DNA of 64,000 nt from Escarpia spicata (taxonomy: Eukaryota; Annelida; Polychaeta; Sabellida; Siboglinidae), in contig OZ023205.1 of the NCBI GenBank assembly GCA_963995525.1, positions 55,230,767 through 55,294,766 on the forward strand. Direction: 5' to 3'. The notes beneath the pieces were generated by a model. The model was not told where the DNA came from. It ran no database searches and saw only the letters and a list, made by a program, of their open reading frames with translations. Shown here piece after piece: positions 1 through 64,000 of the stretch (position 1 is its first letter; each line of letters begins with the position of its first letter). Made by a program: the position numbers and the translations under genes.

Positions 1-1080
1 CTTGCAGATGCCTTTGCCTTGGTCGTGAAGGTGTCGAGAAAGAGAGGAGCGCCACATTGTCGGGTAAACTGAGTGGACTGCGTAGTAGGCCATGAGCTAG
101 AGGATTTGTCGGTACATTTAGGGACGAATGCTCAGTGACACCGATTAAGTGACGTGTGGGACAGCCTGCTCGCCACGCCATCTGGCGAGTAGAGGAAGAT
201 CAGTTCCGGAAGTGAGTGGAATTTATATAGTTGTGATTTAAGAAATTTGCTTATTTAACTAATCTTCCAACTTGATGAACATTTTCACGAAGTGGATTAA
301 TATAACTTGACGTACACTATGTTCCAAATTGATTGGCATTACCATAAGGCGATCAACGATAGCACACGAGTTTACCTAAATAACTAAAAGAACATTAACA
401 CGTCAAACTTTGGAACATGATCTTCCCGTGTTTAAACCGCACCTAGAAAACATGTCAACGCGTTGATGGTACAAATTGGATAATAGTTTTTATTCTGGTA
501 GATAACCATCGATATTTCCGAACATAATATTACTTTATAACAACAAAACGCAATTGTTTGATGTTGATATTAATATAACGAATCTGGCATACTTGTATTT
601 TATACTTACTCCCTGCTGTACAGAGGTGAGTGTCAGGTACAGTATTACATAACCACTCGTTTTTTCCATAGGTTTCTACCAGCAGCATGCACTCTCCATC
701 TGTCATCCTCCCCGATCTTGTCATGTCCTCCTCACACATATCTCCCATCTCACCTGTAGCCTTTTTCTTTTTTCTGCGTCCTTGATTTTTCCGCCTCTGC
801 TCTCTTTGCATATATAACGAACAACGGTTTATGTAAACATGAATGTTCCAACTTTATTTGCCCATTGCGTGATTTAGAGGCACAAAAGACGTGCCCTCCA
901 AGGGCCTGGATTCCGTGGATTCCATCTCCTGATGGATTAGATGTCGAAAGCCCGTGGGATGTTTATCCAGCTACGGAGAGTCATTGCTGTGATGCCATGA
1001 ATCACTACCCACCATTCAACGCGATAGTTACGTTAGTGGGCATGACGACAGACGCGCTTTCTCACACAGGCATGCACGGA
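1..1080. other. No gene recognised
   Basis: AT-rich sequence with only short open frames of low-complexity content. No domain, splice-bounded exon or repeat could be supported. If the exons at 1.9 and 4.7 kb belong to one gene, this may be intron. Confidence 0.4.
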
Positions 1081-1081
1081 C

Positions 1082-1280
1082 GCACGCGCGCACACATGTT
1101 AACATACTACACACACATCACACACGCGCACGCGCACGCGCACGCGCACACACACATAAACCCATATGCACACGCACGTAGACGAGCAGGCCAATACCCA
1201 CGCATGCACACACACACGTGCAGACACACGTACGCGCGCGAACACACACAGGCACACACACGCACGCACGCACGCACAAA
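1082..1280. repeat. CA/CGCA microsatellite
   Basis: Interrupted dinucleotide tract (CA, CG-CA and ACGC units). It creates long but meaningless His/Ala/Thr-rich open frames on both strands. Confidence 0.9.
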
Positions 1281-1902
1281 ATCACATACACTTCAACTCG
1301 TGGTGAACACGCATTGTCAATTACGTCTGACACATCGACCTGCATGTGCCTACGTAATACCAGTGTATGGTTTATTTGATATTCATATTCTTGTTGGTTT
1401 ATTTATGTGTATGATATTGGTACCATGTATTTATGCAATGTCATAATTGTATAATTCGAGTTAGATCAGTTAACATATTACAAACTTACTTATTTACATA
1501 TCCACTTTAGCTCCCTTGCGTATCCATCCATATACTGACAATTTAAAATCGATTTTGAGATTGACCAACGCTTTGTCCTGATGAACCTCTGAGCTTGCTT
1601 TCGGAGGATTTAGCTGCAAAATTAACGGGCGAAGTAATTTGTAACATGAAGTCTGCTCTGTTGATCTTGTTTTGAAACTGTATGTTTTGTTTACTATTTG
1701 GACATGTCTCCGTGGTCGTACTGTCGTACCTGTGACCGTTGATACAGGCTTACTAAAACAATTTAGCGGCCAGTATACCTTCAACATAGTTAGTATAGTC
1801 TTAAGAACATTACATCAATTAATACGTTAAAACTAAGAAGAAACTGCCTCCTTTTAACAAATTATTATTACATGTTGTGTCGATTACCTATATTTCAAAC
1901 AG

Positions 1903-2160
1903 AAAAGTGTTCCCTGTGCTACGACAAGACAAAGAGCTCTCCCGGCTTCGCGGCCGACCCCAACAACTGCCAGAAGTTCTACATATGCGAGCCGGCCGGG
2001 GGCCCGGACAAGTGGAACGTCTTCCCGATGATTTGCCCCAACTGCACCTTCTGGGATCAGGACAAGCTGACTTGCGTCGAAGTCTTCCTGGATCTCAATG
2101 ACACTGGCGTGTGCGGCGATTTTGTGCCTGTAACTGATGCCGTCACTATCCCTACACATG
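1903..2160 (+). CDS. Exon: chitin-binding type-2 (peritrophin-A) module, candidate shell-matrix protein
   Basis: Exon of 258 bp (86 codons' worth, phase 1 at both ends). It is bounded by an acceptor (ATATTTCAAACAG, ending 1902) and a consensus donor GTAAGT at 2161. The translation has the peritrophin-A cysteine pattern with DPNNCQKFYIC, a central Trp, and CPNCTFWDQDKLTC. This fold binds chitin and is secreted. In molluscs, such modules sit beside a laminin-G domain in Pif/BMSP-type shell proteins, and a LamG-like exon lies 2.5 kb downstream. The exon is far more GC-rich at third positions than its flanks, which supports real coding. No ATG or signal peptide is visible, so upstream exons lie outside or are missed. 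Joining it to the 4.7 kb exon is inference: the phases do not match directly, so at least one unseen exon would be needed. Confidence 0.7.
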
Positions 2161-2186
2161 GTAAGTCGTGGTTGCTGTTGCAACGT

Positions 2187-2281
2187 CTGCAATAAGTGAT
2201 ACGTGTCAAGGTAATCATAGAATGTATGGGGCTTGTTGTTTCTGAGATAAACTGTTCAGATGTTAAGTTGACCTTTTGTAA
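2187..2281 (+). repeat. Dispersed repeat, copy 1 (pair with 3671-3768)
   Basis: About 95 bp nearly identical to 3671-3768, in the same orientation. Shared text includes GTATGGGGCTTGTTGTTTC and GATAAACTGTTCAGAT. Copy 1 begins just after the donor of the chitin-binding exon. It is probably a fragment of an unidentified interspersed element. Confidence 0.8.
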
Positions 2282-2289
2282 CCTGTTAA

Positions 2290-2560
2290 GTTTCAGAAAC
2301 GCCAATCCAGGAGATGTATACGTAAATCAGAGTGTCTCGAAAAATCGGGCATTTATACGTAAATCGGAGGGTTTCAGAAAATCAGGCATTTATACATAAA
2401 TCGGATTAAAATATGACAAAAAAAGGATGCTTTCCATAGACATTAATAATCATGTTATAATAAAATGTTAAGTTTCAGAAATGCCAATGCATGAGATTTA
2501 TGCGTAAATTGGAGAGTCTTGTAATATCAGGAAATGTTGTGTAAATTGGAGGGAAATTTG
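2290..2560. repeat. Degenerate tandem repeat, ~45 bp unit
   Basis: Successive diverged units share the pattern ATTTATACGTAAATCGGAG followed by GTTTCAGAAA-like text. The spacing is irregular and only a few copies remain. Confidence 0.5.
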
Positions 2561-2599
2561 GAGGGTATTATGGAATTGTGTATAAATCTGAGTATTTCA

Positions 2600-3570
2600 T
2601 GTTATGAAAATGGTCACAGATCAGCTTTATTTCCAAATGCATTGCACATGTGCTCTTAAATCAATGGCACATAACAGCATGTTAATATGTATTTAATGTG
2701 TTACATTAAATAAATTATATGTAAATTAAAATGTACGTGGCTTTATATGTATAGTAGAAAGAAGAAAAAGTTTACTAATTTGATGTTCTAGGCATAATGT
2801 GTTCATATATTAAATATATATTTTTATGGTGCAAAGAACCTTGCATATAGGCAGTAAATACATCTTCTTTTATTACAAATATTTTATTACATTATTACAA
2901 ACACATACTATATTCACAAGTATAAGAACCAGAACGTAACATTGTATTTGCTTAAAAGTTTGTTACCATGGCCTGGGTGACGGAGGCATGCGTATTTACA
3001 ATTTGTGACATTTGGCCATGCTGGTGGAGCATTTGATGTTATAAAATACGTATTTTCATTTATAATGTGTTCCAGTTCTAACAGTTACAAATATACATGG
3101 ATTAAATAAAACGTGCACATAGTGTAGATGGATCGACTGACATTATTTGAGTATAGATTGAAACGGATTACATTTCGTTCTACAAGATCAGCAAGCTGAC
3201 GTTGGACAATAATATGGAACCCGCGCCCGCAAGCGCGGTTCACTGTGCTCGTCTAAAGCTTATATGCAATATCAACCACAGACAAGACCTAAGAAGATTA
3301 TAATTAAACAGTTGTTGTTGTCTAGTCAACGCATGATTTAAACAATCCCTTTTCGCTTTGTTGTCCAACGTCCCTATTCATGAGATTCATTTAACATGGA
3401 CCGGTCCATGGTGTCTGACCGATTGCAATTAAGTTAACGCACTGACACTGACTGTATTGACAGGTATTCTATTGACCCAAAAAAACATACTCGAGTCAGC
3501 TGGAAATAAAACCCAATTAGGCCATGCCGAGTTCGGAAAATATGATAGAAAACAACAAAGTTTAGGTTTC
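2600..3570. other. AT-rich intron-like sequence
   Basis: No exon, domain or clear repeat was recognised. Only short, low-quality open frames occur. Confidence 0.4.
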
Positions 3571-3670
3571 ACTGAAAATCCAGGAGATTGGTTCTCCTTT
3601 CCAGGAGATCGGGGGATTTGATGGATTTCCAGGAGTCCCCCGGCGAATGCAGGATACATAACATGTATGC

Positions 3671-3768
3671 GTCTGCAATAAGTGATATGTGCAAGGTAGT
3701 CATGGAATGTATGGGGCTTGTTGTTTCTGAGATAAACTGTTCAGATATTAAGTTGACCTTTTGCAGAA
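3671..3768 (+). repeat. Dispersed repeat, copy 2
   Basis: Second copy of the repeat at 2187-2281. The two are about 93% alike by eye. Sequence before it (3570-3660) is unrelated to the flank of copy 1. Confidence 0.8.
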
Positions 3769-4654
3769 CTGTTTTCACGTGTTGACATTATAACACTTCA
3801 ACTGCAGCCTGTTATTATTAGAAGGTAATAGTTGTTACTTCGTTCAACGAAAGGTGGCTTCAGTACATTCCTCTTAGCAAATCTATGTGATTGATACAGC
3901 ATTTTCAAACGGGCATTACACGATGAAACACAAACGATTTTAGAAGCATTGGATACGAACAAAATCATGAGGCATTTAAAATAACTAACACAATTTTACG
4001 CCGGCGGACTAGTTTTTAAACTTGTTTTTTATATCGCATATTGCTTCTGTCGTACCCTATCTATGATGTGTACATTCGAACTGTGACTATTATAAGAAAG
4101 TTACTGAATTTCCACTCTGGGCTGTCACATGTAATTACACAGCCCAGTGGAATATATACACACCAGATACAACGTTGTTGATTCAGTTACCTCACGGGAG
4201 CGTGATAATAACAGTTTAGAGCAACATGCGAAAACACCAATTAAGGTGACAGCAAATGCCAATTAGGGTGACAAGTTGATGAGTAAAATATCAGAATTGA
4301 AACAAAAATATGTCGACACTTGCTAGTAATCCCTTTGAGAAAGGCTTTGAGTTTGATGTTCTAAATTTACGACATTCCAAGTTAATGTGTATGTTTTCAT
4401 TTACGTTCTGAGAACAAAGCACAGAAAACGAGTTTGTGTCAGAAACTAGTATGGATAAATTGCGTTTTGCCCTGCAATCGTCATGATCATTACACACTCT
4501 CATCCGACAGGCATGGATCAGAAGTTTTTTGCATCGACTTCGAAAATCAGTGGGTGTTGGCTGACATTGGTGTACGTGTATAAAGACGCGTGGACGTGGT
4601 AAACGACGCACTGTGTCCAATACCCGGCAGCCAGTGTGGTCACTTCCTCGCCAG

Positions 4655-4897
4655 CGAAGTCGCCTCGAGATCCCGTTGTTGTCGAACGCCTACGACAGTT
4701 ACCCGTCGCTGAAGATCACCATGCACATCAGGAAGACGGACGGTGGTCCGAGAGACGTGCGCGGCATCATCAGCAACGACTGTGGCCCCGACGGCTTGTT
4801 GCCGAACGCCGAGGGCAACTCACAGTACTGCTCCATCAACGGGAGCATGTTCACGGGCGGACTGAAGGACCCGGCGGTCGACATCGCGACCGATTCG
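4655..4897 (+). CDS. Exon: laminin-G-like module, candidate Pif-type shell-matrix protein
   Basis: GC-rich exon ending at donor GTGAGT (4898). The start is set after TTCCTCGCCAG (AG at 4653-4654); a second possible acceptor ends at 4630. The translation begins RSRLEIPLLSNAY and has LKITMHIRK and IISNDCGPDG, then CSINGSMF. That is the beta-strand rhythm of a laminin-G/concanavalin-A-like domain N-terminal half, with two cysteines. Phase is 0 at both ends. LamG modules mediate extracellular matrix contacts; with the upstream chitin-binding exon they recall molluscan Pif/BMSP proteins. The rest of the LamG domain should lie in later exons, which I could not find. High GC3 contrasts with the AT-rich flanks. 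The gene assignment is inference. Confidence 0.6.
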
Positions 4898-4958
4898 GTG
4901 AGTAGAAAGCTCCCAGTGGAGTCGCTTAAAGCCGGAATACACTGGCATTTTTCGTCCG

Positions 4959-5007
4959 ACCAGACCAGACCAGACCAGACCAGACCAAACCAGACCAAAC
5001 CAGACTC
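4959..5007 (+). repeat. (GACCA)n short tandem repeat
   Basis: About nine units of GACCA/AACCA next to the hairpin at 5012-5195. A complementary TCTGGTCTG pair lies past the other side (5213-5243), so it may form an outer stem. Confidence 0.85.
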
Positions 5008-5011
5008 CCTC

Positions 5012-5195
5012 CGACTGCAGTGTATCCACTACCCCGACCTACTGCGCTATACTCGAAGCCGGCGTGACGTCATAATCACGTAAACTTGAAAAGTTTCCAA
5101 TACGTCTGACTGACACCCAACATGATTATGACGTCACGCCGGCTTCGAGTATAGCGCAGTGGGTGTCAGTGGACGCAGTGGATACCCTGCAGTCG
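5012..5195. repeat. Foldback element with long perfect stem
   Basis: Positions 5041-5078 and 5123-5160 are perfect reverse complements (38 of 38). Outside them, 5012-5030 pairs with the segment ending near 5195 (18 of 19). The loop is about 44 bp. Each arm contains the palindrome TGACGTCA, the CREB/ATF consensus. No protein is encoded. It is probably a MITE-like foldback repeat; function through the CRE-like sites is unproven. Confidence 0.85.
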
Positions 5196-5309
5196 CCAAG
5201 AATCTGATTTCTTCTGGTCTGTTCCAGATTTCTTCTGGTCTGGCGAAATGTGTGCGTGTATCCCGGTTTAATGTAATAGTAATTTGTTAATTTTGATGAT
5301 TTTGTTAAT

Positions 5310-5316
5310 ATATAAT

Positions 5317-5408
<92 letters not shown>
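5310..5408. repeat. (AT)n microsatellite
   Basis: Nearly pure TA dinucleotide tract of about 100 bp. Confidence 0.95.
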
Positions 5409-5410
<2 letters not shown>

Positions 5411-5950
5411 AAGTGCATCATTGCCTAAGGACCAAATGGAAGCAAGTACTTGTTGGCGTCATAGCTATATAATATGGTCTGTATTTAATTTGCAACTCAC
5501 TTTATAAATAACAATTTATGATTATCAAGAGCATAAGATCGAATTGCAACCCAAAATGGAAAAACCAATTGGGAAGAGGACATGGAAATTATTGTCGTAC
5601 CGAGAGTCTAACAAATATTCGTCTTGTCTATGAGGTGTTTGTTAACGAAACTATGTTTGTAATACAAAAAAAAATGCAAAGTCGCATTGAAGCACCAAAC
5701 AGTGTTAATCGCTTTATGCTTGCTGATATAACTATTATGTTAATTAATAATTGTACTTCTATCAACATGTGATGTTGATTGTGTAAACACGCCGATCCCA
5801 CGGAACACACCGAACACACCCAACACACAGAACACACCGAGCCCCTAAGGACAATGACACGATCTTGCTGTTAATGCCGCCTGCCTCCGCAGGATTGTTA
5901 ATAGAAGATGTTCACACCTTTGTCTGACATGCAGCTGAAGATTTGTTCCG

Positions 5951-6600
5951 CTAAAAACGATGCATATAATAGTTGAAAAGTCAAAAGAATGTAAGTGAAT
6001 CTTGATCAATGCAGCTTCTTGGGGTTGGTGTGAACACATACGTTTGTCGATTTCCATAGGTGGATTCAGGCCGGGGGCTGGGTAGAACGTGACCTTTACA
6101 ATTTGGCCGCGCTATGCTTGCACTAGAGTGGAGTGTCGCAGACCTTTTTAATGTGACCCCGGTACGTTCTGTAATTACGGAGCCGCGAACATTTTCCAAC
6201 AACACTCCTTCCCCGCGCCTTCGACTCGACAGCGCGTCGGCGGAGTGGCGACAAAGGAGTCGTGCTGAAGCTTCGGCTCAACCCACCTCATATGAATGTG
6301 ATTCGGTGCCAGTGGTTTTTGCGAACCTGAACGGGGTGAAATTGGAGATTTGGGGCCCCCTAGATTACCCTCTCTGGAACCACTCCTGGACTTTCCTATA
6401 ATGACCATAGCAACAGTAACTTCACAAACCCCAAAAAGACATGCGTTGTCTTGAATTCTCAACAGCGCTATGCAATACTTACGTTATCCATGTAACCTTC
6501 GAAGTAGCTGCCCATGGCCATTTTGATGAATGACCCAATCACCAGGGGACAATGACTGTTACGGATGGGACCTGTGGAGATGATCAAACCGATATCGGCT
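5951..6600 (+). repeat. Left arm of 2.2 kb inverted repeat
   Basis: About 650 bp that is the diverged reverse complement of 7503-8112. Matching landmarks include CTAAAAACGATGC at the outer edge, CAATGCAGCTTCTTGG, CCCGGTACGTTCTGTAATTA, and GATCAAACCGA at the inner edge. Differences are mostly scattered substitutions plus a ~20-bp indel. No transposase is visible; open frames in the arms are mirror images and not credible genes. Confidence 0.88.
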
Positions 6601-6769
6601 ATTGTCAGATTTCAGACTGGCGCCGCGGTGGTGTACGAGGAAATGACGTGGACAAGAGGTAGTTTCTCCGTTGAGTTGAGGAAGGACAATCCGACTGGCA
6701 TGGTTTTGGATCCTCACCCATCCTTTCCATTTAACGGCGAGTCACACGTTCCGTTAGATAAATTATATA

Positions 6770-6850
6770 AGTTGGGAGCGGTGGTGGGACGGTAGAGCGC
6801 CGGGCTGTCGTTCGAGGTCGTTTGGTTCCACCGGCCATCGTTTCGACATT
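6770..6850 (+). other. Possible tRNA-derived SINE fragment
   Basis: The stretch reads GGACGGTAGAGCGCCGGGCT then CGTTCGAGG, resembling a tRNA D-arm (A box) followed by a weak B box. It lies in the spacer of the inverted repeat. A cloverleaf could not be built, so this is at best a fragment. Confidence 0.25.
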
Positions 6851-7502
6851 TAGGCAATTTAGTTTACCTTACGTTGCCTGTGTCTTTCTGAGAAAAAAAA
6901 CCTAAGAGCCGTTGGACCCTTCTGTCTGGTGTCTATGCCATGGTAAAGTGAAACGTATCACACAGGAAATGTGTAAGTTGTCGTGGACTCACAGAATGGT
7001 GGTCTCTCCCTCTAACCCAAATGATCTTGCTCCCGGCGGCCGGAGTTGCTTCCTGGTCGGGCGTGTGAGAAACGCCGAGGAGGCGGTGTATACACAGTAT
7101 CATTGGACCCACTGGGTCCTATATGAATGTTTATATATAAGTCCTAACGCCTAAAATAATCATAACAAGATTTTTTATCTAGTTAGATCGTTCTACATGT
7201 GAGTTTCAGACAGCATATTTCACAAAAAAGCAATTTACTTAAAATTGCATTATAAAAACTACTGTGCTAAGGTTGATTTTTATTGAACTGATTTCTTAGT
7301 GACAGAGTCGCATGTAGCAATTTACAACAATAGTAAATATTATGAGTAGGAGTGCGTACGAGTTTGCTCCAAACACTAAATATTGCACTCGATTCTAAGG
7401 GCATACATTCAATTGTCGAAACGTAGCTCTAGCTCGCGAGAATTGCTTCGAATTAATGCAGCGTCTTTGGTGCAGTACAATATTGTACTGGTAATTGGCG
7501 AA

Positions 7503-8112
7503 ACTGATTTCGGTTTGATCATCCCATTCGTAACAGTCACTGTCCCCTGGAGATTGGGTCATTCATCAAAATGGCCATGGGTAGCTACTTCGAAGGCTAC
7601 ATGGATAACGTAAGAATTGCATAGTGCTGTTGAGAATTCAAGACAACGCATGTCTTTTTGGGGTTTGTGAAGTTACTGTTGCTTTGGTCATTATATGAAA
7701 GTCCAGGGGTGGCTCCAGAGAGGGTAATCTAGGGGGCCCCAAATCTCCAATTTCACCCCGTTCAGAATCGCAAAAACCACTGGCACCAAATCACATTCAT
7801 ATGAGGTGGGTTGAGCCGAAGCTTCAGCACGACTCCTTTGTCGTGGAGAGGGAGTGTTGTTGGAAAATGTTTGCGGCCACGTAATTACAGAACGTACCGG
7901 GGTCACATTAAAAAGGTCTGCGAGGGACACTCCACTCTAGCGCAAGCATAGCGCGGCCAAATTGTAATGGTCACGTTCTACCCAGCCCCCGGCCTGGATC
8001 CACCTATGGAAACCGACAAACGTGTGTGTTAACACCAACCCCAAGAAGCTGCATTGGTCAAGATTCACTTACATTCTTTTGACTTTTAAACTATTATACG
8101 CATCGTTTTTAG
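7503..8112 (-). repeat. Right arm of 2.2 kb inverted repeat
   Basis: Reverse complement partner of 5951-6600. The two arms are separated by about 0.9 kb of unrelated sequence. The structure could be two head-to-head copies of one element or one foldback element. Confidence 0.88.
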
Positions 8113-8587
8113 GTCTAACAGTCACCATTGTATTTGCAATACATTTGTACACCATTATTCTTTCGTTCCCGTTTCCACAATCTGGAAATCAGAATTTGTG
8201 AATTAACTAAAGTAACGATAAAATAAAAACAAAATAGTGAATACGCAAATCTATGGTTGATGTCGTCTATTTGAACCATCATTATTAATATACATTTATT
8301 GTTTATATTACGCTATGTGATCAATGTACTAGTGATCAATGCACTAGTTAAATACAGGGAAGGTTACACAGTATTTACTGTTACTATGTTTTCATTTCAG
8401 ATCCGTTCCTACCGATACTGACGAGATCGCACAGTCGGATATAAGACATATTACGGTATTTCCTGATTCGTTCCGTGTATTTCCGCTGCATTAAAATTCA
8501 ACATACACTTATCAGATTTCGATATTCATTCATTGTGTGTTCATGAATATGTGTAGGCGTATGACTACATCTTTCCGTTACCAGTCA

Positions 8588-8817
8588 CCAGTGGATGTTG
8601 TCTACTTAGCTTTTCAGAAAGCTCTTGATAAAGTGCCACATCAAAGATTGTTGCTTAAAGTTAAAGCACATGGTGTAGGGGATGGCGTGATCAGCCGGAT
8701 AGAAACATGGTTGGCAGACTAAAGACAGAGAATAATAGTAGAGGGGGAGATTTCAAACTGGAAACCAGTTTTGAGTTGGGTGCCACAGGGGGCAGTGTTG
8801 GGACCTGTATTATTCTT

Positions 8818-8854
<37 letters not shown>

Positions 8855-9755
8855 ATATATAAATGATTTGGATGATGCAATATGAAGCAAAGTACTGAAA
8901 TTCGCAGACGATACAAAAGTGTACAGAAGAGTTAAAACAGATGCAGATAAACATACTTTACAAGACTAGCCAAATGGTCTGAAAAACGGCAAATGTTATT
9001 CAATTTTGGGAAATGTAAATGCATTTACATAGGAAATGTGAACAAAGAATACATAATGGGGGATACCATATTAGGTAACAGACAGTTTGTGCTGACCTGA
9101 AAGTTTCAGAGCAATGTTGAATTGCAGCTTCAAAGAGTAACCAAATACTAGGGCTAATTAATCACTTATAAGGAAAACAGCTGATTGTGCCACTGTACAG
9201 AGCAATAGTTAGATCTCATTTGGAATATTGCATACAACCACGGAGGCTATATCATAAGAAGGACATAGATACGCTAGAAAGAGTACAACGAAGAGCAACT
9301 AGGCTGATTCCTGAACTGAAAGATCTTAGTTATGAAAAACGCCTATTATAATGCGGGTTGACAACACTAGAGACTAGGAGACTAAGAGGAGACCAAATAG
9401 AAGTGTGTAAAATATTGAATGGTTAGGAAGATATTGATAGAAATATGTTCGTCAAACTGAAAGAAGGCAGTAGAAGAGAGGGAACAATGCAGCATTAGTC
9501 AAAGAACAGTGCAGGTTAAATGTGAGAAAACACTCATTCTCTCAGAGGACAATAAATGACTGGAACAAATTATATCATGCTTGTGTTAATGCTAGCAATG
9601 TGAATAAGTTAAAAAATAAAATTGACAGCTATTTGGGGAGGGCGGGCTAAACATAGTTAGAACATTTTTGGACTCTTGATACGCCAAAGGCTTCCTTGTT
9701 CGCAGCTTCTAGCTCTGGACGGCAATCTTGATAAATCTTGTTACACGTGCGCTAC
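8588..9755 (+). pseudogene. Decayed non-LTR retrotransposon (same family as 36220-38605)
   Basis: Starts at RT motif text VDVVYLAFQKALDKVPHQRL, aligned to the intact copy's VDIVYLDFQKAFDKVPHQRL, so the first catalytic Asp is lost (LDF to LAF). Homology continues through the RT thumb and C-terminal region to the 3' end with GGCAATCTTGATAAATCTTG. Many frameshifts and stops are present. An AT microsatellite (8817-8861) has expanded inside the former RT catalytic region. Dead 5'-truncated copy. Confidence 0.85.
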
Positions 9756-11290
9756 AGTGTGTTCACATTATTTAATTACGACTATTGCAAATAAACATTT
9801 GATGTATCAATAAATGGTGAATAATGTACATAAATAAATATATACCCTATAATTTAGATGCAGTTACCAGTTATTACTACGTAGCCACTGAAAATAAACC
9901 AAAGTTACACATCGTACATAAACCATATCCATTTAAGTTGAAACGTAGACAAAACTCTGGGATTTGCGAGCCGGCTATTTTAAGAAGCCACTGAATATAC
10001 TTAATTGTATGTTATGTATATCTATGTATGTATGTATGTATGTATGTATGTATGCTTTTATGGTCCGAAAATATAGCCGAGATTCTAAGAATGTATTACT
10101 GCAATCAAAAACATTCATTACATAAGAATTTTATTTAGACGCTTGAAAAGGTGATTTTGTGGATAAAATCGTTTGCGTTTACTGCTCTTGACAGATCTTG
10201 CCCCAAATAACGCATTGCTAAATTGCGCATGCAAAGTGCAAGCAATACTGATGTCGGATAATCCAGACGACGTGGAGAACCAGTATTGCAATTGACCCCG
10301 GTCTCCCCTAGGCCTATTTGCAAAAACAAAGTATAGGTTTTATATGCAAATAATTATCAATTAGCACGGTTGCATTACCAAAGGTACCAGTTAAGTTTGA
10401 GGAAACATGTAAAATAGGCCTATGTGTCGGAGGGGGAGCCAAATTGTGTTGCACCCGGGTGCCAATAACTCTCACTACGCCACTGCCTATTCGACATGAC
10501 AATCTTTTCAAGCAAAACTAAATACTACTCGGTGCTATATCATAAATAGTAACATGTAAAAAATTTACTTATGATATGAAAAAAGCGAAAAGACGTCGCT
10601 AAATGTGTCAATATTGAGTCGCGGAACAAAATATTACAAATGGAGGTTCATGTCTACTAAACAGTCACTGCAGTGACAACCCCTAATGCTCTCGCCATCT
10701 GTGGGATACACTAGAGGCATCATGACAATCAACTCTTGTCTTGTTAAACCCGTGTGACAACCAACCTCGGCCTCCACCTACTGCTGGACGAACAATGTGA
10801 CACGATGTCACACACAGATCGCATCAACCGGCCCGCGCATTTCTGTCCGACGAATTGCCGGCACGTGCAAGACGGTCTCGTCACTAGTACCGTGCCACGT
10901 TTGTCCTTCTTGGCAGAAGATGACTGTCCATTTCCTCTCGCCCCCCCCCCCCGCCTGGATTCCCATTTTCTGCGGCCATGAAGAACCACTTCCTGAAAAT
11001 TCAACAAGACTTACAACCTCCTCCAGTGGGTAAATCACAACGTTTTGACTCAGTCCCTTGTTCTAGGGAGGCTCTGTAATCCACATTAGAACTGCCCTCA
11101 ACAGGCTATTTCCGTGATCTCGCGGCCATGTCACGACGACGGCTGTGTCTCCTCCTTCCAAGATTGGATAGAGCAGCCCCGAATCGCTCTTGATCACGTG
11201 GCCATGGAAAATGTTCATACTGAATCCCTGTTGCAACAGCTGAGGGCTATATTGCTGTTGTCACAATCAGTGGCAACCGCTTAGTCTGAT
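9756..11290. other. No gene recognised; short (TATG)n
   Basis: Holds a TATG tetranucleotide tract near 10025-10053 and a C-run near 10942-10951. Otherwise only small unsupported open frames. The 5' part of the DIRS-like element below may begin in this stretch but I cannot place its edge. Confidence 0.4.
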
Positions 11291-13357
11291 GGCGCAGCCT
11301 TGGATTGCGCGATCACATACAATGTATTGCTACATCAGTGTAACCAAGCTCTGCGGGAGGTCTCTACCCTTTCGCTACAAGATGAAAGCGAGAGCCTCCG
11401 TACCGCACCATTTGGCTTTTCGTCACTGTTCGACGATCTTCCAACCAAGCTGCAGTTAGCGGAAAAGGTAGTCGGTCGGCAGCGAGAAAACGCTGTAATG
11501 GTCTCAGCACCTTTCGCTGTATCTAGATGCTCGCGTCCTGCCCACATTCTTGGACAGCGCCGACCAGAACTTGCGACGTAAACCTCCTAAGCTTCCTTCG
11601 TACTCACACCTGCGGCCCTTTCTGGCCGCTAGAGGATGCTGTTCGGGCGTTCCTGTCGCGGTCGATGAGGAAGCAGACATAAATTGTGACTGTACTGTGT
11701 CACATGCCTCAGTCACCGAGCAGCCCGACCATTGCACAACCGTCAAGTCTGGGTTCTCCAGGGATACCTCAACAGGCGGTCGTGTTACCTCCTTTATTTA
11801 CAGGGAAGGTGGGGGCTCGACAACCCCTGTTCTGCGATGTCTGGAGACAAAAGAAGTGCAACGAGTGGGTGTGCAATGTTCTGAAGGTCGGTTTCCGTCT
11901 CCGTTTCCGGGAATGTCCTCCCGCGATATGTACCCCTTCACAATTTGTGGACAAAGGCCCCCTCGTGAAGCGGAATGCACTCCTGGCATTGATCGAGACA
12001 ATGCCGCAAAACGATGCTATCGAGATTGTCCACGACACTGGGTCTCCCGGGTTTTACAATCATCTATTCCTCGTTCCGAAGAATCATGAGGATGGAGGCC
12101 TATTCTCGACCTCTCATTCCTAAACACATTTTGGAGATTCCCAGTTCACGATGGAGACTGCAGAAAGCATTTGGCGATCACTACTTCGGGACGCAACCAA
12201 CCGGGTTACCGATAGTTCCTTCTGTTCCAGATTTGGGATCTTATATACGAATTCAGAGCTCTGCCGTTTGGCATCTCTCCAGCACCCTGGTTTTCACCAA
12301 ACTTATGACGGAGATCAAAGTGCTAGTGCACGGAATGGGCATCAATATCTGTCAGTACCTGGACGGGACGACTGGTTGATATACTCGATCGACATCACGA
12401 GATCAGTGCATCCAAGACTCTGTACAAGAGCTCGGTCTCTGCCACACGATGGACCTCCTGATTCACGAGAAGAAGTCGGACTTGATTCCCACACTGAAAT
12501 GCATTTTTATGGGATATAATGTTGACCTTTCAGGTGATTCCAACATCGGAACGATATCACAAAATCACGGAGCTGATTCGATCGTTTCTTCTCCGACAGG
12601 TAGGACGTGCTCGTATGTGGCAGATTCTACTAGGTCTGTTTGCTGCAACAGAGAAACTAGTTCCTGTGGGACATCAACACACCCGCGAAGCCCAACATTG
12701 CATCTCTCAACATTGGGATTTCAATTCATCAACCAGCGACTTGTGGGTACCTCTTTCCCCTACTGCGGAGGAGGATCTCAAATGGTGGATGTCGGGACAC
12801 AATATTCTGAGGCGGCCTCCAGTTACCATGAAGAACCCAGACACACAGTTATTCACGGATGCCTCTAGCATCGGCTGGGGTGAACATTGGAACTCACCGA
12901 CGGTCTCCGGTGTATGAGAAACAACAGAAGAAAGCACTTCACATCAATGTGCTTGAGTTTGAAGCCACACACAGAGCCGTACACCACGGCCTGAGACAGC
13001 TCACAGTCCTTGTTGCGTGTTGTTGTAGTGTCCTACATCAACAAACAGGGCGGGACACGGTCAATATCGCTGTTCAGACGGACCAAGAGGCTACTCCTCA
13101 TGTGTTAGACCAACCGGATAGTTTTACGGGTACGACACATTCCCGGATGATTGAAAGTTCTTCCAGACGTCCTGTCGCGCCCAGCACTGATGTCGGGTAC
13201 AGAGTGGTCTCAACACCATTCTTCGTTCCGAGCACTCACAGAGGAATGTGGAATCCCCTTGTTGGATCTATTCACGAGGCGGAACCATAAACTCCCTCTC
13301 TTTGTCTCCGTACCAGATCCATCGGCCATGGGAGCAGATGCACTGTCAATGAACTAG
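11290..13357 (+). pseudogene. Decayed DIRS-like retrotransposon: gag end, RT and RNase H
   Basis: Pieces in all three frames follow DIRS-type order. A gag-like segment (DDLPTKLQLAEKVVGRQREN) is at 11.4 kb. An RT entry segment (FVDKGPLVKRNALL, then SPGFYNHLFLVPK) is at 11.9-12.1 kb. RT palm text (VFTKLMTEIK and, one frame over, DDWLI) is at 12.3-12.4 kb. An RNase H stretch (LFTDASSIGWGEHWNSPTVSG) is at 12.85 kb, and the C-terminal segment (FRALTEECGIPLLDLFTRR) is at 13.2 kb. DIRS elements encode RT-RNase H and a tyrosine recombinase and lack LTR-integrase chemistry. At least five frameshifts kill the reading frame. No recombinase ORF follows; the copy is cut short by the element at 13372. Confidence 0.8.
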
Positions 13358-13371
13358 AAGGCACTGTAGGC

Positions 13372-14091
13372 CAGGGATGGTTTCAAGTACTCGAGTACTG
13401 GAGTACTTGTGTACTTAAGTACAGCAAGTACTGTACTTGGACTTGCCATTTTGCTGAGAGCAATACTTGGACTTGTACTTGACTGTCAAAGTACTTGGAA
13501 AATACTTTCCCATGTATTTTTTATGTTTTCGTTAATTATTTGGCTCTATCTGAAGGATTGAAAACAAACTGGCTACAGTGAAAGTTACTGTATATTTATT
13601 CTTATTTTGTACAAAGCTTCATAACACGATACATAATCGATGGTGCTTGACTACATGTTGATTGGTTTATATGCATAAAGGGAAGGAGAAGCCCAGACAC
13701 TTACATGCATGTCAGCTGAGATTTGAAGCCATAAGTCAATTACATGGGATAAACTACCACTAACTGATCTCTTGTTCAGCTACAGTGGCTTAAGATATTC
13801 AGAAACCATCAGTTCATTTGTATTGTGGACTTTTGTGGTAGACATAATTGCCTTGGGTTAAAATAATGACTGAATAATAGTCAATTGCAATCTGTTCAGA
13901 ATGTCAGGTATGTTGAAATATAGCATTCAATGTACTTTACTGTACGTGGCAATTTTTTTAAAGAGTATTTTGTACTTGTACGTCTTCATAAAGTACTTGT
14001 GCTTGCTATATTTTTTGACGAGTACTTGTACTTGACAAAACTGAAAGTACTTGTACTTAAGTACATTGTGCATGTACTTGACCCACCCCTG
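13372..14091. mobile_element. hAT-like non-autonomous DNA transposon (MITE)
   Basis: Begins CAGGGATGGTTTCAAGTACT and ends GTACTTGACCCACCCCTG, so the tips CAGGGATGG/CCACCCCTG are near-perfect terminal inverted repeats of hAT type. Subterminal regions are dense in AGTACTTG/CAAGTACT motifs on both ends. Flanks CTGTAGGC and CTGTGGTA could be a decayed 8-bp target duplication (5 of 8). No coding capacity in 720 bp. Confidence 0.75.
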
Positions 14092-16500
14092 CTGTGGTAA
14101 TTACTGCCAAAATCAGCACCAGGTATAGCATATCTCATCCAGGGCTAGGTCTATGTGAATTAATAAAGAATATATAATACAAATTTATTTATACACCATC
14201 AAGTCTACGGCTAATGTCCTGTTAATCTTCAAAATACAATCAATGCAAAATCCTACGTAATTTATATGTAATAAAAACTATATGTAGTAAAATTATGGGT
14301 TAAATTTAATGAAAAAGCAACGATTATCAAAAGAAACTTATCAACTTTTTGCAGCCAAAATGTGTTCTAAAATACATAAAACATATAAAGATATTTGTAT
14401 GTGGTGAAAAGTTTACATTAATATGTATTACATATACACTATTATTTATTAGGCATTTCTACCAAATTATTGTGACTGCGTTTATCTGTTGACGCATGAT
14501 GATAAGACATTAATATTTTGTAATCTTGTGTTTAAATGTAGATATTGACCTTTTTTACTAGGCATATTACATCTAAATGTGCTACATTAATGTTAGAAGT
14601 TTGGTGGTTGTTGGTGTAGTTGTAAGCTTTCAAATAGTACGTCTTGCCCTTTAACCTAGTCTTGATAGTTTTCTGGTCAAAACAGGTTTTGACCAGCTAG
14701 AGTGTAACCCTGTCCTACCAAAAACCGTCACCTTGAGCCTCTCCAAAAACCTCAACCTCCACCCCCTCCCCAAGGCTCGCCAAAAACACCCACCTTGGAG
14801 CTCTCTAAAAACTTCAATTTCCACTCCCACCCTGAAGTGCTTACCAAAAAACAGCCCACTTTCAGGATCTCCACAATGTGCACGTGCCCCCCATTGAGGC
14901 GTAGCAAAAACCGCAAATGACACCCCAAGACCCACCCATCTTCCTTAAATATTGGAGGCTAATCCTATCGCCAGCACCGTTCTTCTTATCTTGGCAGTAC
15001 CAGCGCAGTATAAGACAACACGTCACAACTTATATTCAAGTCTTTGAAGCTCCTTTTGTATTGATATCCACAATTTAAAACACTAAAAGGCACTTAATTC
15101 TGACAGCACCTGACATAACAATTATTGCTATCAGTCTGAAATTGACAGATAAATGAGCACACACGTTTTTAATCCTTTCGCAAAGCTTGCCGATAGACCG
15201 CTACCCTTGTGTAACGCTTTGTCACGCTAACCCAAAGATCCACCCGTGACTTCGTCATAGATGACCTAGTCACCTAATGTACTACACATTTCTGTTGATG
15301 GTAAATTAAGAATTAGTCTTAGTCATCTTGTAACAGCAATAGTATTATAATGTTGTCGACTCTGTGTTGATACCGTGTGAACCGGGAACAATACTGTGTG
15401 TGGAATATGTGGATGCATGCGTGAAAAAAAGGAATATGCCTCAGTACCACTGATCTCTATATGGGAAAAAGTCAAATTACGTGACACTTGGAATGAAATT
15501 TGATGGAAACATTTGATATATCAATCAGCTCAGGTTGGGAAGTGTATGTAACCTCGATCCCACTGAAGACAAAGTAAATCCCAAACCAAGCTTAATCTGC
15601 TCTCTCTTGCAAAGAAATAGCCAATGAATATGTAAGCCAAAAATCATATGTCTACTCTGTTACCAAACTGCCATGATGATCCTAAGGCTGATGTTAATTT
15701 CTTGACTTTACCAGGTCTACATAGCTTGAATAAAGCATAAACAGTTTACTTTGAACCCACTCGGGCAAATATAAGGACCTTTATTCTTAAGACCAAAACA
15801 CTGTGATGATGATAATAGTTGCCCTTGGACTTGATTTGTTGCTCCTTGGTGGGTGTAAACAAGTCAGGCTTCAACTACACTTGTAAGTCAGAGTCCTGAC
15901 ACATTGTCATAATATAGTTTGTAATATTTACCCCAAATAAAAAACAATTTCAATTAAGTTTCAGTTAAATTTTTGACCAGAAAGTCAGATTCTTTATTTC
16001 TAGCAAAAAGCCATCCATTCAAATAATCCTGACAAAGAAAGCTCTGGCAGAAAAGTTTTCAACAAACCGGTATATAAAACAACTGTCAAACAATTGCCCA
16101 AAAGGGAATCATAAATAGCTATGTGCATCAATAAATAAAATGTTTGCATAAATGTTGGTACAGGTGTTTTGCATGAGTCATCAAAGAATGCATAATTCAC
16201 AAAAACGCAAGGTTTGGAAAATGGGAAAATGTACTGATTATTCTTTTGCTGTGTTCAGATTCTTTCACAGAATTATATCCCAAAAAATTCACATAGTTTT
16301 TGTTTATTCGTATAGTGCAGCCTCTATATGCAAATATATAGCAAACTGTAATTGCTAAACAATTAACAATGGCATCATCATAGCACCAAGTCACCAGTTT
16401 CCAGTAAACTATGAGATCTACAACCTGATGTCTTTAACAAGTCATGAAGCAAAGTGAAAGTCTAACATTTAGTAGCATTTTGTGCTCACATTGTCTTTAA
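14092..16500. other. Non-coding; 3' flank of the minus-strand gene
   Basis: Contains a purine/pyrimidine-biased repeated phrase (CCAAAAAC...CACCTTG, 14715-14930) partly echoed near 19890-19990. It also holds AT-rich sequence that could be 3' UTR of the minus-strand gene ending at 16912. No exon recognised. Confidence 0.4.
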
Positions 16501-16509
16501 TTTTATATA

Positions 16510-16559
16510 ATTGTTACATTGTATTATATATATATATATACATAATACAATGTAACAAT
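16510..16559. repeat. Perfect hairpin with AT loop
   Basis: TTGTTACATTGTATTAT (16511-16527) is the exact reverse complement of 16542-16558. A TA dinucleotide tract fills the loop, and a second TA tract follows at 16565. Confidence 0.85.
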
Positions 16560-16911
16560 AATATAATATATATATATATATACACACTACTCAGCCAATC
16601 AATGCAATAAATATATGAACCTGCAACACTTTACAAAATATATTTTTGAACATGTGTTGTAGATTAAAAGGGTTTCTAAGACTAAAATAAAGATAACGTG
16701 AGCATGAAATACTACTAAAGGTATATAATATAGTTTGTTCTACGGTATATGATCCTTAATCATTCAAATTCTCCATGAAGCATTCATCCACACTGCATTT
16801 ATTGTGCAAATTCTATTCATTCACCACTGTCAATATATTAACAACATATTTATTTATACAAATGAGAAATCTTTACTCAACAGCAAGGAAAATGTATCTT
16901 GAACTGGTGGT

Positions 16912-16966
16912 TTAGACAGGTGGTTGATTGTCCTCTGTTTGGTCTCCGTAGAGTTGGGCACCAACA
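16912..16966 (-). CDS. Exon H: probable last exon of PDZ-like gene
   Basis: Follows an excellent acceptor (TTTCTTTTGTTCACAAG, AG at 16968-16967). It codes VGAQLYGDQTEDNQPPV then TAA (stop at 16914-16912), a plausible acidic C-terminus. The intron to exon G would be only 58 bp. Exon G ends in phase 0, while this frame needs phase 2. So either one nucleotide is off, another donor is used, or the other frame (a 29-residue Cys-rich tail) is real. Confidence 0.5.
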
Positions 16967-17024
16967 CTTGTGAACAAAAGAAACACAATGATCAACTTGA
17001 CTGAAGTGTCTGTCTGTGTCTTAC

Positions 17025-17116
17025 TTGAAACAACACCTCAGGGTCCATGTTGAATTCTTCCACGTTTGCGACAAACTTCACCAACATGTTTCTGTCATGT
17101 ACAGCCAAATAGTGGT
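17025..17116 (-). CDS. Exon G of PDZ-like gene
   Basis: Acceptor TTCGTTTGTAG (AG at 17118-17117) and donor GTAAGA at 17024. The exon reads HYLAVHDRNMLVKFVANVEE then FNMDPEVLFQ after a split first codon (phase 1). Its entry phase matches the exit phase of exon F exactly (G|AC = Asp), so F and G join in frame. The family is not recognised. The segment is amphipathic with an acidic end. It is the strongest evidence, with exon F, that the minisatellite-filled region is a spliced gene on the minus strand. Confidence 0.7.
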
Positions 17117-17174
17117 CTACAAACGAACACCGTGTAACTAAATATATTACAGCTCAATATGTATACATATAACA

Positions 17175-17250
17175 CTGTGTGGGTGCGTGTGTGGGTGCGT
17201 GTGTGGGTGCGTGTGTGGGTGCGTGTGTGGGTGTGTGTGCATCTGTCTGT
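17175..17250 (+). repeat. 12-bp minisatellite GTGTGGGTGCGT
   Basis: About five and a half units, followed by GT-rich degenerate text to ~17370. It gives spurious Cys/Gly/Val open frames. Confidence 0.9.
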
Positions 17251-17529
17251 GTGAGTGCATGTGTGCATGTGTGCGTGCATGCTTATATTTATGGTTTTAT
17301 GTGTTTTCATGTGGTGTGGTGTATTTATGCTATGTGTGTACATGCATACGAGCAAGTGTGTGTGAATGTGTGTGTGTGGTTATACAACTACATATGTAAG
17401 TATGCATGCACCAGGTCAAATTCTGCGAAGTTGCAAAACTACCAACTCATTTCAATACAGCTAAACATAAGATTAGATGTTCAGCGAACACAAAGTTCAG
17501 TGACTACTTCATCAAAATGAGGCTAAATC

Positions 17530-17785
17530 TAGCAGTTCCGTGAATTCAAAGTACAGCTGCTGCATCAAAGTGAAGCTATGTGTGGCAGTTCATTGAACTC
17601 AAAGTGCAGCTGTTGCATCAAAGTGAAGCTATGTGTGGCAGTTCACTGAACTCAAAGTACAGCTGCTGCATCAAAGTGAAGCTATGTGTGGCAGTTCATT
17701 GAACTCAAAGTGCAGCTGCTGCATCAAAGTGAAGCTATGTGTGGCAGTTCATTGAACTCAAAGTGCAGCTGCTGCATCAAAGTGA
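17530..17785 (-). repeat. Tandem repeat, ~60-bp unit, intron after exon F
   Basis: Four to five copies of a unit containing GGCAGTTCATTGAACTCAAA and GTGCAGCTGCTGCATCAAAG. It merges into the shorter-unit array at 17786-18130 and shares its GCAGTTCA...AACTCAAAGTG core. Confidence 0.88.
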
Positions 17786-18130
17786 GGCTACATCAGGCAG
17801 TTCAGTCAACTCAAAGTGAGTCTACATCACGCAGTTCAGTCAACTAAAAGTGAGGCTACACCAAGCAGTTCAGTCAACTCAAAGTGAGTCTACATCACGC
17901 AGTTCAGTCAACTAAAAGTGAGGCTACACCAAGCAGTTCAGTCAACTCAAAGTGAGTCTACATCACGCAGTTCAGTCAATTCAAAGTGAGGCTACACCAA
18001 GCAGTTCAGTCAACTGAAAGTGAGGCTACACCAAGCAGTTCAGTCAATTCAAAGTGAGGCTACACCAAGCAGTTCAGTCAATTCAAAGTGAGACTACACC
18101 AGGCAGTTCAGTCAACTCAAAGTAAGGCTA
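17786..18130 (-). repeat. ~40-bp minisatellite derived from exon F 5' splice junction
   Basis: On the minus strand each unit reads approximately TTTGAGTTGACTGAACTGC, then TTGGTGTAGCCTCACTTT. Exon F ends TTTGAGTCGACTGATTTGC then TAG|GTACAGTTTCACTTT. The unit is therefore a diverged copy of the exon end plus its donor and first intron bases, repeated about nine times downstream of the exon. Units keep a GT at the donor position. Confidence 0.75.
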
Positions 18131-18522
18131 CATCTGGCATTCAATGTGAGGCTGCATGTGGCAGTTTAGTCAACCCTCAGTGCAGGTGACTGATCAGTGA
18201 ACTCAAAGACACTCCCAGTTATTGTATGAAAGTGAGATTATAGTTACCAGGTCATTGGCCGACCCTCTTAAAAATGCGTTGCTTTGCCACAAACAGTGGC
18301 AGAGAGTTACAATGTTGATACTTTTCGCAAATGTTCCTTCAGATTTTTATGAAAACGGCATATTTGTGTTATTGGCATCGTCGTCGACAAGACCATAAAA
18401 CACATAGCGACTGAGGCCTCAAAGCTGTCTGGCTATGTTAATATGGAGCTACACATGACAGCTGAGTTGACTCTACACAGCCATATTGAGTTACGGGTAC
18501 TAGAACGAAAGTGAAACTGTAC

Positions 18523-18627
18523 CTAGCAAATCAGTCGACTCAAAGCAGAATGCCTCGTCTACCGCATATATGAAAAAGAAGCGTTGGTCCATAGAGGTAA
18601 TAACGTCTGTCACAGTGAAGTCATTGT
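18523..18627 (-). CDS. Exon F of PDZ-like gene
   Basis: Acceptor TTCTGTGTCTTGTGTTGTAG and donor GTACAG at 18522, phase 1 at both ends. It codes NDFTVTDVITSMDQRFFFIY then AVDEAFCFESTDLL, a well-formed alternating hydrophobic pattern. It joins in frame to exon G. Minisatellites built from its own 3' splice junction (18635-19380) and its own 5' splice junction (17786-18130) sit on either side. Family not recognised. Exon E ends in phase 0 and this exon starts in phase 1, so one exon is missing between 25.2 and 18.6 kb. Confidence 0.7.
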
Positions 18628-18634
18628 CTACAAC

Positions 18635-19380
18635 ACAAGACACAGAAGCGTGGGTCTGTAGAGGTAATAACGTCTGTCGCAGGTGAAGTCATTGTCTACA
18701 ACACAAGACACAGAAGTGTGGGTCTGTAGAGGTAATAATGTCTGTCGCAGGTGAAGTCATTGTCTACAACACAAGACACAGAAGTGTGGGTCGGTAGAGG
18801 TAATAACGTCTGTCACAGGTGAAATCATTGTCTACAACACAAGACACAGAAGTGTGGGTCGGTAGAGGTAATAACGTCTGTCGCAGGTGAAGTCATTGTC
18901 TACAACATAAGACACAGAAGCGTGTGTATGTAGAGGTAATAACGTCTGTCGCAGGTGAAGTCATTGTCTACAACACAAGACACAGAAGTGTGGATCTGTA
19001 GAGGTAATAACGTATGTCGCAGGTGAAGTCATTGTCATCAACACAAGACACAGAAGTGTGGGTCGGTAGAGGTAATAACGTCTGTCATAGGTGAAGTCAT
19101 TGTCTACAACACAAGACACAGAAGCATGGGTCGGTAGAGGTAATAACGTATGTCGCAGGTGAAGTCATTGTCTACAACACAAGACACAGAAGTGTGGGTC
19201 TGTAGAGGTAATAACGTATGTTACAGGTGAAGTCATTGTCTACAACATAAGACACAGAAGTGTGGGTCGGTAGAGGTAATAACGTCTGTCACAGGTGAAG
19301 TCATTGTCTACAACATAAGACACAGAAACGTGGGTCTGTAGGAATAATAACGTATATCTCAGGCGAAGTTATTGTTACAA
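18635..19380 (-). repeat. 68-bp minisatellite derived from exon F 3' splice junction
   Basis: About eleven units. On the minus strand each contains CTTCTGTGTCTTGTGTTGTAG (a strong acceptor) followed by ACAATGACTTCACC and GACAGACGTTATTACCTCTA. That is the acceptor plus first ~35 bases of exon F. Repeat copies carry one extra base relative to the exon (CACCTGCGACAG against CACTGTGACAG), so a decoy exon spliced from a repeat unit would be out of frame. Confidence 0.85.
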
Positions 19381-20547
19381 CACAAGACACACCACACAAG
19401 ATTACCCATTTGGAAGCAATAACAACATCTATTTCATATTTTCATACAATAACTGATTGTCAGTCTAATGCAGTGAAAATGATTATGACTATTATAGAAA
19501 TCTCCAATTCCATTACTTTTACCTTCCATATAAAAATTGAACACAATACGGTTTCTGCTTGTTCTGTTTTACAACCATCTCAAGCCTAACCTATCAACCT
19601 ATCTAATATCCTCCATGACAGGTAAGCTAAATTTGTTTTTTTAAATGTGTTATATAGTTATGATGATATCATCGGATAACCACTCAATTAGTGTTGACTT
19701 TGTCCTGTCGAGATTTTGCTAAAAATGGCAAAAGTGGTCTGGCTCGATATATACAAAAAAATTCACACTTTCACAAGGTACCCCACCCCATCTAACTATC
19801 AACGCCAATCTTATGTATGATCTGAAAAACTACATTATTCAGGCTCGTAATGATTTATTTTTTTGGATGTTCATTTTTTATTTGCAAAATAAGCTTCAAA
19901 AAACCTCCCCCTTGAGACTTCCAATGTATTGCATCCAACTAGTGGCTCACAAAAAACCTCTAACTACACACCCCTTGAGACTTTGAGTGGAACACTTGCC
20001 TAAGCAGGGGGTGTGTACCCATCGCGCCACAAGCCTACACACCTGCTATTAGACCGAGTGCGTGTATTCTTTAAACTATTCACACAGGACATATATGAAC
20101 ATCAACAAACATGATTTGTTGTGGATTAATGAGTATTGGAGGAAGTATTAATTGTAAGTTATAAGGCAGTGAGATCAGACCAGTTGCAACTGGGAGTTAA
20201 TACTGGATGCGTGTTAAATATCAGAGCTGGCAAGTTGTGGCAGGAAACTTGCACAGGACACGAGGTGACTGCATTCAAATTTCTCCGAAGGCAACATTTT
20301 ATACGCGTCACTGATGATGATAAAAACAATTTTGCAGATTCTCTGGACACTGTGCTATCCGCCCTTGTATATCACTAACGTTATGCATGAAAATAGGTGT
20401 TTGTATTAATAGTTTTGAAATGGCAAATATGCGCGAGATTTACAGGTAGCCTTATGGGCAGATGAGATGGATGCTAATAGACGACTCTCACGTTGAATGA
20501 GAATTGACAGAGCTCTATAAAGTGTACATGTTAGAAATTAAACAAGT
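19381..20547. other. Intronic sequence; one unexplained open frame
   Basis: Mostly AT-rich. On the plus strand, 20136-20378 gives an 80-codon frame ending RVTDDDKNNFADSLDTVLSA that looks better than random but has no recognised domain or clear splice sites. I do not call it a gene. Confidence 0.35.
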
Positions 20548-23500
20548 AGTAGAGAGTGTGATGGTGTAGTAGGGAGAGCGATGGTGTAGTAGGGAGTGTG
20601 ATGATGTAGTAGAGAGTGTGATGGTGTAGTAGGGAGTGCGATGGTGTAGTAGAGAGTGCGATGGTGTAGTAGGGAGCGTGATGATATAGTAGAGAGTGTG
20701 ATGATGTAGTAGAGAGAGTGATGGTGTAGTAGAGAGAGCGATGGTGTAGTAGAGAGTGCGATGGTGTAGTAGAGAGTGCGATGGTGTAGTAGAGAGTGCG
20801 ATGGCATAGTAGGGAGCGTGATGATATAGTAGAGAGTGTGATGATGTAGTAGAGAGTGTGAAGGTGTAGTAGGGAGTGCGATGGTGTAGTAAAGAGTGCG
20901 ATGGTGTAGTAGAGAGTGCGATGGTGTAGTAGAGAGTGCAATGATGTAGCAGGGAGTGTGAAGGTGTAGTAGGGAGTGTGATGGTGTAGTAGGGAGTGCG
21001 ATGGTGTAATAGCGGGTGCGATGGTGTAGTAGAGAGTGCGATGGTGTAGTAGAGAGTGTGATGGTGTAGTAGGGAGTGCTATGGTGTATTAGAGCGAGAG
21101 AGATGGTGTAGTAGAGAGCACGGTGGTGTAGTAGAGGGCGCGATGGTGTAGTAGGGAGTGCGATGGTGTAGTAGAGAGAAAGCGATGGTGTAGTAGAGAA
21201 TGTGATGGAGTTGTAGAGAGCGCGATGGTGTAGTACAGAGAGCGCGGTGGTGTTGTAGAGAGAGTGTGATTGTGTAGTAGAGAGTGTGATGGTGTAGTAG
21301 GGAGTGTGATGGTGTAGTAGAGAGAGTGTGATTGTGTAGTAGAGAGTGTGATGGTGTAGTAGGGAGTGTGATGGTGTAGTAGAGAGAGTGTGATTGTGTA
21401 GTAGAGAGTATGATGGTGTAGTAGGGAGTGTGATGGTGTAGTAGAGAGTGTGATGGTGTTGTAGAGAGCGCAATAGTGTAGTACAGAGAGCGAGATGGTG
21501 TAGTAGAGAGTGCGATGGTGTAGTACAGAGAGCACGATGGTGTTGTAGAGAGTGCGATGGTGTAGTAGAGAGTGTGATGGTGTAGTAGGGTGTGTGATGG
21601 TGTAGTAGAGAGTATGATGGTGTAGTAGAGAGTGTGATGGTGCTGTAGAGAGCGCAATAGTGTAGTACAGAGAGCACGATGGTGTTGTAGAGAGTGCGAT
21701 GGTGTAGTAGAGAGTGTGATGGTGTAGTAGGGAGTGTGATGGTGTAGTAGGGAGTGTGATGGTGTAGTAGAGAGTATGATGGTGTAGTAGAGAGTGTGAT
21801 GGTGCTGTAGAGAGTGTGATGGTGTAATAGGGAGTGTGATGATGTAGTAGAGAGTGTGATGGTGTAGTAGGGTGTATGATGGTGTAGTAGAGAGAGTGAT
21901 GGTGTTTTAGAGAGCGCAGTAGTGTAGTACAGAGAGCATGATGGTTTTGTAGAGAGTGCGATGGTGTAGTAAAGAGTGTGATGGTGTAGTAGAGAGTGTG
22001 ATGGTGTAGTAGAGAGTTTGATGGTGTAGTAGAGAGTGTGAAGGTGTATTAGAGAGTGTGATGGTCTAGTAGGGAGTGTGATGGTGTAGTAGAGAGTGCG
22101 ATAGTGTAATAGAGAGTGTGATGGTGTAGTAGAGAGTGCGATGGTGTAGTAGTGAGTGCGATGGTGTAGTAGAGAATGCGATGGTGTAGTAGGGAGTGTG
22201 ATGGTGTAGTAGAGTGTGATGGTGTAGTAGAGAGTGCGATGGTGTAGTAGGGAGTGCGATGGTGTAGTAGGGAGTGCGATGGTGTAGTAGAGAGTGCGAT
22301 GGTGAAGTAGGGAGTATGATGGTGTAGTAGAGAGTGTGATGGTGTAGTAGAGAGTGCGATGGTGTAGTAGGGAGTGTGATGGTGTAGTAGAGAGTGCGAT
22401 GGTGTAGTAGGGAGTGCGATGGTGTAGTAGAGAGTGAGATGGTGTAGTAGAGAGTGTGATGGTGTAGTAGAGAGTGGGATGGTGTAGTAGGGAGTGCGAT
22501 GGTGTAGTAGAGAGTGGGATGGTGTAGTAGGGAGTGTGATGGTGTAGTAGAGAGTAGGATAGTGTAGTAGGGAGTGTGATGGTGTAGTAGGGAGTGTGAT
22601 GGTGTAGTAGGGAGTGTGATGGTGTAGTACAGAGTGGTATGGTGTAGTAGGGAGTGTGATGGTGTAGTAGAGAGCACGGTGGTGTAGTATAGAGAGAGCT
22701 ATGGTGTAGTAGAGAGCGCTGTGGTGTTGTAGAGAATGCGATGGTGTTGTAGAGCGCAATGGTGTAGTAGAGAGCGCGATGGTGTAGTATAGAGAGCACG
22801 ATGGTGTTGTAGAGAGTGCGATGGTGTTGTGGTTAGCACATATGCCTGGCATGCCAGCACTTTGAGTGTAGCAGGGAGTGTGAAGGTGTAGTAGGGAGTG
22901 TGATGGTGTAGTAGGGAGTGCGATGGTGTAATAGCGGGTGCGATGGTGTAGTAGAGAGTGCGATGGTGTAGTAGAGAGTGTGATGGTGTAGTAGGGAGTG
23001 CTATGGTGTATTAGAGCGAGAGAGATGGTGTAGTAGAGAGCACGGTGGTGTAGTAGAGGGCGCGATGGTGTAGTAGGGAGTGCGATGGTGTAGTAGAGAG
23101 AAAGCGATGGTGTAGTAGAGAATGTGATGGTGTTGTAGAGAGCGCGATGGTGTAGTACAGAGAGCGCGGTGGTGTTGTAGAGAGAGTGTGATTGTGTAGT
23201 AGAGAGTGTGATGGTGTAGTAGGGAGTGTGATGGTGTAGTAGAGAGAGTGTGATTGTGTAGTAGAGAGTGTGATGGTGTAGTAGGGAGTGTGATGGTGTA
23301 GTAGAGAAAGTGTGATTGTGTAGTAGAGAGTATGATGGTGTAGTAGGGAGTGTGATGGTGTAGTAGAGAGTGTGATGGTGTTGTAGAGAGCGCAATAGTG
23401 TAGTACAGAGAGCGAGATGGTGTAGTAGAGAGTGCGATGGTGTAGTACAGAGAGCACGATGGTGTTGTAGAGAGTGCGATGGTGTAGTAGAGAGTGTGAT

Positions 23501-24825
23501 GGTGTAGTAGGGTGTGTGATGGTGTAGTAGAGAGTATGATGGTGTAGTAGAGAGTGTGATGGTGCTGTAGAGAGCGCAATAGTGTAGTACAGAGAGCACG
23601 ATGGTGTTGTAGAGAGTGCGATGGTGTAGTAAAGAGTGTGATGGTGTAGTAGAGAGTGCGATGGTGTAGTAGAGAGTGTGATGGTGTAGTAGGGAGTGTG
23701 ATGGTGTAGTAGGGAGTGTGATGGTGTAGTAGAGAGTATGATGGTGTAGTAGAGAGTGTGATGGTGCTGTAGAGAGTGTGATGGTGTAGTAGGGAGTGTG
23801 ATGATGTAGTAGAGAGTGTGATGGTGTAGTAGGGTGTATGATGTAGAGAGAGTGATGGTGTTTTAGAGAGCGCAGTAGTGTAGTACAGAGAGCATGATGG
23901 TTTTGTAGAGAGTGCGATGGTGTAGTAAAGAGTGTGATGGTGTAGTAGAGAGTGTGATGGTGTAGTAGAGAGTTTGATGGTGTAGTAGAGAGTGTGAAGG
24001 TGTATTAGAGAGTGTGGTGGTCTAGTAGGGAGTGTGATGGTGTAGTAGAGAGTGCGATAGTGTAATAGAGAGTGTGATGGTGTAGTAGAGAGTGCGATGG
24101 TGTAGTAGTGAGTGCGATGGTGTAGTAGAGAGTGCGATGGTGTAGTAGGGAGTGTGATGGTGTAGTAGAGTGTGATGGTGTAGTAGAGAGTGCGATGGTG
24201 TAGTAGGGAGTGCGATGGTGTAGTAGGGAGTGCGATGGTGTAGTAGAGAGTGCGATGGTGAAGTAGGGAGTATGATGGTGTAGTAGAGAGTGTGATGGTG
24301 TAGTAGAGAGTGCGATGGTGTAGTAGGGAGTGTGATGGTGTAGTAGAGAGTGCGATGGTGTAGTAGGGAGTGCGATGGTGTAGTAGAGAGTGAGATGGTG
24401 TAGTAGAGAGTGTGATGGTGTAGTAGAGAGTGGGATGGTGTAGTAGGGAGTGCGATGGTGTAGTAGAGAGTGGGATGGTGTAGTAGGGAGTGTGATGGTG
24501 TGGTAGAGAGTAGGATAGTGTAGTAGGGAGTGTGATGGTGTAGTAGGGAGTGTGATGGTGTAGTAGGGAGTGTGATGGTGTAGTACAGAGTGGTATGGTG
24601 TAGTAGGGAGTGTGATGGTGTAGTAGAGAGCACGGTGGTGTAGTATAGAGAGAGCTATGGTGTAGTAGAGAGCGCTGTGGTGTTGTAGAGAATGCGATGG
24701 TGTTGTAGAGCGCAATGGTGTAGTAGAGAGCGCGATGGTGTAGTATAGAGAGCACGATGGTGTTGTAGAGAGTGCGATGGTGTTGTGGTTAGCACATATG
24801 CCTGGCATGCCAGCACTTTGAGTTA
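20548..24825. repeat. 4.3 kb minisatellite array, 20-bp unit, with higher-order duplication
   Basis: Roughly 210 variants of GATGGTGTAGTAGAGAGTGT. Within it, ~20.95-22.87 kb and ~22.87-24.83 kb are near-identical ~1.95 kb blocks. Rare variants (GATGGTGAAGTAGGGAGTAT, AGAGTAGGATAGTG) recur in the same order, and each block ends in the non-repeat motif GTTAGCACATATGCCTGGCA. Corresponding points are 1,956 bp apart near the block ends and ~1,920 bp near their starts, so a few units were gained or lost. Because 20 is not a multiple of three and the minus strand lacks stops, all three minus frames stay open for up to 753 codons. Those frames are artefacts. Confidence 0.95.
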
Positions 24826-24950
24826 AAAAACCGGACTAGGCAAGTTTTGGTGTAAAAATCTGGCTCTCAATATTGGGCACTGTGTATCCCTTGTGGCTTG
24901 AAGATCACGTTAATGTTGATCCGGTCTCAATTTGGGACATAAAGAACCAC

Positions 24951-25004
24951 TGAAGATGACAAGCCTCTGTGCAAGCATAGATAGGTCAGTTTGGCGATAA
25001 TGTT
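24951..25004 (-). CDS. Possible exon between E and F
   Basis: A strong acceptor (CAGCTTTTTTCAG, AG at 25006-25005) is followed by 54 bp in phase 0, NIIAKLTYLCLHRGLSSS. It ends at a weak donor GTGGTT. It is entry-compatible with exon E but its exit phase does not fit exon F. Treat as a candidate only. Confidence 0.25.
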
Positions 25005-25196
25005 CTGAAAAAAGCTGACTAGTTGAACGAGACCTCATAAGACCATAACATTATAACCACAATATATACAGACTAGTCAGACAACAGATTGTCACTGAGC
25101 GCTAGAAACATCTAGAACTAGAGCTATGAATGAGGTGACCCACTGTGGTGAGAATGGAATGTCAGTTGGCGAGACACTGTAATCAAGGATACTCAC

Positions 25197-25265
25197 TGAC
25201 ACAACAACATGGTTCCTATCTGTCACCACAATACAGTTGACAACATCCTGGTCTGACGTTTCTTT
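25197..25265 (-). CDS. Exon E of PDZ-like gene
   Basis: Acceptor ...GTGTGTTTGTGAAAG (AG at 25267-25266) and donor GTGAGT (25196). The 23 codons read KETSDQDVVNCIVVTDRNHV then VVS, in phase 0 at both ends, matching exon D's phase-0 exit. A competing acceptor (TTTGTTTCAG, ~50 bp upstream) opens a different frame that meets a TAG before the donor. Strand-like hydrophobic pattern; family not recognised. Confidence 0.55.
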
Positions 25266-25429
25266 CTTTCACAAACACACAGCAGTGAGGGCCAGGCTGG
25301 TCCACTAAGTCAAACACAACTTGTGTCAGGTCAACTGAAACAAAGACAATGCAGAGCCATTACGAATGATATCTTTAAAAAGTTATGTTTTTATTCCAAA
25401 ATAATTAACTTAGTTTGAATAGCGAGGTG

Positions 25430-25550
25430 ACCTGAATGGCAATGTGACCGGAATGGCAAGATGACCTGAATGGCAAGGAGACCTGAATGGCAAGGAGACC
25501 TGAATGGCAAGGTGATTTTATGGCAAGGTGACCTGAATGGCAAGGTGATC
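25430..25550 (+). repeat. 17-bp tandem repeat GACCTGAATGGCAAGGT
   Basis: About six units with point variants (AAGGAG, AATGTG) in the intron between exons D and E. Confidence 0.85.
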
Positions 25551-25887
25551 ATATTAGTGGGACTAATGTCGTATACTTCAGTGTTACAGAAATAATTTGG
25601 GACTGTCCTAGGGTGACCTTAATTGCGAGGTGGCTGTATTACTGAGAGGCGACCGTAAGGCGAGGTTCCCGTGTATATACTTTTCTGTTTGTTTAATCAG
25701 AGGGTAAAGGCTGTTTATTTACAGGTATTGTAAACAAAGGCATTATATGTTGTATATGAAACCTGACAGGCAATGATACACGGGGACCTTAAATATAAAC
25801 AAACTACTGTCTTATTGTCTTAATAAAGAGAGTTATCACAACTGCCAACAAATCTGACTGAAATGAACTAATAGTTTCAATATTTAC

Positions 25888-25955
25888 CTCTTCCTTATAA
25901 TTCCTGATCATGGAAGCATAAAGTTGATCGCGTTCCTCAACTACTGCAGTACCAT
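25888..25955 (-). CDS. Exon D of PDZ-like gene
   Basis: Acceptor ACTGTCAATCACTAG (AG 25957-25956) and donor GTAAAT after GAAGAG. It codes GTAVVEERDQLYASMIRNYK then EE, after a split first codon (phase 1), leaving in phase 0. The content is a charged, probably helical stretch. The phase matches exon C's likely exit and exon E's entry. Confidence 0.6.
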
Positions 25956-26409
25956 CTAGTGATTGACAGTACAACTAGCCACCATATATGCTATCAACAT
26001 TGTTGTCCTTACAAAGACGTATCAATACGGAGACATGTTGTGATCTATGAAAGGATGCGGCTACACTGGAGCTAACAAGTCATGTAGGAACCAAGAGATG
26101 TGTGAATGAACAGTTAAACTTTGGCTGTCAATGGCTGTCATACATAGACGTATTGAGAGTCTAAAAGATGCACAGACACAGACGCACGCACGCACGCACA
26201 TACCCACACATGCATGAACGCATGTATAGGATGCTTTCGACCTGCAAACATTCTGTGCAGGCTTGAATGGCTCAATGTGGTACATAATGGCAAGCAGCCA
26301 TTTGTAATTATTTCATATTTAATGTTTGTCTTAACATATTTCGTATTTCCACACACCCACCAGTGTCAATCCCATTAAATCTTGTTAAATTGTGACACTA
26401 GTTAAAACC

Positions 26410-26858
26410 CAAACTTATGTCTACAGTCATCAGTCTGTGGGGTGTCGATTGTCACCCTACACAAGAGGTGTTACTTATATCTAGAGTCGTCAGTCTGTGG
26501 GATGTTGACTGTCAACCTGCCCAAGAGGTATTACTTACATCTAGAGCCGTCAGTCTGTGGGATGTTGACTGTCAAACTGCACAAGAGGTGTTACTTACAT
26601 CTAGAGTCATCAATCTGTGGGGTGTCGATTGTCACCCTACACAAGAGGTGTTACTTACATCTAGAGTCATCAGTCTGTGGGATGTTGACTGTCAACCTGC
26701 ACAAGAGGTGTTACTTACATCTAGAGTCATCAGTTTGTGGGGTGTCGATTGTCACCCTACACAAGAGGTGTTACTTACATCTAGAGTCATCAGTCTGTGG
26801 GATGTTGACTGTCAACCTGCACAAGAGGTGTTACTTATGTCTAGTCATCAGTCTGTGG
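26410..26858 (-). repeat. 60-bp minisatellite carrying acceptor- and donor-like sites in every unit
   Basis: About seven units at an exact 60-bp period. On the minus strand each reads CACCTCTTGTGCAG, GTTGACAGTCAACATCCCAC, AGACTGATGACTCTAGAT, then GTAAGTAAC. The GTAAGT is a consensus donor and CCTCTTGTGCAG a fair acceptor. Two variants alternate in the middle units (GATGTTGACTGTCAAC and GGTGTCGATTGTCACC on the plus strand), giving a 120-bp dimer pattern. The unit matches the 3' part of exon C, so it probably arose from that exon's 5' splice junction. Confidence 0.85.
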
Positions 26859-26859
26859 G

Positions 26860-26904
26860 ATGTTGACTGTCAACCTGCAGTCGTGCATTGTGAGCACTGT
26901 CTGG
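26860..26904 (-). CDS. Exon C (candidate, 3' end eroded) of PDZ-like gene
   Basis: Acceptor TGAGCATCATTTCAG (AG 26906-26905). In phase 2 it reads QTVLTMHDCRLTVNIPQTDD. It then meets TAG in the adjacent copy, where the donor found in the repeat units (GAT|GTAAGT) is changed to ACATAAGT. Exon A's phase-2 exit fits this entry, and the repeat-unit donor would give the phase-1 exit that exon D needs. Its true 3' end is ambiguous because the exon end has been amplified. Confidence 0.4.
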
Positions 26905-26959
26905 CTGAAATGATGCTCAACAAAACACAACTGTGAGTCTCTGGAGGTATAGTCGACAC

Positions 26960-27762
26960 AAACACCGTACCTATTGGAAGATGGCAGGTGTGAGATGTAC
27001 CGAGAGAGACATACCGGTTAGAAGGCGGCAGGTATGAGATGTACCGAGAGAGATGTACCAGTTGGAAGACGGCCTGCTTGAGTTGTACTCAGAGAGACGT
27101 ACCAGTTGGAAGGCGGCCGGTATGAGAATTTACCGAGAGAGACGTACAGTTGGAAGGCGACCGGTAAGACATATACTGAGAGAGACGTACCAGTTGGAAG
27201 GCCGCCGGTATGAGATGTACTAAGAGAGACGTACCAGTTGGAAGGAGGCCGGTATGAGATGTACTAAGAGAGACATATTAGTTGGAAGGCGGCCGGTATG
27301 AGATGTACTGATAGAGACATACCAGTTGGAAGGTGGCTGGTATGAGATGTACTGAGAGATGTACCAGTTGGAAGGTGGCTGGTATGAGATGTACTGAGAG
27401 AGACGTGCCAGTTGGAAGGCGGCCGGTATGAGATGTACTAAGAGAGATGTACCAGTTGGAAGGCGGCCGGTATGAGATGTACTAAGAGAGATGTACTAGT
27501 TGGAAGGCGGCCGGTATGAGATGTACTGAGAAAAAGACATACCAGTTGGAAGGTGGCTGATATGAGATGTACTGAGAGAGATGTACCAGTTGGAAGGCGG
27601 CCAGTATGAGATGTACTAAAAGAGATGTACCAGTTGGAAGGCGGCCGGTATGAGATGTACTGAGAGAGACGTACCAGTTGGAAGGCGGCCGGTATGAGAT
27701 GTACTGAGAGAGACGTACCACTTGGAAGGCGACCGGCATGAGATGTACTGAGAGAGACGTAC
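26960..27762 (-). repeat. 44-bp minisatellite derived from exon B 5' splice junction
   Basis: About eighteen units. On the minus strand each reads about CCGGTCGCCTTCCAAGTG, then GTACGTCTCTCTCAGTACAT, then CTCATA. The first half is the exact 3' end of exon B and the second begins with its donor GTACGT. The two units nearest the exon keep CAAGTGGTACGT; more distant ones read CAACTGGTACGT or further changes. Spurious Ser/Thr-rich open frames arise from the repeat. Confidence 0.9.
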
Positions 27763-27863
27763 CACTTGGAAGGCGACCGGTTTGATGACCCAGAACTGCT
27801 GTTGTAAGATCTCATTGGACCACCGACTGACAAGCATTCCATTTAGTCGATGCAGCGTCTCAT
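27763..27863 (-). CDS. Exon B: PDZ C-terminal half-like segment
   Basis: Acceptor GTTCTAGCTGAG (AG 27865-27864) and donor GTACGT at 27762. It codes ETLHRLNGMLVSRWSNEILQ then QQFWVIKPVAFQV. The LHRLNGMLVS...SNE pattern matches the second half of a PDZ domain and would follow exon A's GGMAEQVGL. However, exon A exits in phase 2 and this exon enters in phase 1. A direct join runs into TGA, so a micro-exon, a changed acceptor, or exon skipping (A to C is phase-compatible) must be invoked. Flanked on both sides by minisatellites made from its own splice junctions. Confidence 0.6.
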
Positions 27864-27869
27864 CTCAGC

Positions 27870-28560
27870 TAGAACATGATACAGTCACCATCACCACTAC
27901 AACTTTATAGTCATTTTCATCACCACTACAACATGATGACAGTTGTCATCACCTTCACTACATGATACAGTTTTTTCATCATCACAACTATAACAAGATA
28001 CAGTCATCATGACTACAACATAATGCAGTCATCATCACCACAATTACAACATAATACAGTCATCATCACCACCACTACAATAACATACAGTCATCATTAC
28101 CACTGCTGCAACATGATACAGTCATCATCACCACCACTATAATAAAATACAGTCCTCATTACCACTGCTACTATAAGATGCAGTCATCATCACCACTGCT
28201 GCAACATGATACAATCATCATCACCACCACTACAATAAGATAAAGTCATCATCACCACTGCTGCAATAAGATACAGTAGTCATCACCACTGCTGCAACAT
28301 GATACAATAATCATCACCACCACTACAATAAGATACAGTCATCATCACCACTGCTGCAACGTGATACAGTCAGATGTCATCACCACTGCTACATCATCAT
28401 ATGGTGATCATCACCACTGCTGCAACATGATACAGTCATCATCGCCACTGCTGCAACAAGATACAGTCATCATCACCACTGCTGCAAAATGATACAGTCA
28501 TCATCAATAAGATGTACTAAAACCGTCGTCACCACTGCTACAACAAGACACAGATTACTT
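27870..28560 (-). repeat. ~31-bp minisatellite derived from exon B 3' splice region
   Basis: On the minus strand units read GCAGTGGTGATGATGACTG, then TATCATGTTGCAG. The sequence directly before exon B is GTGGTGATGGTGACTGTATC then ATGTTCTAG. The unit thus copies the intron end including the acceptor-like TTGCAG. About twenty diverged copies; CATCATCACCACTGCTGCAA on the plus strand. Confidence 0.85.
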
Positions 28561-28786
28561 TAGAAATTCTCATAATTTATATTTTATCTGAACCAGATAA
28601 AAAATTATTTGCACTCGTGCCACCCGAGTCAATTACAGGATTCGTTCACAGCATCAGCCCATGATTTAACAGGATTCAGCACATTATGGCTTTAATCTAA
28701 CCACAAAAGGGCTAACGTAACACCAGGATCACATGTACACCACAAGTCCACGCTATGTAACTTGACAGTGAGATATGTGCACTTAC

Positions 28787-29073
28787 TTGAGACCGACTTG
28801 TTCAGCCATTCCGCCCGGCATCACCTCAAGTATCGTGTGTTGTCTCCGCATCTCCACTGACCGCGTGGCTGTCACATGCATGGCAAAGTCAACAAATGTC
28901 TCCCTGTCTGTCGGATAAGGCACAAACACAAGGGAAGATACCTCTTCCGGTTCAGCCTCTGATGCCAACTCCTCCTCCTCACCACCTGCCAGAGGTCCAT
29001 CTTCCTCCTCTGGCCCACATTGACCATCGCCAGAACACTGTTCAATTTCCAATGGAGGCTCCTTAAAGCAAGT
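28787..29073 (-). CDS. Exon A: acidic linker plus PDZ N-terminal half-like segment
   Basis: Acceptor TTTTTGCATTTGAAG(AG) with start at 29073 or 29075, and donor GTAAGT at 28786; exit phase 2. The translation begins TCFKEPPLEIEQCSGDGQCG, followed by a Glu-rich run (about residues 20-50). It ends ETFVDFAMHVTATRSVEM and HTILEVMPGGMAEQVGL. The last part fits the first strands and carboxylate loop region of a PDZ domain. Family not identified; upstream exons were not found in the window. Confidence 0.6.
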
Positions 29074-29249
29074 CTCTTCAAATGCAAAAATAGAGCATGA
29101 AAGTATCACAGAATGGGGCAATTACCCACAAATAGGTTGTTCTAACAACCTTCACGTGTCAAAATGATGTATAGAACTATTTAGTCTGGGAATAGGAATG
29201 ATTTCTGGAAGTTATCTAACATAGCCAGGAAATTCCCAAACAGCCCCTT

Positions 29250-30580
29250 ATAGATTGCAGGGGACACAAACCTCCCGGATATTGATTGGAAAACAAACAC
29301 AGTATCGAAACACCAGTACATAAAACAGATAAACGAACTCTTCCTTGACACATTTTCCTTGTTGGGCCTATCTCAAATGGTCACTTTCCCAACAAGACTT
29401 GACAACATCCTAGATATGTTCCTCATGAACTGGCCATCCCTCGTCAACAGATGCGAACCCGTACCAGGGATCAGCGATCACGATGTAGCCGTCTATGTAA
29501 ATTATGACACATTACCAAAAAGACAAAGACCTGTCCAGAGGAAGATCCACATCTGGAGAAAAGCAGACACCGAGCAGATTCAAGAAGAGCTAGCAACATT
29601 TGCTGATGAAATGCAAACCCAACACAATCCAGACACACTTATGGAAACGCTGTGGGCATTGCTAACTGCCAAGTGCCAAAACGTACTATCCAACCACGTC
29701 CCTACAAGACTGTCCTCCCAACGTTACAACCAACCCTGGGCCAATGGCATAATAAGAAACATGAAAGAAAAAGAAATACTCCAAGAAGGCCAACCGTACC
29801 AAGAGTGCCTGCGACATGGCAAAATATCGAGAAATTAAAAAGCTGGCCCAATTAGAGTGCCGAAAGGCGTATTACGGATATATTAACTCCATGATAGGCG
29901 AAAACAATTAAAAAAAAGTAAATCTAAAGAAGTTTTGGTCTTTCATCAAAAGCAAAAAGAAGGACAACAGCGGAGTAGCCCCACTCACGAAGAATGGCAT
30001 CGTCCACAGCGATAGCCAGACTAAAGCTGACATTCTTAATATGCAGTTCTCATCAGTCTTCACCGACGGAAACATGAGCGATGCACCGAGACTTGGAATG
30101 AGCCCATACAGTGACTTTCCACATATCAGAGTATTTGAAGCAGCAGTAAAAAACTACTGGAAGCAATCAAACCCCACAAAGCCACAGAACCTGATGGGAT
30201 CCCAGCCAGGTTCATGAAAGACTGTGCTGCAGAACGTTCATACACCAGGCATCACTCAACCAAGGTACAGTACCAGCAGACTGGAAGCAAGCCTGGGTCA
30301 TACCAGTATACAAGAAGGGAACAAGAACTACTGCTTCAAACTATAGACCCATATCCCTCACGAGCACCTCCTGCAAGACAATGGAACACATCATACACAG
30401 TAATCTGATGGACCACTTGGAACAACACAACATCCTACCTGACTACCATAGGTTTCGCAAACGTAGGTCCTATGAAACCCAACTCATCCAAGCTGTCAAC
30501 GACCTAGCGATGTACCTCAACGAGGGTGGCCAGATCGACGCTGTGCTGTTGGATTTCTCAAAGGCGTTTGACAAAGTGGA
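29250..30580 (+). pseudogene. Decayed CR1/L2-like non-LTR retrotransposon
   Basis: Endonuclease end segment AGDTNLPDIDW, then PTRLDNILDMFLMNWPSLVN and GISDHDVAVYVNY (SDHD catalytic motif). A linker WRKADTEQIQEELATF follows, and then RT text MEHIIHSNLMDHLEQHNILP and LLDFSKAFDKV. Several frameshifts (30.1-30.4 kb). Homology stops abruptly at about 30580, just after AFDKV, so the RT catalytic core and 3' end are missing. Confidence 0.8.
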
Positions 30581-31318
30581 CGTATTTCAGACCAAAATTA
30601 GTGACGGTACCTTATTTCAATGGCACATTATAACAATACTATGGCAAATAAAAAAAACAGCTGTTGTCACTGCCTATAGAATACTATCACCATGTAGTAT
30701 GTGGAATTTCAAGCATATCTGTTGACAAATAGCCGAGAAAACGTCCGGTAAACACAAAATTTATGTAAAAAATGTATAACAGAGAAAACAGCATTCATAG
30801 TAAGTACATATTTTGTTGACACATTTCATGTATAATATAGAACATATAAGATTGAAACACTTCACACTAGTAACTAACTGAACTGTCTATCAGGTGATAT
30901 GCAATAGAAACCACATAAGTCCATCAGGAATAAAATGTAATGCAAATGTAGCTAATACTACATATGCGGAAAAACGCCTCTATGTAGTTCATAAGTTCAT
31001 ATAGCACACTGAATAAGTAAATATCAGACCAGATGTCTTGAAATGATGATGTTACTCCCTAGAGAATACTATATCACCACGTACTATGTGAAGTTACAAG
31101 CAGAGTGGTTGATAAATAACATAACTATTCATGTGAACACATTGTGCAAAAGGCAGTAACTGAAAAAACAATATTCAAAATAAGTGTATTACTCTGGTGA
31201 CATTAGTATTATCAGTGATATAATCTAATAAAGGAAAACTGAAAGACTACTATTTGTCCTTAGAGCAGTAATTGTTTTTGGGCCCTAAAATATGCCATAT
31301 CCATAGTCTTTGGCACCA
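30581..31318. repeat. Diverged ~385-bp tandem duplication
   Basis: 30678-30860 and 31061-31240 share a series of matches (AGAATACTAT...CACCA...GTA...TATGTG) at a spacing near 385 bp. No coding potential seen. Confidence 0.45.
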
Positions 31319-31323
31319 CTACC

Positions 31324-31356
<33 letters not shown>

Positions 31357-32242
31357 CTTCAACATGATAAAGTTTACGCGCACGCCTCGCTTCCTTCGTG
31401 TGGGTAGCTTCTTGTCGCACCGACTGCCTCAGTCGCTTGCGGTCAGATTTCGCAGCTGAGGCGATCAGCTGCTGGCCAATTGCCAGGTCCATGGCACCAT
31501 ACAATTGCTGAACTGTTGACTGTGCCCCACTGTTGAATTCACCAACAGCGCAGCAGGTGACAAACAGGATTGCCTTGCCGTAGTAGGCCGTTAGTTTTGT
31601 AATGGTTGCCTGGGTCAACTTCCCGCGTCCAAGTCCACCGAGGGTGGTGCCAGCCTTCTTCGTCTGTGTGGACAGCTTTCTCAAGGCAGTCCCCAACCGT
31701 TTCGAGACGTGGTTGATACATTCTTCTTTGACCAGATTGATGCCTTCACCGTACACGCTCAGGTCGGTGAGGTGCTTGAAAGTCCTGGCGTCACCGTCCG
31801 AGACCATGGTAGTGTAGTGGAAACCTCGGTTGAGGGACCGCCCCCACAAGATCTCAGCAGCCGCTACCTCCATCCCACCAGCAGGCCCATCGTGGTTCCG
31901 GTTGCAGTCACGGTGGCTTCGAAGCCACGCCTGGAACTTGGCCGTGTCGGAGCCTCCGAATCTTGCCTTGGCACACGAACAGGCCTGGCAGTACGACGAC
32001 AGCACTGCCAGATCGAGGACCAGTCCGGTGACGTTGTCGATGACACACCCAATCCCGTATGCCGAAGTGTTACCACGTTTCATCCAAGAGCCGTTGAAAC
32101 TGATGGTTAGGTCAATCACTTCGGCATCTACAAGCGATGGGTCAGCGTCGACGTAGACCTGACAGTGACAGGCAATAACCCCTGGTCCCTGGATCTGGGT
32201 CCTGCATTCTGGAGTAATACTAATAACATTAGGCCTATGCAT
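31319..32242 (-). CDS. Mutator-like transposase domain protein, catalytic part
   Basis: A 307-codon frame with features of the animal Mutator-like transposase family: ISFNGSWMKRGNTSAYGIG, LVLDLAVLSSYCQAC, GGMEVAAAEILWGRSL, TTMVSDGDARTFKHL, EECINHVSKRLGTALRKL and LGGLGRGKLTQATI. These proteins are DDE-type transposases acting in the nucleus. The usual first catalytic Asp in F-D-G-[ST]-W is Asn here, so the enzyme is probably inactive. The C-terminus runs into a poly-G tract (31324-31354), read as Gly10. The N-terminal start lies in the segment at 32301-32540; a frame break separates them. Confidence 0.8.
31324..31354 (-). repeat. Poly-C/poly-G tract (~30 bp)
   Basis: Uninterrupted C run on the plus strand, at the 3' end of the transposase frame. 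Its length should be treated with caution because homopolymers are error-prone. Confidence 0.9.
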
Positions 32243-32300
32243 CTAATATATTGTCGGTAATACCGAGTATATTACATAATTTCGTATTACAAAGTTGAAC

Positions 32301-32540
32301 TTATTTACAAATTGAAGTTCTATGTATACATAAAAACAATATTACCGATGCTGCAACAGTCGGCGTGACAGGAACAGCCATTGCCTCCGACGACAGAACG
32401 GAACTTTCATCAACATCGGCTGATGAAGTTGCACTTTCCGACTCTTTTCCTCTAGATGAACGCGCCAGCATCAGTTGTCTGCGTCGCCGGGCCTTCCCAG
32501 TACCATAAAACTCCTTCCCTTTCTGTCTCCTATCTGCCAT
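32301..32540 (-). CDS. Mutator-like transposase, N-terminal exon/segment
   Basis: Starting at ATG near 32538 the frame reads MADRRQKGKEFYGTGKARRR, then a Ser/Glu-rich stretch (ESESATSSADVDESS). A basic start followed by a low-complexity acidic region is common in this family. It lies directly upstream of the transposase frame on the same strand and probably belongs with it. A splice or frameshift in 32243-32300 must link the two. Confidence 0.55.
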   Translation of the reverse strand: MADRRQKGKEFYGTGKARRRRQLMLARSSRGKESESATSSADVDESSVLSSEAMAVPVTPTVAASVILFLCIHRTSICK

Positions 32541-32772
32541 ACTGCCGGGCCTTCTCAACACCATAAAACTCCTTCCCTTTCTGTCTCCTATCTGCCATAC
32601 TGCCGGGCCTTTCCAGCACCATAAAACTCCTTCCCTTTCTGTCTCCTATCTGCCGTACTGCCGGGCCTTCCCAGCACCATAAAACTCCTTCCCTTTCTGT
32701 CTCCTATCTGCCGTACTGCCGGGCCTTCCCAGCACCATAAAACTCCTTCCCTTTCTGTCTCCTATCTGCCAT
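32494..32772 (-). repeat. 58-bp tandem repeat containing the transposase start codon region
   Basis: About 4.7 units. On the minus strand each contains ATGGCAGATAGGAGACAGAA followed by AGGGAAGGAGTTTTATGG. That is the first ~50 bases of the coding frame, so the start codon is present four or five times. Confidence 0.9.
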
Positions 32773-33302
32773 AATGCTTCTTTTATGAATAACTTGATTA
32801 ATTATATCATCTTGTCAATAACTTTAGATAATATAATGTTGTAAGTAATATACAGAAATTAACATAATGCTGATGTCTGTTTTTGTATTATAAATTGTTA
32901 TTAGTTTTGTTTTGTTGCCTGGTAAACATTCTGAAATTTGATTTATCAATTTTATGTCATTATGTTATGACAGTGTCAGTTGGTGTAATAAATATGTTGA
33001 ATCTAATTCGTCCCCAAAACAATTTGTAACAATGTAATCTACATCTTCAGGTTTTTGGGGGGGTTTGTATTAATTATGGCTCATAATAGGTTAATCATTG
33101 TCTGGGTTCTGCCAAGACTAAGCACTGGTATAATTTATTAACACAAAAAGGTAGAATTAGTTCGAGTTTTCAATTCCATTACCCATGGTTATGTCTATCA
33201 AAAATTTTGTACAGCAACATAAATATGTCGGACTTTGTACAAATGATGGTTATTTAAGAAATATGCATAAATTGTACACATCTTAAGACTACATTATTAA
33301 CA

Positions 33303-35640
33303 ATGCTATTATTATCGAGTGGTGATATTGAAGTTAACCCAGGTCCACGTGAATGGCTTGCTAAACATGCTTGGGCTTGTGCTTATCCTTGTGGAACATG
33401 TGATTTGAATGTAAACTGGTCTGATGTTGCAGTATATTGTGATAACTGCCAGGTTTGGTTTCATAAATCATGTGCCAGTATGTCATAGGTCGAGTTTAAC
33501 CAGATTGAAAATAATACATGGCATTGTTGTTGTTGTAATTCGGTCAGTTGTTCTTCATTACTTTATCAGGCATATAACATTAATGTTTCAAACAGTATGA
33601 TTTATTATCAAGTATACCTGGTGATGACTCAGTTTTTCAGCACTCAGTGGAGTCTCCGACCAGGTCTGTTTACTTTAGACCTATTGTTCATAGTAGTCTA
33701 CGCATGTATAGATCTACAGTATATAATAACCAAGTTAAAAATATCACCTCTTTATCTACAAACTGTCTATCTGAGGAAAGTAGTGGTTCAGATAAATCAT
33801 CAGATAATTTAAGAATATCAATTACAAACGTTAATAGTACTAGAGGTAGAAAGGCAGAGTTGGCACATTTTTGTAATACCATGGAACCACATATCATATT
33901 AGTTAGTGAGTCTAAATTAGATAAATCAATAAAACATTCTGAGTTCTTACCTCCTAATTATGTAGGTAATTTGAGAAATGGTTGTACACTTAATGGTGGT
34001 GGTGTCATGATAATTCATAAGAAAGATTTGGTCATAGATGAAACAGAGTTAGATAAACCAGATTTACATCATCACGATGAAATTGTGTGGGCACGTTTAT
34101 CTATTCATAATGAAAGTCCAGTTTACATAGCTTCGTATTATAGGCCGACCTCTGATTACTCAGTTGAATCTATTATAAGTCTTCAGTCAAGTCTAAGGCA
34201 TATATATCATATTACTAGGAACAACACTCATGCACATATAATTGTAGGTGGTGATTTTAATGCAGTTGATATTGATTGGAATTCATGTATGGTGTCCTTA
34301 CATTCAGACCAGAAAGGATTAGGTGATGATATTCTATCAACACTGGAGGAGCATAACTTAAATCAGTTACAAAGAATTCCTACAAGACATGATGCTATTC
34401 TTGATCTTTATTGTACGAATAAACCAGCTCTAGTTAAATCTATAAACACTGTACCAGGTTTTTCAGATCATGATTTTATAGTAGTGGATACTATGATTAA
34501 AGCAATGTCAACAAAGACACCACCTAGGAAGTTGTATAAATGGTCTAAAGCAGATTGGGGTCAAATGAAGAGATACTAAATTATTCACAGATTATTTACT
34601 GGATGTTGCATGTAGTTCAGAAGAACAAAGTGTACAGTCTCTTTATTTATTATTCACAGAACATATACATAATATACAGTTTTAAAAGGAACTGTAGGAA
34701 AAAACAGCATTTCTACAATTGGGCAAAACATCCTAAAACCCCAACACACTGATTAAAGTACAAAGAATTGGCTAAACAAAATAGAAAACAGATACGTAAA
34801 GCTCACTGGCAGCACCTGAATTGTATTTTTAAGACTGCTCAGGATAACGGTAACCTAAAACCATTTTGGAATTACATAAAATCTCAACAGCAAGATTCAG
34901 TTGGTATATCCCCTCTAAAAACTGGTGGTCAACTTTATTCTGATTCTAGCAGTAAAGCCTCCATTTTATCTAGGCAATTCAAATCGGTTTTCACGAAAAA
35001 CACCGATTGTCCTAATAGAAATATGAAACTTGATGGTCCTCATTTTCCAGATATTGATACTCTCATATTTTATGTGGTGGGTATTGAGAAGCTACTAAGG
35101 GATATAATAAACCCTAGTAAATCAAGTGGGCCAGATAAGATTCCAGGTAGAATATTGAAAGAACTTGCTTCTGAGCTAGCTCATTTTTTTTTACATTTTT
35201 GTTCAGAAAATCGTTGCATTCTGGGGAAGTACCAACTGAATGGTGTAAGCAATGGATCACACCAATATTTAAGAAAGGTGTAAAATGTGATCCAAGCAAT
35301 TACAGATCTGTATCACTAACATGTATTGTTTAAAAAATAATGGAACATGTGATTTGTTCCCATATTCGTCAACATCTAGATGACCACAATATTCTATCTC
35401 CCTTTCAGCATGGTTTTAGAAAGAAACATTCTTGTGAAACTCAACTGTTACTAACAACAAATGACATTGTAAAATTACATGATCAGAATCTTCAATTGGT
35501 TTTGTTATTCTTGATTTTTCTAAAGCTTTTGATGTTGTACCACACAACAGACTGTTAAATAAGTTGAATTATTTTGGTATAAATGGAAATGTTCTTAATG
35601 GGTTGAACTCAACGTGTATTGGTAAATTTTCTGATGATGA
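33303..35640 (+). pseudogene. CR1/L2-like non-LTR element with 2A-like peptide and PHD finger
   Basis: The frame opens MLLLSSGDIEVNPGP; GDIEVNPGP (33321-33347) fits the 2A consensus DxExNPGP, a ribosome-skipping peptide known in some non-LTR elements of invertebrates. It is followed by a PHD-finger cysteine pattern (CGTC, CDNCQVWFHKSC) broken by TAG at 33486; the last Cys pair follows in frame. The endonuclease spans 33795-34520 with VSESKLD, GGDFNAVDIDW and GFSDHDF. RT N-terminal text (GNLKPFWNYIKSQQQ) is at 34.8 kb and FRKKHSCETQLLLTTNDIV at 35.4 kb. Homology ends near 35640 before the catalytic YADD-type motif. Frameshifts make it non-functional. Confidence 0.85.
33321..33347 (+). other. 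2A-like ribosome-skipping motif
   Basis: GDIEVNPGP at residues 7-15 of the frame. The expected break is between the Gly and the final Pro. Only six residues precede it from the ATG, but the frame is open upstream (TTLLT), and a hydrophobic Leu run precedes the motif as in other 2A-like peptides. Confidence 0.75.
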
Positions 35641-36219
35641 AGAAGTAGCATCCGGGGTTGTTTTGAGAAAAAAAATCGCCGCCGCACCGCCTATTACTGG
35701 GAGGGGGGCAGAAAACTATATGTCTGCCCTCCAATTGCACACACATTTCACAGTCAACAAAAATACACATTAATCGTCTCATAAAATTTACATTTTCACA
35801 CGCCATTGACGCTCGCCAAAAAAAAACATTAACGCTCACATTTAATAGGGGGCAGAACCGTATATTATGTCTGCTCCCCCCCCCCCGAAGAAATTCCAGG
35901 AGCAGCTGCCTCCTTGTTCCCGCGCCTATGTGCAGACATAGAAGACTCCGATAAAAACAAAGATACTGTCACGAGATTGTCATGAGATACCCCAGCTGAT
36001 CCCAGTGGGTGGGGTATATTTGGACTCGATGCATAGCATCAACCTTTGAACTCGAGGCAGTAACCACATGGACAATAAATTAGCACACAACCTCCTATTT
36101 CCATAGAGTAGTGGGCGCTACCGTTGTTTAGAGTAGTGAACCAGTCTAGGCTAGGATTAGATCGGTGCACACGTGTAGCTAGGTAGCTGCGTAATAAACA
36201 TATGTGATCATAACGTTTT
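35641..36219. other. Unassigned junction sequence with C-run
   Basis: Joins two unrelated non-LTR elements. Holds a C tract near 35875-35886 and a phrase repeated in inverted sense (CGCCGCCGCACCGCC). No gene recognised. Confidence 0.4.
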
Positions 36220-38501
36220 GTTTGTATATTATTCAGTTATATGCAAGCAATACCAGGGGTGAGAATGTGTTAGACATAGTTTTGTCCTCACAGAATGAAT
36301 TAGTTGACAATGTCAAAATATGTGAGCCACTGGGGAGTAGCGATCACAACCAGATACATTTTACCATCAAAGTAAAATCAGAAAGGAATAGCAAAAAGCA
36401 GTATAGGAGAAATTTCCACAAAGGAAGGTATAAGGACATGAGGAAATATTTAGCAAAGATAGACTGGAATAAGACACTGAAAAATAAGACGGCAACAGAA
36501 TGCTGGAATATATTAAAGAGTGAAATTAAGTGCATAATCGATAAATTTGTACCCTTCAAAAAACAAGGAAAACGGTCCAAAAAGAAACACTTATCGAAAG
36601 AAGCCATTAGAAAAATTAAGTATAAACAAATGATGTGGAAGTCATATAGATGTACTGGAAATGATGAAGACTACAACAATTATAAAGAAGCACTTAACCA
36701 AGCTACAGCTGAAATTAGAAATTCAAAGAGAAGCTATGAACAACAATTAGCTAGTAATATAAAACATGACAGCAAGAGTTTTTATGCGTATGTTCGAAGC
36801 AAACAGAAAGTTCAAGATAAGGTCGGTCCTCTAGAAGATAGTGCTGGAAATATGATATCAGAGGGATTCATAATGGCAGAAGACCTGAATGAGTACTTTA
36901 GTTCAGTGTTTACCAGGGAAGATATTAGTTCACTGCCAATACCAGAGGCTAAGTTCAAGGGGGCAGATTCAGACTATTTAGGACAATTAATTGTAACCCC
37001 GGAAATGGTAGCTAAGAAAATAAGGGCTATGAAGGAAAATAAATCACCTGGAGTGGATGGTATTCCACCCAAACTACTATTGGAAATTGTAGAACAAATT
37101 AGCATACCACTTGCAACAGTTTTCAACTTGTCATTAGAAGAGGGAGTGGTTCCTTTAGAATGGAAAGAAGCAAACATTATACCGTTATTCAAAAAAGGTT
37201 CGAGAAACAAGTCAGAGAACTATAGACCAGTGAGTTTAACATCAGTGATTTGTAAATTATTAGAAAGACTAATTAAAGATCACATGGTGGATTTTCTTGT
37301 TAAACAAAACTTGATAAACCCATCTCAACATGGTTTTTTTAAAGCGAGGTCATGCTTAACAAATATGTTATGTTTTTTGGAAGACATCACTAAGTGGGTA
37401 GATGAGGGAACACCAGTAGATATCGTCTACTTAGATTTTCAAAAAGCTTTTGACAAAGTACCACATCAAAGATTACTGCTTAAACTAAAGGCCCATGGCA
37501 TAGGAAATGGTATAATAAACTGGATAGAACAATGGCTGATTGACAGAAGACAACGTGTAGTAGTTGATGGGGAGGCTTCAAACTGGAAATCGGTATTGAG
37601 TGGGGTACCACAGGGATCAGTATTAGGTCCTATATTATTCTTAATATACATAAACGATTTGGATGATGAAATAACAAGCAAGGTGTTGAAATTTGCGGAT
37701 GATACAAAAGTGTTTAGAAGGATTAAAAGTGATGGAGATAGACAGCATTTACAAGATGATCTTGACAGGTTGATGAAATGGTCTGAAAAATGGCAAATGA
37801 TGTTCAATTTTGGGAAATGTAAATGCCTCCACATAGGACATGGGAACGAAGAGGTAGAATATACAATGGGGGGTACTGTACTAAGTACTACTGTAAAAGA
37901 AAAGGACTTAGGGTTAACCGTTAGTGCTGATATGAAGATTTCAGAGCAGTGCGGAATTGCAGCTTCAAAGGGAAATCAAATCCTTGGATTAATTAGGCGA
38001 AACATAACGTATAAGGAAAAAGAGCTAATAATACCGCTGTACAAAACAATAGTTAGGCCTCATTTAGAATATTGTATTCAAGCGTGGAGGCCATATCGCA
38101 GGAAGGACATAGATATGCTAGAAAGAGTGCAGAGGAGAGCAACTAAAATGATACAAAATCTGAGGGATCTTAGTTATGAAATACGCCTAAAAAAATGCGG
38201 TTTAACAACACTAGAGACCAGGAGATTGAGAGGAGATCAGATAGAAGTGTTTAAAATATTGAAGGGTTATGAAAATATTGATAGAAATATGTTTTTCTCA
38301 GTTAAGAAAGATAGAAGGACTAGAGGACATGATCTTGCATTAGCAAAGGAGCAGAGTAGATTGGATATAAGAAAGTTTTCATTTTCACAAAGGACTGTAA
38401 ATGAATGGAACAGATTACCTGCTGATTGTGTGGGTGCTAGTAGCGTGAATATGTTTAAAAATAAAATCGACACATACCTCAGACGGGCGGGATACACATA
38501 A
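36204..38501 (+). CDS. Non-LTR retrotransposon ORF2: endonuclease tail and reverse transcriptase
   Basis: A single 765-codon frame. It opens in the end of the endonuclease domain (GENVLDIVLSSQNEL, LGSSDHNQIHF), so the copy is 5'-truncated and the first ~12 codons are probably flank. RT palm motifs are complete: VDIVYLDFQKAFDKVPHQRL, GVPQGSVLGPILFLIYINDL and KFADDTKVF (FADD at 37692-37703). The C-terminal region has HLEYCIQAWRPYRRKDIDML and RVQRRATKMIQNL. The family is CR1/L2/Jockey-like. No frameshift occurs in 2.3 kb, so it is the youngest copy of a family with five other fragments in this window. The 3' end (to ~38605) finishes with TCTTGTTAAA repeats, the likely RT priming tail. Confidence 0.88.
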   Translation: MIITFCLYIIQLYASNTRGENVLDIVLSSQNELVDNVKICEPLGSSDHNQIHFTIKVKSERNSKKQYRRNFHKGRYKDMRKYLAKIDWNKTLKNKTATECWNILKSEIKCIIDKFVPFKKQGKRSKKKHLSKEAIRKIKYKQMMWKSYRCTGNDEDYNNYKEALNQATAEIRNSKRSYEQQLASNIKHDSKSFYAYVRSKQKVQDKVGPLEDSAGNMISEGFIMAEDLNEYFSSVFTREDISSLPIPEAKFKGADSDYLGQLIVTPEMVAKKIRAMKENKSPGVDGIPPKLLLEIVEQISIPLATVFNLSLEEGVVPLEWKEANIIPLFKKGSRNKSENYRPVSLTSVICKLLERLIKDHMVDFLVKQNLINPSQHGFFKARSCLTNMLCFLEDITKWVDEGTPVDIVYLDFQKAFDKVPHQRLLLKLKAHGIGNGIINWIEQWLIDRRQRVVVDGEASNWKSVLSGVPQGSVLGPILFLIYINDLDDEITSKVLKFADDTKVFRRIKSDGDRQHLQDDLDRLMKWSEKWQMMFNFGKCKCLHIGHGNEEVEYTMGGTVLSTTVKEKDLGLTVSADMKISEQCGIAASKGNQILGLIRRNITYKEKELIIPLYKTIVRPHLEYCIQAWRPYRRKDIDMLERVQRRATKMIQNLRDLSYEIRLKKCGLTTLETRRLRGDQIEVFKILKGYENIDRNMFFSVKKDRRTRGHDLALAKEQSRLDIRKFSFSQRTVNEWNRLPADCVGASSVNMFKNKIDTYLRRAGYT

Positions 38502-38605
38502 ATAAAAAGGTCGGACTCTCGAAAAGCCAAGGGCTTCCTTGTCCACCTGCTACCTAGAGTTAATTCTCTGGGTGGCAATCTTGTTAAATCTTGTTAAATA
38601 CCGTT
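36220..38605 (+). mobile_element. 5'-truncated non-LTR element containing the RT frame above
   Basis: The 3' UTR (38502-38605) includes GGGCTTCCTTGTCCACC and GGTGGCAATCTTGTTAAATC, both shared with the copies at 9.7 and 55.5 kb. It ends in direct repeats of the TCTTGTTAAA unit. Confidence 0.8.
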
Positions 38606-38697
38606 ACTGGTGTTATGAGGTGACCTACCGTTACGTGTTGACTGGATTACGTAATCTGGATCGCTGAATTACAAGCTCAGCGGGATTGTGTTAACAG

Positions 38698-39888
38698 CAG
38701 AGCTGAGGTCGATTACGATTGCAGTCGTAATCGATTAATTGTAATCGATTACGCCCACAGTTGTAATCGTAATTGACTTTTTCTAAGGCAGTCTATTCGT
38801 AATCGTGTCCTGTAATCGTGTACATACATACATACATTCATGCATGCATACATACATGCATACACGCATACATACATACATGCATACATGCATCCATACA
38901 TGCATACATGCACAGATGCACACATGCACACATACACACATACATACATACATACATACATACATACATACATACATACATACATACATACATACATACA
39001 TACATACATACATACATACATACATACATACATACATACATGCATGCATGCCTAGCTGCAACCAATCATGAATAGAAACCATTTGTAAGTCAATAATCAC
39101 AGAAACTCTGGTGCACTGGTCAGTAATCCCAGCACATGGGCCATGGCTAATTGCAATTTACTTTTTATTGGTTTCTCACTGCTAGTGTTTGCACAGAATC
39201 ATACAAATCCTTCTAAAGGATTAAATATTTTGGTTGTATTTAGTCATGCCTGAAGCCTACCCTTCGAAATATAATTGTGAAGTGCATGCAATTGGTCAAC
39301 TGCACAGATGACACTGCTGTACTGAACAATGTAGTTAGTCACAGGTTTAGAATCTTAGAGTTATAGATAGATCAATGACAATGTGGCTCTACTTATGCGT
39401 TTCTTTTGTCATTTTAATCAGCAAGTGGATAGGCCTACATCGCTACTTGTAGTGTTTTTTATTATGGTGTTTTGAGTAATAAATGCACTGGATTATACTT
39501 ATATGTTTGTAGTTTGTGAATCGTGAATAATTAGTCACTAATGCTGATTATGCATGTGCATATTATATACGCCCTACATTATGTTATTCACCACCAAATT
39601 CACAGGTCAATCTATTACGTACATACTGTGAGATATGTGCATATTTGTTGATTACAACATTACACATATGTATATCTAGTTAATATTGTACGACATAAAC
39701 GTAGCACATCATACATACTATAAAAATTGAGGAATGAAGACTGATACAAGAAAATGTAATCGTAATCGGAGAACTGTAATCGTAATCGATTTTTTTCTCC
39801 AAATGTATAATCGTAATCGACTTTTCTAAAGACAGTGTAATCGTAATCGTAATCATGAGTGTGTAATCGACCCCAGCTCTGGACTCAA
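38698..39888. mobile_element. Non-autonomous TIR element (hAT-like)
   Basis: Left tip CAGAGCTGAGGTCGATTAC; right tip, read inward, CAGAGCTGGGGTCGATTAC (18 of 19). Subterminal regions are packed with TGTAATCGTAATCG motifs at both ends. Possible 8-bp flanks GTTAACAG and CTCAACAG (6 of 8) if the right edge is two bases further out. No transposase is encoded. A TACA microsatellite (38820-39050) occupies its left third. Confidence 0.75.
38820..39050. repeat. (CATA)n microsatellite with CATG variants
   Basis: Tetranucleotide repeat inside the TIR element. Gives Met/Tyr/Cys/Val and Ile/His/Thr frames on both strands that are not genes. Confidence 0.95.
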
Positions 39889-41809
39889 CAGTGCCTGATA
39901 ACAGATTGGGCAGACTCCGTACGTTAAGTGACGGGTCCGGTCATGGCTACGCCATCGCCTCTACTTAATCGTAACGTCACTACGGACAGTAGTATAAATA
40001 TACCACCGCCGCCGCCGCCGCTGCAAATCGATGCAGTAACCACCGCGAATTCTTGGCGTCAATGGATAAAGCGCCTGGATCGAATATGAAGTCGCCACGG
40101 ACCTGGACGAAAAGGAAACGGAAACGTGTGAGTACGTTGTTGTGAGTGATCGGCCAAGATGCGAAGGACATCTGACTAAATCACCCGTGGACTGATGATG
40201 AGGATCGGTACAAAGAAGCGCAAGTTTTAGAAATGTAAAGAAGAAGTAATTACGTGACATGAACCGCTCCTCTACCAAAATAAGCTGAATACACACTGTG
40301 AAAAGTCAAAAAAAGTAAACCAAACACACAGCAACATAGGTTCCTCTGTGAATTTCTCAGTATCCTGCATTAACATTACTTAACTAATTAACAACTACGG
40401 AATCTTATACGATTCTTACAGATGCCCATCAACTTAAAAAAACAAAGCGTAATTAATTAAGGAGAAACGCAAGACGGAATAGTTACAAGAAGGAATCCGT
40501 GAAGAACAAACCACACGATATACGAAATATGTAAATGACTAGAGGCAACTAGCCAAAATATGCAAGACACTCCACAACAATGAATTACCACTCTGTGCCA
40601 CAGAAAGTAAATGCAATAACACTGGTTCAACTACAAAGATTTATAACCATGCCAAAAATATCCCTATACGTCACTGGTGAACTAATTCCTATGTCACACT
40701 GCGTCGACAGCAACAATAACCTCACCGACCCTCCTAGATACGCTTACCTACTAGGGATCCTAGCTAGGGCAAGAAGGGCGGGTTGGACTTTGGAAGCTGT
40801 GAGTGTAGAATGGACATCCGCCACTATGAAATCTCCCTGAATAAACGCTAATAACCCACAAATGTTAAATAAAAAAAAAATCAAATCGGTAATGAGAACA
40901 CCGCAATACAAGGACCATGACAACTGCGTGAAAAGCAGTTGCAAAGTGCAACACCATTACAATGTACGTGCAAATCAAGTAACTACTCTGAAAAGCAACC
41001 ACGTGTAAGAAAACACAAAAATTAAAATATGCAAGCTCAGTAAACCTCGTGTGTAATACCACAAATCACAAAATGTTCCTTATCCTGTTCATAGAGGAAC
41101 ATAACAAACTTGCGTGACAAAGCATCGATTTCAGACAATGCCATCTTAAGCAGCATTTTCTGACGCAACCATAATTACGGAACCTGTTTATTACAGGAGA
41201 ATAACTCCGTAGCATAGCAGCTAGTGACTTGAGTTACCGCGGACCACCTCCTACACTTTATGGAGTGGATTTCTGTACCATACCTCTTCAAATCAACCTG
41301 AAATTATCCTTCGCGATAAACAGTGCTGCAGTCACTTTAATGTTCATCCGGGAAAACCTACGCAACAAACATGTTGGGCAATATCTACCATTCGACATAA
41401 ACAGCGTCGCGATCGCTTTAATGTTTATTCGAGAAAACCTGAGCGGACTTATCATGCCAGTGACTAAACCATACTCCTTTAATTGATGGATAGCCCAGAT
41501 ACCACAATCCGTACAAAGACAGCCACTACGATATCTGCCGCCATACAACTCATGCAACGCTAGTATAGCATAGCGGACGTGACAACATTCCAAATAATCA
41601 ATTGGAATTCTACTCTTCAGAATGCCTGTATAACCTTAGACATGAAAAACCACTACGTTTCAGAGAGAAAAACTCATAGCTAGCTAAGTATGCCGCATTA
41701 GGCCGTGCGTTCACTGTGGAGTACTTGAACATCTGAAACTAATGTAGTCATGTCAGGAATTTTAAAAAATGCTTACAACTCCTCATCGACCTGAGTGCCA
41801 GATTACAAA
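39889..41809. other. No gene recognised
   Basis: A (CCG)n tract near 40003-40022 is the only clear repeat. Several 60-110 codon frames exist on both strands but none has recognisable domains or splice context. The local repeat at 41329-41375 and 41397-41440 (ACAT-AACAG-GCNGC...TTTAATGTTNATTCG) is a short tandem duplication of about 68 bp. Confidence 0.4.
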
Positions 41810-42186
41810 ATTCACATGCTGTGACATAAGTGCATTTGAGTAGGCAGATTTTTATGTGTGATTGTAGAAGGTGTTGACTGTAAAATGGTGGATTTATAGA
41901 TGATTTGAATAAGCGGAAGAATATTTGGCAGCAATTTGCCTGTGTGACCTGTTTGTGAAGTAATGCTCGCCGGCATTTGTAAATATTGACGGGTATCACA
42001 CATACAGGTATTTTACGAGGGCTAGAAGTATGCCATTTTTATTTTTAAAAATCTAACAGCATGTCAATGAGCTGATGATAACAGCAGGTGAGAAGTTTAA
42101 GACATTTTGCAGGTCACGTTTTCTTATAATCAGACAAAACGTTAACATGGTCGTCAATGGGAAAACCATCTGTGTATTAACCCCAT
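41810..42186 (+). repeat. Dispersed repeat family R1, copy 1
   Basis: Shares long stretches with 43235-43610 and 53525-53865: GACATAAGTGCA, AAATATTGACGGGT, CAGCATGTCAATGAG, AACAGCAGGTGAGAAGTTTA and TTAACATGGTCG. The most diverged of the three. No coding capacity; class unknown. Confidence 0.8.
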
Positions 42187-42599
42187 CAATATATGAAGTT
42201 ATATGTGACGTATTGTAAGGATTTGCCGTGTATTAATAATTATTAGTCTCGCTTAACCGACTCTCGCCAGGAAGATAGTCTGGCTCAGAATCGCGTTTTG
42301 AATGCTCACTGCCAATTACTACGTCTATCCCCCAGAATGTATTTATACTACGTATATTTTCGATAACGAAATGAAATTACGAAATAGTGCCCGAAATAGT
42401 ATTATACAAAATAAAATGAATCTTAAACTAAATGAACACAAACAATAGTTTCGAGTATCCTGTGTTTCTGCTCGAGCAAAAGCAAAAAAAGTCAATACGG
42501 AATCATCGACATGCAGCCATGAGAGTTGAGAACTACCACCTAGTGAATATGCATGTGATTAAAACGCACTAAACTATGAACAAAGTATAATGTCGGTTT

Positions 42600-42910
42600 A
42601 TTTTGTGTGTGACATATTTCAATATAAGTTTAATGTTGAATAGTTGTTGTAGTATAGTATTATCTGATAAAAGTGTATCCTTATTTAATTTTTTATTTCA
42701 TAGTTGGCCCGAGAGCCAATCAACGTCTCTACCCGAATCTGGGGTAAAGCCCCCTACCGGTAACATTGACTGGAGCTTAATAATCCAGGCCGTTGTGACG
42801 GGCCTATGCTGCCACCTCACGGCGGCTGGATAATCGACCCATCGAGACTAGGCGAAGTCACGCAGCCAGGCGAGAGCACAAAACGAAACTAGCCAGTCAT
42901 GTGCTCGAAA
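42600..42910. other. No gene; GC-rich island
   Basis: A GC-rich stretch (42710-42880) unlike its AT-rich surroundings, with no recognised product. Confidence 0.35.
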
Positions 42911-43154
42911 CAAGAGTTTGTATGTTCTTAACTTAACGCAAACAGTGTTAGCGATCAACAGACTCAAGACATGGTGTCATAAAGAGTTACGGACAACGAA
43001 CAACCTAAACTACAGCGAGGGAAAAAGACGATTCAGGATAGCAACAAAACTATCTGCGGAAGAGGACATCGTACAAGTAAGCTCACTCGTATATAATAAT
43101 ATGTCACTGACTGTCTATGTCTATGATAGTATGAGTCATTCTACACTGACTACA

Positions 43155-43610
43155 GGGGTCAGCACACTGTTGGACTTCCTGCTTGGTTACAGACGAAACA
43201 AAGTGCAGTATATTTTTGAGAAATGACTTTTTATAATATTCACTTGCTCTGACATAAGTGCACTTGACTAGTCAGATTTCTAGATGTGATTGTTGAAGCT
43301 GTTGACAGTAAAATTGTGTCTTTTTAGCTGATTTTACTAAGCGGAAGGGTATCTGGCAGCAATTTGGCTAGTTGACACTTTAGCTGGATTACTGCCTGCA
43401 TCCAGTTGTAAATATTGACGGGTGTCATACATACAGGCATTTTGCAAGAGCTAGAGATATGAGATTTTGACTAAACTCGACCAGCATGTCAATGAGATGA
43501 TAATAACAGCAGGTGAGAAGTTTAAGAAACTTTATAGGTCACGTTTTCTTATAATCACACAAAACATTAACATGGTCGCCAATGGGAAACCTGACAGTGT
43601 GCTGACCCCT
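43155..43610 (+). repeat. Dispersed repeat family R1, copy 2 (longest)
   Basis: Begins with CAGCACACTGTTGGACTTCC and GTTACAGACGAAACAAAGTG and continues through the shared R1 core to GTGTGCTGACCCCTA. Near-identical core to copy 3 (53440-53865). Confidence 0.85.
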
Positions 43611-44089
43611 ACAGCAACTTGTATTTTCTTGTCCCAACTTTCAGTTTCCAAGAATAGTTCTACATAATAAAACGAATGCCTATGACTATGTTTGCTACGT
43701 ACTCCCTCAATATTTGCCGGTCACTACCACTGCAGTAAATACATAATTTGACATACTTTTTCAAGCTGATATGCCGGAATGACAGATTGTTCTCTTAGGA
43801 ATGTTGCTAGTAGTGGGAGGAGGGCGCAACCATATAGAAACTGCAAGAGGGTGGCAATCAAGGCACAAGGGGGTGGGATTCATAGATTTATGGGGATACT
43901 TTGTTGGGAGGAAAGATATGTACATGAGTCTGATGAGAGATTGCCTCCATCTAACTTCTAAGTGCTGCTGCGATCTGTTGACAGTGGGACAGGTTGCACA
44001 AACTAGATGCGCAGGGTGGATTCACAAAGAAGCTCAAAATTGGAGGCATAGATAAAGATAGCACAAATAAATCAGCAATGAACCGCCTG

Positions 44090-46440
44090 TAAAACTGTTC
44101 TGAAGCTGGATATAAATGCGTTTGTTTAAATGCAAGGAGCATAGTAAACAAAAGAAGTGAACTAAACATTATGGTAGTTCTAAGATATTGACCCTCACAT
44201 AATAGGTATAACTGAATCGTGGGCCAACACTGATATATATATCGGCGATAGAAATAAGCCAGAATATTTACTTGTCCGCCGGACATGTAAGTTTTGAAAT
44301 CTACTTATCTGCCAAAATTTTAACTTGTCCGAGTGGTTGTGAAGGGGAATCGAAACTTCGAAAAAAACGTAAAAAGTCTGTCTTATTTTTATGACAACCC
44401 AATGTTCCTGTTGTTTCGTTGCACGTACATCTGAGTGACTTGTGATCAAAAACACAATTTGATTTAATCTTCAAATTTAGAAATTGCAAAATTATATTTG
44501 CAACTATTTTCCGGTCCATTATTCATCATCACGAATATTAAAATTAGACATGTTTCATGATGTATACCAATATTTTAGTGATGTTGATGTGAACGCTTTT
44601 ATTAATAACAAATAATTATTATGATGATAGGAATGAGAAAATTGTTTCCTTGCTATTTGTTTTATAATGTTGCAAAAACTGTTTATGTCTAATATGGTAT
44701 ATATATATATATGTAAATATATATATATATATATATAACATATAACACTGCTGTAAATTTTGGCATCAGTTTGTCATTGAAGATGCCACTCAACCATCAG
44801 GAACACGACCAATGCAAAGCCAGGAAATGTGTCACAAAAATCATAATAAACTATATAATCTGATATTATTTTGTTAAACCTCTATGAACTTCAATATTAA
44901 CAAAGTTCTGTATTTTACAAATGAAGGTAATATTCAATTGATCATCAGCAAACAAACGCATATTTTTTCCTAAATGTTATATTACCATTTCAATGATGAT
45001 AAAACAGTTTTAACAGTGCCTGAATTACATTTACCAGGCAGAAAATAATTTATAGATTTAGTTACGTCGTAGCGCAGACCACCGTAGTTGGCAAAAGCCT
45101 ACATGTCAACGGCGGTTGGCGCCCCGTCCCCGGCCGCGCATCTTGCATAATTCGGTTTCAAAAACTAGCAATTTATGGTTAAAGTAAATGTTACATAGAT
45201 ACAACAACACTTCTGAAATTTTATTAATATTCCATTTATCAACCAGCACCATAGATTTACCGGAGAGCCAGTTACAAGTTTTGAAAATTGTCACTGATCT
45301 GGATCGGCTAACGACGTTCGATGACTTGGAAGACTGCCGAGTCCGTGTGGGTTAGGCGTAATAATGGTTAAAACTATATAATTATTCAAATAACAGGTAA
45401 CGGTACAAAGTCTACTATTTCCAAAGTTCATCAAATATGATCCGTGAGTGGAAGCAAGTTGTACGTCGGCCAAACTGAACGATTTACGATTGTGTGAAAT
45501 ACAGCCTCGATCAACGATGGATGATGCGGGGTCTGTCCGAATGACAGAGCTAGGTCGGTGCGCTCAGCGGATGACCCTGTTAAGGCAGGCACTAAATTCG
45601 GTCGAACACTGACGTACAACACACTAGCGGCGGAACGACAAGACGCCGACACACTAACAAAATTGGAACGCGTGCGATTGCTAGTGAACTTCATTTACGT
45701 TTGAATTTCCTCAAATAAAAAGTTTGCAATGTTGCACACGTCACTATTTAACGTAAATTTTCACTTGTCCACCGGATAACCATGTAGAGTCATTTTACTT
45801 GTCCGGGCCAAAAATCACTTGTCCCGGACAAACGGATAAGTGCTATTTCGAACACTGTATATCAAATGCCGAATTGGGACTGACGGGCTATGTAATGTTT
45901 AAGAAACATTGAATAGGAAGAAGGGAAGGTGGAGTTATTTTATATATATTAAAAAAACTATCCGATGTTATGAAATCAAATTAGAAAGAGAAGGAGATTG
46001 TAAAGAAGCTGTTTTGTGTAACATAGTTGCAGGAAACTCTACGTTAACGGTCGGATTAGTTTATTGAAGTCCAAACATAGGCATAGAAGAAAATGAAAAA
46101 GTACAAACCGCTATAAAGGAATTGAGCAAACAAATAGGATTATATTATTATGGGGGATTTCAACCATAACTCTATACAGAGTATAGGGAGTGGGGACCGC
46201 AACATTTTAGTTTTAGTACAATATAGTTTCCTTTGTCAACATGTGCTAGAACCAATCAGGGGAGAAGATGTGTTATCATATCTAGTTTTGTCATCACGGA
46301 ATGAATTAGTCAAGATATCTGAGTCACTTGGGAGTAGTGATCACAACCAGATACATTTTACCATAAAAGTAAAATCAGAAAGGAATAATGAAAAGCAATA
46401 AAGGAGAAATTTCCACAAAGGAAGATATAATGATTTGCAA
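44090..46440 (+). pseudogene. Non-LTR element endonuclease region, split by a 1.6 kb insertion
   Basis: Left part (44105-44231) reads CVCLNARSIVNKRSELNIMV, then DPHIIGITESWANTDI. The right part (45858-46440) resumes at the next residues of the domain (AELGLTGYVMF), passes GRREGGVILYIKKT and GGFQP, and ends GSSDHNQIHFTIKVKSERN, as in the intact copy at 36.3 kb. Several stops. Homology stops in the N-terminal linker of RT; no RT follows. Confidence 0.8.
44232..45857. mobile_element. hAT-like non-autonomous insertion in the non-LTR endonuclease
   Basis: The right tip read inward is CAGTGTTCGAAATAGCACTT, then ATCCGTTTGTCCG. The left end has GATAGAAATAAGCC then ACTTGTCCGCCGGACA. Both ends are rich in ACTTGTCCG motifs. 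The tips align imperfectly and the target duplication is obscured by a TATATA stretch. No transposase frame. An AT microsatellite lies at 44697-44737. Confidence 0.6.
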
Positions 46441-46608
46441 CGGATTACCAGACTCGACGCTACGGGGATCCATCCGGATTACCGCTATATGTTGGAAAGT
46501 AGGTACACCAGCATTCTGACTTCATGTGGGCACATACTATAATAGTAAAATTGAGCCCAAAAGACATCTTAGTTCGGCTACCGTTTTCTTAGATTTTTCC
46601 TCCGAATT

Positions 46609-46611
<3 letters not shown>

Positions 46612-46648
<37 letters not shown>
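46612..46648. repeat. (AT)n microsatellite
   Basis: Pure TA tract of about 37 bp. Confidence 0.95.
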
Positions 46649-46651
<3 letters not shown>

Positions 46652-47640
46652 CCAAACGCAGTTACCGTTTGGGGACCATATTAGATTTCTATTATGTCAA
46701 AACTCTGCAAGGTGTTACCATTGGAGACACCGGGGATCCCGCGGGAATATTCTGTGATTGGACAACTGACAAGTGATTTTCTGAATCACATGAATGATGC
46801 CCGCATCACGGGTCGAGTGTCAAAAAGTGTGACTCCATGTTTAAATGTAAATAAAGATGAATGTAGCGCAGTTGAAAGTACCAGGTTTGCATGTAGCATT
46901 TCAGAATAGAACTTGGTGTCAATTTAAAAGTGAAATCAGAACGACACAGTGTAAGTTCTAGCAAGCACTGACTTAATCAGTTGCGCAATCGTCAAGCTAC
47001 AAAACAAGTTACGTAGTGCTTACACACTAGTCACTATCAATCAATCAATACAAATTTATTCAATTACCGAGCGACAAGCCGGCAACAATGCTGTAACTTG
47101 CGTAGGTGACATGTTTACGATTCTGAGATGGATTCACGGGTTAAAGCAAAATATTAGAAGCGGGAAAATCGGGGATTGATGTCAAAAGTCAGGGTGCGTA
47201 TTAGTCTACTTTGTTAAAGTCAATTTTTAGCTGCATCGTTACTTGCCGGATAAAAGCATGAACATGGGACCATATATGTAAAATTTCACGGCGAATCCGA
47301 TTAGAGGGGGCTCCTCGTCAGACTTTGTGTCCTTGACCTTGAATTTCAAGGTCAATCGTTACTGAACGTGATGATAATAACGATAATTAATCTCATATTT
47401 TTCAGTACCATCGGTGTTTTTGTACGCATGCATGCCGGATCCAAATCTTGACCGTGAATGTCAAGGTTACATGTCAGTAACCTGGAAATATCATGGTCAA
47501 ATGGCAATGATAGAGAAATTTGTATTCTTCAGCAGGGCGACTGATTTTGTGCATATGTGTAAGCTAATTGTATATGTTGGTGTCTTTTTAATTTCAAGGC
47601 CTACTTCTAACTAGGTCAAATTATTGAACGGGTATTATTA
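46649..47640. other. Unassigned
   Basis: No gene recognised. 47215-47360 is an inverted copy of 49690-49835. Confidence 0.4.
47215..47360 (+). repeat. Inverted repeat pair, left member
   Basis: ACTTGCCGGATAAAAGCATGA, GTAAAATTTCAC and CTTGACCTTGAATTTCAAGG occur as reverse complement at 49690-49835. The pair flanks the fragment at 47671 and the Rex1 element. Confidence 0.75.
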
Positions 47641-47670
47641 GCATGTACATGATGCTGAACTACGGTCAGC

Positions 47671-47907
47671 GTGCACCTTGGAAGACTTGGTCTGAAGTCA
47701 CCGTTTGCCAAGTTAGACGTGGCTAGTCCAGAATTTAAGTTGATGGAGACGTTCGTCATCACAATGTATGACAAGTCAAGTGCAGCAACGTCTGTTAACG
47801 AGGCAAGACGAGAACATTTCACGAAGAGAAACTGCGCCTTCGATCATCTGCCACCAACAGAGGATGCATTGCTGCAAAGGACTTTGGATGGGCGTTCGAG
47901 GATGTAA
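47671..47907 (+). pseudogene. Fragment of an uncharacterised repeat-associated protein
   Basis: A 78-codon frame with ETFVITMYDKSSAATSVNEA, then RREHF and FDHLPPTEDALLQ. I recall a similar signature (MYD..S...SVNEAR...F......D.LPPT.DALLQH) in multi-copy metazoan proteins of unknown function. The frame is cut off after DALLQR and only this core is kept. No function is assigned. Confidence 0.45.
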
Positions 47908-48104
47908 CATGGTCTACTCTTTGGTGAACGCTTCTTGAAGGTATCCAGGCAGGGAGCTTTTGCGGTGTCGATGCAAAAGCGGAAAAGTCTTATGCAGCGC
48001 ACTGCACGTGTTCTAAAGCTGGCCTGCTGTGCACGGACCTTTGCATGTGTTCCTGTGTCGAGAAGTGACAAGTGATTTGCTGGCCCACTGTGCACAGACT
48101 TTTG

Positions 48105-49550
48105 CACATATTCCTGCTTACCTCAATCGTCATGAAGTGCTTTGAGCGACTCGTACTTCGTCCTCTCTTGCAGCATGTTGGGGATCAACTGGATCCCCTC
48201 CAATTTGCGTATAAACACAATTGAGGTGTGGATGATGCAGTTCTCACTCTATGTCATAGTGTGTATACTCACCTGGAAAAGTCGTTTGCCAGGATAGTCT
48301 TTATTGACTTTTCGTCGGCTTTCAACACCATCCAGCCACACATCATGATGACTAAACTTGTCAGTATGCATGTGAACCCACACATCATCTTGTGGGTAAA
48401 CCAGTTTCTTACTGAGCGTACGCAAGTAGTGCGCTATAATGGTGCTGTTTCGAGCTCACTCTTCACTTTCACTGGTGCCCCCCAGGGCTCGGTGATCTCC
48501 CCTGTTCTGTTCACACTTTACACAGACGACTGTCGTAGCAGCCAGGAGAGCGTCAATTTCATTAAATACAGCGATGACACAGCTATCATTGACCTATCCG
48601 GCTCTGATCAAGTGTGTGCGTGCGCTGTAGCTGATTTCACAGTGTGGTGTGACAATCATTTCCTAGACCTGAACGTTCGTAAAACTGAAGAACTCATAAT
48701 AGATTTTAGGAAAAATCCTACTTCTCCCAAGAGACTATTCATTAACCGAGAGTGTGTAAGGAGAGTAGATGAATACAAGTATCTCGGCACTATCATAGAT
48801 GCAAAGCTCACATTCGGTGAAAATACAGCGATAATTAACAGAAAGTGCCAGCAAAAGCTGTATTTCTTACGCAAGCTCAGGTCACTCAGTGTCAGCACAC
48901 ATGTTCTACAAACCTTCTACAGATGCTACATAGAAAGCTCTATTACATTTGGGTTTCTTGTGTGGTACGGCGGCCTGAGTATCGTGCATCGCAACACTCT
49001 GGCACGAACAGTCAGGGTTAGTGGCAAGGTGGTGGGAAAAAAGCAGACCAGTCTAGAGGATCTATACAGGCAACGGGCAGAGAGAAAGGGAAGCAACATC
49101 TCCTCAGACCCGGAACATCCCCTGTTTCCATGCTATAAACTACTTCCTTCTGGCCGCCGCTTTCAACTCCCTCACTGCAAATTGAACCGCACTCGAAACT
49201 CTTTTGTCCCCTCGTCAATAAGACTAATGAATGAGTAACTGAGCATCGTTCCCCTCCATCTCTGCCAGTCTGACACTGAGTGAGCCTGAGATGATTTGTG
49301 AGATGATTTAACTTAACTTTTTAAAAACTGTTGTAATTTATTTAACTTATTTAACATATTTAATTAATTAATTTATTTATTTAACCGATATAACTGTTAT
49401 TACTTTTCTCTTTTAATTTTTACATTGTGTATATTGCATGTACATTTGTTTCATATTTCTTAATATGCTGCTCTACACTCTAAATGAATTTCCCTCACAA
49501 GGGACAATAAAGTATTGTGATTGTGATTGATTGTGATTGTGACAAGTGAT
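48105..49550 (+). pseudogene. Rex1-type non-LTR retrotransposon, 5'-truncated
   Basis: RT text starts near 48130 (VMKCFERLVLRPLLQHVGDQ) and has one stop (TGA at 48223). A long frame then runs to 49238: FIDFSSAFNTIQPH, GAPQGSVISPVLFTLYTDDC, IKYSDDTAIIDL (catalytic SDD), FLDLNVRKTEELIIDFRKNP, EYKYLGTIIDAKLTF and HPLFPCYKLLPSGRRFQLP near the end. These are features of the Rex1/Babar clade. The 3' UTR ends ACAATAAAGTATTGTGATTG followed by GATTGTGATT repeats. Nearly intact over 336 codons, so a relatively young copy. Confidence 0.85.
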
Positions 49551-49689
49551 TATTGTTGGCTTGGGCGAGGAAATAAAAATAAAAATAAATAAAAAATGTC
49601 AAGGTCATATACACACATACATGCACATATACATGCATACATACAGAACTACACACATACATTCGTATATATATATATATATATGTTCT

Positions 49690-49835
49690 GTAACATTTGA
49701 CCTTGAAATTCAAGGTCAAGGACAAAATCTGACGTGGAGCTCCCTCTAATTGGAATCGTTGTGAAATTTTACATATATGGTTCAATTTTCATGCTTTTAT
49801 CCGGCAAGTAACGATACTATCCCTTAGACACCCTA
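49690..49835 (-). repeat. Inverted repeat pair, right member
   Basis: Partner of 47215-47360. Directly beyond it, 49876-49895 repeats AAAAGTCAGGGTGCGTATTA found at 47186 in the same orientation. Confidence 0.75.
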
Positions 49836-49989
49836 CTATATTACACATGATGATATAGACATTGTATCAAAATTTAGCAAAAGTCAGGGTGCGTATTATA
49901 CATGGGGGCATGTTATACACGGAAATTTACGGTAGTCAATTTTTTTTATTTTACATGAATTTGTGGATTACCAGATTTCTAGACGGATT

Positions 49990-50790
49990 ACTGAATTCCA
50001 TACGTTGGTAATCCAATAAAATCTACCCCTGATATATATTAAACAAATGCTTGTACAAATAAACTGATTGTATGTTTCTAATTAAACGGAAAAATATACG
50101 TATTATGAATGCAATTGAAAAATTAAAAATAGTGGCGCCACCAAACAGCAAAAGATAGTGTCACCGAACGAAGCCTGGGTAATCAAGGCTATGTTGTTGC
50201 ATTTGAATAATTCCTTATATTAATTTTTCAAAACTTGATTCACAAATACTAATGGGTGCTTTTAATCCATTTACACTTAAGCTTGTGCAGAGGAGATACA
50301 GCCAATTCCTGACCATAAAAAAATAATTTTGTCAGCATCAGAAAATGACAGGTCTATTTAAAATGGACGTAACTTTATTATTTCCCATTGCACTTTTAAA
50401 TGTGATATTATTAGAAAGCTGATTAAAACAAATTATCTAGTTACATTGGCGAATTTGACGTTTGGTAACAATGTGGGGCGGCATATGGCAAAACATTTTC
50501 CAACAAATTCAAATCACAAATGTGAGTTGTATAGTATCAATTAGTCAAACCCAGATTGAATTAAACAATAGGGCTATAAAGGGCACCTAATTATTGATGT
50601 GTTGGATGAGTGAATTTAGCAAATTATGTACATAATGTTTGAATGGTACATTTTCACATAATGCAGTGTGCAAACATTGAAAAAACAACTTTAAGTTATG
50701 TCCCACCATAAAAAAATACTATTCATTGGAAATTCAATAAAAATATTTAAAGATCTTTTTCCCTGTTTTCATGGAAATGCCCTACTTAAA
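49990..50790. other. AT-rich, no gene recognised
   Basis: Only short open frames; no repeat or exon could be supported. Confidence 0.4.
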
Positions 50791-50792
50791 TA

Positions 50793-51595
50793 TCACATGG
50801 TGGATTTTATTGATTAACCCATCTAAACCTGGGTTTCTAAAAGCGAGGTCATGCTTAATGAATATGTCATGTTTTTTTGAAGATATTACTAAGTGATCAC
50901 CAGTAGATATCATCTACTTAGATTTTCAGAAAACTTAGCAAAGTGCCACATCAAAGATTACTGCTTAAACTAAAGGCCCATGGCATAGGAAATAGTATAA
51001 TTAACTGGATAGAAAATGGCTGATTGACAGAAGACAACGGGTACTAGTTGATGGGGAGGCTTCAAACTGGAAATCAGTTTTGAGTGGGGTGCCACAGTCA
51101 GTACTAGGATCAAAAGGATTAAACGTAATGGAGATAGGCAGCATTTTCAAGATGATCTTGACAGGTTGAACAAATGGTCTGAAAAGTGGCAAATATTGTT
51201 CCATTTTTAGAAATGTAAATGCCTCCACACAGGACATGGGAACAAAGATGTACAATACACATTGGTGGTTACTGTACTACGTACTACTATAAAAGAAAAG
51301 GTCTTAGGTTAACCATTAATGCTGATATAAGCAGTCCGGAATTGCAGCTTCAAAGGGAAATCAAATCCTTGGGTTAATTATACAAAATCTAGCATATTTA
51401 TATATAAGGAAAAAGAACTAATAATACCGCCACACAAAACAATAGTTAGGCCTCATTTAAAATATTGTATACAAACGTGGAGGCCATATCGCAAGAAGGA
51501 CATAGATATGCTAGAAAGAGTACAGAGAGCGACTGAAATGATACTAAAACTGATGGATCTTAGTTATGAAATACGCCTAAAAGAATATGGTTTAA
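50793..51595 (+). pseudogene. Decayed non-LTR copy, part 1 (before nested insertion)
   Basis: Aligned by eye to 37275-38210 of the open copy, starting ATCACATGGTGGATTTT. It includes a deleted RT core (loss between GTGCCACAG and GATCAAAAGG removes FADD) and the C-terminal domain. It stops at GGTTTAA where another element is inserted and resumes at 53046. Confidence 0.85.
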
Positions 51596-51835
51596 AGGTA
51601 ACAAAAACAAGGCATTAGCTAAAATCCATTTTCCACATGTACAGAAAGCTTAATATTGTATGTAACATTTGAGAACATTAAAAAATACAGAAAAATACAT
51701 TTGTAGCATAAATTCGATTTTAAACCCGTCTGTGTAGCGATTCCCGCAGAAAATAAAAATTTAATCAGCTAGGCGATCACATGGTAACTTAACGTCACAC
51801 ATGATTCACACTTGCAGCAGTAGAATATCGGTGTA

Positions 51836-52170
51836 TGAAGGAAGAGTTGTACAATTTATCATAACTGAAATCAGTCAGTGAATTTCTGCCGGCCCTGATA
51901 GCTCAGTTGGTAAACGCGTTGGTTCCTTGGCATTTGTTTTACAATCAGGCGACGCCGGTTCAATCCTGACAGCATGCAAATTATTGATTTTCTTTACATT
52001 TTTGTTGTTGATGTTTTCAAGAAGTAATATAAACCAAATCATTTAGTATGCTATGATGCACTGTTTGTAAATATTTTTTAAATTGTAGTAATTATTTATT
52101 CGCCACAAAAATGAAAATATGGTCATTATATACAACAATGTTTCTAAATTGTATTTATCCAGACAGATCA
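51836..52170 (+). repeat. Inverted SINE-like pair, left arm
   Basis: Reverse complement of 52240-52510. Contains a tRNA-like head. The arm continues through GCATGCAAATTATTGATTTT and GTAATATAAACCAAATCATT to TTATTCGCCACAAAAATG. Confidence 0.85.
51893..51975 (+). ncRNA. tRNA-derived SINE head with A and B boxes
   Basis: TAGCTCAGTTGGTAAACGCG is a good Pol III A box region and GCCGGTTCAATCCTGAC a B box/T-arm. The spacing (about 50 bp between boxes) suits an internal Pol III promoter. The anticodon arm and acceptor do not pair well, so this is not a functional tRNA. Confidence 0.6.
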
Positions 52171-52239
52171 CAATCTGTTTTCACATATATAATTACAATA
52201 TATTACTGTACAATATATTAACATTTAATAAATTATATA

Positions 52240-52510
52240 TCCATTACATTATATTTGTTTGGATAAATAAAATTTAGAAAGACCATATTTTTGTGGCGAA
52301 TAAATAATTACTACAAAAATAAAAATTATTTACAAACAATGCATCATAGTATACTAAATGATTTGGTTTATATTACTTCGTGAAAACATAAACAAAAAAA
52401 GTATAAAGAAAATCAATAGTTTGCATGCTGTCGGGATTGAACCGGCGTCGCCCGATTGTAAAATAAATGACAAGTAACCAACACGTAAATTGTACAACTC
52501 CTTCATATAT
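52240..52510 (-). repeat. Inverted SINE-like pair, right arm
   Basis: Carries the B box (GCCGGTTCAATCCCGAC on the minus strand) but has lost about 54 bp that include the A box: the left arm runs CAATTTATCATAACTG...AAACGCGTTGG, this arm CAATTTACGTGTTGG. So only the left arm keeps both promoter boxes. Confidence 0.8.
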
Positions 52511-53045
52511 CGATATTCTAGTGATATTATGAGATTATACACGTTACTTTCTGTAGCTGGATACGATATATGTTTGCTATGTATGTATATTGGTGTACAT
52601 TATCTCCCGTTGGTTGCATTCGATATAATTATTCTGAAAACGAGCCCAAGCTCAGCGAAACCTAGTCGACTTGTAGGCCCATTCGCATACATTGTTTTGA
52701 ATAAAATTGGATTCGAACCGTAAGATAACTGCTTGTTCCTCTATGATGACTAGTTTTTGTATTGCATAGGAAAATTGCACAATAACTCATTCTGACGCTT
52801 GTTTCGACCCAAAAGCTATACTTGTAAACATGCTCTGAATGCATGGAAAGGGTTGGCCTGATGCGAGTTTGAGTCATAAGTGACATTACATCTCGGCATC
52901 CCGAAAAGCGCGCCAAAAATATCCGGATGTACAGCATAAAATGTGGAATTTCTAATTCATTCAATTTTGTTTGCTTGGTGGACGTGGAAATAGATAGCAG
53001 GATGTAATATAACATGAATTCAAGCAATAGATGTTTTTATTCCCT

Positions 53046-53243
53046 TTAACAACACTAGAAACCAGGAGATTGAGCGGAGATCAGATAGAAGTGTTGAAAT
53101 ATTGAATGGTTATAAAAATATTGATAGCAATTTTTTTCTCAGTTAAAGAGAGGTAGAAGGACTAGAGGACGTGAAGTTATATTAGTAAATGAGCAGTGTA
53201 GAATATATCTAAGAAAGTTGTTATTTTCACAATGGACTGTAAA
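53046..53243 (+). pseudogene. Decayed non-LTR copy, part 2 (after nested insertion)
   Basis: Continues AACAACACTAGAAACCAGGA as at 38205 of the open copy and ends near TTTTCACAATGGACTGTAAA. The 3' UTR is missing. Confidence 0.85.
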
Positions 53244-53439
53244 TGATATTCAATATATATAAATAAATTATTGGATAAATAAGTGCACGAAGCAGTACTC
53301 AAGTTTAATAGTTTGGAAAACTAGTAAACTTCAGTACTGCTTATTGATCGAGGTTTTTTGCAGAAATGCTAAAACATAGCCACATCGTTAAACAGGTAAA
53401 AATGTCAGTATACTGCCAAAGGTATACTGCCAAATTGCA

Positions 53440-53865
53440 TTGCCTGAAGGGGTCAGGACATTGTTGGACTTCCTGCTTTTTCCTGCAAAAAAAAGTGCAG
53501 TATATTTTAGAAAAATGATTTTTTATAATGTTCACTTGCTCTGACATAAGTGCATTTGAGTAGTCAGATTTCTAGATGTGATTGTAGAAGCTGTTGACAG
53601 TACAATTGTGTCTTTCTAGCTGATTTTAATAAGCGGAAGGGTATCTGGCAGCAATTTGGCTAGTTGATACTTTAGCCGGATTACTGCCTGCATCCATTTG
53701 TAAATATTGACGGGTGTCATACATACAGGCATTTTGCAAGAGTTAGAGATATTACATTTTGACTAAACTCGACCAGCATGTCAATGAGATGATAATAACA
53801 GCAGGTGAGAAGTTTACATGGTCGCCAATGGGAAAACTGACAGTGTGCTGACCCCCAATTAAAGT
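53440..53865 (+). repeat. Dispersed repeat family R1, copy 3
   Basis: Near-identical to 43155-43610 except for a small internal loss (TTTAAGAAAC...AACATTAAC). Lies directly upstream of the HNH gene fragment. Confidence 0.85.
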
Positions 53866-53901
53866 CCCTAGCAACGGAAACACGCTACACAGTGAGGCAT
53901 C

Positions 53902-54084
53902 ATGGACGACAGGTTTTATGAAAAATATGCAGACAAAATTAATGAAAATGTGTCTATTTCAACAAACAATCAGTGTATATTGTGGACAGGCTGCACAAAA
54001 GGCACAGGGGTGAAATACGGAGCAGTTAACTGCAAGTTTAGACGTGGCAATAAACGTACCATCATGGCACACCGGTTAAGCTAT
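53902..54084 (+). CDS. HNH/His-Me-finger endonuclease, N-terminal part (interrupted)
   Basis: ATG at 53902 opens MDDRFYEKYADKINE, then CILWTGCTKGTGVKYGAVNC and MAHRLSY, the N-terminal half of proteins with the zinc-binding loop region of homing (His-Me finger) endonucleases, which cut DNA. The recognisable family ends at codon 61 (TAT, 54082-54084). The remaining signature, SHLCHNSLCV, is found 4.5 kb away at 58551 in the same strand and phase. The gene was therefore probably intact before an element was inserted at 54085-58550. Confidence 0.7.
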
Positions 54085-55062
54085 TTAGTGTGCTACTTTC
54101 GCTCGGTACCCCCTCACCCCCAGTGTATATATGATGGCATGTGTTACAGAATTGTTCATGCAGCCCTTTCTCTGTTTGTATAAAGTTACACGAACTATTG
54201 CATAGGTTGGTAATGGGCAATCCAAATTTATTAATTCACAGGGATTGCCACTGTGCACAGACAATATATACAGTGTATTTCGCATCCTGTGCACAGACAG
54301 GTACATAAAGATTACTGATCTATGTACCGCATATGCTATGTACTACAATTTGTACATATATATATAATAATTTTCCATTCTAGCTAGTTAGTGACTGAAA
54401 AAAACCTTGAATGCTGTTATACATATTTACAGCATACGAACTGTCACAGATTTACAATATATAATTCAAGGGAAAAGATACCTCTGTGCATACTGCACAC
54501 CTTCTATATTACTAGCTAGATTATTTACCGCAATTTGCTATATACAAAAGTGGGGGGCTCAAACCCCCTGGCCCCCATGTTCGCATGCGGTGGCCAAAAC
54601 CCCCACTAAAGGGCTGCTGATGACTAATAAAACAAGCCAATTCTAACAAAATGTATTTCCTTAGTTGATGGCTTCAACAGGAAAACCCATCGTCTGCAGA
54701 TAGAAGCAAGTCGGACTCGTGTTAGGTTGTCCCGCTATGCCTGTCCCTCCCCCAACGGAGGGATAGGCCGTCTCACGACCCACCCTCCACCACGAGACGA
54801 ACGAGGCACTACGAGACCGTCCCACCACACTTGACCACTGCATTCTACGACTTGTAAAGTTCAAAGAGCTCAGCTAGCCTTGAAAGTTCGTCCCATTCAG
54901 TGTTGCAGCTCCGTCACATCAGGGGTTGCCGATTGTTGCAGATCTACCGTCCCATTGTGTAGCGACCAGGCGAACTTTTGATTGAATGGGTAGACTCGTC
55001 ATGAAACACAATAGTTACATGTGGTCAGTTGTATGTTGAGTGGCTGGTACATCTTATGTGGC
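54085..55062. other. Non-coding 3' part of the recombinase element
   Basis: Contains TGGGGGGCTCAAACCCCCTG, a short hairpin (54551-54570), and GGGGGCC/GGCCCCC-like text. No split direct repeats matching the other end were found by eye. Confidence 0.4.
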
Positions 55063-57094
55063 TTATTTGCTGGAAATTGATTCTACCCGGATATATTTTT
55101 GGTACGAGTTCGAATGCCAGCGACCCATAGCCTTAATTTGTTCTGATGAGAAACCTGCTTTTGCTGCCCACGTCGCAGCCCCTATTCTGAATGAGTGTGG
55201 TGAAATTTTCTTGCCAGCTAAGTCTGTGTTATCTAGCACTGCTTTAAGATAGTTAGCAAAAGCGGTCTTCTGCACTGGTAACTTATTGGCAGTGCGGAAA
55301 AGGGGCCCCTCATCCTGACCCCTGAGTTTGATATAGTCTACCATCCTACGATATGGACACGCTGTCTTTCTTGTGGGGAGGACGTCCAAGCTGAATGGGC
55401 GGCCTGCACTGTGTTTGTATGACTGGAACACCAGGCGTAATTTTGAAGGTTTTATGCGACATTGGGTCACCGAAAGATTATGCGGGCTAGCTGTTTAACA
55501 AGATTTAACAAGATTTAACAAGATTGCCATCCAGAAAATTACTCTGGATGGCAGTTGGACAAGGAAGCCTTTTGGCTTATCGAGAGTCCAATACTTTTTA
55601 TCTACATGTATCCCGCCTTTTTAAGGTGTGTGTCGATTTTATTTTTAAACATATTCACGCTACTAGCACCAACACAATCAGGAGATAATCTGTTCCATTC
55701 ATTTACAGTCCTTTGTGAGAATGAGAACTTTCTTATATCTAATCTACACTGCTCCTTTACTAATGTAGCTTCATGTCCTCTGGTCCTTCTATCTTTCTTA
55801 ACTGAGAAAAAAATGTTTCTATCAATATTTTCATAACCATTCAATATTTTAAACACTTCTATCTCTGATCTCCTCTCAATCTCCTGGTCTCTAGTGTTGT
55901 TAAACCACATTCTTTTAGGCGTATTTCGTAACTAAGATCCCTCAGATTTGGTATCATTTTAGTCGCTCTCCTCTGTACTCTTTCTAGCATATCTATGTCC
56001 TTCTTGCGATATGGCCTCCATGCTTGTATACAATATTCTAAATGAGGCCTCACTATTGTTTTGTACAGCGGTACTATTAATTCTTTTTTCTTATACGCTA
56101 TATTTCGCCTAATTAATCAAATTAATCAAACTGTTACCTCACCTATTCTTAGAAAACCAAAGAACATGAGGCTGAACATAGCCCGGAGCAAGACAACTGT
56201 GTACGAAGAACATTGAGTCATTGGAACTGTTCTAATGATGAGAGACAGATCATTAGAGGAGACAGGTTGACGTTGGTCAACGTGCGGGCAAGCGCGTGCC
56301 ACACCCTTAACAGTCTTTACCACCAAGTAATCCTTTGTTGGATCGGGGTAGCGACATACTTTGTGACGTTCAGAGATAGCCGATAAAAAAGTCCTAATTG
56401 TGCTGGGTGCTTTGCCTTCATTTTTGAGATATTGAACAAATGCAATTACTGTGTTAGGGGAAGCTGGTAGATATTGCCTCTTTCTATCTAGTGTTTGTAC
56501 AAAGGTTACAAACCTTGTCCAATTATTCTCATAACGTTTTGCACTACTTGGTGCGAAAGCAGCGTCCATGGTAGTCAGGGCGCTGTGTGCCAGGGTAGCC
56601 AGTGAGTGGGAACAGGTGCTGGGTGGTCGTCCAGACTTGGCTGAACTCTGCGTGCACGGTCCACCTGATCGGTGAGATGGACGTTTCGCTTTGGTGCGGA
56701 TGCGCGACTCTATCTCAGTGGTTGGGTCATCATTGTCGGTGATGCTGGAGTCGGAATCAGCAGAATTGATGATTGGCTCAATGGATGGTGTACGTTTCCG
56801 TTTTCTGGGATGCCGAACGGGGTGGGGTGGCTCGGTTGATGTACCAGCACTCGGTTGTTGATGCTCGTTTGGCATTCTCGTTTTTTCAGTCGGGGCAGGG
56901 ATCAGCGTCGCCTGCTCCCGACTGAATTTTTCGAATTTCTCGTCGATCTTCGCCATCAATGTGGTCATTAGTAGCTCCATTTTTTGGTCACTGTCGCAGG
57001 GTGGTGTTTTTTGAGGTTCCTGGATTTCCTCAGAGACCTCTGGAGCGATTTTGTCTCCTTTTTTCGGCCGCCCTGTCGATGATTGTTTTGACAT
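55063..57094 (-). CDS. Tyrosine recombinase, split by a non-LTR insertion
   Basis: ATG at 57094 (MSKQSSTGRPKKGDK). A low-complexity, basic N-terminal half includes HPRKRKRTPS, then a SAM-like core-binding domain (AFAPSSAKRYENNWTRFVTF, GKAPSTIRTFLSAISERHKV). Catalytic box I is FGFLRIGEVT (Arg). After 635 bp of inserted retroelement the frame resumes ASPHNLSVTQ and reaches box II HSFRIGAATWAAKAGFSSEQ (His, Arg) and GRWHSNSYQKYIRV (His, Tyr nucleophile). Removing the insert and one TSD copy leaves an uninterrupted frame of about 463 codons with Arg, His-x-x-Arg, His and Tyr all present. It would cut and rejoin DNA through a 3'-phosphotyrosine. Now disrupted; intact until the insertion. Confidence 0.82.
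55491..56135 (-). mobile_element. 5'-truncated non-LTR insertion with 5-bp target duplication
   Basis: Body 55496-56130, flanked on the minus strand by AACAG at 56135-56131 and 55495-55491. It begins inside the RT C-terminal region (RRNIAYK-like text), codes HLEYCIQAWRPYRKKDIDML in decayed frames, and ends GGCAATC followed by three TCTTGTTAAA units. It is the same family as 36220-38605 and very similar in sequence, so the insertion is recent. Confidence 0.9.
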
Positions 57095-57133
57095 GACCTG
57101 GAAGCGTTCAAAGCCACATTCATTCATCAACAA

Positions 57134-57564
57134 ACACTGTTTTTATTTATTTACTTTTTGTTTGTTTAGTTTTTATTTATTTTTGTAATCTACATGCATA
57201 CCTAATGTTACACGCACTAACATTCTGGTATTCCGACTCAGGCTTGATTGCGAGTTCTCTCACCCATTGCATGTAGGTATGCGTCTCGCCTTCACAGCAG
57301 AGAACAGACCGGTTTTGTTTTCTTTATTTTATTTTTTTTTTTCAGCCGCCATCTATATTATCTTACTCCCCGTAATTATTACAACTGTCTACTATTCGGC
57401 GCTACCCAAAGTCGCCTGTGTTACTGTATTGCCCGTGTATACAAACAACAGCTAGGACTGGGTAAACAAAGAACTGCGGTAAAAACAAACTTGGCCGACA
57501 CGCACGTGAGCGCAGCCGATTTACCGTTCATTCAAAATTACCGACATGGCTGGGCATGAACATG
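57134..57564. other. Spacer between SGNH and recombinase frames
   Basis: About 430 bp, AT- and T-tract-rich, with no conserved frame on the minus strand. It could hold the recombinase promoter. Confidence 0.4.
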
Positions 57565-58149
57565 TTATTTTAACGCTGCGACTATAGCTGTACGAAGCGA
57601 GAAATAGTAACGCTTCAAACCAGCTTCACTTAGGTGGACACCATCACATAGAAGGGAGGGTACCAACGCCGTAAACCGTACGTGTTTGAGTACGACCATG
57701 CTCACATTTGGGACGGCCTTTTGGGCGCACAAGTGTTTTAATGTGGTGTTAAACAATTCGGCCTTTCTCTGGAAATCCGCAGTTCTAGCTTGAAATCGAC
57801 CGGGACCCCTTGGGAGAACCGGACAAAATAACACCTTCCGAAGCGATTGAAATCCCTGCGTGCAATGTACCGCTAGCTTAACTAGGTCAGTCGCTAGCTT
57901 AATGGCGTCAGCTCCGCGTCGATCGATGTAGTTTGTACCGACATCGAAAATCAACACAATGGGCCGCTGTTCCGCTAGTTTTTCAAACAGACCGTTACTG
58001 ACCAGCTTAGGGATGGTTGCGCCACCCCGTCCAGACAATTTAACCTGGGTGCGCCTAGGGTTGAATTCGAAATTCTCCCGGTTTGTTTTTACCATGAATT
58101 TGTGTAGCCTCGTAACATACGAATGTCCCGCATATAGCACCTGCTCCAT
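57565..58149 (-). CDS. SGNH (GDSL-like) hydrolase domain protein
   Basis: ATG at 58149; 194 residues. Blocks of the SGNH fold appear in order: AGHSYV with the nucleophile Ser (residue 10), GRGGATI (residues 40-46, oxyanion Gly), DVGTNYID (GTN at 71-73), and CDGVHLSEAG (Asp/His at 169 and 172). Such enzymes are esterases or acyl-hydrolases. SGNH domains are known as passengers in some CR1 ORF1 proteins and, I believe, in some Ngaro-type elements. Here the frame precedes a tyrosine recombinase on the same strand and lies inside the same insertion. No stops, all catalytic residues present. The in-frame GTG/AGT just upstream (58164) suggests the start could lie further up. Confidence 0.78.
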   Translation of the reverse strand: MEQVLYAGHSYVTRLHKFMVKTNRENFEFNPRRTQVKLSGRGGATIPKLVSNGLFEKLAEQRPIVLIFDVGTNYIDRRGADAIKLATDLVKLAVHCTQGFQSLRKVLFCPVLPRGPGRFQARTADFQRKAELFNTTLKHLCAQKAVPNVSMVVLKHVRFTALVPSLLCDGVHLSEAGLKRYYFSLRTAIVAALK

Positions 58150-58550
58150 ATTGCTGGTACTCACCGCGTCGACGTTCAGTGGACGAGCTGGGGCGACGTC
58201 GATGTTACTTCTGGCAACGCGTGTTCTTCAAAGTCTCGGAATCAAAATTTTGTTGACAGTTGAAGACGAAGTGTTCTGTACGGCAATGCGAATCGAACTG
58301 AACGAGAACCACGCTTCTCTGTTCTTACTGCAAACATTTTCCCGCGCATGCGCTGCTGGCCAATCGCGTGCCGCTCAGGTGACGCGGTTTAATTAGCATT
58401 CTAGGCCAGTTTAATTAAGCGCTGGGGCGAATAAAAGGGGTGTGCAGTATTAGAGGGGAAACAGGTTGTTTTTACCACCTAGCTTATCCGCTAGGTGCTC
58501 GCTGCGTTGTTACACAAAAAAGCTTTTCATCCTGAAGGCCAAAAATTAAT

Positions 58551-58829
58551 ATGCTGCACCACAGGAGAACATTTATAAGAGCGAATCTAGATGCTTCACA
58601 TCTCTGCCACAATAGTCTCTGTGTGACAGCCACACATGTCAGCCTGGAACCACACCGTGTTAACAATGAAATAATTTCTTGCGTGAAATCAGGCGAATGT
58701 CGTGGTCATGGCATTTACCCTGCATGCATGTTGGATTTAAATCCATTAAAAAATGGTGAGCACTTACATTTTCGGGAGTTCATGTACGATGAACTTTTCC
58801 GAAGTGTGATCGTTACGACTGGTCACTGA
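58551..58829 (+). CDS. HNH/His-Me-finger endonuclease, C-terminal part
   Basis: The frame reads LHHRRTFIRANLDASHLCHN then SLCVTATHVSLEPHRVNNE, with a late CRGHGIYPACML. The His/Cys pattern is the zinc-binding loop and His-Me active region of this family. A stop in frame at 58533 shows the frame is not coding further upstream, in line with an insertion edge at about 58550. Joined after codon 61 of the N-terminal part, the total is about 153 residues, usual for the family. Confidence 0.7.
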   Translation: MLHHRRTFIRANLDASHLCHNSLCVTATHVSLEPHRVNNEIISCVKSGECRGHGIYPACMLDLNPLKNGEHLHFREFMYDELFRSVIVTTGH

Positions 58830-59117
58830 TATATGTCGACATCAGTCAGCCCTGCTGTCACTGATGTAGCATTGAATTGTGTCGATTGATCATGGTACTC
58901 AAGATGTTCGTGGTGCTCGTAGTCTGATTGTGTTTGCATGAATGTCGGCAGGCAGATGGTGTCGTGTGTGTCGGATGGTCTAGGTCTTCGCATTGTGTTT
59001 GCATGGATGATGGTCAGTTTGCAGCCCAAGTAGACGCTGCAGAAATACAGAATGTCGTATTGTTATAATGTTGTGTATGCACATTGTGCTCGTGTGTGTC
59101 TGTGTGTGTGTGTCTGT

Positions 59118-61120
59118 CTACTCTCTGCTTGCGTAAGAGTGATCGGCCGATTTTCGTGACCTTAACGAATATGGGTGATCAGTACGATTTCCCGGTGGCT
59201 GTCGGCGCATCCTTCTCACTGGTGTAACTGCCGTTGCTGTCACTGCTACTGTTGTTACTGTATGACTTGCTGGTTTGGGATCAAGTTGACTCTTTCTGTA
59301 GATGTCGTCTTGGCATCTCTGTCGTTTCGCCCTAATGTAGTCTCTCATCCTCTTTGACTTGGTGGCTCGTCTGTGTAGGCGCACCGATGGCCATCTGGCA
59401 TATTGTCATTGGTAAGCTACATCTTGCTGGATCCGTTTAACAGTGCGAGCAACTCTTCCGCCCTTCGTAATGGGACACTGTACATTTTCCAATTTTCGTA
59501 GCATTGAATCTCCAGCACCGTAGTTTAGACGATCGATGACTGAACACACACATCCCAGTGCATTTCGATTGAATTTAATGTTCTTAGGTACCGACGCGGA
59601 ATAAGCTCTGTTTACAGATTCATTTGGATTTGTTGTTAGTCTGCGTCGTGTCATTTGAAGTGCGGCATTGCCAAGACGCATTTCAATCAGTCCTTGAAGT
59701 GTTGCTCGATTACTGTCTGTCATATTTAGTCGCGTGAGGCCGCAGGCCTTCAAATGCTGTGAGGTATTCCACCGATTCTTACGACCACCACGGCAGACAA
59801 TTGCATGTCTGCGACAGTTTCTGCACGAGTCAGAATAGCAGTCGAGTGTGGCTTGAATGATGTCCGGCATACGTCTAGTTATAACTGTTGTGTCACTGTC
59901 GTGACGTATGTGGACACTTGTGTAGATCTTCTGGCATCTTGTTTTCACATCTTCCGCAAACATTCTTCTGTTTTCTGCTCGCCTTGCAGCAGTTTCTCCT
60001 GGAAACATCCTGGGAGAGAATGATGCTTTCATGATATGACGAAATTGCATTTGAGACAGATGCGTCGTATCGGATTGCCTCTGTGTCTCCATACCTGCTG
60101 GCATTACATCTTGTACACCTCGCAATACTAATGCATCACCGTCTGTAGCAACTAAACTGTCGCCAATTTTTTTTCCCGATTCTGTACTCTGACAGCGGAT
60201 CTGTTGCTTGCACATTGGCCGTGCAACCAGCATGGCCAGGACAGGTGACATTGACACCCTTGTTCCGAAGTGAAGCTCCTAGTTTACACAGCTTGTTGTC
60301 CATCCAGAAAGCTATGATTTCCTTTTCACCGGTTTGCCAACTGATTGCAGTTCCCAAAGCCTGTGATGCATTCTGTGCGACTAGGTGGTGGTGTATCCAT
60401 TGCAGCTAGAATGTGATGGATCTTTGTGGTCCCTATTGTCGAATCCTGGAGACCGGCGTGAAGTGCGACATTACTTGTAGCAGCTCACTGACCACTACGT
60501 CCAGTGCTGACCTCAGTGTACAGTTTGTACATGCGCGAATGATAGTTACAATTTGTACACCGGAGTGATTGCTTCCAACAGAGACCAATCTGTTGTTCAT
60601 GGTATATTTGAAACTGTGGAGAAGTGCACGTCGTCTTGCTGGCGTGCTCAGTGTAACATTCATTCCACATCTGAGCACTCTTTTCCATATTTAGCAGACG
60701 CATCTCGGAACCTCCTTGATTTTCATCTGGCTGGAGGTAGCTGTCTGTTAAATCTGGGCATCGGTATGGCCGCGGTCATATAATTTTGCTATTGCCAGGC
60801 CTGCCGTCAGCATCGGGTACCGTTAACAGTCCACCAGAAGTTTCTTGTACGACTCTTGAAAAGTCAGCCATGCCGAGTCGTGGCATCCATACATGACTGT
60901 GTGGGGTTTCTGTTGATTCACCATGCATTGCTTCAAAATGTGAGTGGCCTTGTTGGAAACCACGCCGATTTCTCCTCATTCCTCTAACAGGCGGTGTCTT
61001 CCTATCACTACGTTTGCTAAGTTTACCAGTCTCATAATTTGCAGTCCCCTTCATTGTAATAATGCAGAATAATCCCGGCAGAATCACAGTTGAAAGGGAC
61101 AAACCGTTATTTGAAATCAC
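59118..61120 (-). pseudogene. Mutator-like transposase family, second lineage, decayed
   Basis: Pieces on the minus strand follow family order. The N-terminus (SHVWMPRLGMADFSRVVQET, LLTVPDADGRPGNSKI) is at 60.8-60.9 kb. NNRLVSVGSNHSGVQIVTII is at 60.6 kb, FWMDNKLCKLGASLRNKGVN then TCPGHAGCTANVQATDPLSE at 60.25 kb, and SLVATDGDALVLRGVQ at 60.1 kb. The C-terminal block (CRNCRRHAIVCRGGRKNRWN, RLNMTDSNRATLQGLIEMRL, NESVNRAYSASVPKNIKFNR) is at 59.45-59.85 kb. A basic tail follows at 59.3 kb. Several frameshifts divide it, but one 283-codon frame (60257-59406) is intact. It differs from the copy at 31.3-32.5 kb, so two lineages are present. Confidence 0.75.
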
Positions 61121-61846
61121 AGACTTCTAATGAGTCTGAAAGTCCAAATCACAGTGCCAGAACTTGGGTGTGATAAGGGGGGTGGGGAGAGAATCACATT
61201 AGTGAAGCCTCCATTTGGAAATCTATATCATAAATGGACCAATGTCATTGCAGAAGGGTGATTAAACAATCTTTTTTTTTTTACTTCAGCTAATTAAACA
61301 CACCTGAAGAGGTTGGTAGCAACCCTAATGACATCTTGGCAGAGTGACTACTGGGATTCAACTCCTAGGCCCAGGCTGCCAGGACATACAGTCACCTGAC
61401 TTGATCAGTACTCAATCAGGCAAGTGCCACAGTGTATTGAATGTCTACTAATTGGGTTGTGTAATACTGTGCAATTGAACTCATTAAGACGTCTGGCCTT
61501 TGAAGAATCCATACTTTAAGGTCATATATCATGTATAGTTGCAGTTGTCTAATAGGGAAAAAGTAAAAAAATCAATATAAATATAAATGCAACATAACAA
61601 CTGCCTGTATGTTTACAGAAAACATACTGGGCTTTCTGGAAAACAGGGTTAGGTCTTCATATATGCCGGATGAGAAAGTGTGTACAGTGTAGCGTTATGC
61701 CAGATTAGAATATGTCCAACAGTAAAATGCCCACTCATGGTGCCCGGTCAAGTAGGGTGGCGCTTTTGAAATGTGTATAGAAAAAAAACAGTAAAAATAT
61801 AGTCATTTCACATTTTTTTGCCAAAATTGCCATACCTATTTGGGGT
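61121..61846. other. No gene recognised
   Basis: AT-rich. May include the terminal region of the Mutator-like element, but no terminal inverted repeat was found by eye. Confidence 0.4.
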
Positions 61847-61920
61847 CAGGACACTGTTGGACTTCCTGCTTGGTTACAGACGAAAAAAGTGCACTATATT
61901 TTTGAGAAATGATTTTTAGT
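61847..61920 (+). repeat. Dispersed repeat family R1, 5' fragment (copy 4)
   Basis: GTCAGGACACTGTTGGACTT, then TTACAGACGAAAAAAGTGCA and TTTTTGAGAAATGATTTTT, matching the start of copies at 43155 and 53452. The R1 core does not follow; unrelated repeat sequence begins at 61921. Confidence 0.8.
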
Positions 61921-62310
61921 CCTTTGGCCGAAAGTCCAAGGGACTATTGCCATCACTCTGTGTCCGCCGTCCGCCGTTAGCTGCCGTATCTCAGAAACCG
62001 TTCAGCAACTTTTTCTCAAATTTTGCACAGACATATCTTAGGGCACTGCCACTATGCAGAAGAAATCTGTATTTGATTGAATCATATTAAGGGCTCCCTA
62101 GGGCCTCCAAGGACCCCAAAACTTGTAAAAATGTAACATTTGGTCTATTTTTTCAAAAACTGTTCAGCAACTTTTTTTCTAATTTTGCATAGATGTATCT
62201 TAGGGTGCTGCCACTATATACAAGAAATCTGTATTTGATTGAATCATTCTAAGGGCACCTAAGGGGTCCCCAAAGTGCAAAAGTTTTACATTATCTAGTG
62301 ATGTGGTTTT
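61921..62310 (+). repeat. Interspersed repeat with an internal ~165-bp tandem duplication
   Basis: TCAGCAACTTTTTCTCAAATTTTGCA...CTTAGGGCACTGCCACTAT...AAATCTGTATTTGATTGAATC occurs at ~62003 and again at ~62163. It starts with CTTTGGCCGAAAGTCCAAGG, which contains a short inverted motif (TTGG...CCAA). Copies of this kind are common in molluscan genomes in my experience; class unknown. Confidence 0.7.
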
Positions 62311-63339
62311 GAGAAGGGCCCTTGAGACCACCGGGAACAGTAGATTTTGTTTATTGTGCCACAAAGTCAACAGGAAGACTAATTTCTGCTGCCTAGTGCT
62401 ACTGTTCCATTGATACCTTGACTAATCTTTAATTAGTCACAGCTCCCAGGCAGAGTAGACACACTTGACCCCTGTTAGACTGAACAGTTGCCTAACACTT
62501 TTTATTGTCATGACACTCCGTCATTTGAGCCAAACATAGATAAGGTAAAAAACCACCCTATAAAACCTGATTACACTGCCCCACCCCTAACTTGGATTGT
62601 GTCAAACTCAGATGTATGCGCACAATCTGAACAGATGTCAAAAGCGAGAGCTGGCATATGATACAGTAAACCTTGTCAAGCCAGAAGAGGACCTGTAAGA
62701 ACCTGATTATGTTGTATAATATAATGGAGATAAAGTAACAAAGATAAAACTACTTACATTTATAAGATAATATCTTGATCCATCATTTATTGTAATTCCC
62801 TGTCAACCATTGACAATATAAGAAAGAAAGTTACAACTGCATCCACAGCCTTTGCAAAGTTCCAGTATCCTTTTGACCACAAAATCACCATCGCATGGAT
62901 GTATGAATCACTTCCAGTTAGCTTCAGTTAGTTGTCGTTGAGGTGTGTCATCCTGGCTGAACTAAACTTGAATGTATGCAGAGGATGGCATGGCCTGCTC
63001 TCTGACTTTATCCGTGTCTTAGACTTTAGCACCACTGTCATGCAGATCATTTGCCTTCTGCTGTCCACTGCTTACTTATCTCTCCAATGTGAAATAGTTT
63101 TGTTTATTTTAGAAACAGAAATGAACGATCTGGTGGCGCCACACAGTGGATAATAACACATACTATCTACCATGTGGCTCCACCAATTTGTCATTTTGAG
63201 AAACGTTTGGTCACTGGTTTGAGAAATGGAATTTTGTAACATTAAGGATACTTTGTAAGCGTACTGTACGCTAAAAAGAATGGATATGGTACTTGGTCAT
63301 TGGGGGGGGGGGGCATAAGCGATGCTGCAGCTACGATAT
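62311..63339. other. No gene recognised; G-run at 63301
   Basis: Contains a short G homopolymer (63301-63312) and a 73-codon plus-strand frame of no recognisable family (62932-63153). Confidence 0.4.
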
Positions 63340-63990
63340 TTCGCCATTCTTATCTGTCAGTGGCTACGATGAGGAGCTCTGGCACGTGGAGGGCCATCCA
63401 CTCCTTGACATTGTCGAACCAACATTTTCTCTGTTGTCCGCGGCGGAAGACTTTTTCGGAAGACTGACGCTTCTTGTTACGTGCCCAAACCATGCCAGTT
63501 TTCTTCTCTTGACAGTTGCTAGTAGAGGGTCTTGTGGGCCCACCAGAGATTTCATCTTGTTGAGCACATGCATTGGTCTTGTGCTCCGTGTAGCCATTTT
63601 TCGCAGATGTGGAGCAGCTTCCTCAACGCACCAACGCATCACGTGGTCTCGAAGGTTATACTATTGTTCTTTGTGTGAGGACGGAGTGTCCACGTCTCAC
63701 AGCCATACAGAAATATGGATAGTACAAGTTATCTGAACAAACTGTACTTGGTTGTGAAGCTTGTGTTACTACTTCTCCAGATCCTCTCCAACCTTACAAT
63801 GGCTGCTGTTGCAGGTGTATTTCTGTGGTGCAGCTACCATTCTTGGGCTTAGACAAGGTCATTCCAAGATATTTAAAACTGCTGACTTCTAGAACAAGCT
63901 TTTCGTTGTTCATGGTGATGTCTCCACTGACATTGTTTATAATAATAATAATTATAATTACTTTATTCGCAGACTCCATACAACATACAA
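63340..63990 (-). pseudogene. RTE-like non-LTR element, RT C-terminal region, decayed
   Basis: On the minus strand: LEVSSFKYLGMTLSK (63.88 kb), then, in another frame, NKMKSLVGPQDPLLATVKRR and KLAWFGHVTRSVSLPK (63.4-63.55 kb). These are typical of the C-terminal region of RTE/BovB-like reverse transcriptases. Frame breaks and an AAT microsatellite (63940-63962) are present. The element continues beyond the window edge. Confidence 0.7.
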
Positions 63991-64000
63991 GTACATTATC

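Follow-up and report, generated by a model that had tools for sequence, protein, structure and literature searches.

A 4466-bp segment of the Escarpia spicata genome that combines an SGNH hydrolase gene with a tyrosine recombinase (YR) gene classes, by its features rather than by a tree, as a damaged copy of a Ngaro-like YR retrotransposon with an esterase gene. Sequence comparisons indicate that this copy probably derives from an RNA that had lost its gag–reverse transcriptase/RNase H (RT/RH) part by splicing. The segment lies at 54085–58550 of a 64,000-nucleotide stretch of contig OZ023205.1 (hereafter, the window), with its genes on the minus strand in the order SGNH, gag start, YR (Table 1).

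Table 1. Features of the window element and the gene that it interrupts (window coordinates).
Feature	Position	Strand	Basis
HNH gene, left half	53898..54084	+	interrupted by insertion
RT-less copy of SGNH-bearing YR retrotransposon, whole insertion	54085..58550	-	ends common to other copies; HNH empty sites
3' terminal segment B (B1)	54084..54569	-	repeated as B2 in copies with split direct repeats
YR part 2 (Lys, His-x-x-Arg, His, Tyr)	55063..55494	-	PF00589 E 7.8e-6, just under curated cut-off; residues located in L031 YR
LINE fragment within YR gene	55495..56130	-	91% to window 37984-38599; YR contiguous in L031-L034
YR part 1 (core-binding domain, catalytic Arg)	56131..56664	-	weak PF02899 match; relatives P0001, P0002
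Junction CAG/GT; ~2.2 kb (gag remainder, RT, RNase H) missing	56663..56667	-	exon-exon boundary would fall between 56665 and 56664
gag N-terminal part, ~143 codons, joined to YR in frame	56665..57094	-	runs on into gag in L031/L032
Inferred splice acceptor A1 (TTCCAG/GTCATG), 3 nt upstream of gag ATG 57094	57098..57099	-	L053 junction
SGNH/GDSL hydrolase ORF, 194 aa + stop, ATG 58149	57565..58149	-	PF13472; P0015 98% identical; alignment
Inferred splice donor D1 (GCG/GTGAGT), 15 nt upstream of SGNH ATG	58163..58164	-	L053 junction
5' terminal segment A (A1)	58238..58550	-	present again as A2, behind B1, in L033 and L036, which have split direct repeats
HNH gene (PF05551), right half	58551..58829	+	interrupted by insertion

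Insertion site and ends

The insertion interrupts an HNH (PF05551) gene, and we searched the genome for paralogues of this gene (40 places scored among 318 candidates). At all five fetched paralogue loci (L074–L078, excluding the window itself), the site is precisely empty and shows no target duplication, the match to window position 54084 running directly into the match to 58549 with a 2-bp overlap (AT). Because the paralogues read straight through, neither duplication nor loss of target sequence is seen, and the ends are good to 2 bp. The same ends delimit other copies in the genome. Terminal inverted repeats (TIRs) were not found in the window element, the only inverted pair being 21 nt long, 81% identical, and at least 100 bp inside the ends.

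The initial annotation had placed these boundaries within the HNH gene, had described the element as having no TIRs and almost no target site duplication (TSD), and had attributed its insertion to the recombinase. The boundaries hold within the 2-bp ambiguity, as do the descriptions of TIRs and TSD, and recombinase-driven insertion is supported by the precise empty site, the absent TSD, and the recurrent ends. The proposed check for other copies with the same ends and for empty sites found both.

Sister copies with RT and RNase H

In sister copies from the same genome, the interval separating SGNH from YR holds gag, RT, and RNase H. The RT/RH ORF occupies this place in L031, L032, and L038/L016 (two overlapping fetches of one copy). 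Among RT/RH-bearing sisters with the same ends as the window copy, identity is 89–99%. L031 matches RVT_1 with an E of 5.4e-10 and RNase H weakly, and its YR has R, HxxR, H, and Y all present (PF00589 E 4.1e-7). L032 and L038 have the same RT/RH ORF as L031, and the window copy is without it. The two sides of the window junction lie 1.6–2.3 kb apart in 13 copies, a count that comes from pairing the listed places and in which the C3 and C720 copies look like one duplicated segment. RT/RH and YR are both under selection (dN/dS 0.09 and 0.06, respectively). In P0007, which comes from a public contig, an RT/RH-like stretch directly precedes a closely related YR; the Pfam matches of this stretch are weak and under the cut-off, and no solved structure related in sequence to P0007 was found at 0.1.

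The initial annotation had read the segment as a candidate new layout, SGNH plus YR without RT, to be given up if longer relatives carried an RT ORF between the two. Such copies exist and the new layout therefore fails.

Pfam matched no methyltransferase domain (E 0.1) in six proteins of L031 and L032, and Ngaro-like YR retrotransposons are described as being without this domain in the available text of PMC4157794. A DIRS-like element would have inverted terminal repeats, an internal region complementary to them, and a methyltransferase domain; this class was rejected, given the Pfam result and a lack of TIRs in L031. Split direct repeats (A1-[ORFs]-B1-A2-B2) are present in L033 and L036 and partially in L035, and absent from the window copy, L031, L032, L034, and L037; A2-B2 is missing in five of the eight copies whose 3' end was examined. 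Segments A1 and A2 of L033 are 100% identical over 273 nt, and ~87 bp separate A2 from B2 in both L033 and L036.

SGNH hydrolase, recombinase, and gag in the window copy

Two genes that had been described as intact or complete proved to be damaged. The SGNH frame is open, but alignment revealed a changed GxND box, GTNYID as against GTNDID in P0015, L031, and L032. Its PF13472 match (Pfam scan; E 1.5e-6, 29.2 bits) falls under the curated 32.9, and that of the L031 sister (38.8) is over it. The recombinase does retain its full Arg/His-x-x-Arg/His/Tyr set, but a LINE fragment separates the Arg from the remaining catalytic residues. This fragment, the ends of which are approximate, has a target duplication of ~5 bp (CTGTT, by eye) and is missing from the sister copies compared, including L031. 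The window copy is thus broken in both genes.

SGNH is under purifying selection (dN/dS 0.15–0.17) and sits at the same place in two subfamilies that are ~72% identical to each other. Its predicted structure model has a pLDDT of 74.6, and the best solved structure related in sequence reached an E of only 0.15. By analogy with a LINE esterase (PMC3905857), it perhaps acts as an esterase on lipids or membranes while particles are assembled or transported.

The initial annotation overlooked that, in the window copy, the ‘YR’ ORF opens with the beginning of gag as its N-terminal portion. In L032 and L038, the gag ORF is 379 and 368 aa long, respectively, and no homologues of the gag N-terminus were found at E <= 1 among 88 candidates. 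We considered a 44-bp gap in the gag leader of the window copy as an intron and rejected it, as it does not end in AG (by eye).

Splice-like junctions

The ~2.2 kb missing from the window copy admits a reading with GT at its start (donor D2) and AG at its end (acceptor A2), the two borders sharing a 5-bp microhomology (CAGGT). D2 (GTACTA) is a weak donor by the splice-site consensus; L031 reads CAAGT at this site, and no strong pyrimidine tract lies ahead of A2 (by eye). The same junction is present in a second copy, C2 (L006/L033), which is not a sister of the window copy on either side of the junction (three trees; p-AU 0.0018, 0.013, and 0.0002). A single ancestral deletion for the two was rejected by these trees. 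Because the complete junction occurs at 2 of 38 places in the genome, and those two are non-sisters, no RT-less lineage is seen. The initial annotation had offered an RT-less derivative that moves as DNA as a fallback. The window copy is indeed an RT-less derivative, one for which RNA splicing seems the source, and the RT-less form shows no sign of multiplying.

We observed a related junction in L027, an RT-less copy of the divergent subfamily, which combines another donor, D3 (GTGAGT), with the acceptor A2 of the window copy (one of 40 places scored among 78 candidates). Both D2–A2 and D3–A2 leave gag in frame with YR. Because the L033 gag contains a frameshift and the L027 open frame begins only within gag, it is the joints that are in frame in these copies, not whole proteins.

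A further copy, L053, lacks exactly the SGNH gene, with a junction from a GTGAGT immediately ahead of the SGNH start (D1) to an acceptor immediately ahead of that of gag (A1). D1 and A1 flank SGNH exactly, and one copy with this junction was seen. The D1 GTGAGT is kept in 9 of the 11 other loci compared, the exceptions being L018 (GTGTGT) and L012 (GTGAGC); D1 is the only GTRAGT in the L031 element (6074 bp), and L038 contains two. A pattern search that lists only the loci having it found the acceptor A1 sequence in both subfamilies, and L005 is altered there (CCAGATC).

Among eight distinct deletion types in the family, three (window/L006, L027, and L053) allow a GT–AG reading, compared with 0.6–2.3% of random deletions. 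The remaining five are ordinary and non-GT–AG: L011, L014, L034 (two deletions), and L069. The L014 deletion (611 bp, with 21 bp of filler) comes from a looser deletion survey, the limits of which left out the 87-bp A2-B2 spacer.

Splice-like products are each rare. Gene conversion between copies could mimic an independent origin of a shared junction.

Origin of the RT-less copies

The GT–AG borders, the junction shared by non-sisters, the acceptor shared with L027, and the loss of SGNH in L053 lead us to regard the RT-less copies and L053 as most likely reverse-transcribed spliced RNAs. A full element, with the order SGNH–gag–RT/RH–YR, would be transcribed from a start in or near segment A. 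Unspliced RNA would yield SGNH, the ATG of which lies just after D1; RNA spliced from D1 to A1 would yield Gag, plus RT/RH from an overlapping frame; and splicing to A2 from D2, or from D3 in the second subfamily, both donors within gag, would yield a Gag-YR fusion. The reverse transcriptase would copy unspliced and sometimes spliced RNAs to give circular DNA, which YR would insert into the genome through a conservative crossover within a very short shared sequence – and therefore without target duplication. We infer the RNA splicing, the circle intermediate, and the translation routes of RT and YR. We also lean, by a small margin, toward a broader reading: that this Ngaro-like element splices alternatively as retroviruses do, with SGNH in a first intron and the Gag-YR fusion made through one shared acceptor, and that spliced RNAs are copied and integrated, repeatedly yielding RT-less SGNH plus Gag-YR units, which YR could in principle mobilize as DNA.

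The RT region might instead have been lost without splicing, through DNA deletion or template switching in reverse transcription aided by the CAGGT repeat. This repeat is present at both borders of the missing region and the family has further internal deletions that clearly do not fit GT–AG, yet we consider such a loss unlikely: an identical junction recurs in two non-sister copies, the L027 and L053 junctions have GT–AG borders with GTGAGT donors and only 2 bp of shared sequence, L027 has the window's acceptor, and L053 has lost SGNH and nothing else.

Taken by itself, with its precise insertion and no RT, TIR, or TSD, the window copy resembles an autonomous Crypton-like DNA element made of SGNH and YR. 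RT/RH-bearing sisters with the same ends led us to reject a new Crypton-like element; the scarcity of the RT-less junction and a YR ORF that starts with a truncated gag also argue against it, leaving it very improbable. Equally hard to credit is that SGNH is a chance passenger in one lineage and not part of the element. The low Pfam score of the window SGNH and the L053 copy without it would fit a passenger, but its constant place in both subfamilies, its low dN/dS, and the SGNH ORFs reported for Xenopus Ngaro-like elements (PMC9210276) speak against one.

Little is known of how YR retrotransposons express their three or four overlapping genes. Should the splicing reading hold, frozen genomic copies would display RNA isoforms without RNA data, place the SGNH ORF in a first intron under its own control, and suggest that the recombinase is made as a Gag fusion. 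There is also a warning here: an isolated find of an RT-less YR element may represent a processed copy rather than a Crypton-like transposon.

Comparison with known systems

Introns may be discussed in early papers on YR retrotransposons. Among the titles, opening lines of abstracts, and passages surveyed in the open-licence PMC literature, we found no report of splicing in Ngaro or DIRS elements.

The closest likeness is to the Xenopus Ngaro-like elements DIRS-53_XT and DIRS-54_XT, for which Gag, RT/RH, YR, and an SGNH ORF, and no methyltransferase, are reported; the function of the SGNH ORF in Ngaro elements is there described as not proven (excerpts of PMC9210276). Split direct repeats (A1..B1A2B2) are reported for DIRS-53_XT and were not found in DIRS-54_XT according to the same excerpts. 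SGNH follows YR in the Xenopus elements, whereas here it comes first, before gag and between D1 and A1 – the same order if read round a circle. The Ngaro elements of Cafeteria burkhardae likewise have A1-[ORFs]-B1A2B2 repeats and the order gag-RT/RH-YR, and isolated AB repeats occur in that genome; neither an SGNH ORF nor splicing is described for them in the available text (PMC8547959). Crypton DNA transposons (PMC3212892) have the tyrosine recombinase in common, and the present sisters add RT/RH and gag.

SGNH/GDSL ORFs also occur in CR1/L2/RTEX LINEs and in bdelloid LTR elements (PMC3905857, PMC5408684), which belong to other element classes and likewise carry a hydrolase of SGNH type. LTR retrotransposons typically use spliced messages to express additional ORFs (PMC5408684). 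BARE, like the element proposed here, is a retrotransposon with a spliced RNA for one product, a subgenomic Gag RNA; it is an LTR retrotransposon in which splicing favors Gag (PMC3735527), whereas the splicing proposed here would serve both Gag and Gag-YR.

Copies with a reverse transcriptase

A search of the 1.06-Gb genome with the SGNH hydrolase region as query returned 39 matches. The ends of the window insertion are common to three extracted loci (L031, L032 and L034; for L032 the 3′ end only, within the extracted sequence), and these loci carry additional DNA between window positions 56667 and 56663 – ~2.2 kb in L031 and L032, and 1.6 kb in L034, where two ordinary deletions removed parts of it. 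In L031, this DNA encodes the remaining gag (with a zinc-finger-like motif), a reverse transcriptase (RT; RVT_1, E 5.4e-10) and a weak RNase H (RH) match. The initial annotation, which proposed SGNH plus tyrosine recombinase (YR) as an undescribed RT-less mobile element, was thus wrong on this point: L031 and L032 have an RT between SGNH and YR. A second subfamily, ~72% identical, has the same plan, with gag, RT/RH and YR of 368, 620 and 350 aa in L038 and a 197-aa SGNH in four of the six loci tried (L016, L017, L019, L020). In P0007, a public relative from a different source, a YR closely related to that of the window follows a stretch resembling RT/RH; the Pfam matches of P0007 are weak.

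The underlying observation of SGNH plus recombinase was largely right. The SGNH ORF is present, with a changed GxND box (GTNYID, versus GTNDID in L031, L032 and the public relative P0015), and YR is interrupted by a LINE fragment that is absent from L031–L034 and has ~5 bp duplicated at it. At window position 57118, 44 bp of gag leader kept in the other 10 aligned copies are absent from the window copy; this piece is not GT-AG.

Features of the window insertion and its surroundings (window coordinates)
Feature	Position	Strand	Remark
SGNH ORF	58149-57565	minus	within the insertion, 54085-58550
YR gene, piece 1	57142-56126	minus	starts with gag sequence
YR gene, piece 2	55494-55063	minus	
LINE fragment in YR gene	55503-56121		91% identity to 37984-38599
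Similar LINE pieces	9184-9743, 37984-38599, 51403-51595, 53045-53246		
HNH repeat unit	53898-54084 and 58551 to at least 60366		
20-bp tandem repeat	20546-24783		~210 copies, strong GC skew

Boundaries and host gene

An empty-site search with the right half of the HNH gene gave 318 candidates, of which 40 were scored and six loci extracted, one being the window itself. All five others read continuously over the insertion point (window 54084 then 58549, overlapping by 2 bp), which shows that no target duplication accompanied the insertion; these paralogous empty sites agree with the precise ends and near absence of duplication claimed initially. An additional locus, L079, has an intact 151-aa HNH ORF with PF05551. 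A pattern search of extracted loci found T as the second base of 16 of 16 distinct 5′-side flanks and as the final base of 11 of 11 distinct 3′-side flanks, each list including some junctions between element ends and not fresh sites. Together with the empty sites, this pattern fits a putative conservative crossover at very short shared sequence. The HNH gene shares its repeat unit with a gene for a Mutator-like transposase (in L079, PF20700 at E 5.7e-58); many units, spaced ~3.8 or 4.3 kb, form one array on contig C2 (~41.57–41.73 Mb).

Some absent segments resemble introns

The RT-less junction, queried as 91 bases of the window, is complete at two of 38 places: the window itself and one C2 copy (extracted as L006, L033 and L040). 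By our own count from the match list, 15 of the other 36 have the gag side only and 21 the YR side only; 13 gag-side/YR-side pairs lie 1.6–2.3 kb apart. Two loci counted among these pairs, L009 (C3) and L010 (C720), have an identical 5′ flank, which points to segment duplication or an alternative contig and not to separate insertions.

In the window and L006, the absent piece is readable as GTACTA...TTGCAG with the exon joint CAG/GT. In L027, of the second subfamily, the absent piece starts GTGAGTGT and ends GGTTACAG, the acceptor is the same as the window's, and the gag frame continues into YR. L053 lacks 1.1 kb that runs from GTGAGTAC, immediately upstream of the SGNH start, to GCTTCCAG, immediately upstream of the gag start. 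The L031 element (6074 bp) has a single GTRAGT, at the L053-type donor site; L038 has two, one of them at the L027 donor. These sequence features make it most probable that the window insertion was copied from a spliced RNA of a Ngaro-like retrotransposon bearing SGNH.

Ordinary deletions could also leave GT-AG borders. Surveys of extracted loci found eight distinct deletion types longer than 60 bases, three readable as GT-AG and five not (L011, L014, L069 and two in L034). Among random deletions, such a reading arises in 0.6%, or in 1.0% with 2 bp of microhomology and 2.3% with 5 or more. At the highest rate, at least three of eight would occur by chance ~7 times in 10,000, a figure calculated after the fact that does not yet take in the common acceptor or the match with gene borders. 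Against splicing, the window donor in gag (D2) is weak, every splice-like product is rare, and sites are changed in some copies (D2 in L031 and L002; the donor and acceptor flanking SGNH in L012 and L018, and in L005, respectively).

Trees bear on whether the two RT-less junctions share an origin. For the 5′ part, a tree of 11 copies places the C2 copy within a set of RT-bearing ones, with the window outside that set; forcing the two together was rejected (p-AU 0.0018). The grouping was also rejected over the downstream 532 bp (23 rows, 18 different; p 0.0127) and 860 bp (22 rows, 15 different; p 0.00017), some rows being one copy extracted twice; the 532-bp tree is poorly resolved and still joins the pair in 2% of bootstrap trees. 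Gene conversion between copies may instead account for this apparent independence.

Terminal repeats

In L033 and L036, a second copy of the 5′ (A) and 3′ (B) terminal segments lies beyond B1, with ~87 bp between them; except for this spacer, the layout matches the A1-[ORFs]-B1A2B2 described for Ngaro elements (PMC8547959). In L035, 82 bp of A2 come after B1, and no second A or B lies beyond B1 in the window copy, L031, L032, L034 or L037. The B1-A2 junction is thus present in three of the eight copies examined; L014, outside this count, has an end-to-end junction in rearranged form. Searching the genome with a 240-bp B-A junction gave 1327 candidates, and all 40 scored were full-length matches. 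The terminal segments seem to make a numerous short non-autonomous repeat, B-A-spacer-B (L069–L072 and the junction search), whose first B ends at variable points from ~54363 to 54613 in these four loci. L069 has two B-A junctions 823 bp apart.

Role of SGNH and relation to known systems

Between subfamilies, dN/dS is 0.15–0.17 for SGNH (four comparisons, one side common to all), 0.09 for RT/RH and 0.06 for YR (one comparison each). SGNH is therefore probably retained for a function in the element. A LINE esterase is described as binding lipids (PMC3905857); by analogy, SGNH may act on membranes or lipids.

RNA splicing is documented for the retrotransposon BARE (PMC3735527), and extra ORFs of LTR elements have been tied to it (PMC5408684). 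Our limited literature search, mostly of titles and abstracts, met no report of splicing in Ngaro or DIRS elements. As far as searched, an isoform scheme of this kind is undescribed, and it is testable. The element itself appears to work like a Ngaro element and is a putative member of that group, with split direct repeats in some copies only. Xenopus Ngaro-like elements with SGNH have been published, with SGNH placed after YR (PMC9210276); in the present element SGNH comes first, although the order is identical when read round a circle.
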